From assembly GCA_030698395.1 (NCBI GenBank), contig JAUYKW010000009.1, positions 1 to 45,027 of the forward strand: a DNA stretch of 45,027 bases. Direction: 5' to 3'. The position numbers and the translations under genes were made by a program. Source of the stretch: a bacterium (GTDB taxonomy: Bacteria > Patescibacteriota > Patescibacteriia > UBA9570). The first letter of the stretch is position 1; every line of letters begins with the position of its first letter. The notes beneath the pieces are model-generated. The model had not been told where the DNA came from. It saw nothing but the letters and a program-made list of their open reading frames with translations, and made no database searches. Shown piece by piece: positions 1 through 45,027 of this stretch.

Positions 1-69
1 AGCGACTGAACGGAACCGCTTAAACTTTGTTGTACGCCAGCGAACGAAGTGAGCGTGTAACAAAAAATG

Positions 70-258
70 CTATCCCTGATTCAGATTATTGCGTGCTGCA
101 TCCCTAGCATGTTCAATCATCATGTCAGTTTCACCTTTTGATGATGCGAGCTGAGCTTCTAATTCAGCAACCCTAGCTTTTAATGAAGCGTTTTCTCCTT
201 GGAGCATACGATTCTCACTTTCTATATCAGAATCAGGGTTTTTAGGTTGATCTACCAT
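70..258 (-). CDS. Small coiled-coil protein, unknown function
   Basis: This is a 62-aa acidic to neutral peptide. After a short polar N-terminus, residues about 12-40 show heptad-like spacing of Leu, Ala and Val among Glu, Lys and Gln (for example ASLKARVAELEAQL), as in a coiled coil. There is no signal peptide, membrane segment or catalytic motif. The ATG is chosen because a good promoter lies upstream (TATAAT at 295-300 on the minus strand), which leaves a leader of roughly 30 nt. No family is recognised. It could be a small dimerising or septum-associated protein, but that is only a guess from the heptads. Confidence 0.6.
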   Translation of the reverse strand: MVDQPKNPDSDIESENRMLQGENASLKARVAELEAQLASSKGETDMMIEHARDAARNNLNQG

Positions 259-294
259 GTTGCAGATTATTAAAAATAATTAATTGACAAAAGT

Positions 295-323
295 ATTATA
301 GCATTTTTTGTTATGGCGTACAA
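295..323 (-). promoter_or_regulatory. Sigma70-type promoter of the coiled-coil gene
   Basis: On the minus strand, TTGTAC (318-323) and TATAAT (295-300) are separated by 17 bp. The -10 is a perfect consensus. Unlike most promoters here, it leaves a short untranslated leader before the ATG at 258. Confidence 0.65.
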
Positions 324-365
324 CTAGTTTTTATGCGAACTATGTATCTGTATTGTAACAATATC

Positions 366-394
366 TTGTATATTATGCAAACCTCTGTTATTCT
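366..394 (+). promoter_or_regulatory. Promoter of the tyrosine recombinase, probably leaderless
   Basis: TTGTAT (366-371), a 17-bp spacer and TATTCT (389-394) are present, with TG one base upstream of the -10 (extended -10). The hexamer ends six bases before the ATG at 401, so transcription should start at or next to the start codon. No ribosome-binding site is present. Confidence 0.6.
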
Positions 395-400
395 TTCGGT

Positions 401-1213
401 ATGGAAAACATTCTAGATAAAACCGAGCGAGTCCTGAAGCTCCGCAATTACTCCCCACAAACCCGTAAAGCATACATGCTCTACATAAAAGAGTATATCA
501 AATTCTCGAAAAAAGCAGGTATTAAAAACAAACAAAAAGCAATTGAAGAGTTTTTGCTTGATAAACATACACGCATGCAGTCCCCACAAACTGTGAACCT
601 TGCGCAGAGTGCGGTAAGGTTTTTGTATACTGAGGTCTTAAAAAATCCGCAAAAAATTGACCTAAAGTTTGCAAAAAGAAATAAAAAGTTGCCGATTGTT
701 TTGTCGCGAGCAGAAATCGAAAAGATTATTGAAGCAACTGATAATGCGAAATATAAACTGATGATCTCGCTTGGGTACGCGTGTGGAATGAGAGTTAGTG
801 AGGTGGTGCAACTAAAAGTATCAGATTTGGATATTGATGAACTTGTTGTGCATATTAAGGGAGCAAAGGGTAAAAAAGACAGGATCAGTGTGTTGCCAGA
901 AAAATTGCAAGACGATTTACGAAACAGTATCGCGGGCAAAAGTAAGGGTGATTTTATTTTTGTTTCCAATCGAACTGGTGTGTTAACGACAACATCTCTG
1001 CAAAAGATGTTTCGCAAAAGTTTGGCAAAAGCGAAAATCAACAAATCAGCAACCTTTCATTCACTGCGTCACTCTTTTGCAACCCATTTACTAGAAAATG
1101 GAACTGATGTGCGGTATGTGCAGGAGCTGCTCGGACACAGCAACATACGGACAACTCAAATATATACGCAGGTCACCAATCCAAAGTTGAAAAATATTAA
1201 GAGTCCATTATGA
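401..1213 (+). CDS. Tyrosine recombinase, XerC/XerD-like
   Basis: This 270-aa site-specific recombinase has an N-terminal SAM-like core-binding domain (about residues 8-85) and a C-terminal catalytic domain (about 100-265). The catalytic residues are visible: R131 in GMRVSE, a Lys in the beta-hairpin KGAKGKKDR (153-161), H220 and R223 in HSLRHSFATH, H246 in LLGHSN, and the nucleophile Y255 in TQIYTQ. The length is short for XerC/D (about 295-300) and closer to archaeal XerA. It lacks the extra segment of integron integrases. It could resolve chromosome dimers, or be the integrase of a lost element, since tRNA-Ser lies 240 bp downstream. The ATG at 401 follows a -10 box by six bases. Confidence 0.9.
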   Translation: MENILDKTERVLKLRNYSPQTRKAYMLYIKEYIKFSKKAGIKNKQKAIEEFLLDKHTRMQSPQTVNLAQSAVRFLYTEVLKNPQKIDLKFAKRNKKLPIVLSRAEIEKIIEATDNAKYKLMISLGYACGMRVSEVVQLKVSDLDIDELVVHIKGAKGKKDRISVLPEKLQDDLRNSIAGKSKGDFIFVSNRTGVLTTTSLQKMFRKSLAKAKINKSATFHSLRHSFATHLLENGTDVRYVQELLGHSNIRTTQIYTQVTNPKLKNIKSPL

Positions 1214-1390
1214 AGTTACAAACTCCTCTTGAGAAATAAAGCCATAAAATTTCCTTTCAATTTTTAGCGGCTCCCCTATGCACCCCCCGCCGTTTTTTAA
1301 GGATAAGGAAATTTTTGGTTTTGCGCGCCCGAGGCGCGGAATGATTAGCGTTACCACAAAATCCGAGCGTAAGAGAAAGTTTAGAAATGC

Positions 1391-1432
1391 CACGCGCTTC
1401 GCGCGTGCGAATTATCAATCGCTCCGCGATTG
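1391..1432. repeat. Two tandem perfect 7-bp hairpins
   Basis: CACGCGC-TTC-GCGCGTG (1391-1407) and CAATCGC-TCC-GCGATTG (1416-1432) are two perfect inverted repeats with three-base loops, eight bases apart. They lie between the recombinase and tRNA-Ser and are GC-rich in an AT-rich context. No T-run follows on either strand, so they are not typical terminators. They resemble REP-type palindromes or recombination scars. Confidence 0.6.
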
Positions 1433-1453
1433 TTGTTCACAAAAAGTGAAAAT

Positions 1454-1545
1454 TGGCGGAGAGGGAGGGATTCGAACCCTCGAAACCTTTGCAGGCTTAC
1501 TGCATTTCGAGTGCAGCGCATTCAACCGAGCTCTGCCACCTCTCC
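1454..1545 (-). tRNA. tRNA-Ser(CGA)
   Basis: On the minus strand a 7-bp acceptor stem (GGAGAGG with CCTCTCC) encloses a class II tRNA with a long variable arm. The anticodon stem CTGCA/TGCAG carries loop CTCGAAA, giving anticodon CGA. The T-arm has the GGTTCGAATCC motif. The discriminator G and CCA are encoded (1454-1457). The length of 92 nt fits tRNA-Ser. Confidence 0.93.
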
Positions 1546-1634
1546 ATGAATAATTTTTCGTGGAAAATTAAACATGTGAACTTGGGATATGTATAGTAAC
1601 AAATTTCAGGCAAAAAACAACTCTGATAATAAAT

Positions 1635-2746
1635 TCATGAATAATTAATGAGGTAACTATTTCTAAGTAAAAAATTATTTAGCTTCCCTTTTTCTTTGAC
1701 AAAGAATAATAAAATGATTGAAATAATGGTGAAAAATAATGAAAAATAAAGCGGCATAAAGATATTTATCTTATCCCATAGAACACCTGCAATAAGGGAA
1801 GCGGGTAGGGCACATAATCCTATAACCATTTGAAATGCTCCTAAACCACTAGCGCGGAACTGTTCGGGAGAAAGCTCTGAAACAAAAGTACGTTGTACTG
1901 GATCTAGTGCTCCTTTATGTAAACCATAAAGAATAAAAACGAAAATTATAGCATTATGGTTTTGTGTAATAATCAAACTAATGCAAACTAGTGCCCAAAA
2001 TAAAAATGACAGCATTATTACCGATTTTCTTCCTATCTGATCTGCTAGCTTACCGAAGGGTAAAGAAAAAATTGAAGCAGTAGCAGTAAAGATTAAATAT
2101 AGTATGGGAATGAAGGTAATTTGAAATTTCTATCAATATCCTTTAGGGCTAAGCCTTTATAAATTTTTGTATCCGGTAATTTTTTTTCTTTAATAAAGAA
2201 GATGATCAACAGTAAGCTAATTAGCGATGGAATAGAAGCAAGTAAAAATAAATTACGATAGCCTAGTACATTAAAAAAAATGATGCAAACAATAATACCA
2301 CATACAGCGCCTAGATTATCCATGGCCCGTATTATGCCAAAATTTTTTCCGCGGTTCGCCTGGGTTGATGCATCTGCAATCATGGCATCCCTAGGAGCGC
2401 CGCGCATTTTTCCCGCGCGGTCCAAAATTCGGAAGGGAATTAATAGTTGCCAGTAACTTGATAGTGCATAACCAATGCGTGATAATCCGCCAAACAAGTA
2501 ACCTAACCAAATAAAGGGTTTTCTTTTTTTAAAACGATCGGAAAGATATCCAGAAAATGCTTGTGATATAGAAACTAAGGCATCGCCTAATCCATCTAGG
2601 AAGCCAAGTACTGTCATTGGTACTCCAAGTACGGATGTAACAAATAATGGCCAGATCGGATAGATCATATCTGAACCAAGATTATTTAAAAACGATGCAA
2701 GTGCAAATGTTCTAACAGTTTTTTTAGTATCTTTATTTGAAATCAT
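1635..2746 (-). pseudogene. MFS transporter, interrupted by a frameshift
   Basis: Two minus-strand reading frames together make one major facilitator protein. The first (2746 down to 2093) holds helices 1-6, a motif A-like loop (SGYLSDRFKKRKP) and the segment DRAGKMRGAPRDAMIAD. The second frame runs to 1635 and covers helices 7-12 with a second motif A (FGKLADQIGRK, near 2020-2050). In the second frame, translation upstream of its first ATG continues as ITFIPILYLIFTATASIF, a natural helix 7, so the break is a one-base indel near 2105-2125. It lies 2 bp behind the phosphatidyltransferase gene, in the same operon. It is either a recent pseudogene or a sequencing or assembly error. Confidence 0.8.
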
Positions 2747-2748
2747 TA

Positions 2749-3312
2749 TTATTTATTTAGTGACCAGAAAAATTCTATATCGGCATCAACATCACCGTAT
2801 TTTAGGATGATGGCAAGCTCTTCTATAAAAGCTAGTGTAAGTAACAGGATAACAATCGTTGCCACAACTTCAATATTCATGAAAAATCCAAGTACAACCA
2901 CAAAATAAATTCCTGCTGATCCAGTTTTAAATAATCTAGTGTGCATGAATTTTAATTTTTTCAGTTTAACTAGAGAAACTGTCATTGTAATAGCAAAAGA
3001 TGTAGCCAATGCAATCAACGGCGCTAAGATAGCAGTAGTTAAACCTGGATGCATTAAATAGATAAAAAATATTGATGCTAAATGAAAGCTAGTATCTGCC
3101 AACGAATCAAGTTCTTTACCAAATTGTGTTACTTGCTTCAGCATACGAGCTACGATGCCATCAACAAAGTCGGTAATACTTACGAGAGCATAAACAATGA
3201 AGAATGCAATTATCTGATCACTTAAAAATAATGCAAATAAAATAGGTAAGAAAATAATCCTAGATAAAGACAGGGTATTTGTAATTGTGAAATATTTTTT
3301 CATTGCCACCAT
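2749..3312 (-). CDS. CDP-alcohol phosphatidyltransferase family protein
   Basis: This 187-aa polytopic membrane enzyme of the PgsA class moves a phosphatidyl group from CDP-diacylglycerol to an alcohol. The family signature DG-x2-AR-x8-G-x3-D-x3-D is complete: D51, G52, A55, R56, G65, D69 and D73, preceded by D48. Five to six hydrophobic segments follow. The most likely substrate is glycerol-3-phosphate, but inositol or another alcohol cannot be excluded. Two starts are possible, ATG at 3312 or at 3303 (MKKYFTITN), and the second fits homologous N-termini better. The downstream MFS gene begins 2 bp after its stop. Confidence 0.85.
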   Translation of the reverse strand: MVAMKKYFTITNTLSLSRIIFLPILFALFLSDQIIAFFIVYALVSITDFVDGIVARMLKQVTQFGKELDSLADTSFHLASIFFIYLMHPGLTTAILAPLIALATSFAITMTVSLVKLKKLKFMHTRLFKTGSAGIYFVVVLGFFMNIEVVATIVILLLTLAFIEELAIILKYGDVDADIEFFWSLNK

Positions 3313-3393
3313 AAGTATGTTTACAGTGTACCGTACTATCTGAGCTTCGAGTAGAGAGCATTACAAATAATAATTTGATTATGAGGGGGGAAA

Positions 3394-3451
3394 CCGGTCG
3401 CTGCTGGTACGAATACTCCCGTGGGAATATCGTACACTTTGCAGCGACCGG
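3394..3451. repeat. Long imperfect hairpin behind the GC-rich 76-aa gene
   Basis: Perfect 11-bp arms CCGGTCGCTGC (3394-3404) and GCAGCGACCGG (3441-3451) enclose a second stem GTACGA/TCGTAC (3407-3412 with 3430-3435). That stem continues with a bulged A, two pairs, a mismatch and TCCC/GGGA. The fold therefore has an internal loop and extrahelical bases. It begins 36 nt past the stop of the 76-aa gene. The minus strand has no T-run after it, so it is a poor terminator. Confidence 0.75.
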
Positions 3452-3487
3452 CTGTGAACGCAGGAACAGATCAGGGCACGCGTCAGA

Positions 3488-3718
3488 TCACGAAGGCTTG
3501 TGAGCCAGGTGGTTGGGGTGTTCGGTGATGATGGCGCGGTACTTCTCGGTGCGCACGGACAGCGTCGGGCCACCTTCATACATCACGGCGCTCACCTCGA
3601 TCCAGTTGTCGGCGATTGGCGTTTCGGCCAGCGCGAACTCGTCGGCTTGATAGCCAGCGCTGAGCGCGTATGCGCGCACTGCCTGACGGGCATCTCTGCG
3701 GGGTGCGATGTTGGGCAT
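3488..3718 (-). CDS. Foreign-looking 76-aa protein, unknown function
   Basis: This is a soluble 76-aa protein beginning MPNIAPRRDARQAVRAYAL and ending HPNHLAHKPS. The start at 3718 is chosen because AGGAG lies about 13-17 bases upstream on the minus strand. The reading frame extends further upstream, but that part is AT-rich and has no such signal. Codons end mostly in G or C (GCC, CTG, ATC, CGC), in sharp contrast with all neighbours, which points to recent transfer. No signal peptide, membrane helix or known motif is visible. The C-terminal half (WIEVSAVMYEGGPTLSVRTEKY) alternates like beta strands. A long hairpin lies just downstream. I do not recognise the family. Confidence 0.65.
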   Translation of the reverse strand: MPNIAPRRDARQAVRAYALSAGYQADEFALAETPIADNWIEVSAVMYEGGPTLSVRTEKYRAIITEHPNHLAHKPS

Positions 3719-3804
3719 CTTTCTTCGTCTCCTAGTAAAGGATTGTGCGGATGGGGTGGGGTCTTCTTGCTTACAAAGAAACTTAGTGAGACCAAGTTTC
3801 AGGG

Positions 3805-3847
3805 AAAACAAAAAGCTTCTTACCCTATAAAAAATCGGATAAGAAGC
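3805..3847 (-). terminator. Rho-independent terminator of the 3811-4044 RNA
   Basis: Read on the minus strand, GCTTCTTATCC and GGGTAAGAAGC (3837-3847 with 3815-3825, one mismatch) form an 11-bp stem with an 11-nt loop, followed by TTTTTGTTTT. A second 7-bp hairpin (GAAACTT/AAGTTTC, 3778-3800) lies just beyond it. Confidence 0.75.
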
Positions 3848-4044
3848 CTGTTGTCTTTGTACAAGATTCCCCGTCTTAACGGAGCTTATCTATCCCTGTT
3901 CGTTCAGTTCTACAGAGTAGAAATGTCCGGACCGATTTTGGGTTTGGATTTACCACCTTATCTATAAAAGACAGGCTGGCGGAGCATCGTAGGGCCAATT
4001 CCCTCAACTCACTCTTGATATGTGATGTAAATAAAAAGAACAAC
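3811..4044 (-). ncRNA. Candidate ~235-nt structured non-coding RNA
   Basis: This minus-strand interval lies between a strong promoter (4051-4079) and a clear intrinsic terminator (3805-3847). It contains no convincing reading frame: a 67-codon frame exists on this strand but runs through the predicted stems. Local stems include CTCCGT-TAAG-ACGGGG (3869-3884) and CTCTGT/ACAGGG (3894-3899 with 3912-3917). I looked for signatures of tmRNA (tRNA-like ends, CCA), RNase P (GAGGAAAGTC, ACAGAA) and the SRP tip (GGAA-capped CAGG/AGCA) and found none. A 6S-type regulator is possible by size. The transcript ends are inferred from promoter and terminator. Confidence 0.5.
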
Positions 4045-4050
4045 ATGAAT

Positions 4051-4079
4051 ATTCTAACCGTTATGTCAGCGGGTGTCAA
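4051..4079 (-). promoter_or_regulatory. Strong promoter of the candidate non-coding RNA
   Basis: On the minus strand, a perfect TTGACA (4074-4079) is followed by 17 bp and TAGAAT (4051-4056). The start site should fall near 4044. No start codon lies close behind it, unlike the protein-gene promoters of this genome. Confidence 0.75.
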
Positions 4080-4200
4080 ATCTAATTGTTCGCTTTTTTA
4101 TTGTTAGTTTATAGGCAGTATTATTTTCTCAAGTATACCATTTCTTACAGTCTGGCATACTTATTATACTGATTTCTATTGGGCTATAGTTGAAGACTTA

Positions 4201-4710
4201 ATGCCTTTTTCTAAGGGATGGATTATTGGACCTTCAATATTAGGTATATTATTGTTGGCTAGTTGGAATGCAGTAATTCTTACTGAGATTTTCCCGAAGA
4301 AAAATAAAGTTGCTGCTAGAATATTTTTACCTTTAATTATTAGTTTGCTTGTTATCATTTTTTTCTCAGATAATCTTAGAGATGCGTTTTATATTTATGG
4401 GCTTGCTGAAATATTAGCAGTACTGTTTGGTTTTGGCGGAGCGACTATTATTTTAGTTATTTTTTCAGAGGAGCATAAAATTTATAATAGAAAGCATGGT
4501 TTTTCTAAATTCGATTTAACAGCATTTCTAATCGGCATTATATGTATGGCATGGTTTGTTATGATTGAATTTTTTGGTTGTGTCATATTTGTAGAAATAA
4601 TGAATTTTCGCGTATCTTGGGTAGGACATATTATGTGGTTATTGATTCAGGTTCCAATAATATTCAATCGTTTTTATTATAGTGAATATGTTTCTGCTGA
4701 CATGTCCTAA
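4201..4710 (+). CDS. Integral membrane protein, unknown
   Basis: This 169-aa hydrophobic protein has four or five predicted membrane helices: about residues 8-28, 42-56, 65-87, 106-128 and 138-155. Short charged loops (EIFPKKNKV, SEEHKIYNRKHG) separate them. No transporter or enzyme signature is recognised. The frame stays open about 34 codons upstream of the ATG (to a TAG near 4100), and that part reads like protein (TYYTDFYWAIVEDL), yet it contains no ATG, GTG or TTG. The gene may therefore be truncated at its 5' end or use ATT. No promoter is evident at the ATG. Confidence 0.65.
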   Translation: MPFSKGWIIGPSILGILLLASWNAVILTEIFPKKNKVAARIFLPLIISLLVIIFFSDNLRDAFYIYGLAEILAVLFGFGGATIILVIFSEEHKIYNRKHGFSKFDLTAFLIGIICMAWFVMIEFFGCVIFVEIMNFRVSWVGHIMWLLIQVPIIFNRFYYSEYVSADMS

Positions 4711-4796
4711 GTACGCCAGCTGTTATACATTGTAATTATCTTTTTTTATCGTATATTTTTTCGTTCAAATTTTTCCCAAAAGATAAATCTAATTTT

Positions 4797-4913
4797 TTAT
4801 TTCGTTCGTTTATGCAGTATGAGTGTCATAATTACACCAGATATAACAGAAAGAAAAATAAAAAATAACCCTGCAATGCTAAAGAGGATTATATTAAGAA
4901 TGATTATTTTCAT
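4797..4913 (-). CDS. Possible 38-aa single-helix membrane peptide
   Basis: An ATG at 4913 on the minus strand opens a 38-codon frame. It encodes a hydrophobic stretch of about 25 residues (IILFSIAGLFFIFLSVISG) followed by a basic tail ending HKRTK. This fits a one-helix membrane peptide, but AT-rich DNA often gives such frames by chance. No promoter or ribosome-binding site is visible. Confidence 0.2.
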   Translation of the reverse strand: MKIIILNIILFSIAGLFFIFLSVISGVIMTLILHKRTK

Positions 4914-4940
4914 ACATTAAGTGTAGCACTGTTTTTTCCC

Positions 4941-4955
4941 AAAAAAAAAGAGAGT
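4941..4955 (-). terminator. Probable terminator of the 23S-5S operon
   Basis: Right behind the 5S gene the minus strand reads CTCTC followed by nine T residues (4941-4949). The long closing stem of 5S, which pairs 4953-4966 with 5066-5080, can act as the terminator hairpin. Confidence 0.5.
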
Positions 4956-4956
4956 G

Positions 4957-5077
4957 GTAATATCCTGGCGACGACCTACTTTCCCCATGAAGAGTATCAT
5001 CGGCGCTTCAAGGCTTAACTGCTGTGTTCGAGATGGGAACAGGTGTGGCCCTTGCGCTAGAATCACCAGGATATTAC
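4957..5077 (-). rRNA. rrf: 5S ribosomal RNA
   Basis: The minus strand carries the typical 5S core. It begins ATATCCTGGTG and contains CACACCTGTTCCCATCTCG and the GAACACAGCAGTTAAGCC box, and its ends pair as TCCTGG/CCAGGA. The ends are estimated from the closing stem and may be off by a few bases. It follows 23S by about 55 nt in the same transcript. The stem closing 5S extends well beyond the mature ends and probably guides processing. Confidence 0.93.
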
Positions 5078-5110
5078 CACCCTCGGTGGCTAACAAGTAT
5101 TAAACGTACA

Positions 5111-5130
5111 ATAGTATTCACCCAAAGATA

Positions 5131-5140
<10 letters not shown>
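5111..5140 (-). other. 3' arm of a ~30-bp 23S processing stem
   Basis: The plus-strand segment 5111-5140 is nearly identical to 8068-8097 read in reverse complement, sharing GTATTCAC, AAAGAT and TGTCAGGATG. In the transcript, the bases before and after 23S therefore pair over about 30 nt. This is the classic double-stranded processing stem cut by RNase III-type enzymes. Confidence 0.75.
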
Positions 5141-8077
<2,937 letters not shown>

Positions 8078-8102
8078 AAATCTTTTTGTGAATACATTGT
8101 GT

Positions 8103-8165
8103 CTACATATAAATATGTAGAAGTTTGGTTTGATTATTGATATATAAACACAATTTATATATCAA
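8103..8165. repeat. Two AT-rich perfect palindromes before 23S
   Basis: CTACATAT-AA-ATATGTAG (8103-8120) has 8-bp arms. A second hairpin (8137-8165) has 12-bp arms, TTGATATATAAA and TTTATATATCAA, around a 5-nt loop. Both lie just upstream of the 23S processing stem, in the transcribed leader, and would fold as RNA hairpins. Confidence 0.65.
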
Positions 8166-8333
8166 AATCGGTTACCTGTTATTATTTTTTTGATATTTTC
8201 TCGTCTAATACTTGTTGATTCAGTTGTTAAGTTGCAAGTTGTACTACACATTTATGGTTGCCACTCTTTACGAGTGACCGACATTGTATGTGTTGTTCAA
8301 ATTTTTAGGGAATTTGTTTTGCTACAAGCCATT

Positions 8334-8356
8334 AAAAAAGACCGCTTTGCGCGGCC
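8334..8356 (-). terminator. Rho-independent terminator upstream of 23S
   Basis: On the minus strand GGCCGC-GCAAA-GCGGTC (8340-8356, six pairs with one G-U) is followed at once by six T residues. It lies about 250 bp before 23S in the same direction, so it either ends a separate small RNA or is an attenuator that ribosomal transcription must pass. Confidence 0.75.
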
Positions 8357-8455
8357 CCTACAGCATCAAAAGTGCGGAAGGTTAGCCGATTTTACGGTTT
8401 TTAGTGGTTATGTTAAGTCCCATTTGGTGCTAGATAGCAAATTTTATTGTTTAGC
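8334..8455 (-). ncRNA. Candidate ~120-nt small RNA or rRNA leader
   Basis: A strong promoter (8462-8490) and an intrinsic terminator (8334-8356) bracket about 120 nt without a protein-like frame on the minus strand. The 5' part folds as CCCA and GCTA pairing with TAGC and TGGG, and a CCG-TAAAAT-CGG hairpin follows. The unit may be an independent small RNA. Alternatively, this is the promoter of the rRNA operon and the terminator is an antitermination checkpoint. The sequence alone cannot decide, and no known family was recognised. Confidence 0.5.
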
Positions 8456-8461
8456 TGGGTA

Positions 8462-8490
8462 ATAATACAACCATAGTAAATGGGTGTCAA
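8462..8490 (-). promoter_or_regulatory. Strong promoter upstream of 23S
   Basis: On the minus strand TTGACA (8485-8490), 17 bp, then TATTAT (8462-8467). It is the best promoter in the 740 bp before 23S and drives either the candidate small RNA or the ribosomal operon. The rest of 8491-8800 is AT-rich, with scattered TTGACA-like boxes (8591, 8662) but no convincing gene. Confidence 0.75.
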
Positions 8491-8821
8491 GGATTTATAC
8501 CCAATTTCTTATCAGCAAGTTGTTCACTAGTTGTACACATGTGGAGGAGTATAAAAATTCAGCAAAAGTAATGCTTTTTACATTATTTCATTGACAAATA
8601 TGATGATATATAGCTTAATATGGAATAATTTCGCATAATTTGGGGATTGAGTAAATAATTATTGACACTATGAGCTATTTATCTGTAACTGTGATTGTTA
8701 AATCATCACTTCGTATGAAAGAATATTTAGCGATACGATTTACGATCTTTACATTTGAAGCAAGTGAATTTTTTAAAAGTCTAGGAATTGTGATAAATTG
8801 GATCTGGAGAAGTTGCAGGGA

Positions 8822-9058
8822 ATGGGCTACGGTCCCCATCCCTGGGCGGTGCCAGGAGACCGCTTCGTGAGTGAAGATGGCCAGAGTGACTTCACCCGTG
8901 CGGGGCGGACGTGCCTCAATCATGCTGTGTGTGCGTTGCACACTGGCAAGCTCGTCGGGGTCTCTACTGCTGGTTGTGATACCCTGTTTGCTGCCATGGC
9001 CGGTATGAAGCTGTTCAAGGCGCACGAACTGGTGTTGGTGGCACAGCAGGTACAATGA
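8822..9058 (+). CDS. Foreign-looking 78-aa protein, unknown function
   Basis: This soluble 78-aa protein begins MGYGPHPWAVPGDRF and ends HELVLVAQQVQ. The ATG at 8822 is preferred over a TTG at 8798 because GGAG lies 13-16 bases upstream, and the GC-rich stretch begins only near 8803. Third codon positions are G or C rich (GTG, CTG, GCC, TTC), unlike all native genes around it, which suggests recent transfer. Three cysteines and a Gly/Ala-rich middle (STAGCDTLFAAMAGM) are visible, but no known motif. Two hairpins follow the stop. It resembles the 3488-3718 gene in size, composition and layout, not in sequence. Confidence 0.65.
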   Translation: MGYGPHPWAVPGDRFVSEDGQSDFTRAGRTCLNHAVCALHTGKLVGVSTAGCDTLFAAMAGMKLFKAHELVLVAQQVQ

Positions 9059-9065
9059 TCCTGAC

Positions 9066-9121
9066 GTGATCGGCTAGATCACATCATTCCATTGGTGACG
9101 GCCGGTTATTCAATGGGGAAT
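9066..9121. repeat. Two hairpins behind the GC-rich 78-aa gene
   Basis: GTGATC-GGCTA-GATCAC (9066-9082) is a perfect 6-bp hairpin eight bases after the stop codon. A second, imperfect one follows: ATTCCATTG (9086-9094) pairs with CAATGGGGAAT (9111-9121) with two extra G in one arm, around a loop that contains the palindrome CGGCCG. No T-run follows either. Confidence 0.6.
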
Positions 9122-9188
9122 CGTGGCGAGCAAAACAACATTCACTTGCTCCCCGTTCCAATATTCACAACCTAAAATGTTGTAGGTA

Positions 9189-9216
9189 TTGCCGTGGGAA
9201 ACTATCATGCTATATT
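9189..9216 (+). promoter_or_regulatory. Promoter of the HAD cluster, leaderless
   Basis: TTGCCG (9189-9194), a 16-bp spacer and TATATT (9211-9216). The -10 ends six bases before the ATG at 9223. Confidence 0.6.
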
Positions 9217-9222
9217 AGATTC

Positions 9223-9630
9223 ATGAAAGTAATAATTTTTGATTTTTGGGGAGTGATATTTGACCCAATATCTAATGAACCGTTTATCGGACTTGAGGAT
9301 TTTTTACGAGATGCGGAAGAACGTAATTTGGTTTGTGGAATTGCATCGAGTAGTTCGCGTGAATTTGTTCTAGATTTTTTAAAAGAACATGAGTTGGATT
9401 CATATTTTGAAAAAATTGTTGGCATGAATGATGTGGCAAATTTAAAACCAGACCCAGAGTGTTTTATTAAAGTTGCTGAATATTTTGGTGTAGAGCCAGA
9501 AGAGTGTCTGGTGATTGATGATTCAACCATGACAATTGATGCTGCGCGCGAAGAAGGTTTTGAGTGTATTTCATTCGGGAATGATGTTTCTGAATTTGAT
9601 GATATAGATTTATATTCTTTGTTGTCCTAA
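9223..9630 (+). CDS. Capless HAD-like protein with altered motif I
   Basis: This 135-aa HAD-superfamily protein consists of the Rossmann core without a cap domain. Motif I is FDFWGV (residues 6-11): the nucleophile Asp is present, but the acid/base Asp two residues later is Trp. Motif II is the Ser run in GIASSSS, motif III is the Lys in NLKPDP, and motif IV is IDDS with both acids. Without the second Asp, normal phosphatase chemistry is doubtful. A binding or regulatory role is possible. It is the first gene of a three-HAD run, 15 bp ahead of the next. Confidence 0.8.
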   Translation: MKVIIFDFWGVIFDPISNEPFIGLEDFLRDAEERNLVCGIASSSSREFVLDFLKEHELDSYFEKIVGMNDVANLKPDPECFIKVAEYFGVEPEECLVIDDSTMTIDAAREEGFECISFGNDVSEFDDIDLYSLLS

Positions 9631-9645
9631 GTTAGCTAAGAGTTT

Positions 9646-10344
9646 ATGAGCTTATTGTTACCAGAAAGTTTACAGAGAGAATTTAAGGGCATCTTATTTG
9701 ATCTAGATGGAACACTACTTGAGAGTGAACGTTTACATTACAATGCATTTGTTCAGGCTATGGAAGAATTTGGTTATAACTTTGAGGAGATTGCAAAGAA
9801 TTTTCCAGTGGAAGGCAACTTTAGAGAATTATTTCGAAAAGTTGCTGGCAAATTAAAGTTCAGCGACGAACAGTACGAAACAATCTACGAACGGAAAATG
9901 GAAATTACTTTAACTACACCGGCTGGTGAAATTGATAAAATTGATGGCGTATTTAGTTTTTTGGAATATATATTTGAAACTGGCATTCCAATGGGAGTGG
10001 TAACTAATTCGGATAGAGAATATGCTGAGAACACACTTTCAATACATGATATGAGCCAATATTTTTCAGAATTAATAACAGCCAATGATTTATTAAATCC
10101 TAAGCCGGCACCAGATGGATATTTAAAAGGAGCAGAATTGCTGAACGTTAATCCGAACGATATTATTGTATTTGAAAATACCGATACTGGAATTAGCGCA
10201 GCTAAAGCGGCTGGCATGTCTGTTATTGCAATTAGATTTACTGATGTTAGTGGAACAAGTACTTATGATGAAGCGGATCACGCGGTTGATTCCTTTGCTG
10301 ATAGTAGTATTGATGAATTAAGATGGGTATCACTAGGGGTATAG
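9646..10344 (+). CDS. HAD hydrolase, beta-phosphoglucomutase-like
   Basis: This 232-aa HAD protein of subfamily I has the helical C1 cap between motifs I and II. Motif I is FDLDGTLLES (about residues 18-27), motif II is VVTNSD, motif III is NPKPAPDGY and motif IV is FENTDTG, where the usual Glu-Asp pair reads Glu-Asn. Motif I with both Asp, the Thr/Ser and the Lys is complete, so phosphatase or phosphomutase activity on a small phosphorylated metabolite is likely; the substrate cannot be told. It is followed 3 bp later by another HAD gene. Confidence 0.85.
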   Translation: MSLLLPESLQREFKGILFDLDGTLLESERLHYNAFVQAMEEFGYNFEEIAKNFPVEGNFRELFRKVAGKLKFSDEQYETIYERKMEITLTTPAGEIDKIDGVFSFLEYIFETGIPMGVVTNSDREYAENTLSIHDMSQYFSELITANDLLNPKPAPDGYLKGAELLNVNPNDIIVFENTDTGISAAKAAGMSVIAIRFTDVSGTSTYDEADHAVDSFADSSIDELRWVSLGV

Positions 10345-10347
10345 ATC

Positions 10348-10998
10348 ATGAAAGATAGAGATATAAAGACAGTCATTTTTGACATGGACGGGGTGATTGT
10401 AAATAGTGAGCCAGTATATGATCAACTATTAAGCTATTGGTACCGGGATCATGGCATCGAAGCTACAAGCAAGGTTCGTGAAGATACGTTAGGTTTTTCT
10501 TGGGAGCAAGTTTTTGAATATGCCAATGAAAACTTTGATATTAAAATTGATCCAGCTCAGGAATCTGATGCAATGGCTCAAACCATCGTGAAACATATTG
10601 AGGATACTGGTATACCTTTGCAAGAGGGTTCAATTCAGGCGATTGAGAAATTGAGTGAATTGTATACACTAGCTTTAGTTTCTAGTTCACCTAGAGTAGT
10701 TGTAGAGCGAATTCTGAAACACATCGGAGTATATAAATATTTTACACATATCACTACTATTGAGGATGTAGAACATCCTAAACCTCATCCTCAACCATAC
10801 GCTATTACAATGGCAGTGTTAGGAACAGCACCAGAAGAAACGGTGGTAATTGAAGATTCATTACGTGGCGCACAATCGGCTGCAGCTAGTGGTGCTTTTG
10901 TTTATGTTAATCCTGATCCTAGGATACCCGCGGAAAAATTCGTTACCTTAGCGAAAGTTATCTATAGTTTTGATGATTTGCTAAAAGATTTGGTATAA
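10348..10998 (+). CDS. HAD hydrolase, beta-phosphoglucomutase-like
   Basis: This 216-aa HAD phosphatase or phosphomutase has all motifs complete: FDMDGVIVNSEPVY (nucleophile and acid Asp), LVSSSP (motif II), HPKPHPQPY (motif III Lys) and VIEDSLRGAQSA (motif IV). The C1 cap helices lie at about residues 22-85. It resembles the YcjU/PGMB group that acts on sugar phosphates such as 2-deoxyglucose-6-P or beta-glucose-1-P. It probably arose together with its upstream neighbour by duplication. Confidence 0.88.
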   Translation: MKDRDIKTVIFDMDGVIVNSEPVYDQLLSYWYRDHGIEATSKVREDTLGFSWEQVFEYANENFDIKIDPAQESDAMAQTIVKHIEDTGIPLQEGSIQAIEKLSELYTLALVSSSPRVVVERILKHIGVYKYFTHITTIEDVEHPKPHPQPYAITMAVLGTAPEETVVIEDSLRGAQSAAASGAFVYVNPDPRIPAEKFVTLAKVIYSFDDLLKDLV

Positions 10999-10999
10999 T
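10970..10999 (+). promoter_or_regulatory. Internal promoter before the zinc-ribbon gene
   Basis: TTGATG (10970-10975), an 18-bp spacer and a perfect TATAAT (10994-10999), at the very end of the HAD gene. The ATG at 11009 follows after nine bases. Confidence 0.5.
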
Positions 11000-11008
11000 A
11001 AAATAACT

Positions 11009-11368
11009 ATGGCTACTATTCCAACAAAAGAATCACTACAATGTCCGTATTGTCATGAAGCAACTAGCATTAAGGCTATGATAAAGTTTATGTTGCCAGA
11101 GCGAGAAGTGTTTAATAATCGTTTTGCTGTACTTAATCGTTGCGCAAAATGTACTCAAGTATATATGAGTGTACGTGAACAATCGTTTAAAAAACAACAG
11201 GATGAGATCTGGAATCTGTATCATTATTATTTGCCATTAGAGATGCAACAGAATTTTTTAATCAAAGCTACGTTGTGTTTTAATCCAAATCGACAACATT
11301 GCCGATGTCCGGCCCATTCTATGATTAATGAGATAGATTTTTCTAGGCTAGAACGCTTAGGAGATTAA
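11009..11368 (+). CDS. Zinc-ribbon protein, unknown function
   Basis: This 119-aa protein has an N-terminal zinc ribbon: CPYC (C12, C15) and CAKC (C45, C48), spaced as in a treble-clef or rubredoxin-like knuckle. A second group near the C-terminus (C90, H97, C98, C100) could hold another metal. The middle is rich in aromatic and polar residues, and there is no signal peptide. Family and role are not recognised. It lies 5 bp ahead of the Maf-like gene and is probably co-transcribed with it. Confidence 0.75.
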   Translation: MATIPTKESLQCPYCHEATSIKAMIKFMLPEREVFNNRFAVLNRCAKCTQVYMSVREQSFKKQQDEIWNLYHYYLPLEMQQNFLIKATLCFNPNRQHCRCPAHSMINEIDFSRLERLGD

Positions 11369-11373
11369 CTATC

Positions 11374-11961
11374 ATGAAAATAATTCTTGGTTCAACGTCT
11401 CCTTATAAGAAGCAATTGCTTGAGGAGGCTGGTTTTGAATTTGTAATTGAAGATAGTGGATTGAACGAAGAAAAACATCATCAAGACACAGTGCGTGATA
11501 CTGTGCAGGTGTTGGCAGAGTTAAAGGCGAAAAAGATTTTAAAGAAACATCCTAGTGAAGATGCAATTATTATTACAACAGACGTTGCTGGAGAGCTGGA
11601 TGGTAATTTTTTAGGTAAACCAAAGAGTGTTGAGGAGGCAATAAAAATGATCATGTCTTATTCTGGTAGAGAGGTTTTAATTTGGTGTGGAACTAGTATA
11701 GCTAATGCACGAACTAGAGAGATAAAAACTCAGGTTGTAAAAGCTACTGTGCATTTTAATCATTTAGAACAAACTACTATCATTGATTATGTGCATGATA
11801 AAAATCCTCTAGATAAAGGTTGTGCAATTGCGATTGAAGAAATTGAAGGACGAGGTTTTGTAAAAGAAATCACAGGAGAGTACGCTGCAATTATTGGCAT
11901 CTCTATGCAATTTGTTTTTCAACAGTTGTATGAACTAGGTTACGAACCTCCGGAGTTGTAA
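11374..11961 (+). CDS. maf: Maf-like nucleotide pyrophosphatase
   Basis: This 195-aa Maf/YhdE/HAM1-fold protein belongs to a family that hydrolyses non-canonical or modified nucleoside triphosphates to monophosphates. The family start is clear: ILGSTSPYKKQLLEEAGF, matching SxSPxRxxLL with Lys in place of Arg. The catalytic acidic loop is TTDVAG, followed by FLGKPKSVEEA and the SGREVLIWCGTSI strand. The C-terminal part (GYAAIIG-like EYAAIIGISMQF) also matches. The family's usual aspartate (xxDTVV) reads TTDVAG, so substrate choice may differ. A bidirectional terminator follows. Confidence 0.85.
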   Translation: MKIILGSTSPYKKQLLEEAGFEFVIEDSGLNEEKHHQDTVRDTVQVLAELKAKKILKKHPSEDAIIITTDVAGELDGNFLGKPKSVEEAIKMIMSYSGREVLIWCGTSIANARTREIKTQVVKATVHFNHLEQTTIIDYVHDKNPLDKGCAIAIEEIEGRGFVKEITGEYAAIIGISMQFVFQQLYELGYEPPEL

Positions 11962-11965
11962 AAAA

Positions 11966-12000
11966 ATAGAGCAAGCCCGTTGGTTGTTCTTTATTTTTTT
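11966..12000. terminator. Bidirectional Rho-independent terminator
   Basis: GAGCAA with TTGTTC (one G-U) and CAA.CC with GGTTG form a stem. On the plus strand it is followed by TTTATTTTTTTT, and on the minus strand by TATTTTTTT. It serves the Maf operon on one side and the tRNA-Leu transcript on the other. Confidence 0.6.
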
Positions 12001-12134
12001 TATTTAACCTATCTGTAATTGTGCTGGAAAGAGGTCCGGCTGCTTTCACCTGACGGTGAAACCCCACGGATAAAACTCGAAACTAATATTAATGGTCTTG
12101 CCAGTTCAGTTTTGAACGTAGTGAAAAAATGTTC

Positions 12135-12219
12135 TGGTGCCGGAAAGAGGACTCGAACCTCCACGCCTTGCGGCACTTGGTCCTAAACCAAGCGTGTCTA
12201 CCAATTCCACCATTCCGGC
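12135..12219 (-). tRNA. tRNA-Leu(TAG)
   Basis: On the minus strand GCCGGAA pairs with TTCCGGC to form the acceptor stem. The D-arm has GGTAGACACG. The anticodon stem CTTGG/CCAAG has loop TTTAGGA, giving anticodon TAG. A long variable arm (TGCCGCAAGGCG) marks class II, and GGTTCGAGTCC is the T-arm. Discriminator A and CCA are encoded (12135-12138). The length is 85 nt. Confidence 0.94.
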
Positions 12220-12257
12220 TAATATGATGAACGCTAATTTTGATTAGCGTAATTAAT

Positions 12258-12286
12258 AAAGTACCGAATCTTAATTCTATTGTCAA
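12258..12286 (-). promoter_or_regulatory. Promoter of tRNA-Leu, sharing its -35 with the lipoprotein gene
   Basis: On the minus strand TTGACA (12281-12286), 17 bp, TACTTT (12258-12263). The start near 12251 coincides with a perfect leader hairpin ACGCTAAT-TTTG-ATTAGCGT (12231-12250). The -35 overlaps the opposite-strand -35 by five of six bases. Confidence 0.65.
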
Positions 12287-12308
12287 TGATTAATAATTAC
12301 TGCATACT
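12280..12308 (+). promoter_or_regulatory. Promoter of the lipoprotein gene, leaderless
   Basis: TTGTCA (12280-12285), 17 bp, CATACT (12303-12308). The -10 ends six bases before the ATG at 12315. The seven bases TTGTCAA (12280-12286) serve as -35 for both strands. Confidence 0.6.
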
Positions 12309-12314
12309 ATATAT

Positions 12315-13103
12315 ATGAAATATTTATGGAGGATAGGATTTAGTTTGTTGATTATTAGCTTTGCCGGATGTGCTTTGATTAAAGTACCAAAGCAAGCTGA
12401 TGTTGCTGTTGATGTGCTAGGAGAAGAGCAGATTATTTCGTTGTCATATCATCCTACACAATGCAACAATAATCCATGGAAGCCAGATTCTGAAATTGAT
12501 GCGAGAGGTGAGGCTATTATTGTGGAAACTTATTATCAGATGACTCATGACATAGATTTGAAAGAGGTTGAAGTTCAAATGGCACCTGCCGATTATCGAT
12601 CGTGTTCTGCTTGTGGTTGTCCAACAGGAGATGTTATAAATGTTCAGGTTGCTGAAGCTGATAGAAACGCGATGCTTGATTTAGGATTTATTGAAGGAAA
12701 ATTTGATGAATCTGTAATTACAATTAATGAGTCAACGGAGGCTGATAATATAGAGATTATTACTGAGGTTGAAATAAAGGATGATGAAGATGAGGATATT
12801 ACAGAAGAAGTAGCTGATATAGAAGCAGAAACTGAGGTAGAAATAATTGATGGGACTAATGATGTAGCAGAGGTAGAACCTACTGGTGCTGATGGACAAT
12901 TAAAGGTAGTTGTAGAATCTGTGCAAAAATCTTTACAAACATATTATGATGAAAACGGAGCATATCCAGAATCACTTTTAAATCTGGAATTGTCAGAGGA
13001 AGATACAGTTGGAATTACTTACACTCCAATTGGAACTGTGCCAGCCAAATATTACGATTTAAGTGTAGAATATTCTACTGGTCGTGAGGTGTTGAATCCT
13101 TAA
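12315..13103 (+). CDS. Putative lipoprotein with pseudopilin-like C-terminus
   Basis: This 262-aa exported protein starts with a basic and hydrophobic signal (MKYLWRIGFSLLIISF) and a lipobox-like AGC with Cys at residue 19, so it is probably lipid-anchored. The -3 residue is Phe and not the usual Leu, which lowers certainty slightly. Residues about 30-115 form a compact domain with a CSACGC cysteine cluster. An acidic linker (about 140-195) is very rich in Glu and Asp. The C-terminal 60 residues (VQKSLQTYYDENGAYPESL) resemble the periplasmic part of pseudopilins, where a helix is followed by an AYP turn. Function unknown; probably cell-surface. Confidence 0.75.
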   Translation: MKYLWRIGFSLLIISFAGCALIKVPKQADVAVDVLGEEQIISLSYHPTQCNNNPWKPDSEIDARGEAIIVETYYQMTHDIDLKEVEVQMAPADYRSCSACGCPTGDVINVQVAEADRNAMLDLGFIEGKFDESVITINESTEADNIEIITEVEIKDDEDEDITEEVADIEAETEVEIIDGTNDVAEVEPTGADGQLKVVVESVQKSLQTYYDENGAYPESLLNLELSEEDTVGITYTPIGTVPAKYYDLSVEYSTGREVLNP

Positions 13104-13167
13104 ACCACCTCATCCCATGTTCGACTAACGTCGAACATACCCTTCTCCTCACTTTAGGAGAAGGATA

Positions 13168-13196
13168 TTGCGAGTAAATGTAAGCTTTGATATCTT
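13168..13196 (+). promoter_or_regulatory. Promoter of the DUF559 gene
   Basis: TTGCGA (13168-13173), 17 bp, TATCTT (13191-13196), immediately inside the left repeat of the element. The transcript would begin just before the leader hairpin at 13205. Confidence 0.5.
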
Positions 13197-13204
13197 GAAT
13201 AAAG

Positions 13205-13232
13205 AGCGCTTCATACGCAATGGGGCGTTTTT
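13205..13232 (+). promoter_or_regulatory. Terminator-like leader hairpin abutting the DUF559 ATG
   Basis: AGCGCTTC (13205-13212) pairs with GGGGCGTT (13222-13229) around a 9-nt loop. The T-run ends directly at the ATG at 13233. The same design occurs at 13703-13733 before the next gene. Confidence 0.55.
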
Positions 13233-13628
13233 ATGTTTATAGGATCAAATAAACCAATTGAGATAGAACTTCATAAAAAGTTGGTGGCTCTGAGTCGATT
13301 AATGAGAAGAGAGGCAACTGAAGCTGAACAAATAATTTGGATTAACATTCGACGTTGTCAGGTGCAAGGTGCAAAGTTTCGTAGACAGCATCCATTCTTC
13401 AAGTTTATTTTGGATTTTTATTGTCATCAGTATAAAATAATAATTGAGATTGACGGTCCGTATCATGTGTATCAATTAGAACGAGATTATAGACGTGATA
13501 GTTTTCTTAAATCTAAGGGCTATATAGTATTGAGATTTACAAATGATGAAGTAATAACAAACATTGATAAAGTACTAACAATAATAGAAACAGAAATTAT
13601 CATGTTGAATGATAAGCCCCTCTCCTAG
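13233..13628 (+). CDS. DUF559 (Vsr-like PD-(D/E)XK) endonuclease
   Basis: This 131-aa protein of the DUF559 family is related to very-short-patch repair endonucleases. The family core is visible: RLMRREATEAEQIIWINIRR (helix), KFRRQHPFFKFILDFYCHQYKIIIEIDG (with D in FILDFYC and E-I-D in IIEIDG as the metal-binding acids), DYRRDSFLKSKGYIVLRFTNDEV. Its role is probably DNA nicking or cutting. Genes of this family are often found alone between repeats, as here. The last codons (KPLS) and the stop lie in the right inverted repeat. Confidence 0.88.
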   Translation: MFIGSNKPIEIELHKKLVALSRLMRREATEAEQIIWINIRRCQVQGAKFRRQHPFFKFILDFYCHQYKIIIEIDGPYHVYQLERDYRRDSFLKSKGYIVLRFTNDEVITNIDKVLTIIETEIIMLNDKPLS

Positions 13629-13661
13629 ATTGAGGAGAGGGGTATGGGGAGAGGTGAACTA

Positions 13662-13690
13662 TTGACACTACCCTTTTTTCTAGCTAAACT
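13662..13690 (+). promoter_or_regulatory. Promoter of the lamin-tail protein gene
   Basis: TTGACA (13662-13667), 17 bp, TAAACT (13685-13690), a few bases outside the right end of the DUF559 element. Confidence 0.65.
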
Positions 13691-13702
13691 TATTTTAGAT
13701 TG

Positions 13703-13733
13703 AGCGCTACCAAATCACGGGTGGCGTTTTATT
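13703..13733 (+). promoter_or_regulatory. Leader hairpin before the lamin-tail protein ATG
   Basis: AGCGCTACC (13703-13711) pairs with GGTGGCGTT (13720-13728), nine pairs with two G-U, followed by TTTTATT up to the ATG at 13734. It could end transcription early or control start-codon access. Note its close match to the leader at 13205-13232. Confidence 0.55.
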
Positions 13734-15638
13734 ATGCATAAAATAATTATCTCTGGTTTCAGCATTATTGCTATGAGCGTAAGCGCTTTCTTGCCACTAA
13801 GCGTTTGGGCTGAATGTGATAATGATACAAACAATCAACCAAATCAGCCCATTGAATACGCAAAGGGAGTTGTTATAAATGAAATTCTTCCAAATCCTAG
13901 CGGTGATGAAAGTTCTGAGGAATTTATTGAGCTATACAATTCAAGTAATAAAAAAATAGATATTAATGGTTGGATATTGTCGGATGCTACTACAAAAGAA
14001 TATAAGCTGGAGGACTACATTAATGCTGGACAGTATTTAACAGTATATAGAGAAGTTAGTAGTATTGCTTTAAATAATTCTGGTGACTTAGTTGAATTAT
14101 TTCATCCGGATAAAAATTTAGTGGACATTGTTGAATACGAGGAGTCAGCTGCAGATGATGTAAGTTTTGCTATGGATAAAAATAATGATTGGTTGTGGAC
14201 TACAGAATTAACGCCGGGTAGAAAAAATATAATTAGCGCACAGGGTGATGCTGATGCAAATTCAGGAACAGATAATTCCGACACAGATCCATTGGTTCCT
14301 AGCTATGATTTCTCTACAGACATTATGCTTTCAGAAATTTTACCTGATCCAGAGGGCTCGGATGCTACAGATGAGTGGATAGAAATTACTAATCAGGGAA
14401 AAGCGTCAGTTGGCTTGTATGGCTGGCAGATTACTGATGCTAGTAAAACATTTACTATATCTGAAGATATATCATTATCGGCAGGAGAGTATTTAACATT
14501 TTCTGTAACAGAAACTGGTGTTTCTTTGAATAATAGCGGTGAGACTATTTCATTGTTGGATCCAGCAGGTGAAGTTATCAGTGAGGTAGTTTATGATACG
14601 TCCTTCACAGGTCAATCTTATGCGAATGTTGACGATCAGTGGTATTGGACAATTACACTCACCCCAGGTGAAGAAAATATTATTACTGATGAGGCTGATA
14701 CTAATATAGATGTTAGTAATGCAAATACAATTATGGCAACATCATCAATGTCAGGCGCTCTTCTTATAGAGCATTACGCTATTATGGCCGCAAAGCAATT
14801 ACCAAAAGGTGAGGAGATAATAATTGAGGGAGTTGTTAATTCTTTGCCTGATATGTACGGGAGTCAATATTTTTATGTGCAAGATGATACAGCTGGAATT
14901 CAAGTATATTCATCCAAGAAGTTGTTTCCGCAGTTAGCGCTTGGTGATAAACTGCAAATATCTGGTAAAACATCTGAATCAAAAGAAGAGAAAAAAATTA
15001 ATATTACAAGCGCAGATGATATCGTTGTTCTGGAGCATGAAAATGAGCTAGTAGAATTAGATATTCTAGAATATAGCGAGGACTATCTTGGTAAGTTAGT
15101 TCATGTATCTGGTGAGGTTGTTGAAAAATCAGGTAGTACAATTGTGTTAGATAATAATTGGAATATATATTTAAAACGAGGTACTGGCATTAAAGCATCA
15201 ACATATGAGGAAGGAGAACACATTGAAGTAATTGGTGTGTTAACAGCCACGACCGATGGGATTAGAATATTACCTCGTAGTACTGATGATATTGCGCAAC
15301 TTACTCAAGAAAAAATAGTAGCAGAAACTACAAGTAATAAAATAATTAAAACAGCTCACGCAACATCTAATAATGATTATGATGTTAGTGCAAGTGAACC
15401 AATAAAAAAACCAAATAGCGTAATTTGGTTCGTCATACTGGGAATTGTAATTAGTCTTCTGCTTGTTCTGAGTCGTTCCGAGAAGCTAAGAAGTCTTTTA
15501 CATAATCGACTCGTTCACTGGGCACATTCTCTGGCATCTCGATTTTATCATTGGGTTGAAGTAAGAAAAAATACCATGGACTCAAATGACCAGACCCAAT
15601 ATCATGCACAATCTGTTTCGGAAAGAAAAATGTCCTAA
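13734..15638 (+). CDS. Surface protein with two lamin-tail domains and an OB fold
   Basis: This 634-aa exported protein has a signal peptide (residues 1-26, cleavage after VWA). Lamin-tail domain 1 spans about 46-160 (VVINEILPNPSGDESSEEFIE, WILSD) and domain 2 about 197-315 (IMLSEILPDPEGSDATDEWIE, YGWQITD). An OB-fold like that of YhcR nucleases lies at about 360-450 (IIIEGVVNSLPD, YFYVQDDTAGIQVY). A membrane helix lies at about 562-580 and a basic tail follows. Such proteins may bind or process extracellular DNA, which fits a host-dependent life style (inference). The last 188 bases overlap the opposite-strand methyltransferase gene, and the tail beyond the helix looks like read-through sequence. 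Confidence 0.85.
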   Translation: MHKIIISGFSIIAMSVSAFLPLSVWAECDNDTNNQPNQPIEYAKGVVINEILPNPSGDESSEEFIELYNSSNKKIDINGWILSDATTKEYKLEDYINAGQYLTVYREVSSIALNNSGDLVELFHPDKNLVDIVEYEESAADDVSFAMDKNNDWLWTTELTPGRKNIISAQGDADANSGTDNSDTDPLVPSYDFSTDIMLSEILPDPEGSDATDEWIEITNQGKASVGLYGWQITDASKTFTISEDISLSAGEYLTFSVTETGVSLNNSGETISLLDPAGEVISEVVYDTSFTGQSYANVDDQWYWTITLTPGEENIITDEADTNIDVSNANTIMATSSMSGALLIEHYAIMAAKQLPKGEEIIIEGVVNSLPDMYGSQYFYVQDDTAGIQVYSSKKLFPQLALGDKLQISGKTSESKEEKKINITSADDIVVLEHENELVELDILEYSEDYLGKLVHVSGEVVEKSGSTIVLDNNWNIYLKRGTGIKASTYEEGEHIEVIGVLTATTDGIRILPRSTDDIAQLTQEKIVAETTSNKIIKTAHATSNNDYDVSASEPIKKPNSVIWFVILGIVISLLLVLSRSEKLRSLLHNRLVHWAHSLASRFYHWVEVRKNTMDSNDQTQYHAQSVSERKMS

Positions 15639-16368
15639 GTACTTCTTCAAGATCTTCTTTATGCAGTAGTGTATGTTGTAGTTCTTCTGCGAGTGCTATA
15701 AGTTCGTTGCGTTCTCGTGCAGAAAGCATCCCCTGCTGATAGTACTCATCAATTTTTTCATGGAATTTACCTAGATAACTTTTTCTCGTGTTATCATCAA
15801 TTGATTTAAAATTGATATTGTATAATCTTAAACCAAAGAATAAATCAAACAAACTGTACTGCCCAGTTCTGTATTCATGAATATGAACGGATGGTGCATA
15901 GCGGGGACGAGCATGAGTTACAGCACCCTCTCGCAGTAAGAGATATCCTGTATCTTTGATAATGTCATGCAGTTTATCATTCAGTGATTTATGTAATGTT
16001 TTATCCAATGCAGTAAATACACCGTCACCAATTATAACGTCAAACGAATTTTTCTTAAAATTCATTTTTAGCCAGTCTTCATTTAAGATCGTTTCATTCT
16101 CATTATTAATGTAGTGCATGAGTTTACTCTTTATATGTAACGCCTGAGAGTTGCGATCTACAGTTGTTAGTTTATCGCCATGAGATAAAACGATGTCTCT
16201 TAACTCTGGGGTTGCACCTAAAACAAGTACTCTAGGATTTTCAATTCCTTCTGTCATGCGATTATAGAAGTCGTTATATTTCTCTAAAGTTTCTTCAGAA
16301 ACTGAAGGAGCATCTACTTGACCATAGCGCTTAGTAGCATGAAGAGGATTTTGTTTCTTCGTGAACAT
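15451..16368 (-). CDS. SAM-dependent methyltransferase (class I)
   Basis: This 305-aa protein has the class I SAM-binding core: motif I VLVLGATPELRD (about residues 47-58), acidic residue at strand 2 (LTTVDRNSQAL), motif with IIGDGVF after strand 4 (about 110-117) and a long C-terminal helical extension. The GATPELR form of motif I is typical of a poorly described group. The substrate is unknown. The ATG at 16368 follows a perfect TATAAT by six bases. Its 3' end overlaps the surface-protein gene by 188 bp in the opposite direction. Confidence 0.85.
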   Translation of the reverse strand: MFTKKQNPLHATKRYGQVDAPSVSEETLEKYNDFYNRMTEGIENPRVLVLGATPELRDIVLSHGDKLTTVDRNSQALHIKSKLMHYINNENETILNEDWLKMNFKKNSFDVIIGDGVFTALDKTLHKSLNDKLHDIIKDTGYLLLREGAVTHARPRYAPSVHIHEYRTGQYSLFDLFFGLRLYNINFKSIDDNTRKSYLGKFHEKIDEYYQQGMLSARERNELIALAEELQHTLLHKEDLEEVLRTFFFPKQIVHDIGSGHLSPWYFFLLQPNDKIEMPENVPSERVDYVKDFLASRNDSEQAED

Positions 16369-16374
16369 AATGTA

Positions 16375-16403
16375 ATTATACAGCTAAAAAAGTGAGTTGA
16401 CAA
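16375..16403 (-). promoter_or_regulatory. Leaderless promoter of the methyltransferase
   Basis: On the minus strand TTGTCA (16398-16403), 17 bp, TATAAT (16375-16380), then six bases to the ATG. The -35 overlaps the plus-strand TTGACA at 16397-16402. Confidence 0.75.
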
Positions 16404-16425
16404 ACGTCCAAATTTATGATATTCT
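16397..16425 (+). promoter_or_regulatory. Promoter of the 37-codon micro-unit
   Basis: Perfect TTGACA (16397-16402), 17 bp, TATTCT (16420-16425). It is divergent from the methyltransferase promoter and shares the seven bases TTGACAA with it. Confidence 0.75.
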
Positions 16426-16456
16426 ATATGTGAAATAAAAATAAAAAATAAAAGTT

Positions 16457-16570
16457 ATGTCAATTGAATATTCGGTTATTCACCCTCAATTTGGAGGTGA
16501 TCCGATATACGTTGGAATCGCGAGACGATCAATGTGGTTACGGTTATTACTATTTGCCGGAGTCCGCTAA
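16457..16570 (+). CDS. Putative 37-aa peptide of an independent micro-unit
   Basis: ATG at 16457 opens 37 codons, starting MSIEYSVIHPQFGGDPIYVG and ending RLLLFAGVR. The first half is polar and the second half has a basic RR followed by a short hydrophobic stretch (WLRLLLFAGV), too short for a sure membrane helix. The support comes from context: a strong promoter 31 bp upstream, no other gene, and a terminator just behind. The leader of about 25 nt lacks a Shine-Dalgarno sequence. It could also be a small RNA with an accidental frame. No similarity is recognised. Confidence 0.4.
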   Translation: MSIEYSVIHPQFGGDPIYVGIARRSMWLRLLLFAGVR

Positions 16571-16588
16571 GCGTTCCAAATTCCCAAT

Positions 16589-16646
16589 AAACAGTAGAAA
16601 CAAGCGTGCTTTGAAGATTTGAGCATGTACGTCTCTACTGTTTTTG
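16589..16646 (+). terminator. Terminator of the micro-unit, with inner hairpin
   Basis: Arms AAACAGTAGA (16589-16598) and TCTACTGTTT (16634-16643) pair over 10 bp, and the T-run continues to 16645. Inside is a second stem, GCGTGCTT with GAGCATGT (16604-16628, with G-U pairs). The two-storey fold is larger than an ordinary terminator and could itself be a functional RNA. Confidence 0.65.
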
Positions 16647-16661
16647 TTATACTTCATTCTG

Positions 16662-19382
16662 ATGGCAAAAAAACGAGAAAAATTTATTGTTATTGATGGG
16701 AATTCAGTTATTCATCGGGCTTTTCATGCAATGCCACCACTGGCTACTAAAGACGGTACAATTGTTAATGCATTGTATGGTTTTTTAAATATCTTGTTTA
16801 AAGTGATTAAGGAATTAAAGCCTACTTATATTGCAATAGCTTTTGATGTTAAAGGAAAAACATTTAGGCATGAAATGTATAAGGAATATAAGGGAACTCG
16901 TAAGGAACAGGCGCCAGAGCTATATGCTCAGATTCCTATGGTGCGCGAGGCAGTAGAAACATTCGGTATTAAACAATATGGAATTCAAGGTTTTGAGGCT
17001 GATGATTTAATTGGCACGATTGCTCATGAGGTTCCGGATACGATTGATACATTTATTGTGACAAGTGATATGGATGCTTTGCAGTTAGTAAACGAACATA
17101 CTTTTATTTATGCAATGCGCAAAGGTGTTAGTGATACGGTTACATATGACGCAACAGCAGTCCAGGATAAATATAGTGGTCTGGGAGTGGATCAGATGAT
17201 CGATTACAAAGCTTTGCGTGGAGATTCGTCGGATAATATACCTGGAGTAAAAGGTATTGGAGAAAAAGGAGCGATAGCATTGCTAACAAAATATAAAACA
17301 GTTGAGAACGTATTGAAGCATGTTGATGAAATTACTGGTGCTACTCAGCAGAAGCTGATTGCAGGTGAGCAAGATGCCAAATTATCAAAAGAGTTAGCTA
17401 CCATCAAATGTGATGTACCGATTGGTTTTTCATTGGAGGAGAATAGGTTGCAAGAATTTGATCAGGAGGCGGTAGTAAAGTTAATTCAGAAGTATGAATT
17501 TAAATCTCTACTAAAACAAGTTACTACTTTAAAAAAGGAGTCACCAGCTCAGAGTGGATTATTTTCAGATGTAGGAGAGCCAGCAGAAAAGGACTATCTG
17601 AAAGATGGTAAGTACGAGATAGTAGATGATAAAAAAAGTGCAGACAACTTAGTAGCGGAGTTAGCTAAACAAGGTATCTTTGCTTTTGATACTGAAACTA
17701 CCAGCTTGGATCCCTTGCAGTGTGAATTAGTAGGATTCAGCATTTGTTGGCAGGAGGGAAAAGCCTATTACATTACAGGAAAGTATATTAAACAATTTGC
17801 TGGAATATTTGCGGATAAGAAAATAAAAAAAATTGCACATAATGCTAAATTTGATATTAAAGTATTGAGTGCAACGAATAATGTTGTTGTAGAAAACTTG
17901 TTTTACGATACTATGTTGGCTTCCTATGTTTTGAGTCCTGGTAGCAGAGGGCATAGTTTAGATTCTTTAGCTATCACTGAATTTGGATATCAGATGATGC
18001 CGTATGAAGCATTGGTAGGCAAGGGTAAGAAAGCAATTTCTATTCAGGAAGTACCTTTAGATAAGTTAGCTTATTATGCTGCTGAAGATGCAGATTATAC
18101 TTGGCGTTTATATCAAAAACTAAAATCACGCGTCCAAGAAGCAGATTTAGAAAATATCTTGGAAATAGAAATATCCATTGCACCAATTTTGGCAGAAATG
18201 GAATTAGCTGGTATTTCTATTAATATAGATTATCTAAAAAAGATGAGCAAAAGTTTAGAGAAGGATATAGAAAAAATTGAGAAAGATGTTTATAAGCTTG
18301 CTGGTGAGGAATTTAATATCGCATCTCCGAAACAGTTAAAGGTAATTTTGTTTGACAGTTTAAAAATAGATACATCTGGTTTAGCAAGAACAAAATCTGG
18401 TTTTTCTACAGCAGCTCCAGAGTTAGAGAAAATGCGAGATCGGCATCCAATTATAGATTTGATTAGTGAGTATCGCGAGTTAGCTAAATTAAAATCAACA
18501 TATGTGGATGCGTTGCCAAAATTAGTTGATTCGAATACAAAGAGAATTCATACTAATTACAATCAAGTTATCACAGCAACTGGTAGATTGTCTTCATCCG
18601 ATCCAAATCTGCAGAACATTCCAATTCGGACAGAGCTAGGAAGGAAAATTAGAAAAGCATTTGTTGCGCCGGCAGGTAAAGTATTATTGTCTTTAGATTA
18701 CTCTCAAGTAGAATTAAGGATTGTTGCTCATATGGTGCAGGACGATAGCTTTGTAGAAAGTTTTAGAGCCGGAACAGATATTCATACTAGAACTGCGGCC
18801 GAGCTTAACGAGGTGTCGGAAGAGGAGGTAACTAAGGAAATGCGACGCGATGCAAAATCAGTAAACTTTGGAATATTATATGGCATGGGAGCTTTTGGGT
18901 TAGCGCGAGACTCTGGTATGACTAATTATGATGCGAGAGATTATTTAGATAAATATTTTTTGAAACATCCAGCAGTTAAAGATTATATTGAGGATACTAA
19001 GGAGTTAGCGAGAAAGCAGGGGTATGTAGAAAGTTTGTTAGGCCGGAAGCGATATCTTCCAGATGTGAATTCTGGAATGGCAATGGTGAGAGCAGCTGCA
19101 GAACGGGCGGCAATTAATATGCCTGTGCAGGGTACAGCATCAGACATAATGAAATTAGCCATGATAAAAGTGGCCGAGGCCATTGCAAAAAAAGAAGTAA
19201 ATGCTTTGATGTTATTACAAGTACATGATGAATTGGTTTTTGAAGTTGATGAGAAAAAAGTTAAGGAAACAGCAAAACAAATTAAACAAATTATGGAAAA
19301 TGTTTATCATTTAGATGTGCCCTTAATTGCAGATGTAGCAGCCGGAAAAAATTGGCAAGATCTGGAAAAGCTTGAGCTTTAA
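16662..19382 (+). CDS. polA: DNA polymerase I
   Basis: A full-length 907-aa family A polymerase for repair and Okazaki-fragment processing. The 5'-3' exonuclease domain is at about residues 7-290 (FEADDLIG, DSSDNIPGVKGIGEKGA). The 3'-5' proofreading domain at about 320-500 is intact, with DTE (D343, E345), D398 in NAKFDIK and YAAED (D476). Polymerase motifs: A LDYSQVELRI (D679), B RRDAKSVNFGILYG, C VHDE (H855, D856). The ATG at 16662 is chosen over an in-frame TTG at 16644, which lies inside the upstream terminator. A TATACT (16648-16653) eight bases before the ATG suggests leaderless transcription. Confidence 0.97.
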   Translation: MAKKREKFIVIDGNSVIHRAFHAMPPLATKDGTIVNALYGFLNILFKVIKELKPTYIAIAFDVKGKTFRHEMYKEYKGTRKEQAPELYAQIPMVREAVETFGIKQYGIQGFEADDLIGTIAHEVPDTIDTFIVTSDMDALQLVNEHTFIYAMRKGVSDTVTYDATAVQDKYSGLGVDQMIDYKALRGDSSDNIPGVKGIGEKGAIALLTKYKTVENVLKHVDEITGATQQKLIAGEQDAKLSKELATIKCDVPIGFSLEENRLQEFDQEAVVKLIQKYEFKSLLKQVTTLKKESPAQSGLFSDVGEPAEKDYLKDGKYEIVDDKKSADNLVAELAKQGIFAFDTETTSLDPLQCELVGFSICWQEGKAYYITGKYIKQFAGIFADKKIKKIAHNAKFDIKVLSATNNVVVENLFYDTMLASYVLSPGSRGHSLDSLAITEFGYQMMPYEALVGKGKKAISIQEVPLDKLAYYAAEDADYTWRLYQKLKSRVQEADLENILEIEISIAPILAEMELAGISINIDYLKKMSKSLEKDIEKIEKDVYKLAGEEFNIASPKQLKVILFDSLKIDTSGLARTKSGFSTAAPELEKMRDRHPIIDLISEYRELAKLKSTYVDALPKLVDSNTKRIHTNYNQVITATGRLSSSDPNLQNIPIRTELGRKIRKAFVAPAGKVLLSLDYSQVELRIVAHMVQDDSFVESFRAGTDIHTRTAAELNEVSEEEVTKEMRRDAKSVNFGILYGMGAFGLARDSGMTNYDARDYLDKYFLKHPAVKDYIEDTKELARKQGYVESLLGRKRYLPDVNSGMAMVRAAAERAAINMPVQGTASDIMKLAMIKVAEAIAKKEVNALMLLQVHDELVFEVDEKKVKETAKQIKQIMENVYHLDVPLIADVAAGKNWQDLEKLEL

Positions 19383-19399
19383 GCTAGATATATTATACT
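19372..19399 (+). promoter_or_regulatory. Promoter of holA inside the polA end
   Basis: TTGAGC (19372-19377), 16 bp, TATACT (19394-19399), nine bases before the holA ATG. The -35 overlaps the last codons of polA. Confidence 0.5.
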
Positions 19400-19408
19400 G
19401 ATTATCCT

Positions 19409-20329
19409 ATGTTGATATTTATTCACGGTACAGATACTTTTCGCACTCATGAGAGAGCAGTTGTTTTACGTGAAGGTTTTAAAAAGAAATATGATACAAC
19501 AGGTGCTAATGTTCAAGTTCTGGATGCTACAAGTGCTAAAGTTGCTGATATTCGTTCTAATCTATTGATGAGAGGTTTATTTACTAGTAGGCGCTTTTTA
19601 ATTTTAAAAAATATTTTCTCTCTCAGCTCTGATGTTAGTGATGTTTTCATAGACGCAACAAAAAAAATTGATGAAGAAGCAATTGTGGTATGTACAATGG
19701 ATAGTTTACCAAAACAAGATTCAGAATTAAAAGCAGTGTTGTTAGCAGCGGACTTGGTGGAAGAATATAATGAATTATCTGATCGTGAAATAATGAATTG
19801 GGTTAAGCAAAGAGTTACTTTAGGGAAGTGTACAATAACTACTGATGCATTAGCTTATATTGTTCAGGCAGTGGGTAATGATCTTTGGACATTGCATCAA
19901 GCAGTTGAACAGCTTACACATTATACGACACATATTACACTAGAGAATGTTTCGTTATTTGTGTCATCACCAATTAATGATAATATTTTTCATTTTACCG
20001 ACGCTATATCTGAAAAAAATACTGCACGAGCTTTAGAGTTGTTGCACGATCAGATATCTGCGGGTGCAAATGAATTTTATTTACTTAGCATGATTGCTCG
20101 ACAATTGAGTATTCTAATTGAAATTAAAGAAACTGATGGTAAGGGTTCTAGTTTGCATCCATATGTAATAAAAAAATCTAGAAAACATGCTCAGCGTTTT
20201 AATTTAGATCAATTAGTTGATTTACACGAGCAAATATTGAATATTGATTACTTATTAAAATCAAGCAAGCAGAGTTCGTCTCTGCTGCTAGATAAGTTTG
20301 TAGTTGAAGCTACTCAAGAGGTAACTTGA
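19409..20329 (+). CDS. holA: DNA polymerase III subunit delta
   Basis: This 306-aa clamp-loader delta subunit opens the sliding clamp. Typical features: MLIFIHGTDTFRTHE at the start (the YGxDxFL region), SRRFLILKNI, the domain-2 segment NDLWTLHQAVEQL, and the C-terminal collar helices with LLSMIARQLSILIEIK and LHPYVIKKSRKHAQRF. As expected for delta, the P-loop is absent. It lies 26 bp behind polA, convergent with rpsT with a gap of only 9 bp. Confidence 0.88.
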   Translation: MLIFIHGTDTFRTHERAVVLREGFKKKYDTTGANVQVLDATSAKVADIRSNLLMRGLFTSRRFLILKNIFSLSSDVSDVFIDATKKIDEEAIVVCTMDSLPKQDSELKAVLLAADLVEEYNELSDREIMNWVKQRVTLGKCTITTDALAYIVQAVGNDLWTLHQAVEQLTHYTTHITLENVSLFVSSPINDNIFHFTDAISEKNTARALELLHDQISAGANEFYLLSMIARQLSILIEIKETDGKGSSLHPYVIKKSRKHAQRFNLDQLVDLHEQILNIDYLLKSSKQSSSLLLDKFVVEATQEVT

Positions 20330-20338
20330 TCAACTAAA

Positions 20339-20611
20339 TTATTTTTTATCGCTACTAATGGCGTTTAGTTTTCTTACTAAACGTGATTTTTTTCGAGACG
20401 CAGTTTTTTTATGAATAGCTCCTTTTTGAACAGCTTTATCTAAAGCTTTGCTTGTAGCCTTAACTTTATCAGCTGCTTCTGGTTCATTGCTTTGAATTGC
20501 CGTAACACTATCTTTAGAAAGAGTCCTAAAGTTTCGTTTTTGGGCACGATTACGACTTTGACGTTTTACTGATTGACGTAAAGCCTTTTTTGCTGAATCT
20601 TTTACTGGCAT
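20339..20611 (-). CDS. rpsT: 30S ribosomal protein S20
   Basis: This 90-aa, strongly basic helical protein is 16S-binding bS20. Recognisable segments: MPVKDSAKKALRQSVKRQSRN near the start (the KSAKKRIRQ region) and the C-terminal helix AIHKKTASRKKSRLVRKLNAI. The length is that of the family. It has its own promoter on the minus strand and a leader of about 30 nt. Confidence 0.95.
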   Translation of the reverse strand: MPVKDSAKKALRQSVKRQSRNRAQKRNFRTLSKDSVTAIQSNEPEAADKVKATSKALDKAVQKGAIHKKTASRKKSRLVRKLNAISSDKK

Positions 20612-20647
20612 GTTTACTATATATTATTGAATATTTCGAGTTCGGAT

Positions 20648-20675
20648 AGAATAACACATATATTAATTTTGGCAA
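20648..20675 (-). promoter_or_regulatory. Promoter of rpsT
   Basis: On the minus strand TTGCCA (20670-20675), 16 bp, TATTCT (20648-20653). A divergent plus-strand promoter starts four bases further on. Confidence 0.6.
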
Positions 20676-20678
20676 GTG

Positions 20679-20708
20679 TTGACTTCAGTTGATTATTCTA
20701 TTTATATA
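20679..20708 (+). promoter_or_regulatory. Promoter of a candidate structured RNA
   Basis: TTGACT (20679-20684), 18 bp, TATATA (20703-20708), back to back with the rpsT promoter. Confidence 0.5.
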
Positions 20709-20714
20709 AATGTT

Positions 20715-20845
20715 ACCATTGCACGAGACAGGAGTAGAAGATGATTTTGTGGCTTGGCCTTCAAGGTTGAGGTTTAGAGGATCAAAGGTGACCGCATCAG
20801 CAAACCTCTGTCCCGTCCCTTGTGTATCTCAACTATTAATGAGAT
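20715..20845 (+). ncRNA. Candidate structured RNA between rpsT and a cytidylyltransferase gene
   Basis: About 120-130 nt behind a plus-strand promoter with no protein-like frame. A closing stem joins ACG-GACAG (20723-20731) to CTGTC-CGT (20808-20816) with one mismatch. Stacked on it is GAGGTTT/AAACCTC (20769-20775 with 20802-20808), which encloses GAT/ATC. A small CTTG-GCCTT-CAAG hairpin fills the other branch. This gives a compact multibranch fold. A 6-bp hairpin ATCTCA/TGAGAT (20825-20844) follows, without a real T-run. It is locally GC-rich against its surroundings. No known family was recognised. Confidence 0.4.
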
Positions 20846-20859
20846 TTAGAAGAGACGAA

Positions 20860-21243
20860 TTACAGTAAACTGGATTTATACTTTTCCGGATAAAAGGCGT
20901 CGATACGTACTATCTTTATGTTAGAATTTGGAGATTGAAAGTTTGGCGCTTGATCATAGCCTAAGCAAATTACATCGGGAGCAATAATATCTATAATGGA
21001 TTCTTTTTTAGAGAAATCTTCTAGCCCCAGCATTGCTTCATCCACTGCCGAGAACTGTTTAATAACTTGAAGCCTTTTATTTTCTGAATTTGTTGGAGAG
21101 TTACGTTTTAATTTGGCAACATTATGATCACGCGCGATTACAACAACTAAACGGTCGCCGTAGCTTTTTGCTTGTGTTAAAAAATATTCATGACCAGGAT
21201 GAAACTTATCGTAAGTGCCAAATACTAGAACTGTTGTTATCAT
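20860..21243 (-). CDS. Cytidylyltransferase-family protein (TagD/RibL-like)
   Basis: This 127-aa nucleotidyltransferase has the start VFGTYDKFHPGHEYFLTQAK, which contains the HxGH signature (HPGH) that binds the nucleotide triphosphate. The second family motif (ISSTxxR type) is not clearly present; NSENKRLQVI occupies the corresponding place. The size fits glycerol-3-phosphate cytidylyltransferase or archaeal FAD synthetase; pantetheine-phosphate adenylyltransferase is less likely. It starts 3 bp behind the uvrB stop and is co-transcribed with it. Confidence 0.8.
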   Translation of the reverse strand: MITTVLVFGTYDKFHPGHEYFLTQAKSYGDRLVVVIARDHNVAKLKRNSPTNSENKRLQVIKQFSAVDEAMLGLEDFSKKESIIDIIAPDVICLGYDQAPNFQSPNSNIKIVRIDAFYPEKYKSSLL

Positions 21244-21246
21244 AAT

Positions 21247-23211
21247 TTACTTTTCTAATTGGTCAATTTCATCTCGTAATTGGGCTGCTTGTTCGAACTG
21301 GAGATTTTCTGCAGCAATTTTCATATGCTGTTTTAAGTCTGATAGCAACCATTCTTTTTCAGTTTTTGAAAGTTTACTTGGATCAACTTTATCAAGAATT
21401 GTACTAGCTTCATCTTTGGTGCCAGACAAACGATTGTCAGAAATTTTGCGCTTAATGCTTTGTGGTGTGATGTTGTATTTCTTGTTATATGCTTTTTGGA
21501 TTTTACGACGTCTGAGGGTTTCGTTGATTGCTTGTTTCATAGCATCAGTAACTTGATCACCATACATTATTACAGATCCATTTTCATGGCGAGCTGCCCG
21601 ACCCATAGTTTGAATTAAAGAAGTAGCACTCCGGAGGAAACCTTGTTTGTCTGCATCTAAGATGGCAACCAAAGAAACTTCTGGCAAATCTAAACCTTCG
21701 CGCAGTAAATTAATTCCTACTAAGACATCGTAAACTCCCATTCTAAGATCACGGAGGATTTCTAATCGTTCTAATGTATCAACCTCGGAATGCAAATATT
21801 GTACCTTGATATTTCGTTCTTGGAGAAATTCCGTCAGTTCTTCGGACATTCTTTTGGTGAGAGTTGTTACTAATACTCTTTCTCCTTTTTCGATACGAAT
21901 GTTTATTTCGTTGATCAGGTCGTTTATTTGATTAGCAGCTGGTCGAAGATCTATTGGTGGATCTAATAATCCAGTTGGTCTGATTAACTGTTCAGCAATG
22001 ATAGTTGAAGCTTCTAATTCAAAATTTCTAGGAGTAGCTGATACATATATTACTTGGTTGATGTGTTCATTAAATTCTTCTGCTTGAAGTGGACGATTGT
22101 CCATGGCAGCTTTTAAGCGAAAACCATAATCTACTAAAGTTTGTTTGCGAGATTTATCGCCTAAATACATCCCACCTATCTGAGAGACAGTTACATGTGA
22201 TTCATCAATAAATGTTAGAAAGTTATCAGGAAAGTATGCTAATAAAGTTGATGGCGGTACACCTGGTTTACGGTTGTCGAAATAGCGTGAATAGTTTTCG
22301 ATGCCATTTACAAATCCAGTCTCTTGAATCATATCAATATCATATGTGATGCGCTGTTTTAAACGATGAGCTTCTAATTCTTTACCATTTTTTTCTAGCA
22401 CGGCAACTTCTTTTTTCATGTCATTACTTATTTGGTGAAGTATTTTTCCTCTATTCTCTTCTGGTGCAACATAATGAGTTGCGGGAAATAAGACCAACTC
22501 ATTTGTAGTGTCGATGATGTCGTGAGTTAGAGCATGAAAAGATTCAATTTTTTCAACTTCATCGCCAAAAAATGATATTCGGTATGCGGTGTATTCTGAT
22601 GTGGCTGGAAAAATTTCGACAATTTCTCCTTTAACGCGAAACTTTCCACGGACAAATTCAGTGTCTGTTCGGAAATACTGCATATCGACAAGACGTTTTA
22701 GAAAAACAGCTCGTGAAATTTCGTTTCCAGTTTTCATTGTGATGCTAAATTGTTTATAAAATTCAGGTGGACTTAATCCGTAAATGCAAGATACTGATGC
22801 CACGATGATGACATCTTTTCTGGAGAGGAGAGAAACAGTTGCAGCATGGCGCATGCGATCGATCTCTTCATTCAGGGCAGTTGTTTTTTCAATATAGGTA
22901 TCAGTTCTAGGGATGTAGCTCTCAGGTTGGAAATAATCGTAATAAGATACAAAGTAATGTACGGCGTTATGAGGGAAGAACTCTTTGAACTCTGATGCTA
23001 GTTGAGCAGCTAATGTTTTATTGTGAGAGATAACCAAAGTAGGACGTTGCGTTTCTGCAATCACATTTGCCATAGTGAATGTTTTTCCAGATCCTGTAAC
23101 ACCAACTAAAGTTTGAGCATGTTCTTTGTTATTAACCCCTTTGATTAGGGCAGAAATGGCTGTAGGCTGATCTCCGGTAGGCTTAAAATCTGAAACTAAT
23201 TGAAATTTCAT
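21247..23211 (-). CDS. uvrB: Excinuclease ABC subunit B
   Basis: This 654-aa damage-recognition helicase of nucleotide excision repair has Walker A GVTGSGKTFT (about residues 38-47), the beta-hairpin region YYDYFQPESYIPRTDTYIEKT, DESHVT (Walker B), the helicase motifs SATP and QTMGRAARH, and a C-terminal UVR motif (LKQHMKIAAENLQFEQAAQLRDEI). The length is normal. The ATG at 23211 follows TATACT by six bases. Confidence 0.97.
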   Translation of the reverse strand: MKFQLVSDFKPTGDQPTAISALIKGVNNKEHAQTLVGVTGSGKTFTMANVIAETQRPTLVISHNKTLAAQLASEFKEFFPHNAVHYFVSYYDYFQPESYIPRTDTYIEKTTALNEEIDRMRHAATVSLLSRKDVIIVASVSCIYGLSPPEFYKQFSITMKTGNEISRAVFLKRLVDMQYFRTDTEFVRGKFRVKGEIVEIFPATSEYTAYRISFFGDEVEKIESFHALTHDIIDTTNELVLFPATHYVAPEENRGKILHQISNDMKKEVAVLEKNGKELEAHRLKQRITYDIDMIQETGFVNGIENYSRYFDNRKPGVPPSTLLAYFPDNFLTFIDESHVTVSQIGGMYLGDKSRKQTLVDYGFRLKAAMDNRPLQAEEFNEHINQVIYVSATPRNFELEASTIIAEQLIRPTGLLDPPIDLRPAANQINDLINEINIRIEKGERVLVTTLTKRMSEELTEFLQERNIKVQYLHSEVDTLERLEILRDLRMGVYDVLVGINLLREGLDLPEVSLVAILDADKQGFLRSATSLIQTMGRAARHENGSVIMYGDQVTDAMKQAINETLRRRKIQKAYNKKYNITPQSIKRKISDNRLSGTKDEASTILDKVDPSKLSKTEKEWLLSDLKQHMKIAAENLQFEQAAQLRDEIDQLEK

Positions 23212-23217
23212 GCTACG

Positions 23218-23246
23218 AGTATAGCATAAAGATTATGGAGAGATAA
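23218..23246 (-). promoter_or_regulatory. Leaderless promoter of uvrB
   Basis: On the minus strand TTATCT (23241-23246), 17 bp, TATACT (23218-23223) with an upstream TG (extended -10), then six bases to the ATG. No LexA-type GAAC repeat is visible here. Confidence 0.6.
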
Positions 23247-23260
23247 TTAGTATGTTTGGC

Positions 23261-24958
23261 CTATAAAGCTAGGCCACTATCCTCAAGTAAGGTTGAGATT
23301 TCTTTGTGATGCTGTTTTCCTGCTTTGGACAAGTCTCCTTTTTTTAGAATTCTTTTCAAATAATCAATTCCAATAGATTCGGTGTGTAAAACAAACGTTG
23401 CTCCCGCATTGTAATAGTCTTCAACTTCAGAAATAAAGCGAGCAGAAACAATTATATTCGCTTTAAGTTTAAAATGTTTTGCATACTGCAATAAACTCAT
23501 GGTTGCTTCTGGATGGGGTACAGTCGAAACCACAGTTACCGCCTCCATAAGATTGGCACGTTGTAATATTTCCTCATCACGCATATCTCCATATATATAA
23601 AAAACACCTTGTTGTTTGATGATGTCTGAATTACTCGGATTGTAATCGACTACCACTACATTTTGGCCAAGTTTTTGAGCTTGAGCAATTAACTTATTTA
23701 CAGTTAGATGATAGCCAAATATTACTACATGTTTTTGTGGTATCTTTGGCAGATAATCAAACTCATCTTTACTTGTTTGAAAGGATGGAATGATATCTAG
23801 TAGTGGTTGGAGAAACTTATATATTTTTTCGTTGTAAGTGATGAAGTAAGTTGATATAACCATGGTGATTAAACCAATAATAGCAATCATAGCTACAAAA
23901 TCTTCATCTATATAGCCTTGAGCAAGCCCAGCAATAACGATGATAAAAGAGAATTCACTAATTTGGCTTACAGTTAATCCGGCAAACAAAGCAGTGCGTT
24001 TTTTATGCTTAGATAAAATCAAAATTAGATAAACAATAAGTGGATTTCCAATTAGTACAAAAAGTGACAACAATAGACTCGTTAAAATTAGGCGGGGCTC
24101 TAGAGTGAGTACGAGCTGACTTCCGAGAAAAGCAAAAAAGATAACAATAAAGAAATCGCGCAGTGATCTAATACGAGCTGCTATTTCATAATTGTATTCT
24201 AATGTTGCTAAAGCGATGCCAGCAAAAAATACGCCGATGGCGATTGAAAAATCCATGGCTAAGGATAGACCGGCAAACATCAAGCACCACGCTATGCTCC
24301 AGAGAAAAAGTAGTTCTTGGGATGAACCGATGAATTTAAAAATTTGACGAAATACATACTTGGCCAAAACGAAAGCGAGCATGCCAATAAATACTGCTTT
24401 AAATAATATTTCGATAACGCTACCCCAGGGAATCCCAATCATTTCTGCTCCACCAAAACTTTCTACTAACAGTAAAGCGAAGACAGCTAGGAAATCTTGA
24501 ATAATAAGTATGGCAATTGTGATTCTGCCGTAGAGTGAATTTAATTGCCTTTTTTCACTGAGGAGTTTAACAATGATGATTGTGCTGGAGAAAGTTAAAA
24601 CTACAGCAATGAATAACGATTCAATTATTGAAAAGTTCAACAAGTAAGCAATTCCGAAACCAATTAAACCAGTAAAGAAAACCTGACCAAACCCAGAGAG
24701 AAGAGCAACTTTATTTAACGCTTTAAACTTTTTGATATCTAGTTCGATACCTATTAAAAATAATAAAAATGCAATACCGAACGTAGATAAAACATCGAGT
24801 AATTCTTTTGAGTGGAGCCAATTTAATCCTAGTGGACCCAAAATGATGCCAGCTAACATGAATGCCAAGATGATGGGCTGTTTTAAAAGTTTTGCAATTA
24901 GTGCTAAACCTGTGCTAACTACAATGATTGCTGCGATTTCAAGAAATATTGTTTCCAT
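23261..24958 (-). CDS. Kef-type cation:proton antiporter with TrkA-N domain
   Basis: This 565-aa membrane protein of the CPA2 family exchanges K+ or Na+ for protons. About twelve helices occupy residues 5-385, including LLFLIGIELDIKKFK and the ion-path region FSSTIIIVKLL. A TrkA-N (RCK) domain starts near 410 (KHVVIFGYHLTVNKLIAQA). Its first Gly-rich turn is GYHLTV instead of GxGxxG, and the acidic VVDYNP follows. No full RCK-C domain is seen: the protein ends soon after. NAD(H)-type regulation is likely. The ATG follows TATATT by six bases. Confidence 0.92.
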   Translation of the reverse strand: METIFLEIAAIIVVSTGLALIAKLLKQPIILAFMLAGIILGPLGLNWLHSKELLDVLSTFGIAFLLFLIGIELDIKKFKALNKVALLSGFGQVFFTGLIGFGIAYLLNFSIIESLFIAVVLTFSSTIIIVKLLSEKRQLNSLYGRITIAILIIQDFLAVFALLLVESFGGAEMIGIPWGSVIEILFKAVFIGMLAFVLAKYVFRQIFKFIGSSQELLFLWSIAWCLMFAGLSLAMDFSIAIGVFFAGIALATLEYNYEIAARIRSLRDFFIVIFFAFLGSQLVLTLEPRLILTSLLLSLFVLIGNPLIVYLILILSKHKKRTALFAGLTVSQISEFSFIIVIAGLAQGYIDEDFVAMIAIIGLITMVISTYFITYNEKIYKFLQPLLDIIPSFQTSKDEFDYLPKIPQKHVVIFGYHLTVNKLIAQAQKLGQNVVVVDYNPSNSDIIKQQGVFYIYGDMRDEEILQRANLMEAVTVVSTVPHPEATMSLLQYAKHFKLKANIIVSARFISEVEDYYNAGATFVLHTESIGIDYLKRILKKGDLSKAGKQHHKEISTLLEDSGLAL

Positions 24959-24964
24959 TATTGA

Positions 24965-24993
24965 AATATATTATAAAAATAGGGCTTAATCAA
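24965..24993 (-). promoter_or_regulatory. Leaderless promoter of the antiporter
   Basis: On the minus strand TTGATT (24988-24993), 17 bp, TATATT (24965-24970), then six bases to the ATG at 24958. The -35 overlaps the last codons of the upstream gene. Confidence 0.6.
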
Positions 24994-25415
24994 GTAGTAG
25001 ATTCTTTTTTTCTTAGCTTTCCCCAAACTGTAACTTTCCCTCGAAGGTGTGGATGTTCTTCTTGTTCAGATCCCCAATGAATTTGTGAGATATCTTTAGC
25101 GGACATTTCATTTGGTCGAGCGTGCAAAAAATCTTCAGCCACTAAACTATTATAAAGTTCTTCAACTTCATAATTTTTTAGGTTTAGCATTTCTGTTTTA
25201 TTGGTATCTATCCATTCTATGAATAGAATTTCATCTTGTGGAGATATTACTTGTCCCCATCTGCCATCGATATTAATTAAATCCAGGCCACAAATCGTTG
25301 ATGAATCTGGTGTTGTTGATTCTGGGGTTAGACATTTTTTAGCGAAATAATCATTATGCCAATCGGGATCAATTGCACTTTTTGGAGGTGTAATTCTATC
25401 GAATTTAGACATCAT
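24990..25415 (-). CDS. Hypothetical protein
   Basis: A soluble acidic protein of about 142 aa, starting MMSKFDRITPPKSAIDPDW. The frame extends upstream to 25460, but ATG at 25415 (or 25412) is preferred because the extension would overlap the ruvA start and its -10 box. The middle has a strand-rich part (DGRWGQVISPQDEILFIEWID) and the end is basic (GKLRKKESTT). No family is recognised. It is divergent from ruvA, with 35 bp between the two start codons. Confidence 0.65.
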   Translation of the reverse strand: MMSKFDRITPPKSAIDPDWHNDYFAKKCLTPESTTPDSSTICGLDLINIDGRWGQVISPQDEILFIEWIDTNKTEMLNLKNYEVEELYNSLVAEDFLHARPNEMSAKDISQIHWGSEQEEHPHLRGKVTVWGKLRKKESTT

Positions 25416-25438
25416 AGATAATGATATCATACATATGA

Positions 25439-25444
25439 TATACT
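25439..25444 (+). promoter_or_regulatory. -10 box of leaderless ruvA
   Basis: TATACT ends six bases before the ruvA ATG at 25451, the same spacing as at other gene starts here. No good -35 is visible, so this entry rests on the spacing rule. Confidence 0.5.
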
Positions 25445-25450
25445 GGTTGC

Positions 25451-26023
25451 ATGATTGCATCGATTACTGGAAAAGTTAAATTAATAGAACATTATATTAT
25501 AGTGGAGACTGCTGGCATTGGTTATAAGGTGTCTGTGCCGGTTCCTGTGTTAGAACAAGCTAAGTTGGGCCAAGAAATCTTTTTACATACACATCAATAT
25601 ATTCGGGAAGATGCTATAGATCTATATGGTTTCTTGAATACTACAGATTTAGAGCTGTTCGAGAAATTTATTGGAATTTCAGGAATTGGACCAAAAGCTG
25701 GTTTGGCTCTCTTATCTCAATTTGCAGCAGACGAATTAAAGAGATCTATTATTGTAGGAGATACTTCATTGTTAACTAAGGTTTCTGGCATAGGAAAGAA
25801 AACAGCAGAACGACTGATTTTAGAGTTAAAAGAAACATTTGGGTCAGAAGAGAGTGTTAATGAAGATGGCAGTTCTACAAAAAAAGGAGATTCTATACAT
25901 GCGCTTGAGCAGTTGGGTTATTCTACACATGAAGCAATAGAGGCTTTACATGATATTGATCATACTTTACCGTTAGAGGAACAAATAAAATTAGCATTAA
26001 AAATGCTAGGTAGACATAAGTAA
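25451..26023 (+). CDS. ruvA: Holliday junction DNA helicase RuvA
   Basis: This 190-aa junction-binding subunit of RuvAB has an OB-fold domain I (MIASITGKVKLIEHYIIVE to YGFLNTTDLELFEKF). Domain II has two helix-hairpin-helix motifs (ISGIGPKAGLALLS and VSGIGKKTAERLILELK), and the domain III helices at the end (ALEQLGYSTHEAIEAL) bind RuvB. The length is normal. ruvB is not next to it; a FemAB-like gene follows after 3 bp. Confidence 0.96.
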   Translation: MIASITGKVKLIEHYIIVETAGIGYKVSVPVPVLEQAKLGQEIFLHTHQYIREDAIDLYGFLNTTDLELFEKFIGISGIGPKAGLALLSQFAADELKRSIIVGDTSLLTKVSGIGKKTAERLILELKETFGSEESVNEDGSSTKKGDSIHALEQLGYSTHEAIEALHDIDHTLPLEEQIKLALKMLGRHK

Positions 26024-26026
26024 CAG

Positions 26027-26956
26027 ATGGATAAAACGGATTGGAACAAAATCATTCAAGAGCAAGGAGGCTCTTTTTTACAATCCTGGGAATGGGGGGG
26101 CTTTCAAGAAAGTTATGGACGTTCTATTTCACGAATCGTGATAGACAATGTTGCTACAACAGTAATTGTTCATGACTTGCCATTAGGTATGAAATATCTT
26201 TTTTCGCCGTACGGTCCAGTTGGAGCGTTGACCAATGAAACACAACAACGTCTTTTAGAAGAAATTAAAAAAGTAGCAACAAAACATAAGGCAATCTTTT
26301 GGCGATATGAAAGAGGTGGTAACAAAATGGGTGGCAAAAAAATAAATGAAATACATCCCCAATATTCATGGATATTAAAATTGCAGGAACCTGAAAAAAT
26401 GTTAGCCAATATGAAATCTAAATGGCGATATAATATTAAACTGGCTACAAAAAAAGGCGTAACCATCCGAAGTTCAACAGATGTGAATGATTTAGATCGA
26501 GTATATACCATGTTGGCACAAACAGCAGAGCGACAAGGCATAACCATTCATGCAAAGAAATATTTTCAGCTAATGTTAGAAGAGCTTAATGCCGAAAAAA
26601 TGCTTCAATTATATATTGCTGAATTTGAAGATCAAATTATTGCCGCAAACATTATGATTGGATTTGGCGAAACCATGACGTATGTTCATGGTGGTTCTGA
26701 TTATGAGCATCGTAAATTAATGGCGCCACATGCACTGCAATGGGAAGCGATTAAAGATGCTCAGATAGCTGGATATAAGGAGTATGATTTTTTTGGTATT
26801 GCACCTCCTGATCAGCCAGATCATAAATGGGCTGGCATTACTAGGTTTAAACAGGGTTTTGGTGGTGATATTGTATCGTTTGACGGTACGTATGAATTAT
26901 CCTTAAATCAACTATGGTATAATGCCTACAAATTAGTGAAAAGATTATGGACATAG
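26027..26956 (+). CDS. FemAB-like peptidyltransferase
   Basis: This 309-aa protein of the FemABX family (double GNAT fold) uses aminoacyl-tRNA to add amino acids to the peptidoglycan side chain. Typical features: FLQSWEWGGFQESYG near the start, KSKWRYNIKLATKKGV in the middle, YVHGGSDYEHRKLMAPHALQWEAIKDA, and the C-terminal YDFFGIAPPDQPDHKWAGITRFKQGFGG. There is no coiled-coil arm as in FemA. It overlaps the next gene by 10 bp. Confidence 0.9.
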   Translation: MDKTDWNKIIQEQGGSFLQSWEWGGFQESYGRSISRIVIDNVATTVIVHDLPLGMKYLFSPYGPVGALTNETQQRLLEEIKKVATKHKAIFWRYERGGNKMGGKKINEIHPQYSWILKLQEPEKMLANMKSKWRYNIKLATKKGVTIRSSTDVNDLDRVYTMLAQTAERQGITIHAKKYFQLMLEELNAEKMLQLYIAEFEDQIIAANIMIGFGETMTYVHGGSDYEHRKLMAPHALQWEAIKDAQIAGYKEYDFFGIAPPDQPDHKWAGITRFKQGFGGDIVSFDGTYELSLNQLWYNAYKLVKRLWT

Positions 26957-27663
26957 TTATTGCAGCTGCTGGCAAGGGAACACGTTTGCAGCAATTTACA
27001 GAGGAAATTCCCAAACATATTATTGAGATCGCAGATCGACCTTTCATTTTTTATTTACTAGATGCCGTAGTAGCTGCAAATTTTCGTCGCATCATCATTG
27101 TAGGTGGACATCACTTTGAGAAGTTGGTCCGTGCTATTGAAGATTATGAGACTGATAGTGAGATTATCGTAGTAAATCAATTTGATAAAATTGGTGAAGA
27201 TAAATATGGAACAGCCTGTCCGTTGTTAGCCGCTGAAGACATTATTCAGGGTGATAGATTTTTGTATACAATGGGCGATCATTTATTATCTGTTGAGGAT
27301 TTAGAGAGAATGCAAATGTCCACCCGCGATACGTTAATGGCTACAATCGAGCATGATCATCCGGAACGATATGGTGTAGTTGAATTGGAGGATAATCGAG
27401 TTCTACGGATTATAGAAAAACCAAAAAATCCGAAATCAAATTCTGTAAACGTAGGGCTTTATACTTTGCCCAGTAAGATATTTCGGGTAGTTCATAATTT
27501 AAAAACATCAGAACGTGGAGAATATGAAATTACTGATGCCATTAATTTTTTAGCGAAAGATGAAGTAGTTAGAGCTGTGCCGTTAAAAGGGTATTGGCTT
27601 GATTTAGGTAGACCAGAGGACATTAGTTCATTAGTGCATTTTATTAACAACAAGCAGTCATGA
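26947..27663 (+). CDS. NDP-sugar nucleotidyltransferase
   Basis: This 238-aa nucleotidyltransferase has the signature AAAGKGTRLQQFT (residues 6-18, GxGTRL type) and the Lys in IPKHIIEIADRP. The metal-binding Asp is in TMGDHLL (about 117), followed by IIEKPKNP and the sugar-binding NVGLYTL. It most likely activates glucose-1-P or a similar sugar for wall or surface glycans. It overlaps yvcK by 4 bp (ATGA). Confidence 0.9.
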   Translation: MDIVIAAAGKGTRLQQFTEEIPKHIIEIADRPFIFYLLDAVVAANFRRIIIVGGHHFEKLVRAIEDYETDSEIIVVNQFDKIGEDKYGTACPLLAAEDIIQGDRFLYTMGDHLLSVEDLERMQMSTRDTLMATIEHDHPERYGVVELEDNRVLRIIEKPKNPKSNSVNVGLYTLPSKIFRVVHNLKTSERGEYEITDAINFLAKDEVVRAVPLKGYWLDLGRPEDISSLVHFINNKQS

Positions 27664-28583
27664 AAAAGATTGTAACCATAGGTGGGGGCTCAGGACAATC
27701 ATTATTACTACAATATTTGAAGCAGTATGATTTTGAGATTAGTGCGATAGTTTCAATGATTGATGATGGTGGATCTACCGGTAGATTGCGTGATCAGTTA
27801 GATATTTTACCACCAGGAGATATTAGGCGTTGTTTGATTGCTTTAGCAGATGATCAGACTGAATTACAGGAGATGATGAGTTATCGTTTTTCTGAAGGTG
27901 AATTAGCTGGTCATAATGCTGGTAATTTAATGTTAGCAGCGATGGAGAAAAGCATGACTGATTACGAACAGTCCATTAAAGTTTTTGAGAAATTATTAAA
28001 ATGTCGAGGAAGAGTTATCCCAGTTACTACGGAATTAACAACATTGCAGGCTATTTTAGAGGATGAGTCAGTTATTTCCGGAGAAACAAATATTGATATT
28101 CCAAAACATGATGCTGAATTAGCAATTAAGAATGTGACGTTGGAACCAGCGGTAACAGCTACTAGTTCTGCAATAACAGCATTACAGGAGGCTGATGTAA
28201 TCATTTTAACTATTGGCGATTTGTTCACTAGCATAATTCCTAATCTGTTAGTTGGTGGAATCGCTGAAGCAATTGCAGATAGTAAGGCTCAGTTAATCTA
28301 TACATGTAATCGGCAAACCAAGATTGGAGAAACTAATAAGTTCACAGCACTGGAATATGTGAATAGATTAGAGACATATTTGGCAGGTAGAAAAATTGAT
28401 ACAATTATTGTTGATAGTACTGCCGTGGAAGCAGAGATTGAGCCGAATTTAATTACATACAATGTGAGTGCACTTCAATCTCATGGCACTCAAGTTATAG
28501 AAGCTGAATTAGCAACTAGTGATGGTCTTAGAATAGACGGTGAAAAGTTAGCAATTGAACTAAACAAGATATGCAACAATTAA
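27660..28583 (+). CDS. yvcK: YvcK/CofD-like gluconeogenesis factor
   Basis: This 307-aa protein of the YvcK family is known in Firmicutes to be needed on gluconeogenic carbon sources and to influence wall synthesis. It begins MKKIVTIGGGSGQSLLLQ with the glycine-rich nucleotide loop, followed by SMIDDGGSTGRLRDQ, LPPGDIRRCL and the GHNAGNLMLAAM segment. In the second half, TIGDLFTSIIPNLLVGGI matches the family. It follows a sugar nucleotidyltransferase, consistent with a role in wall precursor supply. Confidence 0.93.
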   Translation: MKKIVTIGGGSGQSLLLQYLKQYDFEISAIVSMIDDGGSTGRLRDQLDILPPGDIRRCLIALADDQTELQEMMSYRFSEGELAGHNAGNLMLAAMEKSMTDYEQSIKVFEKLLKCRGRVIPVTTELTTLQAILEDESVISGETNIDIPKHDAELAIKNVTLEPAVTATSSAITALQEADVIILTIGDLFTSIIPNLLVGGIAEAIADSKAQLIYTCNRQTKIGETNKFTALEYVNRLETYLAGRKIDTIIVDSTAVEAEIEPNLITYNVSALQSHGTQVIEAELATSDGLRIDGEKLAIELNKICNN

Positions 28584-29140
28584 TTATCGATCTGGATCAT
28601 ACATTATTGGATACCACGGCCTTTAAGTTAGATTTAGCCAAGAGTCTTGGGCTTACAAGCAATGAATGGGCAGATTCATATAATAGATATGTACAGGATA
28701 ATAATGTATTTGATGCTAGAGATTTTTTACAAGGAGTGGATACGTCTGATCAAAAAAAATTTTATCAAGTCATCTCACAAATTAGTAAATATCTTTATCC
28801 TGATAGTACACAATTTTTAAAACAGACTTTAAAAGATGGATGGGAAGTTTTGATATTAACGTTTGGTAGTGAATCTTGGCAGGAAATGAAAATAGATAAC
28901 ATGAATTTTCCGAATGGTGTAAAAACTTTGGCAGTATCAAAAGAAAAAATTTCAGTAGTAAAGAATTATGTAAAAGAGCAAACAGTTTTCATTGATGATA
29001 GGTCTATAGAAATTGATGCTGTAAAAAAATCCTTTCCTGAAATAAAAGCATATTGGATGCGGCGAGAAAATGGTAAGTATCGAGATATACAACCAACATT
29101 ACATGATAAAATAATTTCAAATTTAAATATTGAGTTATAA
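28571..29140 (+). CDS. HAD-like hydrolase
   Basis: This 189-aa HAD protein has motif I IDLDHTLLDT (residues 6-15, both Asp present), motif II LILTFGS (Thr), a Lys in AVSKEKISVV and motif IV FIDDRSIEIDAV. A helical cap lies between motifs I and II. His replaces Gly after the second Asp of motif I (DLDHT), seen in several HAD clades. The substrate is unknown. It overlaps yvcK by 13 bp and is translated in another frame. Confidence 0.8.
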   Translation: MQQLIIDLDHTLLDTTAFKLDLAKSLGLTSNEWADSYNRYVQDNNVFDARDFLQGVDTSDQKKFYQVISQISKYLYPDSTQFLKQTLKDGWEVLILTFGSESWQEMKIDNMNFPNGVKTLAVSKEKISVVKNYVKEQTVFIDDRSIEIDAVKKSFPEIKAYWMRRENGKYRDIQPTLHDKIISNLNIEL

Positions 29141-29144
29141 AAAT

Positions 29145-29447
29145 ATGGGATTAACATCAGGTACAAAAAAAGGTAAGGGTGTAAAAAAAATTGAAGGTAT
29201 GGGAGTTGGATCTTTCTACTTTTATAGTTCAAAACTCCCTCAAGATGACGGTAATGCTAATTCTGTAGTAGATGATAAAGATGCATTATCTATTGCGGAA
29301 CAGTTTAATGAAAGATGCGGTAGCTCAAGGGATAATTCTGGTAGTGTATTAGTTGATCTAAGTAAAACTGGTAGATTGCAAAGTACTTATGATAACAGAA
29401 GGTATTCTGTTAGTCGGGACGGTGTAGTTTTTTGGATAAAGCCTTAG
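29145..29447 (+). CDS. Hypothetical protein
   Basis: A 101-aa soluble protein from ATG 29145 (the frame also offers TTG at 29130 inside the previous gene). The N-terminus is rich in Gly and Lys (GLTSGTKKGKGVKKIEGMG) and the end has a short strand pair (RRYSVSRDGVVFWIKP). No family is recognised. It lies between the HAD gene and xseA in the same direction. Confidence 0.6.
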   Translation: MGLTSGTKKGKGVKKIEGMGVGSFYFYSSKLPQDDGNANSVVDDKDALSIAEQFNERCGSSRDNSGSVLVDLSKTGRLQSTYDNRRYSVSRDGVVFWIKP

Positions 29448-29459
29448 TAAAATTATTTC

Positions 29460-30623
29460 ATGCAGATTTATTCGGTTTCAGAATTTGTTAAGGGGATCAA
29501 TGAATTATTAGTAAGCATCCCAGTTGCTATTCAGGGAGAGGTTAGTAATTTTAAGATTAGTCAGAACAGATTTGTTTGGTTCGATTTAAAGGATGATAGT
29601 AGTTACGTTAGTTGCTTCATGCTTAAATTTCAGTTGGATCAAGAATTAGAAGATGGTATGGAAATTCAGGTATTTGGTAATCCTGGTTTATTCAAAAAGT
29701 CTGGCAGATTTCATGTGCGGGTAAATAAAATAGAATTAGTAGGCGAAGGTACATTAAAGAGACAATATGAATTGTTAAAAGCTAAATTGCAAAAAGAAGG
29801 TTTGTTTGATGAAGATCGGAAGCGCACATTACCAAAATTTCCAGCACGAATTGGCATAGTTACCTCAGAGGGAGCAGCAGCTTTTACTGATGTTCAGAGA
29901 ATTTTAGCAGATAGATGGGCTGGATTAGACATTAAGCATTTTAATGTTCAGGTTCAGGGTAATGCAGCACCTAATACCATTATTGATGCGTTGAACTTTA
30001 TTAATCATTATTATGCAGACAAGTTAGATGTGGTGATTATTACGCGTGGTGGCGGCTCTATAGAGGATTTACATGCATTTAATGATGAGGGTGTGGTACG
30101 GGCCATTTTTGCCCTCCAAGTGCCATGCATTGTTGGAGTTGGACATGAACGAGATGAAACATTATCTGAATATGTATCAGATGTACGAGCAGCTACTCCT
30201 TCTAACGCGGCAGAATTAGCAGTGCCTTTTAAAGAAGATGTTTTGTATCAAATTAAATCTTTAATTAACAGTCAGGAGAGATCGTTGCGAGATGTGGTTG
30301 CTCGGCAACATGAAAATGTTGTTACTGCAGTAGATGTTTTAGATGAACAAGTTATAGAATTTAGTAACAAAGTTAAAAATGCTCAGCAAGCTTTTATTTT
30401 GGGCGCAACTAAATGGGAACACGTAGTAAATTTTAATTCAGCAAAGGTAGATTATATCATGCAACTATTGGCTTCATATAATCCGAAAAAAATATTAGAA
30501 CGAGGCTATACAATTACAAAAACATCAACTAATAAAGTCGTCACTTCCAAGAAAATCGTTAAAAAGAAGAGTACAATTACTACTGTTTTTAAAGATGGAG
30601 AAATTAAGTCGGAAGTGTTATAA
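29460..30623 (+). CDS. xseA: Exodeoxyribonuclease VII large subunit
   Basis: This 387-aa catalytic subunit of ExoVII has an N-terminal OB-fold DNA-binding domain (about residues 1-100, YSVSEFVKGINELL). The catalytic domain contains RIGIVTSEGAAAFTDV, TRGGGSIEDLHAFNDE and PCIVGVGHERDETLSEYVSDVRAATPSNAAE. A coiled-coil part follows and the C-terminus has RGYTIT. It is shorter than E. coli XseA (456 aa), mostly in the coiled coil. xseB follows after 11 bp. Confidence 0.96.
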   Translation: MQIYSVSEFVKGINELLVSIPVAIQGEVSNFKISQNRFVWFDLKDDSSYVSCFMLKFQLDQELEDGMEIQVFGNPGLFKKSGRFHVRVNKIELVGEGTLKRQYELLKAKLQKEGLFDEDRKRTLPKFPARIGIVTSEGAAAFTDVQRILADRWAGLDIKHFNVQVQGNAAPNTIIDALNFINHYYADKLDVVIITRGGGSIEDLHAFNDEGVVRAIFALQVPCIVGVGHERDETLSEYVSDVRAATPSNAAELAVPFKEDVLYQIKSLINSQERSLRDVVARQHENVVTAVDVLDEQVIEFSNKVKNAQQAFILGATKWEHVVNFNSAKVDYIMQLLASYNPKKILERGYTITKTSTNKVVTSKKIVKKKSTITTVFKDGEIKSEVL

Positions 30624-30634
30624 TATCTCAACTT

Positions 30635-30889
30635 ATGCCAAAGAAAAAAAGTAAAATAACTACTGAAAAAAAAGAAAATAAAAAAGCTGTAGACTTTCAA
30701 AAACAATTCAATTTGTTGGAGACAATTACAGCAGACTTTGAGGCAGGAAAATTCGATTTAGAAAAAGGGTTAGAAAAATTTGAGGAAGGATTAAAGATCG
30801 CACAAGATTTGAAAGAGCATTTGGAGGAAGTAGAGAATAAGATAGAAACGATCAAAGGCAAATATAATGACCTTACACAAGAAGACTAA
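30635..30889 (+). CDS. xseB: Exodeoxyribonuclease VII small subunit
   Basis: This 84-aa helical partner of XseA has the family pattern FNLLETITADFEAGKFDLEKGLEKFEEGLKIAQ (residues 24-57), preceded by a Lys-rich extension. It overlaps the LCP gene by 23 bp. Confidence 0.93.
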   Translation: MPKKKSKITTEKKENKKAVDFQKQFNLLETITADFEAGKFDLEKGLEKFEEGLKIAQDLKEHLEEVENKIETIKGKYNDLTQED

Positions 30890-31787
30890 TCAACCAAAAA
30901 AAACTACAGCCGTATCCAATCAAGAAACTGAAACTCCAGCACCACCAAAGAAGAAAGTAGGTTGTAGAAAATTATTTCGTAGATGGATTTTACGTATTCT
31001 TTTATTATTTATTGTTTTAGTAATTGTTGTGCCAGCTGGTATTTATATATTGCAACCAAAGTATTACAAAGTATTGATTATTGGGTCTGATCAACGAGGT
31101 ACTGAGCATGCTCGATCGGATGTTTTGATGATGGTGGCTGTTCCTAAATCATCTGCTGATCCATTTTCCATGACAATGATACCGCGCGATACTAAAATTG
31201 ATCATCCTGAAAAAGGAATGCAAAAAATTACGCATTTCTATGCTATGTGGGAAGATGAAGATGAGTATCTTGGAAATAAAGAGTTAACTCAATCTGTTGT
31301 TGAGGATTTATTAGATGTGAAGGCACACGCTACAGTAGAAGTGACCTTTGATAGCTTTATTGAGATTGTCGATTTACTTGGTGGCGTAGATACTGAACAA
31401 GGACATCTTGATGGAGCGGCAGCAAAAGAAATTGTTCATAATCGGTACGTGCAAGCAGAGGGTGATTTTGGAAGGGCTTCAAATCAGCGGGAAATTTTAA
31501 GGAATATTTTGAGTCGTTTAAAAAAGCCTGCTAATGCTCAGGTTGTGTATGATTATTTTCAAGAGACAGAACGCGCGCGCATTGATGTAAATATGACACA
31601 ATTTGGTGTATTTGGATTGGCATACGTTGTAGGACATAAAGGAGATTTAAGTTTAGGTGATGTAGAAGAAGTAATTCTTCCAGGATCTGGTCAGCGCATC
31701 TATACTCCAGATTTTAATAAAGAATTATATTATTGGGTACTTGATGAAGATGGTACGAAAGAAAAAGTTGATGAATATCTAAAATAA
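30867..31787 (+). CDS. LytR-CpsA-Psr (LCP) family ligase
   Basis: This 306-aa membrane-anchored LCP protein attaches glycopolymers to peptidoglycan using polyprenyl-phosphate-linked donors. A basic cytoplasmic start with Pro and Lys is followed by one helix (about residues 40-63, ILRILLLFIVLVIVVPAGIY). The LCP domain shows LIIGSDQRGTEHARSDVLM (Arg and Asp for metal and phosphate), IPRDT, LGGVD and the GDFGRASNQREIL block with the conserved Arg. It fits with the FemAB and sugar nucleotidyltransferase genes upstream: wall and surface polymer assembly. Confidence 0.93.
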   Translation: MTLHKKTNQPKKTTAVSNQETETPAPPKKKVGCRKLFRRWILRILLLFIVLVIVVPAGIYILQPKYYKVLIIGSDQRGTEHARSDVLMMVAVPKSSADPFSMTMIPRDTKIDHPEKGMQKITHFYAMWEDEDEYLGNKELTQSVVEDLLDVKAHATVEVTFDSFIEIVDLLGGVDTEQGHLDGAAAKEIVHNRYVQAEGDFGRASNQREILRNILSRLKKPANAQVVYDYFQETERARIDVNMTQFGVFGLAYVVGHKGDLSLGDVEEVILPGSGQRIYTPDFNKELYYWVLDEDGTKEKVDEYLK

Positions 31788-31793
31788 TCGAGC

Positions 31794-32549
31794 ATGTTTA
31801 GAGCTTCATCATTTAAGCTGACTATGTATGAGAATTGTCCCTTACAATACAAATTCACATACGTGGATCACATTGCGGATCAGTATAAAAAACCAAAACC
31901 ATATTTAACTATGGGAGCGCATGTTCATAATGCGTTGAAAGATTTTTATGAGCAGGTAGATCCAATAGAGCGTGATTGGGAAGTTTTGGAAAGTATGTTA
32001 CGGAAGCGTTGGACAGAAAATCGTAAAGGTTTTATTAGTCGGGAAGACGAAAAGAATTGGGGTACAAAGGCTTTGCAAATGCTGAAGCAATACGTTTATA
32101 AAAATGACGTTACGAAAGATCCTGTTATGTTAGAGGATTATTATGATGTGGATTTAACAGAGGATGTAAAAGTTATAGGTAGAATTGATAGAGTGGATAA
32201 AGATGAAGAGGGTTTACATGTGATTGATTATAAAACAGGTGCTTATAATGAAGACGATATTTCCGATATCCAATTGATATTATATGCCATGATTGTGCAG
32301 GCAAATAGAAAAGAGCCTGTTTACCGAGCTTCCTTTTTATACTTAGCTTCGAATCAATGGTATAGTTTGGATATTAGTGATGATATGTTCGAAGATATAG
32401 GAGCTGAATTACTGGATCGAGTGGAACAAATAAAGAAAGATCAACAAATGTTACCAACTATTAATAAATACTGTAAGAACTGTGATTTTTTAGAAATTTG
32501 TCCAAAGAAAAATGAAATAGAAAAATTAATTGAAGCAGGTGAATTATGA
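31794..32549 (+). CDS. PD-(D/E)XK nuclease, AddB/RecB-like with Fe-S cysteines
   Basis: This 251-aa nuclease of the Cas4/RecB/AddB type has the catalytic core GRIDRVD, VIDYKTG (Asp and Lys) and QLILYAMIV. Four cysteines are placed as for an iron-sulphur cluster: C15 in ENCPLQYKF and C227, C230, C236 near the end (CKNCDFLEIC). No helicase is fused or adjacent, so it is a stand-alone domain. It overlaps the next exonuclease gene by 4 bp, which suggests joint action on DNA ends (inference). Confidence 0.9.
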   Translation: MFRASSFKLTMYENCPLQYKFTYVDHIADQYKKPKPYLTMGAHVHNALKDFYEQVDPIERDWEVLESMLRKRWTENRKGFISREDEKNWGTKALQMLKQYVYKNDVTKDPVMLEDYYDVDLTEDVKVIGRIDRVDKDEEGLHVIDYKTGAYNEDDISDIQLILYAMIVQANRKEPVYRASFLYLASNQWYSLDISDDMFEDIGAELLDRVEQIKKDQQMLPTINKYCKNCDFLEICPKKNEIEKLIEAGEL

Positions 32550-33337
32550 ATAAAAATACAATAGTTTACGATTTAGAAACTCAGAAGTCATTTGCAGAGG
32601 TGGGAGGATTTGGGCACAATGAAAAATTGGGAATTTCATACTTGGGATTGTACTCATATTCGCAAGGTGAGTATTTTGGTTTTTTTGAAAAAGATTTGCC
32701 AAAACTGGAAACAATCATAGAAAGAGAGAAACCAACTATTGTGGGTTTTAATAGTATAAATTTTGATAATCAAGTATTACAGCCATATTTCACAAAAGTA
32801 CAGATGGCAGACTTGCCTCAGGTAGATATTTTAGCTGACATTTTTAATACGTTGGGTTTCAGAATGAAATTAGAGAGCGTTGCTCAGGCTACTCTTGGTG
32901 AAGGAAAGTCTGGTTCTGGTTTGGATGCTTTACGATATTATCGAGAAGGTAATTTTGATGCATTAGCAAAATATTGTATGGACGATGTCCGTATCACGCG
33001 CGATATTTATGAATATGGGATGGCGCATGGGTTTATTTTATATACATCTGGTGGAGATTTACAACGCATGCCCGTAGATTGGAGCAATGAAGATACTGTT
33101 GTGAAGCGAATTGAGCGAGCATACCAGGCGCATCAACGCATGAGAATAACTTATCTTCAAATTAATGAGGATAACAAAGAAAGAATAGATACTGAGATAG
33201 ATATTTTGGAGATGAGCGATAAATCGATTGAGGTGTATTGCCATGTGCGAAACAATAAACACACTTATCACATAGAGAGAATATTATCAGCTGAGATTAT
33301 GGATGAAAATTATTCGTATCAGGCGTCATTGTTATAA
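32546..33337 (+). CDS. DEDD exonuclease with C-terminal WYL-like domain
   Basis: This 263-aa protein is an RNase H-fold 3'-5' exonuclease with the acids D9 and E11 (VYDLET), D74 (FNSINFD) and Y143-x3-D147 (YCMDD), a DEDDy arrangement as in YprB-type nucleases. After about residue 196 a separate part (RMRITYLQINEDNKE to YHIERILSAEIMDEN) matches the strand pattern of WYL domains, which often bind nucleic acid or nucleotides. The fusion is inferred from this pattern only. It overlaps the upstream nuclease by 4 bp and is convergent with the HhH gene (6-bp overlap). Confidence 0.85.
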   Translation: MNKNTIVYDLETQKSFAEVGGFGHNEKLGISYLGLYSYSQGEYFGFFEKDLPKLETIIEREKPTIVGFNSINFDNQVLQPYFTKVQMADLPQVDILADIFNTLGFRMKLESVAQATLGEGKSGSGLDALRYYREGNFDALAKYCMDDVRITRDIYEYGMAHGFILYTSGGDLQRMPVDWSNEDTVVKRIERAYQAHQRMRITYLQINEDNKERIDTEIDILEMSDKSIEVYCHVRNNKHTYHIERILSAEIMDENYSYQASLL

Positions 33338-33649
33338 AAAGGAGAGCATCATTGCTGCAACTTTAAATTTTTTACTAACCGATGTTTTTTTGAAGTGTCT
33401 GTTGTTTAGGTGAACATTATATTGTTTTGGCGTGGTATAAGTTTTTTGGATTTTGCTTTGTACTTTTCCATGAACATATGTGTGTACTGGTTTGATACTT
33501 GGACCAAATAATTCTATTAATATTTTTTCAGGCATAGACTTAAAAGCGCCTACAGTCCGGATATCTAAAGATCGTAATACTTTGGCAGTACGTTTGCCAA
33601 TGCCAGGTAATAATTCGATAGGTACAGTACTTGTGCTTGAAAAAGACAT
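33332..33649 (-). CDS. Small HhH protein, like the thumb of Y-family polymerases
   Basis: This 105-aa basic protein has an N-terminal helix-hairpin-helix, VPIELLPGIGKRTAKVLRSLDIRTVGAFKSM (residues about 9-39). It strongly resembles the thumb segment of DinB/UmuC-type polymerases, but the palm with its catalytic acids is absent. The C-terminal half is Lys-rich (KKTSVSKKFKV), fit for DNA binding. It starts 4 bp behind lexA and so belongs to the SOS regulator's operon. It may be a polymerase remnant put to new use or an accessory factor. Confidence 0.75.
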   Translation of the reverse strand: MSFSSTSTVPIELLPGIGKRTAKVLRSLDIRTVGAFKSMPEKILIELFGPSIKPVHTYVHGKVQSKIQKTYTTPKQYNVHLNNRHFKKTSVSKKFKVAAMMLSFL

Positions 33650-33653
33650 AGTA

Positions 33654-34286
33654 TTATGATTCGAACTTTCTAATTATACCAAGGACTTTTCCTTGAATTA
33701 CTACATTACGAACTTTGATTGGCTTATAGTTTTTATTGCGTGGTTGTAGCCTAATGTAATTTTTCTCTCGGTGGAATTCTTTTAAAGTGGCGGTTCCATC
33801 TTCTAGAAGAGCTACTACGATGTCACCATCACTAGCAAAATCTTGCTTGTGTACTACTACAAAGTCTCCATCATCAATTAAACTTTCTATCATGGAATCA
33901 CCTTTCACTTTTAGTACGTAAGCATTTTTATTTTTCGTCATGCTACGTGGCACAGTCATTGTTTCGGTTCTATCTTCAATAGCTTCAATAGGTAAACCAG
34001 CTGTAATTAAACCTGCAATTGGCAATTGTAGGGATGCTCCTTCTTCGTATGGTTCGTCCATATCTGTGTTACTACTAACAATTTCCATATCACGGGCTCT
34101 GCCAAAGCCACGATTTAATATTCCTAATCCTTCTAGTTCTGATAAGTGTTGATGAATTGTTGCAGTAGATTTTAATCCAAAGTTTTCGGCAATTTCTTCT
34201 AGAGTAGGGAAGTAACCTTCAGCACCCTGGAAAGATTGGATAAAATCTAGGATTTGTTTTTTTCTTTTTGTAAGTGCTGGTGACAT
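33654..34286 (-). CDS. lexA: LexA repressor
   Basis: This 210-aa SOS repressor and self-cleaving peptidase (S24) has an N-terminal winged helix (residues 1-65: TKRKKQILDFIQSF, PTLEEIAENFGLKSTATIHQHLSELEGLG), a cleavage site A96-G97 in LITAGLPI, catalytic S131 in KGDSM and K169 in ATLKEF. All key residues are present, so RecA-stimulated cleavage is expected. It is transcribed from its own promoter with an operator-like repeat between -35 and -10, and the leader is about 120 nt. Confidence 0.97.
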   Translation of the reverse strand: MSPALTKRKKQILDFIQSFQGAEGYFPTLEEIAENFGLKSTATIHQHLSELEGLGILNRGFGRARDMEIVSSNTDMDEPYEEGASLQLPIAGLITAGLPIEAIEDRTETMTVPRSMTKNKNAYVLKVKGDSMIESLIDDGDFVVVHKQDFASDGDIVVALLEDGTATLKEFHREKNYIRLQPRNKNYKPIKVRNVVIQGKVLGIIRKFES

Positions 34287-34414
34287 ATGTTTTTTTGGTT
34301 AGGTCAGGTCGATCGACCGGACTGACTTAATTTTTGACATTGATATTAGGGTAGGGGCTCTAGAGCCACGCGCCCGGACGCTACAACCCAAACCTTAGAT
34401 TCAATTGTAAATAG

Positions 34415-34443
34415 ATTGTATACCGAACAAAAACCGAACGCAA
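34415..34443 (-). promoter_or_regulatory. lexA promoter with embedded operator
   Basis: On the minus strand TTGCGT (34438-34443), 17 bp, TACAAT (34415-34420). The spacer is occupied by the direct repeat GTTC-N7-GTTC, so a bound repressor would block polymerase. Between promoter and ATG lie two perfect 12-bp palindromes, GGCTCTAGAGCC (34356-34367) and GGTCGATCGACC (34307-34318). Confidence 0.75.
34423..34439. promoter_or_regulatory. LexA operator candidate 1 (GAAC-N7-GAAC)
   Basis: CCGAACAAAAACCGAAC is a direct repeat GAAC-N7-GAAC, the form known for LexA of alphaproteobacteria (GTTC-N7-GTTC on the other strand). It lies between the lexA -35 and -10. Confidence 0.7.
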
Positions 34444-34460
34444 GTAGAGCCTGTGGATAA

Positions 34461-34477
34461 CCGAACAAAAACCGAAA
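34461..34477. promoter_or_regulatory. LexA operator candidate 2
   Basis: CCGAACAAAAACCGAAA repeats the first 16 bases of operator 1 exactly, 38 bp away, with the last base changed (GAAC-N7-GAAA). It ends 16 bp before the -35 of the divergent gene at 34580. A perfect DnaA-box sequence (TGTGGATAA, 34452-34460) stands directly before it. Confidence 0.6.
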
Positions 34478-34493
34478 GTATCTTGTAAAAACA

Positions 34494-34522
34494 TTGACAA
34501 ATATGGCTTTTTACGATATAAT
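34494..34522 (+). promoter_or_regulatory. Consensus promoter of the 34580 gene
   Basis: TTGACA (34494-34499), exactly 17 bp, TATAAT (34517-34522): both boxes are perfect, the strongest promoter in the window. A leader of about 50 nt follows. Confidence 0.85.
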
Positions 34523-34579
34523 TAGGTTCATTAATAGATTTATTATATTCGATCTTCTCTAATTATTACTAATAAAAAT

Positions 34580-35593
34580 ATGTTTCAAGAACACATGCCA
34601 GAACCTAATCAAGACGAAATTCCAACAGAGTCTTATGATGAGCAACAAATGGAAGATATTCGTACTCCGGAGGATTCAGTAGCTACTGCAAAAGCAGAAG
34701 ATAGAGAACATTTTGAACAAGTTAAAGATGAAGCTGGCGAAGCTTTAATAGATGCAATGGCAGATGATCCAGAGGCTGTAGAAGCTGTAATAGATGCAAT
34801 GGCAGAGGCTAATGCTGTAGCTGATACACCGCTTTCAGATGATGAAAAGGCTAACATTAAAAGAGAATTCTCTGTTTTACAAGGAATGGAGGACATGCCT
34901 CCAGGATCCATAGCGGAAATGGCTAAAAAGATAGCTAAAGAAGGCGAGGTTTCTATGTTGGGCTCACTTTGGAGAATATCTACGCCTGGTATGATAGCAG
35001 AGCATGTAGGAAGTCAACTTGTAGACATGAAAAGATTTGCTACAGGAGAGGATAGAGACATGAAAGCAGCAGCAAGAATTGCGGCGCGTTTTGTTATTCC
35101 ACCTGGAGCATCTACTGCTGTTAGTGAAATGTTTTTAAGAGATGAAGCGGCACGAGCAGATTATGTAAGAACAGTGGTTAAAGATGCTCAGAATGGAATG
35201 ACTGTATTAGCTATTATTTCACCATTAGCTGGACCAGAAGCAGTACCTATTGCTGGAGTGGCAAAAGTTGCAGCTGATAAATTAGGTGATGAAGTAATTA
35301 AGCTGGTTGATCAAGATGAACCAGTAACAAGGCAGGATGTAATTAAAGCTATTCATCGGGGAAGTGGCATGGATGATCCTAAGGTGCGTGAAGCAGTATT
35401 CAAGGTTGCAGCTCAAAAGTTGGGTGATAAAGAATTTGTTGGAGCCGCTACAAGCAATGAAGACGTTGCGAAGTTACTTGGTCATGCTGGACGAATAATG
35501 CAGGAGAATCCACAGAAGGTTGATCAAATATATACGAAATGGATAATGGATGAACCTCAACCTCAATCGCAACCAGAAGCTATGGCTGCATAA
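34580..35593 (+). CDS. Acidic alpha-helical protein, unknown, divergent from lexA
   Basis: A 337-aa protein with a very acidic N-terminal 100 residues (many Glu, Asp, Ala; DAMADDPEAVEAVIDAMAEA repeats itself in part). A more balanced, mostly helical domain lies at about 110-320, and a Gln/Pro-rich tail ends QPEAMAA. Residues about 205-230 (MTVLAIISPLAGPEAVPIAGVAKVAA) are hydrophobic but interrupted, so a membrane helix is uncertain. The Ala-rich stretches GAATSNEDVAKLLGHAGRIM suggest helix bundles. I do not recognise the family. It has the strongest promoter in the window, adjacent to LexA-like repeats, so it may belong to the SOS response. Confidence 0.75.
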   Translation: MFQEHMPEPNQDEIPTESYDEQQMEDIRTPEDSVATAKAEDREHFEQVKDEAGEALIDAMADDPEAVEAVIDAMAEANAVADTPLSDDEKANIKREFSVLQGMEDMPPGSIAEMAKKIAKEGEVSMLGSLWRISTPGMIAEHVGSQLVDMKRFATGEDRDMKAAARIAARFVIPPGASTAVSEMFLRDEAARADYVRTVVKDAQNGMTVLAIISPLAGPEAVPIAGVAKVAADKLGDEVIKLVDQDEPVTRQDVIKAIHRGSGMDDPKVREAVFKVAAQKLGDKEFVGAATSNEDVAKLLGHAGRIMQENPQKVDQIYTKWIMDEPQPQSQPEAMAA

Positions 35594-35622
35594 AAATTAG
35601 ATAATAAAAAAGAAAGCATTAA

Positions 35623-35660
35623 AAAAAGTAGAGACGTGATTAATCACGTCCCTACTTTTT
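35623..35660. terminator. Bidirectional terminator
   Basis: A 38-base hairpin: an 18-bp perfect palindrome GACGTGATTAATCACGTC (35633-35650), one A-C mismatch, then AAAAAGTAG/CTACTTTTT. T-runs lie at both ends, so it serves the 34580 gene and the opposite AI-2E transporter gene. Confidence 0.85.
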
Positions 35661-35667
35661 GATTATA

Positions 35668-36711
35668 TTAATCAGCTTTGTCTAGTTGGACCTTATATTT
35701 TTGTTCGTACATTTTCCACATACTAAGGAAGAAGGCAGTTATAACTGGACCAATCACTACGCCGGAGATACCAAAGCTTAGTAAACCACCTAATGTTGCA
35801 AAGAAAATTAACAATGGATGCATCTGGGTATCTTTACCTACTAATGGTCCGCGTAAAACATTATCAATAAAGCCAGCGATAACCATGGCTACAATTACGA
35901 CAGCAGCCTGCCAAAAATTTCCTAGCATTAGCAAGATAATTGTGCCGGGTAATAATATAATGGCAGCACCTAGGCCAGGAATGATCGATAACACAATCAT
36001 GATTACTCCCCAAAAGACAGCTGCCGGAACACCAACAATAAAGAAAGCTATGCTACCAATTATTCCTTGAATGACTCCAATTAGGAGCGTTCCTTTTAGA
36101 GTTGCTTTAGCAGTCGAAACAAATCTGTCATATAATTCTTTCTCTTTTTTATCACCCAGAGGCACTAAGTGCATTAAGTTAATTAGAATTTTTTTACCAT
36201 CACGAATAAAATAATATAGTGTGTACAACATGATGAAGAACTGGATCAGCAATCGTACGGTATTTTGGCCACTGGCTGCAACAAATTGATACACTGCTTT
36301 AGAAATTGAGGAACTCCAGGTGGTTAGTCTTTCTAGAATATCAACGTCACCAATAAAGCGTTGTAGGAATGGCCAGTCAAGATATCCTTCTATGGTAGTA
36401 CTGATATTTTGAAAAGCTTCTGGCGTACCGAAATCTTTGTAAACAGAAATAGCCTGTTGGATAATAAGTGAAATTAATCCAGCTAGCGGTACTATGAATA
36501 TTAGCAATATTAAAGCCAAAGTGATGGAGGTAGCTAGATCAGGTTTCTTTATTTTTACTAAAATTTTTATATAGACTGGTCTAAATAATGCAGCAATAAC
36601 CGCAGCCCAAAAAACTGGATACAAATAAGGACGTAACATCCAGGCAAAAATAATTGTGATACCTATTAAGGCACCTATAAAAGTGTAAGATTGAATTTTT
36701 TTGAAGTCCAT
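35668..36711 (-). CDS. AI-2E family transporter (PerM-like)
   Basis: This 347-aa membrane protein has eight predicted helices in the typical order: two at the start (FIGALIGITIIFAWMLRPYLYPVFWAAVIAALF), one near 62-85, a long extracellular loop with amphipathic helices (about 90-150), then five more. It includes the signature region GVPAAVFWGVIMIVLSIIPGLGAAIILLP and GPLVGKDTQMHPLLIFFATLGGLLSFGISGVVIGPVI. The substrate in most members is unknown. It begins 2 bp behind the asparaginase-like gene. Confidence 0.92.
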   Translation of the reverse strand: MDFKKIQSYTFIGALIGITIIFAWMLRPYLYPVFWAAVIAALFRPVYIKILVKIKKPDLATSITLALILLIFIVPLAGLISLIIQQAISVYKDFGTPEAFQNISTTIEGYLDWPFLQRFIGDVDILERLTTWSSSISKAVYQFVAASGQNTVRLLIQFFIMLYTLYYFIRDGKKILINLMHLVPLGDKKEKELYDRFVSTAKATLKGTLLIGVIQGIIGSIAFFIVGVPAAVFWGVIMIVLSIIPGLGAAIILLPGTIILLMLGNFWQAAVVIVAMVIAGFIDNVLRGPLVGKDTQMHPLLIFFATLGGLLSFGISGVVIGPVITAFFLSMWKMYEQKYKVQLDKAD

Positions 36712-36713
36712 AA

Positions 36714-37709
36714 TTATTCTGTAAGTTCGCCAATAATATTTTTTTCGTATAATTCTTTTATTTTATCACGCTTTTCAGTTTGTCCTAATACCCACATTAG
36801 TTTGATAATTGCGGATTCACTAGTCATATCATGAGATGATAGCGCGCCATGTTTTTTTGCGAATGCACCACCTACATATCTACTATATTCTACACCGCCA
36901 TATATGCACTGAGTATCAATTGCGACTACAACATCTTGGCTAACAATATTTTCAATGGCATCTTGAATACCGTTATTTCCGAGCGGTATATTTCCTGCTC
37001 CATAGCCTTCTATCACTATACCTTTGGTACGTGGTGGAACCATGCTTAATACATGTTCATTGGTAATTCCTGGAAAAAGTTTAATTACAGCAATATCTTT
37101 AACAATATTTGTCTTGAGGACGATGGGTTTATTATGAGTTTTAAATGAGTGAGAATGAATTCGTAAATCTATGCCAACTTCTCCTAAAGGTTTTAAATTT
37201 GGAGAAGTAAACGAATGGATTGCAAAATCATGGGTTTTTTTAGTACGATTTCCGCGGAGCAGTACATTGCTAAACATAATGCTTACCTCAGCTATATCTT
37301 CGCATGCGAAGCGCATGGCATTTAGCAAGTTACTGTGATTATCAGAAGCTATCTGTGTTAGTGGAACGTGTGTATCAGTTAAAACTATAGGCTTACCAAG
37401 ATTTTCTATCATAAAAGATAGCGCAGTAGCAGTGTGTGCCATTGTGTCGGAGCCGAGCAGAATAACAAAACCATCAAATTGTTCATAGCAATCGGCAATT
37501 GTCCTAGCAATTGTTTGCCAATGGCCCGGATTAATATCGGAGCTGTCTAGCTGAAACAAATATTTTGATTCAATATTTGCTATTCTAGCCATTGCTGGAA
37601 TAAAATCCAAAAGCTTTCGTTGTCTATCTGCTGTAGCTACTAGTACACCTTCTGCATTTACCTCCATCGCTACAACTCCTCCTGTATGAATGAGGCATAT
37701 TTTTTTCAT
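36714..37709 (-). CDS. L-asparaginase-like protein with altered catalytic threonine
   Basis: This 331-aa protein has the type I asparaginase/GatD fold. The N-terminal loop reads LIHTGGVVAM where active enzymes have TGGTI, so the nucleophilic Thr (Thr12 in E. coli AnsB numbering) is Val. The second motif is ILLGSDTMAHTATAL (Ser-Asp in place of Thr-Asp), and the conserved Lys region appears as TDTHVPL. The C-terminal part (KGIVIEGYGAGNIPLGNNG) matches the family. Loss of the Thr makes normal hydrolysis doubtful. A TATACT lies nine bases before the ATG. Confidence 0.85.
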   Translation of the reverse strand: MKKICLIHTGGVVAMEVNAEGVLVATADRQRKLLDFIPAMARIANIESKYLFQLDSSDINPGHWQTIARTIADCYEQFDGFVILLGSDTMAHTATALSFMIENLGKPIVLTDTHVPLTQIASDNHSNLLNAMRFACEDIAEVSIMFSNVLLRGNRTKKTHDFAIHSFTSPNLKPLGEVGIDLRIHSHSFKTHNKPIVLKTNIVKDIAVIKLFPGITNEHVLSMVPPRTKGIVIEGYGAGNIPLGNNGIQDAIENIVSQDVVVAIDTQCIYGGVEYSRYVGGAFAKKHGALSSHDMTSESAIIKLMWVLGQTEKRDKIKELYEKNIIGELTE

Positions 37710-37730
37710 GGTCGATATAGTATACCACGG

Positions 37731-37759
37731 TTGTTTTTAGTGGTCTAAAATGTTTTAAT
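37731..37759 (+). promoter_or_regulatory. Leaderless promoter of the S8 protease
   Basis: TTGTTT (37731-37736), 17 bp, TTTAAT (37754-37759), then six bases to the ATG at 37766. The asparaginase -10 (37719-37724, minus strand) lies just before it. Confidence 0.55.
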
Positions 37760-37765
37760 ATATGC

Positions 37766-39583
37766 ATGATTCGTTACAAAAATGCACTTTTCCTTTTGCT
37801 ACTCACATTATTGGTGAGTCCAGCTCTTGTTTTAGCACAAAGTGATGTTGAAAAGCAATTATTAGTGAGATGGAAAGGTGATGGAGAGATTGAGACGATT
37901 AATATAGATGATCCAGAAGTAGAGATATCAGCATATCAAATTAATCCATTAGTAGATCATGTAGAGCAGAATGTTACTAGAACGTTAGCTGTATTTCCTA
38001 ATGACCCATCTTCAGGAGATCAATACTATTTGAAGCAGGATAGCGACGTAGACATAGATGCGGGTAGGGCTTGGAACGTAACTACTGGCAGTAACAATGT
38101 TGTAATCGCTGTTATAGATACAGGAGTAGATCTTGATCATCCAGATTTGTCCGGAAATATCTGGGTTAATACAGATGAGATAGCTAATAATGGTATAGAT
38201 GATGATGGTAATGGGTATATTGATGATGTGAATGGTTGGGACTTTGTAGAAAATGATAATGATCCAAATCCTACGCCTACTTCTTTTAACTATTTTTCAA
38301 CTGTTGTAGTTCATGGAACTCATGTGGCTGGCATTATAGGGGCGCTTGGTAATAATACGTTGGGCGTAGCTGGTATTAACTGGGATGTTAGTATTATGCC
38401 ACTACGAGTTTTTGATGATACTGGTAATAGTTCAACTACAGATATTGTAAATGCGATTGAATATGCTCATGCTAATGGTGCTCGAGTGCTAAATATGAGT
38501 TATGGCGGAAGTAGTGCCAGCGTTTATGAGCTGGAGGCTATTAGAGATGCATATGATGATGGCGTGATTAGTATGGCCGCTGCTGGTAATGAGGGTGTTA
38601 ATTTAAATAAATATCAATTATATCCAGCGTGTTATGGCTTAGTGTTAAGTGTCTCAGCTACTGATAATTATGATAATAGGGCATCATTTAGTAATTATGG
38701 TACTGATTGCGTTGATGTTGCAGCTCCGGGTGAAAGCATCTTAAGTACTTATTATCAAAATGTTGGTTATGGTTTTTTAAGTTACTATGGATATTTAAGT
38801 GGCACTTCAATGTCTACTCCAATAGTAGCTGGTATTGCTGGATTACTTTTAGCAGTTGATGATAATTTAAGTGTTTTTACGATGAGAAATTTAATAATCG
38901 ACTCGGCTGATAATATTAGCGATGATACTTTAGGAAGTGGACGAGTTAATGCTTATCAGGCCTTGCTTGCTGAGGAAGAGTTAGATGCCCCGGATGCCCC
39001 GGTAATTACTGCTTATCATAACAGCAAGAAAAAGAAACAGATTGGTAAGAAAACCCGAACTAAAGATTCTCATCCTTACTTTACTTGGAAAGAACCTGAT
39101 AGTAGCAGTTCGATAGTTGGATACTATGTATATTTTGGAAATAGAAAGAAAAATCCAAAAAAATATGGTACCTTACGAACAAAACGGAACTATTATCCAG
39201 CTGGAGTTAGAGGTAATGAAAAAAATTATCGCTTAAGAATAAAAGCAGTTGATGAAAATAATAAGTTATCTAAAATTGCTACTTTTAAATATATTTCGGA
39301 TACTAAAGTTAAGCGCCCAACATGGGATAGAATAACTAAGAATGATGCAGGCTTAGAATTAAGATGGTATCAAGAAGCTGGAGAATATGTAATGGGCTAT
39401 CATATATATAGAGCAGTTGATGGAGATAAGAAATTTTCAAAAATTACTTCATCACGAGTTATGACAAAATCATTTATTGATACAACAGTAGAACCTGGTC
39501 ATATCTATAAATATAAGGTGCGTTCAATTGATGATTTAGGAAATGAAAGTAAGTTATCAAAATCTAAGAAATATTGTTTATGA
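37766..39583 (+). CDS. Secreted subtilisin-like (S8) serine protease
   Basis: This 605-aa exported protease has a signal peptide (about residues 1-24, ending VLAQ) and a short propeptide. The catalytic domain at about 90-405 has Asp in VIAVIDTGVDLDHPDLSG, His in VVHGTHVAGIIG, Asn in AAAGNEG and Ser in LSGTSMSTPIVAG. The insertion NGIDDDGNGYIDDVNGWDF is a typical calcium-binding loop. Two fibronectin III-like domains follow (about 415-510 and 515-605, YYVYFG, GYHIYRA). It probably acts at the surface or outside the cell. The stop overlaps the next ATG (ATGA). Confidence 0.95.
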   Translation: MIRYKNALFLLLLTLLVSPALVLAQSDVEKQLLVRWKGDGEIETINIDDPEVEISAYQINPLVDHVEQNVTRTLAVFPNDPSSGDQYYLKQDSDVDIDAGRAWNVTTGSNNVVIAVIDTGVDLDHPDLSGNIWVNTDEIANNGIDDDGNGYIDDVNGWDFVENDNDPNPTPTSFNYFSTVVVHGTHVAGIIGALGNNTLGVAGINWDVSIMPLRVFDDTGNSSTTDIVNAIEYAHANGARVLNMSYGGSSASVYELEAIRDAYDDGVISMAAAGNEGVNLNKYQLYPACYGLVLSVSATDNYDNRASFSNYGTDCVDVAAPGESILSTYYQNVGYGFLSYYGYLSGTSMSTPIVAGIAGLLLAVDDNLSVFTMRNLIIDSADNISDDTLGSGRVNAYQALLAEEELDAPDAPVITAYHNSKKKKQIGKKTRTKDSHPYFTWKEPDSSSSIVGYYVYFGNRKKNPKKYGTLRTKRNYYPAGVRGNEKNYRLRIKAVDENNKLSKIATFKYISDTKVKRPTWDRITKNDAGLELRWYQEAGEYVMGYHIYRAVDGDKKFSKITSSRVMTKSFIDTTVEPGHIYKYKVRSIDDLGNESKLSKSKKYCL

Positions 39584-39963
39584 CACTAATAATTATCAGT
39601 AGTGTGGTAATTTGCATAGCTGTCTCAATGATGATGCTGTATTTTTGGATGTTAATTTCTGCAAGTGCCAATGATAAAATGCGAAGTCGGGTTAAGCATA
39701 TTCATAAAATGATTTTAGTAGTATCTACTGGGTTAATATTTCTGTTGGTGGCAGGGTTTATAGAAAATCTTTGGTATTCAGTTGTTGGAGTTTTGATATC
39801 TATTACTGGAATATCTTCGTATTTTAATCAGTTACGATCTTGGTTTGCAGAAACAGAGTATGTAGAGATGAAGAGTAGCTTTTTATCTATTATTATTTGG
39901 CTTTTGTGGCTAGGATTATTAGGTTTATTAATAACTCATTTTATTTATATATGGATATACTAA
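39580..39963 (+). CDS. Small membrane protein, unknown
   Basis: A 127-aa hydrophobic protein with four helices: about residues 2-25, 43-62, 66-82 and 103-125. A short basic loop lies between the first two (NDKMRSRVKHIHK). The ATG at 39580 overlaps the stop of the protease gene (ATGA), a coupling start; an in-frame TTG lies six bases earlier. No family is recognised. It overlaps the MgtC-like gene by 13 bp. Confidence 0.7.
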   Translation: MTLIIISSVVICIAVSMMMLYFWMLISASANDKMRSRVKHIHKMILVVSTGLIFLLVAGFIENLWYSVVGVLISITGISSYFNQLRSWFAETEYVEMKSSFLSIIIWLLWLGLLGLLITHFIYIWIY

Positions 39964-40364
39964 TTGTAACTTTTCAGTTGAGTTTAAGCGCAATTTTAGG
40001 TGCTGTAATTGGTTGGGAAAGAGAGCGAATTCATAAAGCAGCTGGTCATCGAACTTTGGGTTTAGTAGCTGTGGGTGTTACCTTATTTACTTTAATATCA
40101 CAGTATGGTTTTCCTGGTGCTGTAGATTTTGATCCTTCCAGAATTGCTGCTCAAGTCATTTCCGGTATTGGTTTCTTGGGAGCTGGCCTGATTATTTTTC
40201 ATAATGACAAGATTGAGAATTTAACAACTGCAGCAACTATTTGGATTGTTGCTTCTATAGCTATGGCAGTTGGTATTGGTTGGTACAGCGTGGCATTGAT
40301 TGCTACAGTTTTAGCATTAGTGATTCTGCATATTATGAGACTATTGATTCCAGGAAAGAAATAA
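39951..40364 (+). CDS. MgtC/SapB family membrane protein
   Basis: A 137-aa membrane protein of the MgtC N-terminal family. The helices and signature are clear: LSAILGAVIGWERERIHKAAGHRTLGLVAVGVTLFTLIS, then RIAAQVISGIGFLGAGLIIF and TAATIWIVASIAMAVG. The ATG at 39951 is preferred over an upstream TTG at 39897 because homologues begin shortly before the first helix. The C-terminal soluble domain of MgtC is absent, as in SapB-type members. Its role in Mg2+ stress or membrane potential is only known for relatives. Confidence 0.9.
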   Translation: MDILIVTFQLSLSAILGAVIGWERERIHKAAGHRTLGLVAVGVTLFTLISQYGFPGAVDFDPSRIAAQVISGIGFLGAGLIIFHNDKIENLTTAATIWIVASIAMAVGIGWYSVALIATVLALVILHIMRLLIPGKK

Positions 40365-40365
40365 C

Positions 40366-41703
40366 ATGAAGAAACTTTTGAAGAAAATATTACCGCCGAA
40401 GCTTATTTTGCAATATCACAAGTTTCTTGGACGTTACGCAGCGAAAAAATTTGATCATCCTTCTAATAAGCTAATTGTAATTGGAGTTACTGGCACGAAG
40501 GGAAAATCAACAACTTGTAATTTAATTTGGCATTTACTTACTCAAGCTGGTTTTAAAGTAGGCATGGCAACAACTGTAAATTTTAGAATTGCGGATAAAC
40601 ATTGGTTGAACGATACAAAGATGACTATGCTTGGCCGAACGAAATTACAAAATATGTTAAGTGACATGGTTGAAGCGGGTTGTCAGTATGCAATAATTGA
40701 AACTTCATCAGAAGGCATTAAACAGTTTCGTCATATTGGAATTAATTATGATATGGTGGTATTTACAAATCTATATCCGGAACATTTGGATGCACACGAG
40801 GGATTTGAAAATTACAAACAGGCCAAGCTTGAATTGTTCCGTCACGCTAGTCAATCTCTATTAAAGGAGCATGATGGAAAAACAATTCAAAAAATTGCCG
40901 TGGTAAACGCAGATGCTACAGATGCGGATCAATTTATTCAGGCTGCTCAGATGGGAAGTAAGATTATTTGGTCGCGGAAAGAAAATGTTGAAGCACCAAT
41001 AAACTTACAAATATCAAGTGTTGTTGAAACAGCAGAAGGTGTAAAATTTTCAATTGGGGAATACGAATTCAATTGTAATCTTCATGGTGCGTGGAATGTA
41101 GAAAACATAGTATCTGCAGTAAGTGTTTGTATTGCACAGGGCTTTTCTTATCCTGATATTGTAGCTTGGTTGAATAATTTTCCAGGTGTTCCGGGTAGGA
41201 TGGAATTAATTGATGCAGGGCAGAAATTTTTTGTAGTGGTTGACTATGCGTATGAGCCAACAAGTTTGGGATTATTATACGATTATTGGCGCAAGCAAGT
41301 GGGGCTGGATAAAAAAATGATAACGCTTATTAGTAGTACGGGTGGTGGTAGAGATGTTGGTCGAAGAGCAACGAATGGTCAGGTAGCTGCAGAAAAGTGT
41401 GATTACGTGATAGTTACAGATGAAGATCCATATGATGATGATCCACAAGAAATCATAGATCAAGTCGCGGCAGGCGCTCTTGCTGTAGGTAAGGTAGAAA
41501 ATCAAAATATGTGGCGGATATTAGATAGAACTGAGGCAATTGTTAAAGCTTGTAGTCTTGCGCTGCCAGGAGATGTGGTATTTCTAACTGCTAAGGGGGC
41601 AGAGCAGAAAATGTGCGTAGCAAAGGGAAAAAAGATAGATTGGGATGATCGGAAGGTAGTATATAGAGTTATCAAGCAGATTTTAGGCGAAAAAGCCACA
41701 TGA
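40366..41703 (+). CDS. Mur ligase family protein (MurE-like)
   Basis: A 445-aa ATP-dependent ligase. Central domain: VIGVTGTKGKSTTCNLIW (P-loop, about residues 38-55), AIIETSSEG and TNLYPEHLDAHEGFENYKQAK (UDP-MurNAc ligase signature with the metal-binding His). C-terminal domain: VDYAYEPTSLG and TDEDPYDDDP (in MurE the DNP.R/DDPR region binds the diamino acid). The usual N-terminal uridine-binding domain is reduced to about 35 residues, so it resembles the shortened MurE-like proteins of CPR genomes. The amino acid added cannot be told. Confidence 0.9.
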   Translation: MKKLLKKILPPKLILQYHKFLGRYAAKKFDHPSNKLIVIGVTGTKGKSTTCNLIWHLLTQAGFKVGMATTVNFRIADKHWLNDTKMTMLGRTKLQNMLSDMVEAGCQYAIIETSSEGIKQFRHIGINYDMVVFTNLYPEHLDAHEGFENYKQAKLELFRHASQSLLKEHDGKTIQKIAVVNADATDADQFIQAAQMGSKIIWSRKENVEAPINLQISSVVETAEGVKFSIGEYEFNCNLHGAWNVENIVSAVSVCIAQGFSYPDIVAWLNNFPGVPGRMELIDAGQKFFVVVDYAYEPTSLGLLYDYWRKQVGLDKKMITLISSTGGGRDVGRRATNGQVAAEKCDYVIVTDEDPYDDDPQEIIDQVAAGALAVGKVENQNMWRILDRTEAIVKACSLALPGDVVFLTAKGAEQKMCVAKGKKIDWDDRKVVYRVIKQILGEKAT

Positions 41704-41833
41704 ATTGGGGAAAAATAAAGTCAATTGGGGACAGAATGGGGACAAGAAGTGCGTTTTGTTGGCTAATATTAGGTAAAAAGATAATATTGGTTTAGTATGT
41801 GGATAACTTATTCGCAGCATTTTTTTCTATAAC

Positions 41834-41862
41834 TTGACAATAATATACGTATTCGGTAGAGT
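41834..41862 (+). promoter_or_regulatory. rpoB promoter P1
   Basis: TTGACA (41834-41839), 17 bp, TAGAGT (41857-41862). It lies in the 300-bp gap before rpoB. A perfect DnaA-box sequence TGTGGATAA stands just upstream (41798-41806). Confidence 0.6.
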
Positions 41863-41894
41863 TATCTCTGGTTTTACATGAATTTTTCACGAAG

Positions 41895-41924
41895 TTGACA
41901 TCATTCGTCCTAATATAATATAAG
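41895..41924 (+). promoter_or_regulatory. rpoB promoter P2
   Basis: TTGACA (41895-41900), 18 bp, TATAAG (41919-41924), within an A/T run that offers several -10 choices. The leader to rpoB is about 75 nt and ends in a short hairpin and TTTTT directly before the ATG. Confidence 0.6.
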
Positions 41925-42004
41925 TTTCAGTGCAGGTCGCGCTCGCAACTAATTAAAATTAATTAATTATATCAACCCGTCTGTAAAGGCAGGGCTTTGT
42001 TTTT

Positions 42005-45000
42005 ATGCGCAAAAATAATGATCTTTTCATCTCCGATATTCCAAAGGAGAGAGTTACCTTTTCGCAACCAAGCGATAGTGTAAGTTTACCGAATCTAATC
42101 GAAATCCAACGAACATCATATAAATGGTTCATCGAGGAAGGTTTGAAGGAGTTATTAGAAGAAATAACACCAGTAGAGGATTTCACTGGGCGAGATCTTG
42201 AGCTACATTTAGATGAGTACTATTTAGATGAGCCTCGTTTTGATGAACAAACTGCTAAAGAAAAAAATGTAACTTATGAAGCAGCTTTGAGAGTAAATGC
42301 AAGATTGAAAAATAAGCGCAATGACGAAATCAAAGAACAGGAAGTATATTTGGGAGATTTACCTTTAATGACGGAACGAGGAACTTTTGTAGTAAATGGG
42401 ATTGAAAGAGTAGTTGTTTCTCAATTGATCAGATCTGCAGGTGTATTTTTCACATCAGAAAATATAAAAGGAAGAAATTATTATGGCGCAAAAATTATTC
42501 CAAATCGTGGTGCTTGGTTAGAATTTGAAACCGATGCAAATAATGTACTGTATGTAAAAATTGATCGTAAACGTAAAGTAGCAGCATCTGCACTACTAAG
42601 AGCTTTTGGTTATTCATCCGATGAAGAGATTATTGAATTATTTCAAGACATTGATACAGATCCAGAAAATAAATTTCTTGAAGCAACATTAGCAAAAGAT
42701 ATTTCAAAATCTGAAGGTGAAGGTTTGAAGGAAGTATACAAGCGTATTCGTCCAGGTGATTTAGCTACGGTTGATAATGCTCGTGGTTTGATTCATTCAA
42801 TGTTCTTTAACTACAGTAGATACGATTTTGGTAGAGTAGGACGTTATAAAATTAATAAGAGATTCCAATTTGATTTACCAATTAATCAAGATACTAGAGT
42901 TTTGATGCGGGAAGATGTAGTAGCTGTATTACGAGAAATTATTCAATTGAATAATAGTCAAGAAGAAGCTGATGATATTGATCATTTAGGAAATAGAAGA
43001 GTTCGTGCAGTTGGTGAGCTAGTACAAAATAAGTTCCGAATTGGTTTAGCTCGGATGGAGCGAATTATTAAGGATAGAATGAGTACACGTGATGTGTTGA
43101 CTCTAACTCCTGGTCCGCTAATTAATGCGCGTCCAGTAATTGGTGCTATTCGAGAATTTTTCATGAGTTCACAGTTATCTCAGTTCATGGATCAAACTAA
43201 TCCTTTAGCAGAGTTAGAACATAAACGTAGATTATCAGCTATGGGTCCTGGAGGTTTGTCTCGTGAGCGTGCCGGGTTTGAAGTACGTGATGTACATAGA
43301 ACTCATTATGGAAGAATTTGTCCGATTGCTACTCCAGAAGGACCAAATATTGGTTTAGTAGGACATCTTGCTTGTTATGCTCGAATTAATAACTATGGAT
43401 TTATTGAAACTCCATATCGAAAAATTGAAAAAGATCCAGACAACAAAAAAGCCAGAGTTACTGACGAAGTTGTATACGTGGATGCATTTGAAGAAGAAAG
43501 ATCTGTTACTACTGCTGCTACCGCACCTTTGGATGAAGATGGTTATTTTAAAAAAGTGAAAGTAGAAGCTCGCACATATGGAAAACCAAAAATTGAATCT
43601 GTATGGAATGTTGATTACATGGATGTGTCACCAAAACAAATTATTTCAGTTGCTACATCGTTGATTCCGTTCGTGGAACATAATGATGCCGTTCGTGCCT
43701 TAATGGGAACGAATATGCAACGGCAGGCTGTATCTTGTGTACGGCCTGATTCTCCAGTAGTGGGAACTGGTATGGAAAAACGTGCCGCAGTTGATTCTGG
43801 GCAAGTTGCTTCAGCTAAACATGCCGGTGAAGTAATTGCCTCTAGTGCACATGAAGTTCAAGTTAAATCGAAAGAAGGAATTGATGTATATCCTTTACGA
43901 AACTTTGTTAGATCAAATGCATCTACTTGTATTAATCAAAAATCAGTTGTCGATACTGGAGATAAAGTAGAGGTTGGAGATGTACTAGCAGATGGAGCAT
44001 CTACTCAAAATGGTGAATTAGCTCTAGGACAAAATGTGCTAGTTGCTTATATGCCTTGGGAAGGTGGTAATTATGAGGATGCTATTCTGATTTCTGATCG
44101 ATTGGTGCAAAGTGATAAATATACCTCAATTCATATTGAAGTGTATAAAGTTGATATTCGTGACACCAAGTTAGGACCAGAAATTATTACTCGAGACATT
44201 CCTAATGTTTCTGAAGAAAAATTAAAAGATCTAGATGAAGAAGGAATTGTCCGGATTGGTGCACAGGTTCGATCTGGCGATATTCTAGTAGGAAAAATTA
44301 CTCCAAAAGGAGAAACTGAATTATCTGCTGAAGAAAAATTATTGCGAGCTATATTTGGTGAGAAGGCAAAGGATGTAAAAGATTCATCTTTGTATTTAGA
44401 ACATGGTGAGCACGGAAAAATAGTTGATGTAAAAATATTTTCTAAAGAAGGTGGAGATAAATTACCTTCTGGAGTTACTAGAAGTATTCAAGTATCAATT
44501 GCGCAGCTTCGTAAGTTATCAGTCGGAGATAAGATGGCTGGTCGGCATGGAAATAAAGGTGTAATTTCTAGAATTGTACCAATTGAGGATATGCCCTATT
44601 TAAAAGATGGAACTCCGGTTGATATTATCTTGAATCCACTTGGAATTGTATCTCGTATGAATATCGGACAAGTACTGGAAACTCATTTAGGACTAGCCGC
44701 AAGAGCTCTTGGTTATAAAGTAGCTACTATGCCTTTCCAAGGTGTGGAGGTAGAACAGATAAAGAATGAGTTGAAGAAAGCTAATTATCCGATAGATGGA
44801 AAAATTACTTTAACTGACGGTAGAACAGGAGAAGAGTTTGCTCATAGAGTTACTTGTGGAGTAGCTTATATGTTAAAGCTTAATCACATGGTGGATGATA
44901 AGATTCATCAGCGTTCAATTGGTCCTTACTCCTTAGTAACTCAACAGCCACTTGGTGGTAAAGCACAATTTGGTGGTCAGAGATTTGGTGAAATGGAAGT

Positions 45001-45027
45001 TTGGGCATTGGAAGCATATGGAGCTGC
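42005..45027 (+). CDS. rpoB: RNA polymerase subunit beta, 3' end outside the window
   Basis: The first 1007 codons of the beta subunit, open to the window edge. It starts [19 protein letters not shown]; an ATG at 42005 after a T-run fits. Recognisable: [25 protein letters not shown], the rifampicin region [21 protein letters not shown] followed by LSAMGPGGL (Asp, His and Ser of the resistance hot spots are wild type; Leu533 of E. coli is Met), [20 protein letters not shown], and [15 protein letters not shown]. The upstream neighbour is a Mur ligase and not rplJ-rplL, so the classic cluster is broken here. There is no Shine-Dalgarno sequence. Confidence 0.98.

Follow-up and report, generated by a model that had tools for sequence, protein, structure and literature searches.

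The window analysed here is a 45,027-nucleotide stretch of a genome assembled into 31 contigs (G000; 1.32 Mb, 36.2% GC). Over positions 3401-3700 its GC content is 0.61, against 0.362 genome-wide. The segment lies among genes for a pgsA-like enzyme, an MFS transporter and rRNA, and it holds an ORF for a 76-aa protein (3488-3718, minus strand, stop codon included). The GC content at the three codon positions of this ORF is 0.64/0.49/0.78, the last value comparing with a GC3 of 0.21-0.39 in the native genes checked within the window. An earlier sequence-only reading had called the gene GC-rich and had pointed out the Shine-Dalgarno (SD) sequence AGGAG, which is indeed present on the minus strand at 3729-3733, 10 nt before the ATG. 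The anti-SD sequence CCTCC is kept at the 3' end of the 16S rRNA of this genome.

That reading did not include the upstream half of the unit. A sigma-70-type promoter (TTGACA-N17-TAGAAT, 4051-4079, minus strand), as read from the sequence, is followed by a SAM-I riboswitch aptamer (3883-4024, minus strand; Rfam RF00162, 49.6 bits with the gathering cut-off at 44.4), which is the sole copy in the genome. The expression platform contains an intrinsic terminator (3806-3855, minus strand; MFE -21.9, z -7.2) whose stem is common to G000, G002 and G005, as seen in an alignment of the leader with those of four relatives (five leaders). A competing antiterminator is predicted, in which the 5' arm of this terminator would pair with the 3' strand of stem P1 of the aptamer (GGAUAGAUAAGC). 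Riboswitch architecture of this kind predicts repression at high SAM, through a folded aptamer and a formed terminator, and expression at low SAM, when the terminator 5' arm would pair with the P1 strand instead. Since promoter, SAM-I riboswitch and terminator all lie upstream, we infer a SAM-repressible transcription unit with the 76-aa ORF as its coding part.

The unit thus runs, 5' to 3', from promoter through SAM-I riboswitch, terminator, Shine-Dalgarno and 76-aa ORF to a long imperfect hairpin (3394-3451, minus strand). This 58-nt element, with 11-bp perfect arms CCGGTCGCTGC/GCAGCGACCGG and bulged bases, begins about 36 nt past the stop codon, much as the sequence-only reading had described it, and folds with an MFE of -40.5 kcal/mol (z -9.0, 0/200 shuffles as good). 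The hairpin is followed by a run of six C residues (3385-3390, minus strand) and no U-run, and AT-rich sequence resumes at this point. A search for the hairpin arms in other genomes, as that reading had proposed, located the pattern GGTCGCTG-N16..46-CAGCGACC in only 2 of 57 genomes (G000 and one other, G005), once in each, and both copies come after small ORFs under a SAM riboswitch. The reversed control of the pattern gave no matches in the 57 genomes.

Profile and structure searches with the 76-aa protein, also suggested earlier, returned nothing. Pfam, NCBIfam, PHROGs and PDB sequences held no match. No homologue was detected among the 57 relatives, or in phages, plasmids, viral contigs and genome contigs in searches whose reach is limited to close relatives. 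A single-sequence structure model consists of a helix and four strands (pLDDT 68) and matched no PDB fold at E<=0.001.

Downstream of the hairpin lie a CDP-alcohol phosphatidyltransferase resembling pgsA (2749-3312, minus strand; PF01066, 2.9e-21), the MFS gene and tRNA-Ser(CGA) (1454-1545, minus strand). A tyrosine recombinase (401-1213) adjoins this tRNA, 2.2 kb from the 76-aa unit. Its best family is the integron integrase TIGR02249, at 222.1 bits against a cut-off of 265 and with the match split into two pieces. G001, a genome of the same family, has a different recombinase-like ORF beside the same tRNA. No direct or terminal repeats longer than 7 bp flank the GC-rich segment, and a single 7-bp direct repeat, considered as a target-site duplication, was taken as chance.

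A conserved slot with differing occupants

The slot beside tRNA-Ser(CGA) is conserved in three genera (G000, G001 and G002), and the tRNA serves as its landmark in all of them. In G001, it comprises a SAM riboswitch, a GC-rich methyltransferase of 290 aa, a homocysteine S-methyltransferase of native composition, pgsA and tRNA-Ser(CGA); the pgsA orthologue there is 39% identical and at the equivalent place, making this gene a conserved downstream neighbour. In G002, a SAM riboswitch is followed by AGGAGG, a GC-rich ORF of 80 aa, a hairpin and the tRNA. In G005, which belongs to another family, a SAM riboswitch with a like terminator precedes AGGAGG, an unrelated ORF of 64 aa and a hairpin that has the same arms as here, GGTCGCTG...CAGCGACC. 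Homology was not detected between the slot occupants of G000, G001 and G002. The 76-aa gene was compared with the 80- and 64-aa occupants, and homology was not supported (local p 0.16 and 0.47); an alignment with the 80-aa occupant made by eye failed under shuffling. The sequence-only reading had envisaged homologues of the same gene at the same place with native composition in related genomes; the place holds other GC-rich genes instead.

In G007, too, a GC-rich gene, which reads as MetF-like, comes first after the SAM riboswitch. One SAM riboswitch of G005 precedes a metK of ordinary composition, so the rule that a GC-rich gene follows the switch is not universal. Because the same switch in relatives precedes metK, a MetF-like gene or a methyltransferase with a homocysteine methyltransferase, we suggest that the 76-aa gene acts in methionine or SAM shortage.

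At L023:1438-3297 and L040:494-1354, a SAM riboswitch heads an operon in which a GC-rich methyltransferase is paired with a homocysteine S-methyltransferase. Only G001 and G045 share this operon, and it is GC-rich in the first gene only. We take the pair to be possibly part of an S-methylmethionine cycle, as with the plant enzymes. Strong matches to the G001 methyltransferase occur only in G001 and G045 among 286 genomes of the class. G001 also carries an IS-like repeat, with ends CACCGTTCCATATCTGGCGCG and GACCGTTTCATTTTGGGCGCG, that breaks many of its contigs (contig ends L144, L147, L150, L151, L152, L155, L162). The 200-bp flanks are 53-68% GC in 7 of its 9 copies, in a genome of 40% GC, and the repeat thus resides mostly in GC-rich DNA.

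GC-rich solo genes of the genome

The GC3 values of ORFs in G000 form a sharply skewed distribution whose high tail stands apart and contains about 28 genes, mostly single, which were hand-picked using a simple SD-aware ORF caller. Their products include an aminotransferase, a lysine-decarboxylase-like protein, a Csx3-like domain, a receiver domain and many proteins without assignment. An SD precedes 26 of the 28 (93%), against 111 of 279 native genes with free upstream sequence (40%), an enrichment that is partly circular because starts were chosen with the SD in mind. Over all native genes, a start picker that favours SDs gives a 4-nt match in about 20%. The earlier statement that native genes have no such site was therefore too strong.

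Promoter, C-run and stop usage played no part in selecting the class. TTGAC lies upstream of 19/28 GC-rich genes, compared with 55/279 of the native genes whose upstream sequence is free. The class also shares a 3' hairpin, behind which C-runs take the place of U-runs. In the 110 nt that follow the stop codon, CCCC was found for 14/28 GC-rich versus 64/885 native genes, and TTTTT for 1/28 versus 369/885. AGGAGG follows the stop within 100 nt in 9/28 GC-rich genes and in 23/885 native genes. The resulting AGGAGG-ORF-AGGAGG layout, present in these nine genes of G000 and also in L192 at about 1884, might mark sites of ORF exchange.

Several members of the class, or genes resembling them, have features of their own. 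A leader motif is common to C31:19765 and C31:39377 (G000:C31, about 19640-19760 and about 39750-39870) and comprises a pair of small stem-loops, GTTCCTAYCC..GGAAC and CTCYC..CCCC..GAG, whose loops are rich in C; the motif could be an undescribed leader RNA. The 191-aa GC-rich protein encoded at L071:10881-11456 has a Csx3-like C-terminal half (PF09620, 3.7e-9), and its N-terminal half looks similar. A Magasanikbacteria genome with a median GC3 of 0.31 contains an SD-led GC-rich gene of 223 aa (L195:1890-2561, GC3 0.79), which may mean that the class reaches beyond the order of G000.

We also considered that the coding regions might be selected for structure, as a kind of armoured mRNA, since folding is stronger in the GC-rich genes than in the native set. 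A phage control of 63% GC folds as much (z -1.68), and the idea was dropped. Coding-region folding no stronger than in this ordinary GC-rich control offers no cause for the lasting GC-richness of these genes in a 36%-GC genome. For two further GC-rich genes, viral scans came back empty and a phage origin was discarded.

Residence and origin of the occupants

The positions of GC-rich genes recur in relatives. Among the two-sided GC-rich slots of G000, 3 of 6 are re-filled by a GC-rich gene in a relative (p about 3e-6) and 3 of 6 are not, as sampled in roughly a quarter genome from each of three relatives; several one-sided cases add to the re-filled slots. By comparison, none of 338 adjacent native gene pairs (neighbouring orthologues in G001, G003 or G004) has an intervening GC-rich SD gene in the relative. 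At two positions the occupants are homologous. C31:19765 has a syntenic counterpart in G001; both are GC-rich and they share 30% identity, with neighbours at 65-78%, and C3:53543 is homologous with the G003 occupant (z 8.6), both again GC-rich. In Kerfeldbacterium L192, the slot of C31:19765 contains a small GC-rich ORF with a TAG stop and then AGGAGG.

The ratio of TAG to TGA stops is 15:10 in the GC-rich class and 194:112 in native genes (p 0.83), as against 2:27 in the 63%-GC control, a single phage. This usage is suggestive of a long residence of the class. Since slot positions recur in sister genera and stop usage is recipient-like, a simple recent capture is disfavoured. The description of the gene as foreign, made by the sequence-only reading, holds for composition and is doubtful as to recent foreignness, given the conserved positions, two of them homologous, and the recipient stop preference.

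The genome comparisons demonstrate, at the level of sequence, the architecture of the slot, its conservation, its differing occupants and the statistics of the GC-rich class. Our preferred reading, to which we give about an even chance, is that the 76-aa ORF is an occupant of a pre-wired accessory slot, drawn from a pool of GC-rich solo genes private to this lineage. The ends would be constant (the SAM-I riboswitch leader with its terminator, the Shine-Dalgarno and the 3' hairpin) and the ORF between them would vary, occupants being swapped by recombination through these fixed regulatory ends. The present occupant would be a long-term resident, not a fresh capture from an unrelated donor.

Sporadic horizontal transfer, in which one unameliorated GC-rich bacterial gene came to lie behind a native SAM riboswitch, strikes us as unlikely. 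Codon-position GC resembles that of a genome of 60-65% GC, the gene is without homologue in the relatives, and single-gene transfers into Patescibacteria are documented in passages of PMC12455944. However, sister genera carry GC-rich genes in the same slots, in its stop usage the class matches the recipient rather than a GC-rich genome, and G005 has the same end hairpin around an unrelated ORF. Another rival is a vertically inherited resident that evolves very fast, its GC-rich codons maintained by selection or by a mutational regime acting locally, without any exchange. The homologous and still GC-rich pairs of C31:19765 with G001 and of C3:53543 with G003, and a TAG preference like that of native genes, speak for such a resident, but we consider it likewise unlikely: the SAM slot has occupants of different size and family (76 aa; a methyltransferase of 290 aa together with a second enzyme; 80 aa), changes beyond the reach of divergence alone, which leaves the SAM slot unexplained. 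Moreover, no selective cause was found, and coding structure is ordinary for the GC content.

Two further explanations are, in our estimate, highly improbable. The sequence-only reading had seen in one small gene and an imperfect palindrome the plan of a mobile cassette, and the part of this proposal that survives is that the ORF differs among relatives while the regulatory ends persist. Insertion of an integron cassette (ORF plus attC) by an integron integrase, perhaps the recombinase at 401-1213, would account for the single small ORF with its palindrome and for an integron-integrase-like enzyme 2.2 kb off. Against it, the pair RYYYAAC/GTTRRRY occurs in 0 of 28 units, that of the window included (the same reading had already noted the absence of R boxes here), the recombinase falls under its cut-off with a split match and sits beside tRNA-Ser, promoter and riboswitch belong to the unit itself, and no arrays were seen. 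The other explanation, with just as slim a chance, is a chimeric assembly joining another organism's GC-rich DNA into the contig. The genome is a draft from an uncultured lineage and the GC steps are sharp, but two chimeric joins would be needed in 400 bp, promoter, riboswitch, terminator and SD are all in register with the ORF, and independently assembled relatives have the same design.

A broader form of the accessory-slot reading is possible, though we regard it as rather unlikely. A Patescibacteria family (Kerfeldbacteria/Magasanikbacteria-like) would circulate private GC-rich solo genes through fixed chromosomal slots furnished with promoters, end hairpins and leaders of sensory RNA, their codon composition held apart from that of the genome over genus-level divergence, as a cassette system without attC or integron integrase. 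If the accessory-slot account is right, some streamlined symbiont-like genomes set aside an RNA-wired site for accessory genes, and it would be wrong simply to count GC-rich genes in such slots as fresh foreign DNA. The slots would then provide a testable system for single-gene swapping without integrons and for asking what holds some genes, in several genera, at a GC content about 25 points above that of the genome as a whole. The SAM-riboswitch regulon would likewise be widened to a small uncharacterised protein in uncultured bacteria.

Comparison with known systems

Individually transferred genes and islands have been described in streamlined Patescibacteria genomes, in passages of Gios et al. 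(2025, PMC12455944); those passages do not describe a class of GC-rich solo genes with common regulatory ends or conserved slots. A search of the open-access literature found nothing similar to such a slot system. The unit resembles phage morons in being a single gene with its own promoter, a 3' hairpin (here without a U-run) and a composition unlike that of its neighbours. Unlike morons, it is chromosomal, has a structured regulatory leader and occupies fixed slots common to several genera; no prophage was found around the 76-aa gene, nor any match in phages, viral contigs or PHROGs. With integron gene cassettes it shares an exchangeable small ORF, a palindrome behind it and expression from a constant upstream region, whereas attC R boxes, a passing integron integrase and an array are absent. 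It is like SAM-I (S-box) riboswitch operons (RF00162) in its aptamer above the gathering score and its terminator/antiterminator platform, and the switches of relatives control metK and methionine genes. It differs from these operons in that the gene downstream is a GC-rich 76-aa ORF without known homologue and the occupant varies among sister genera.
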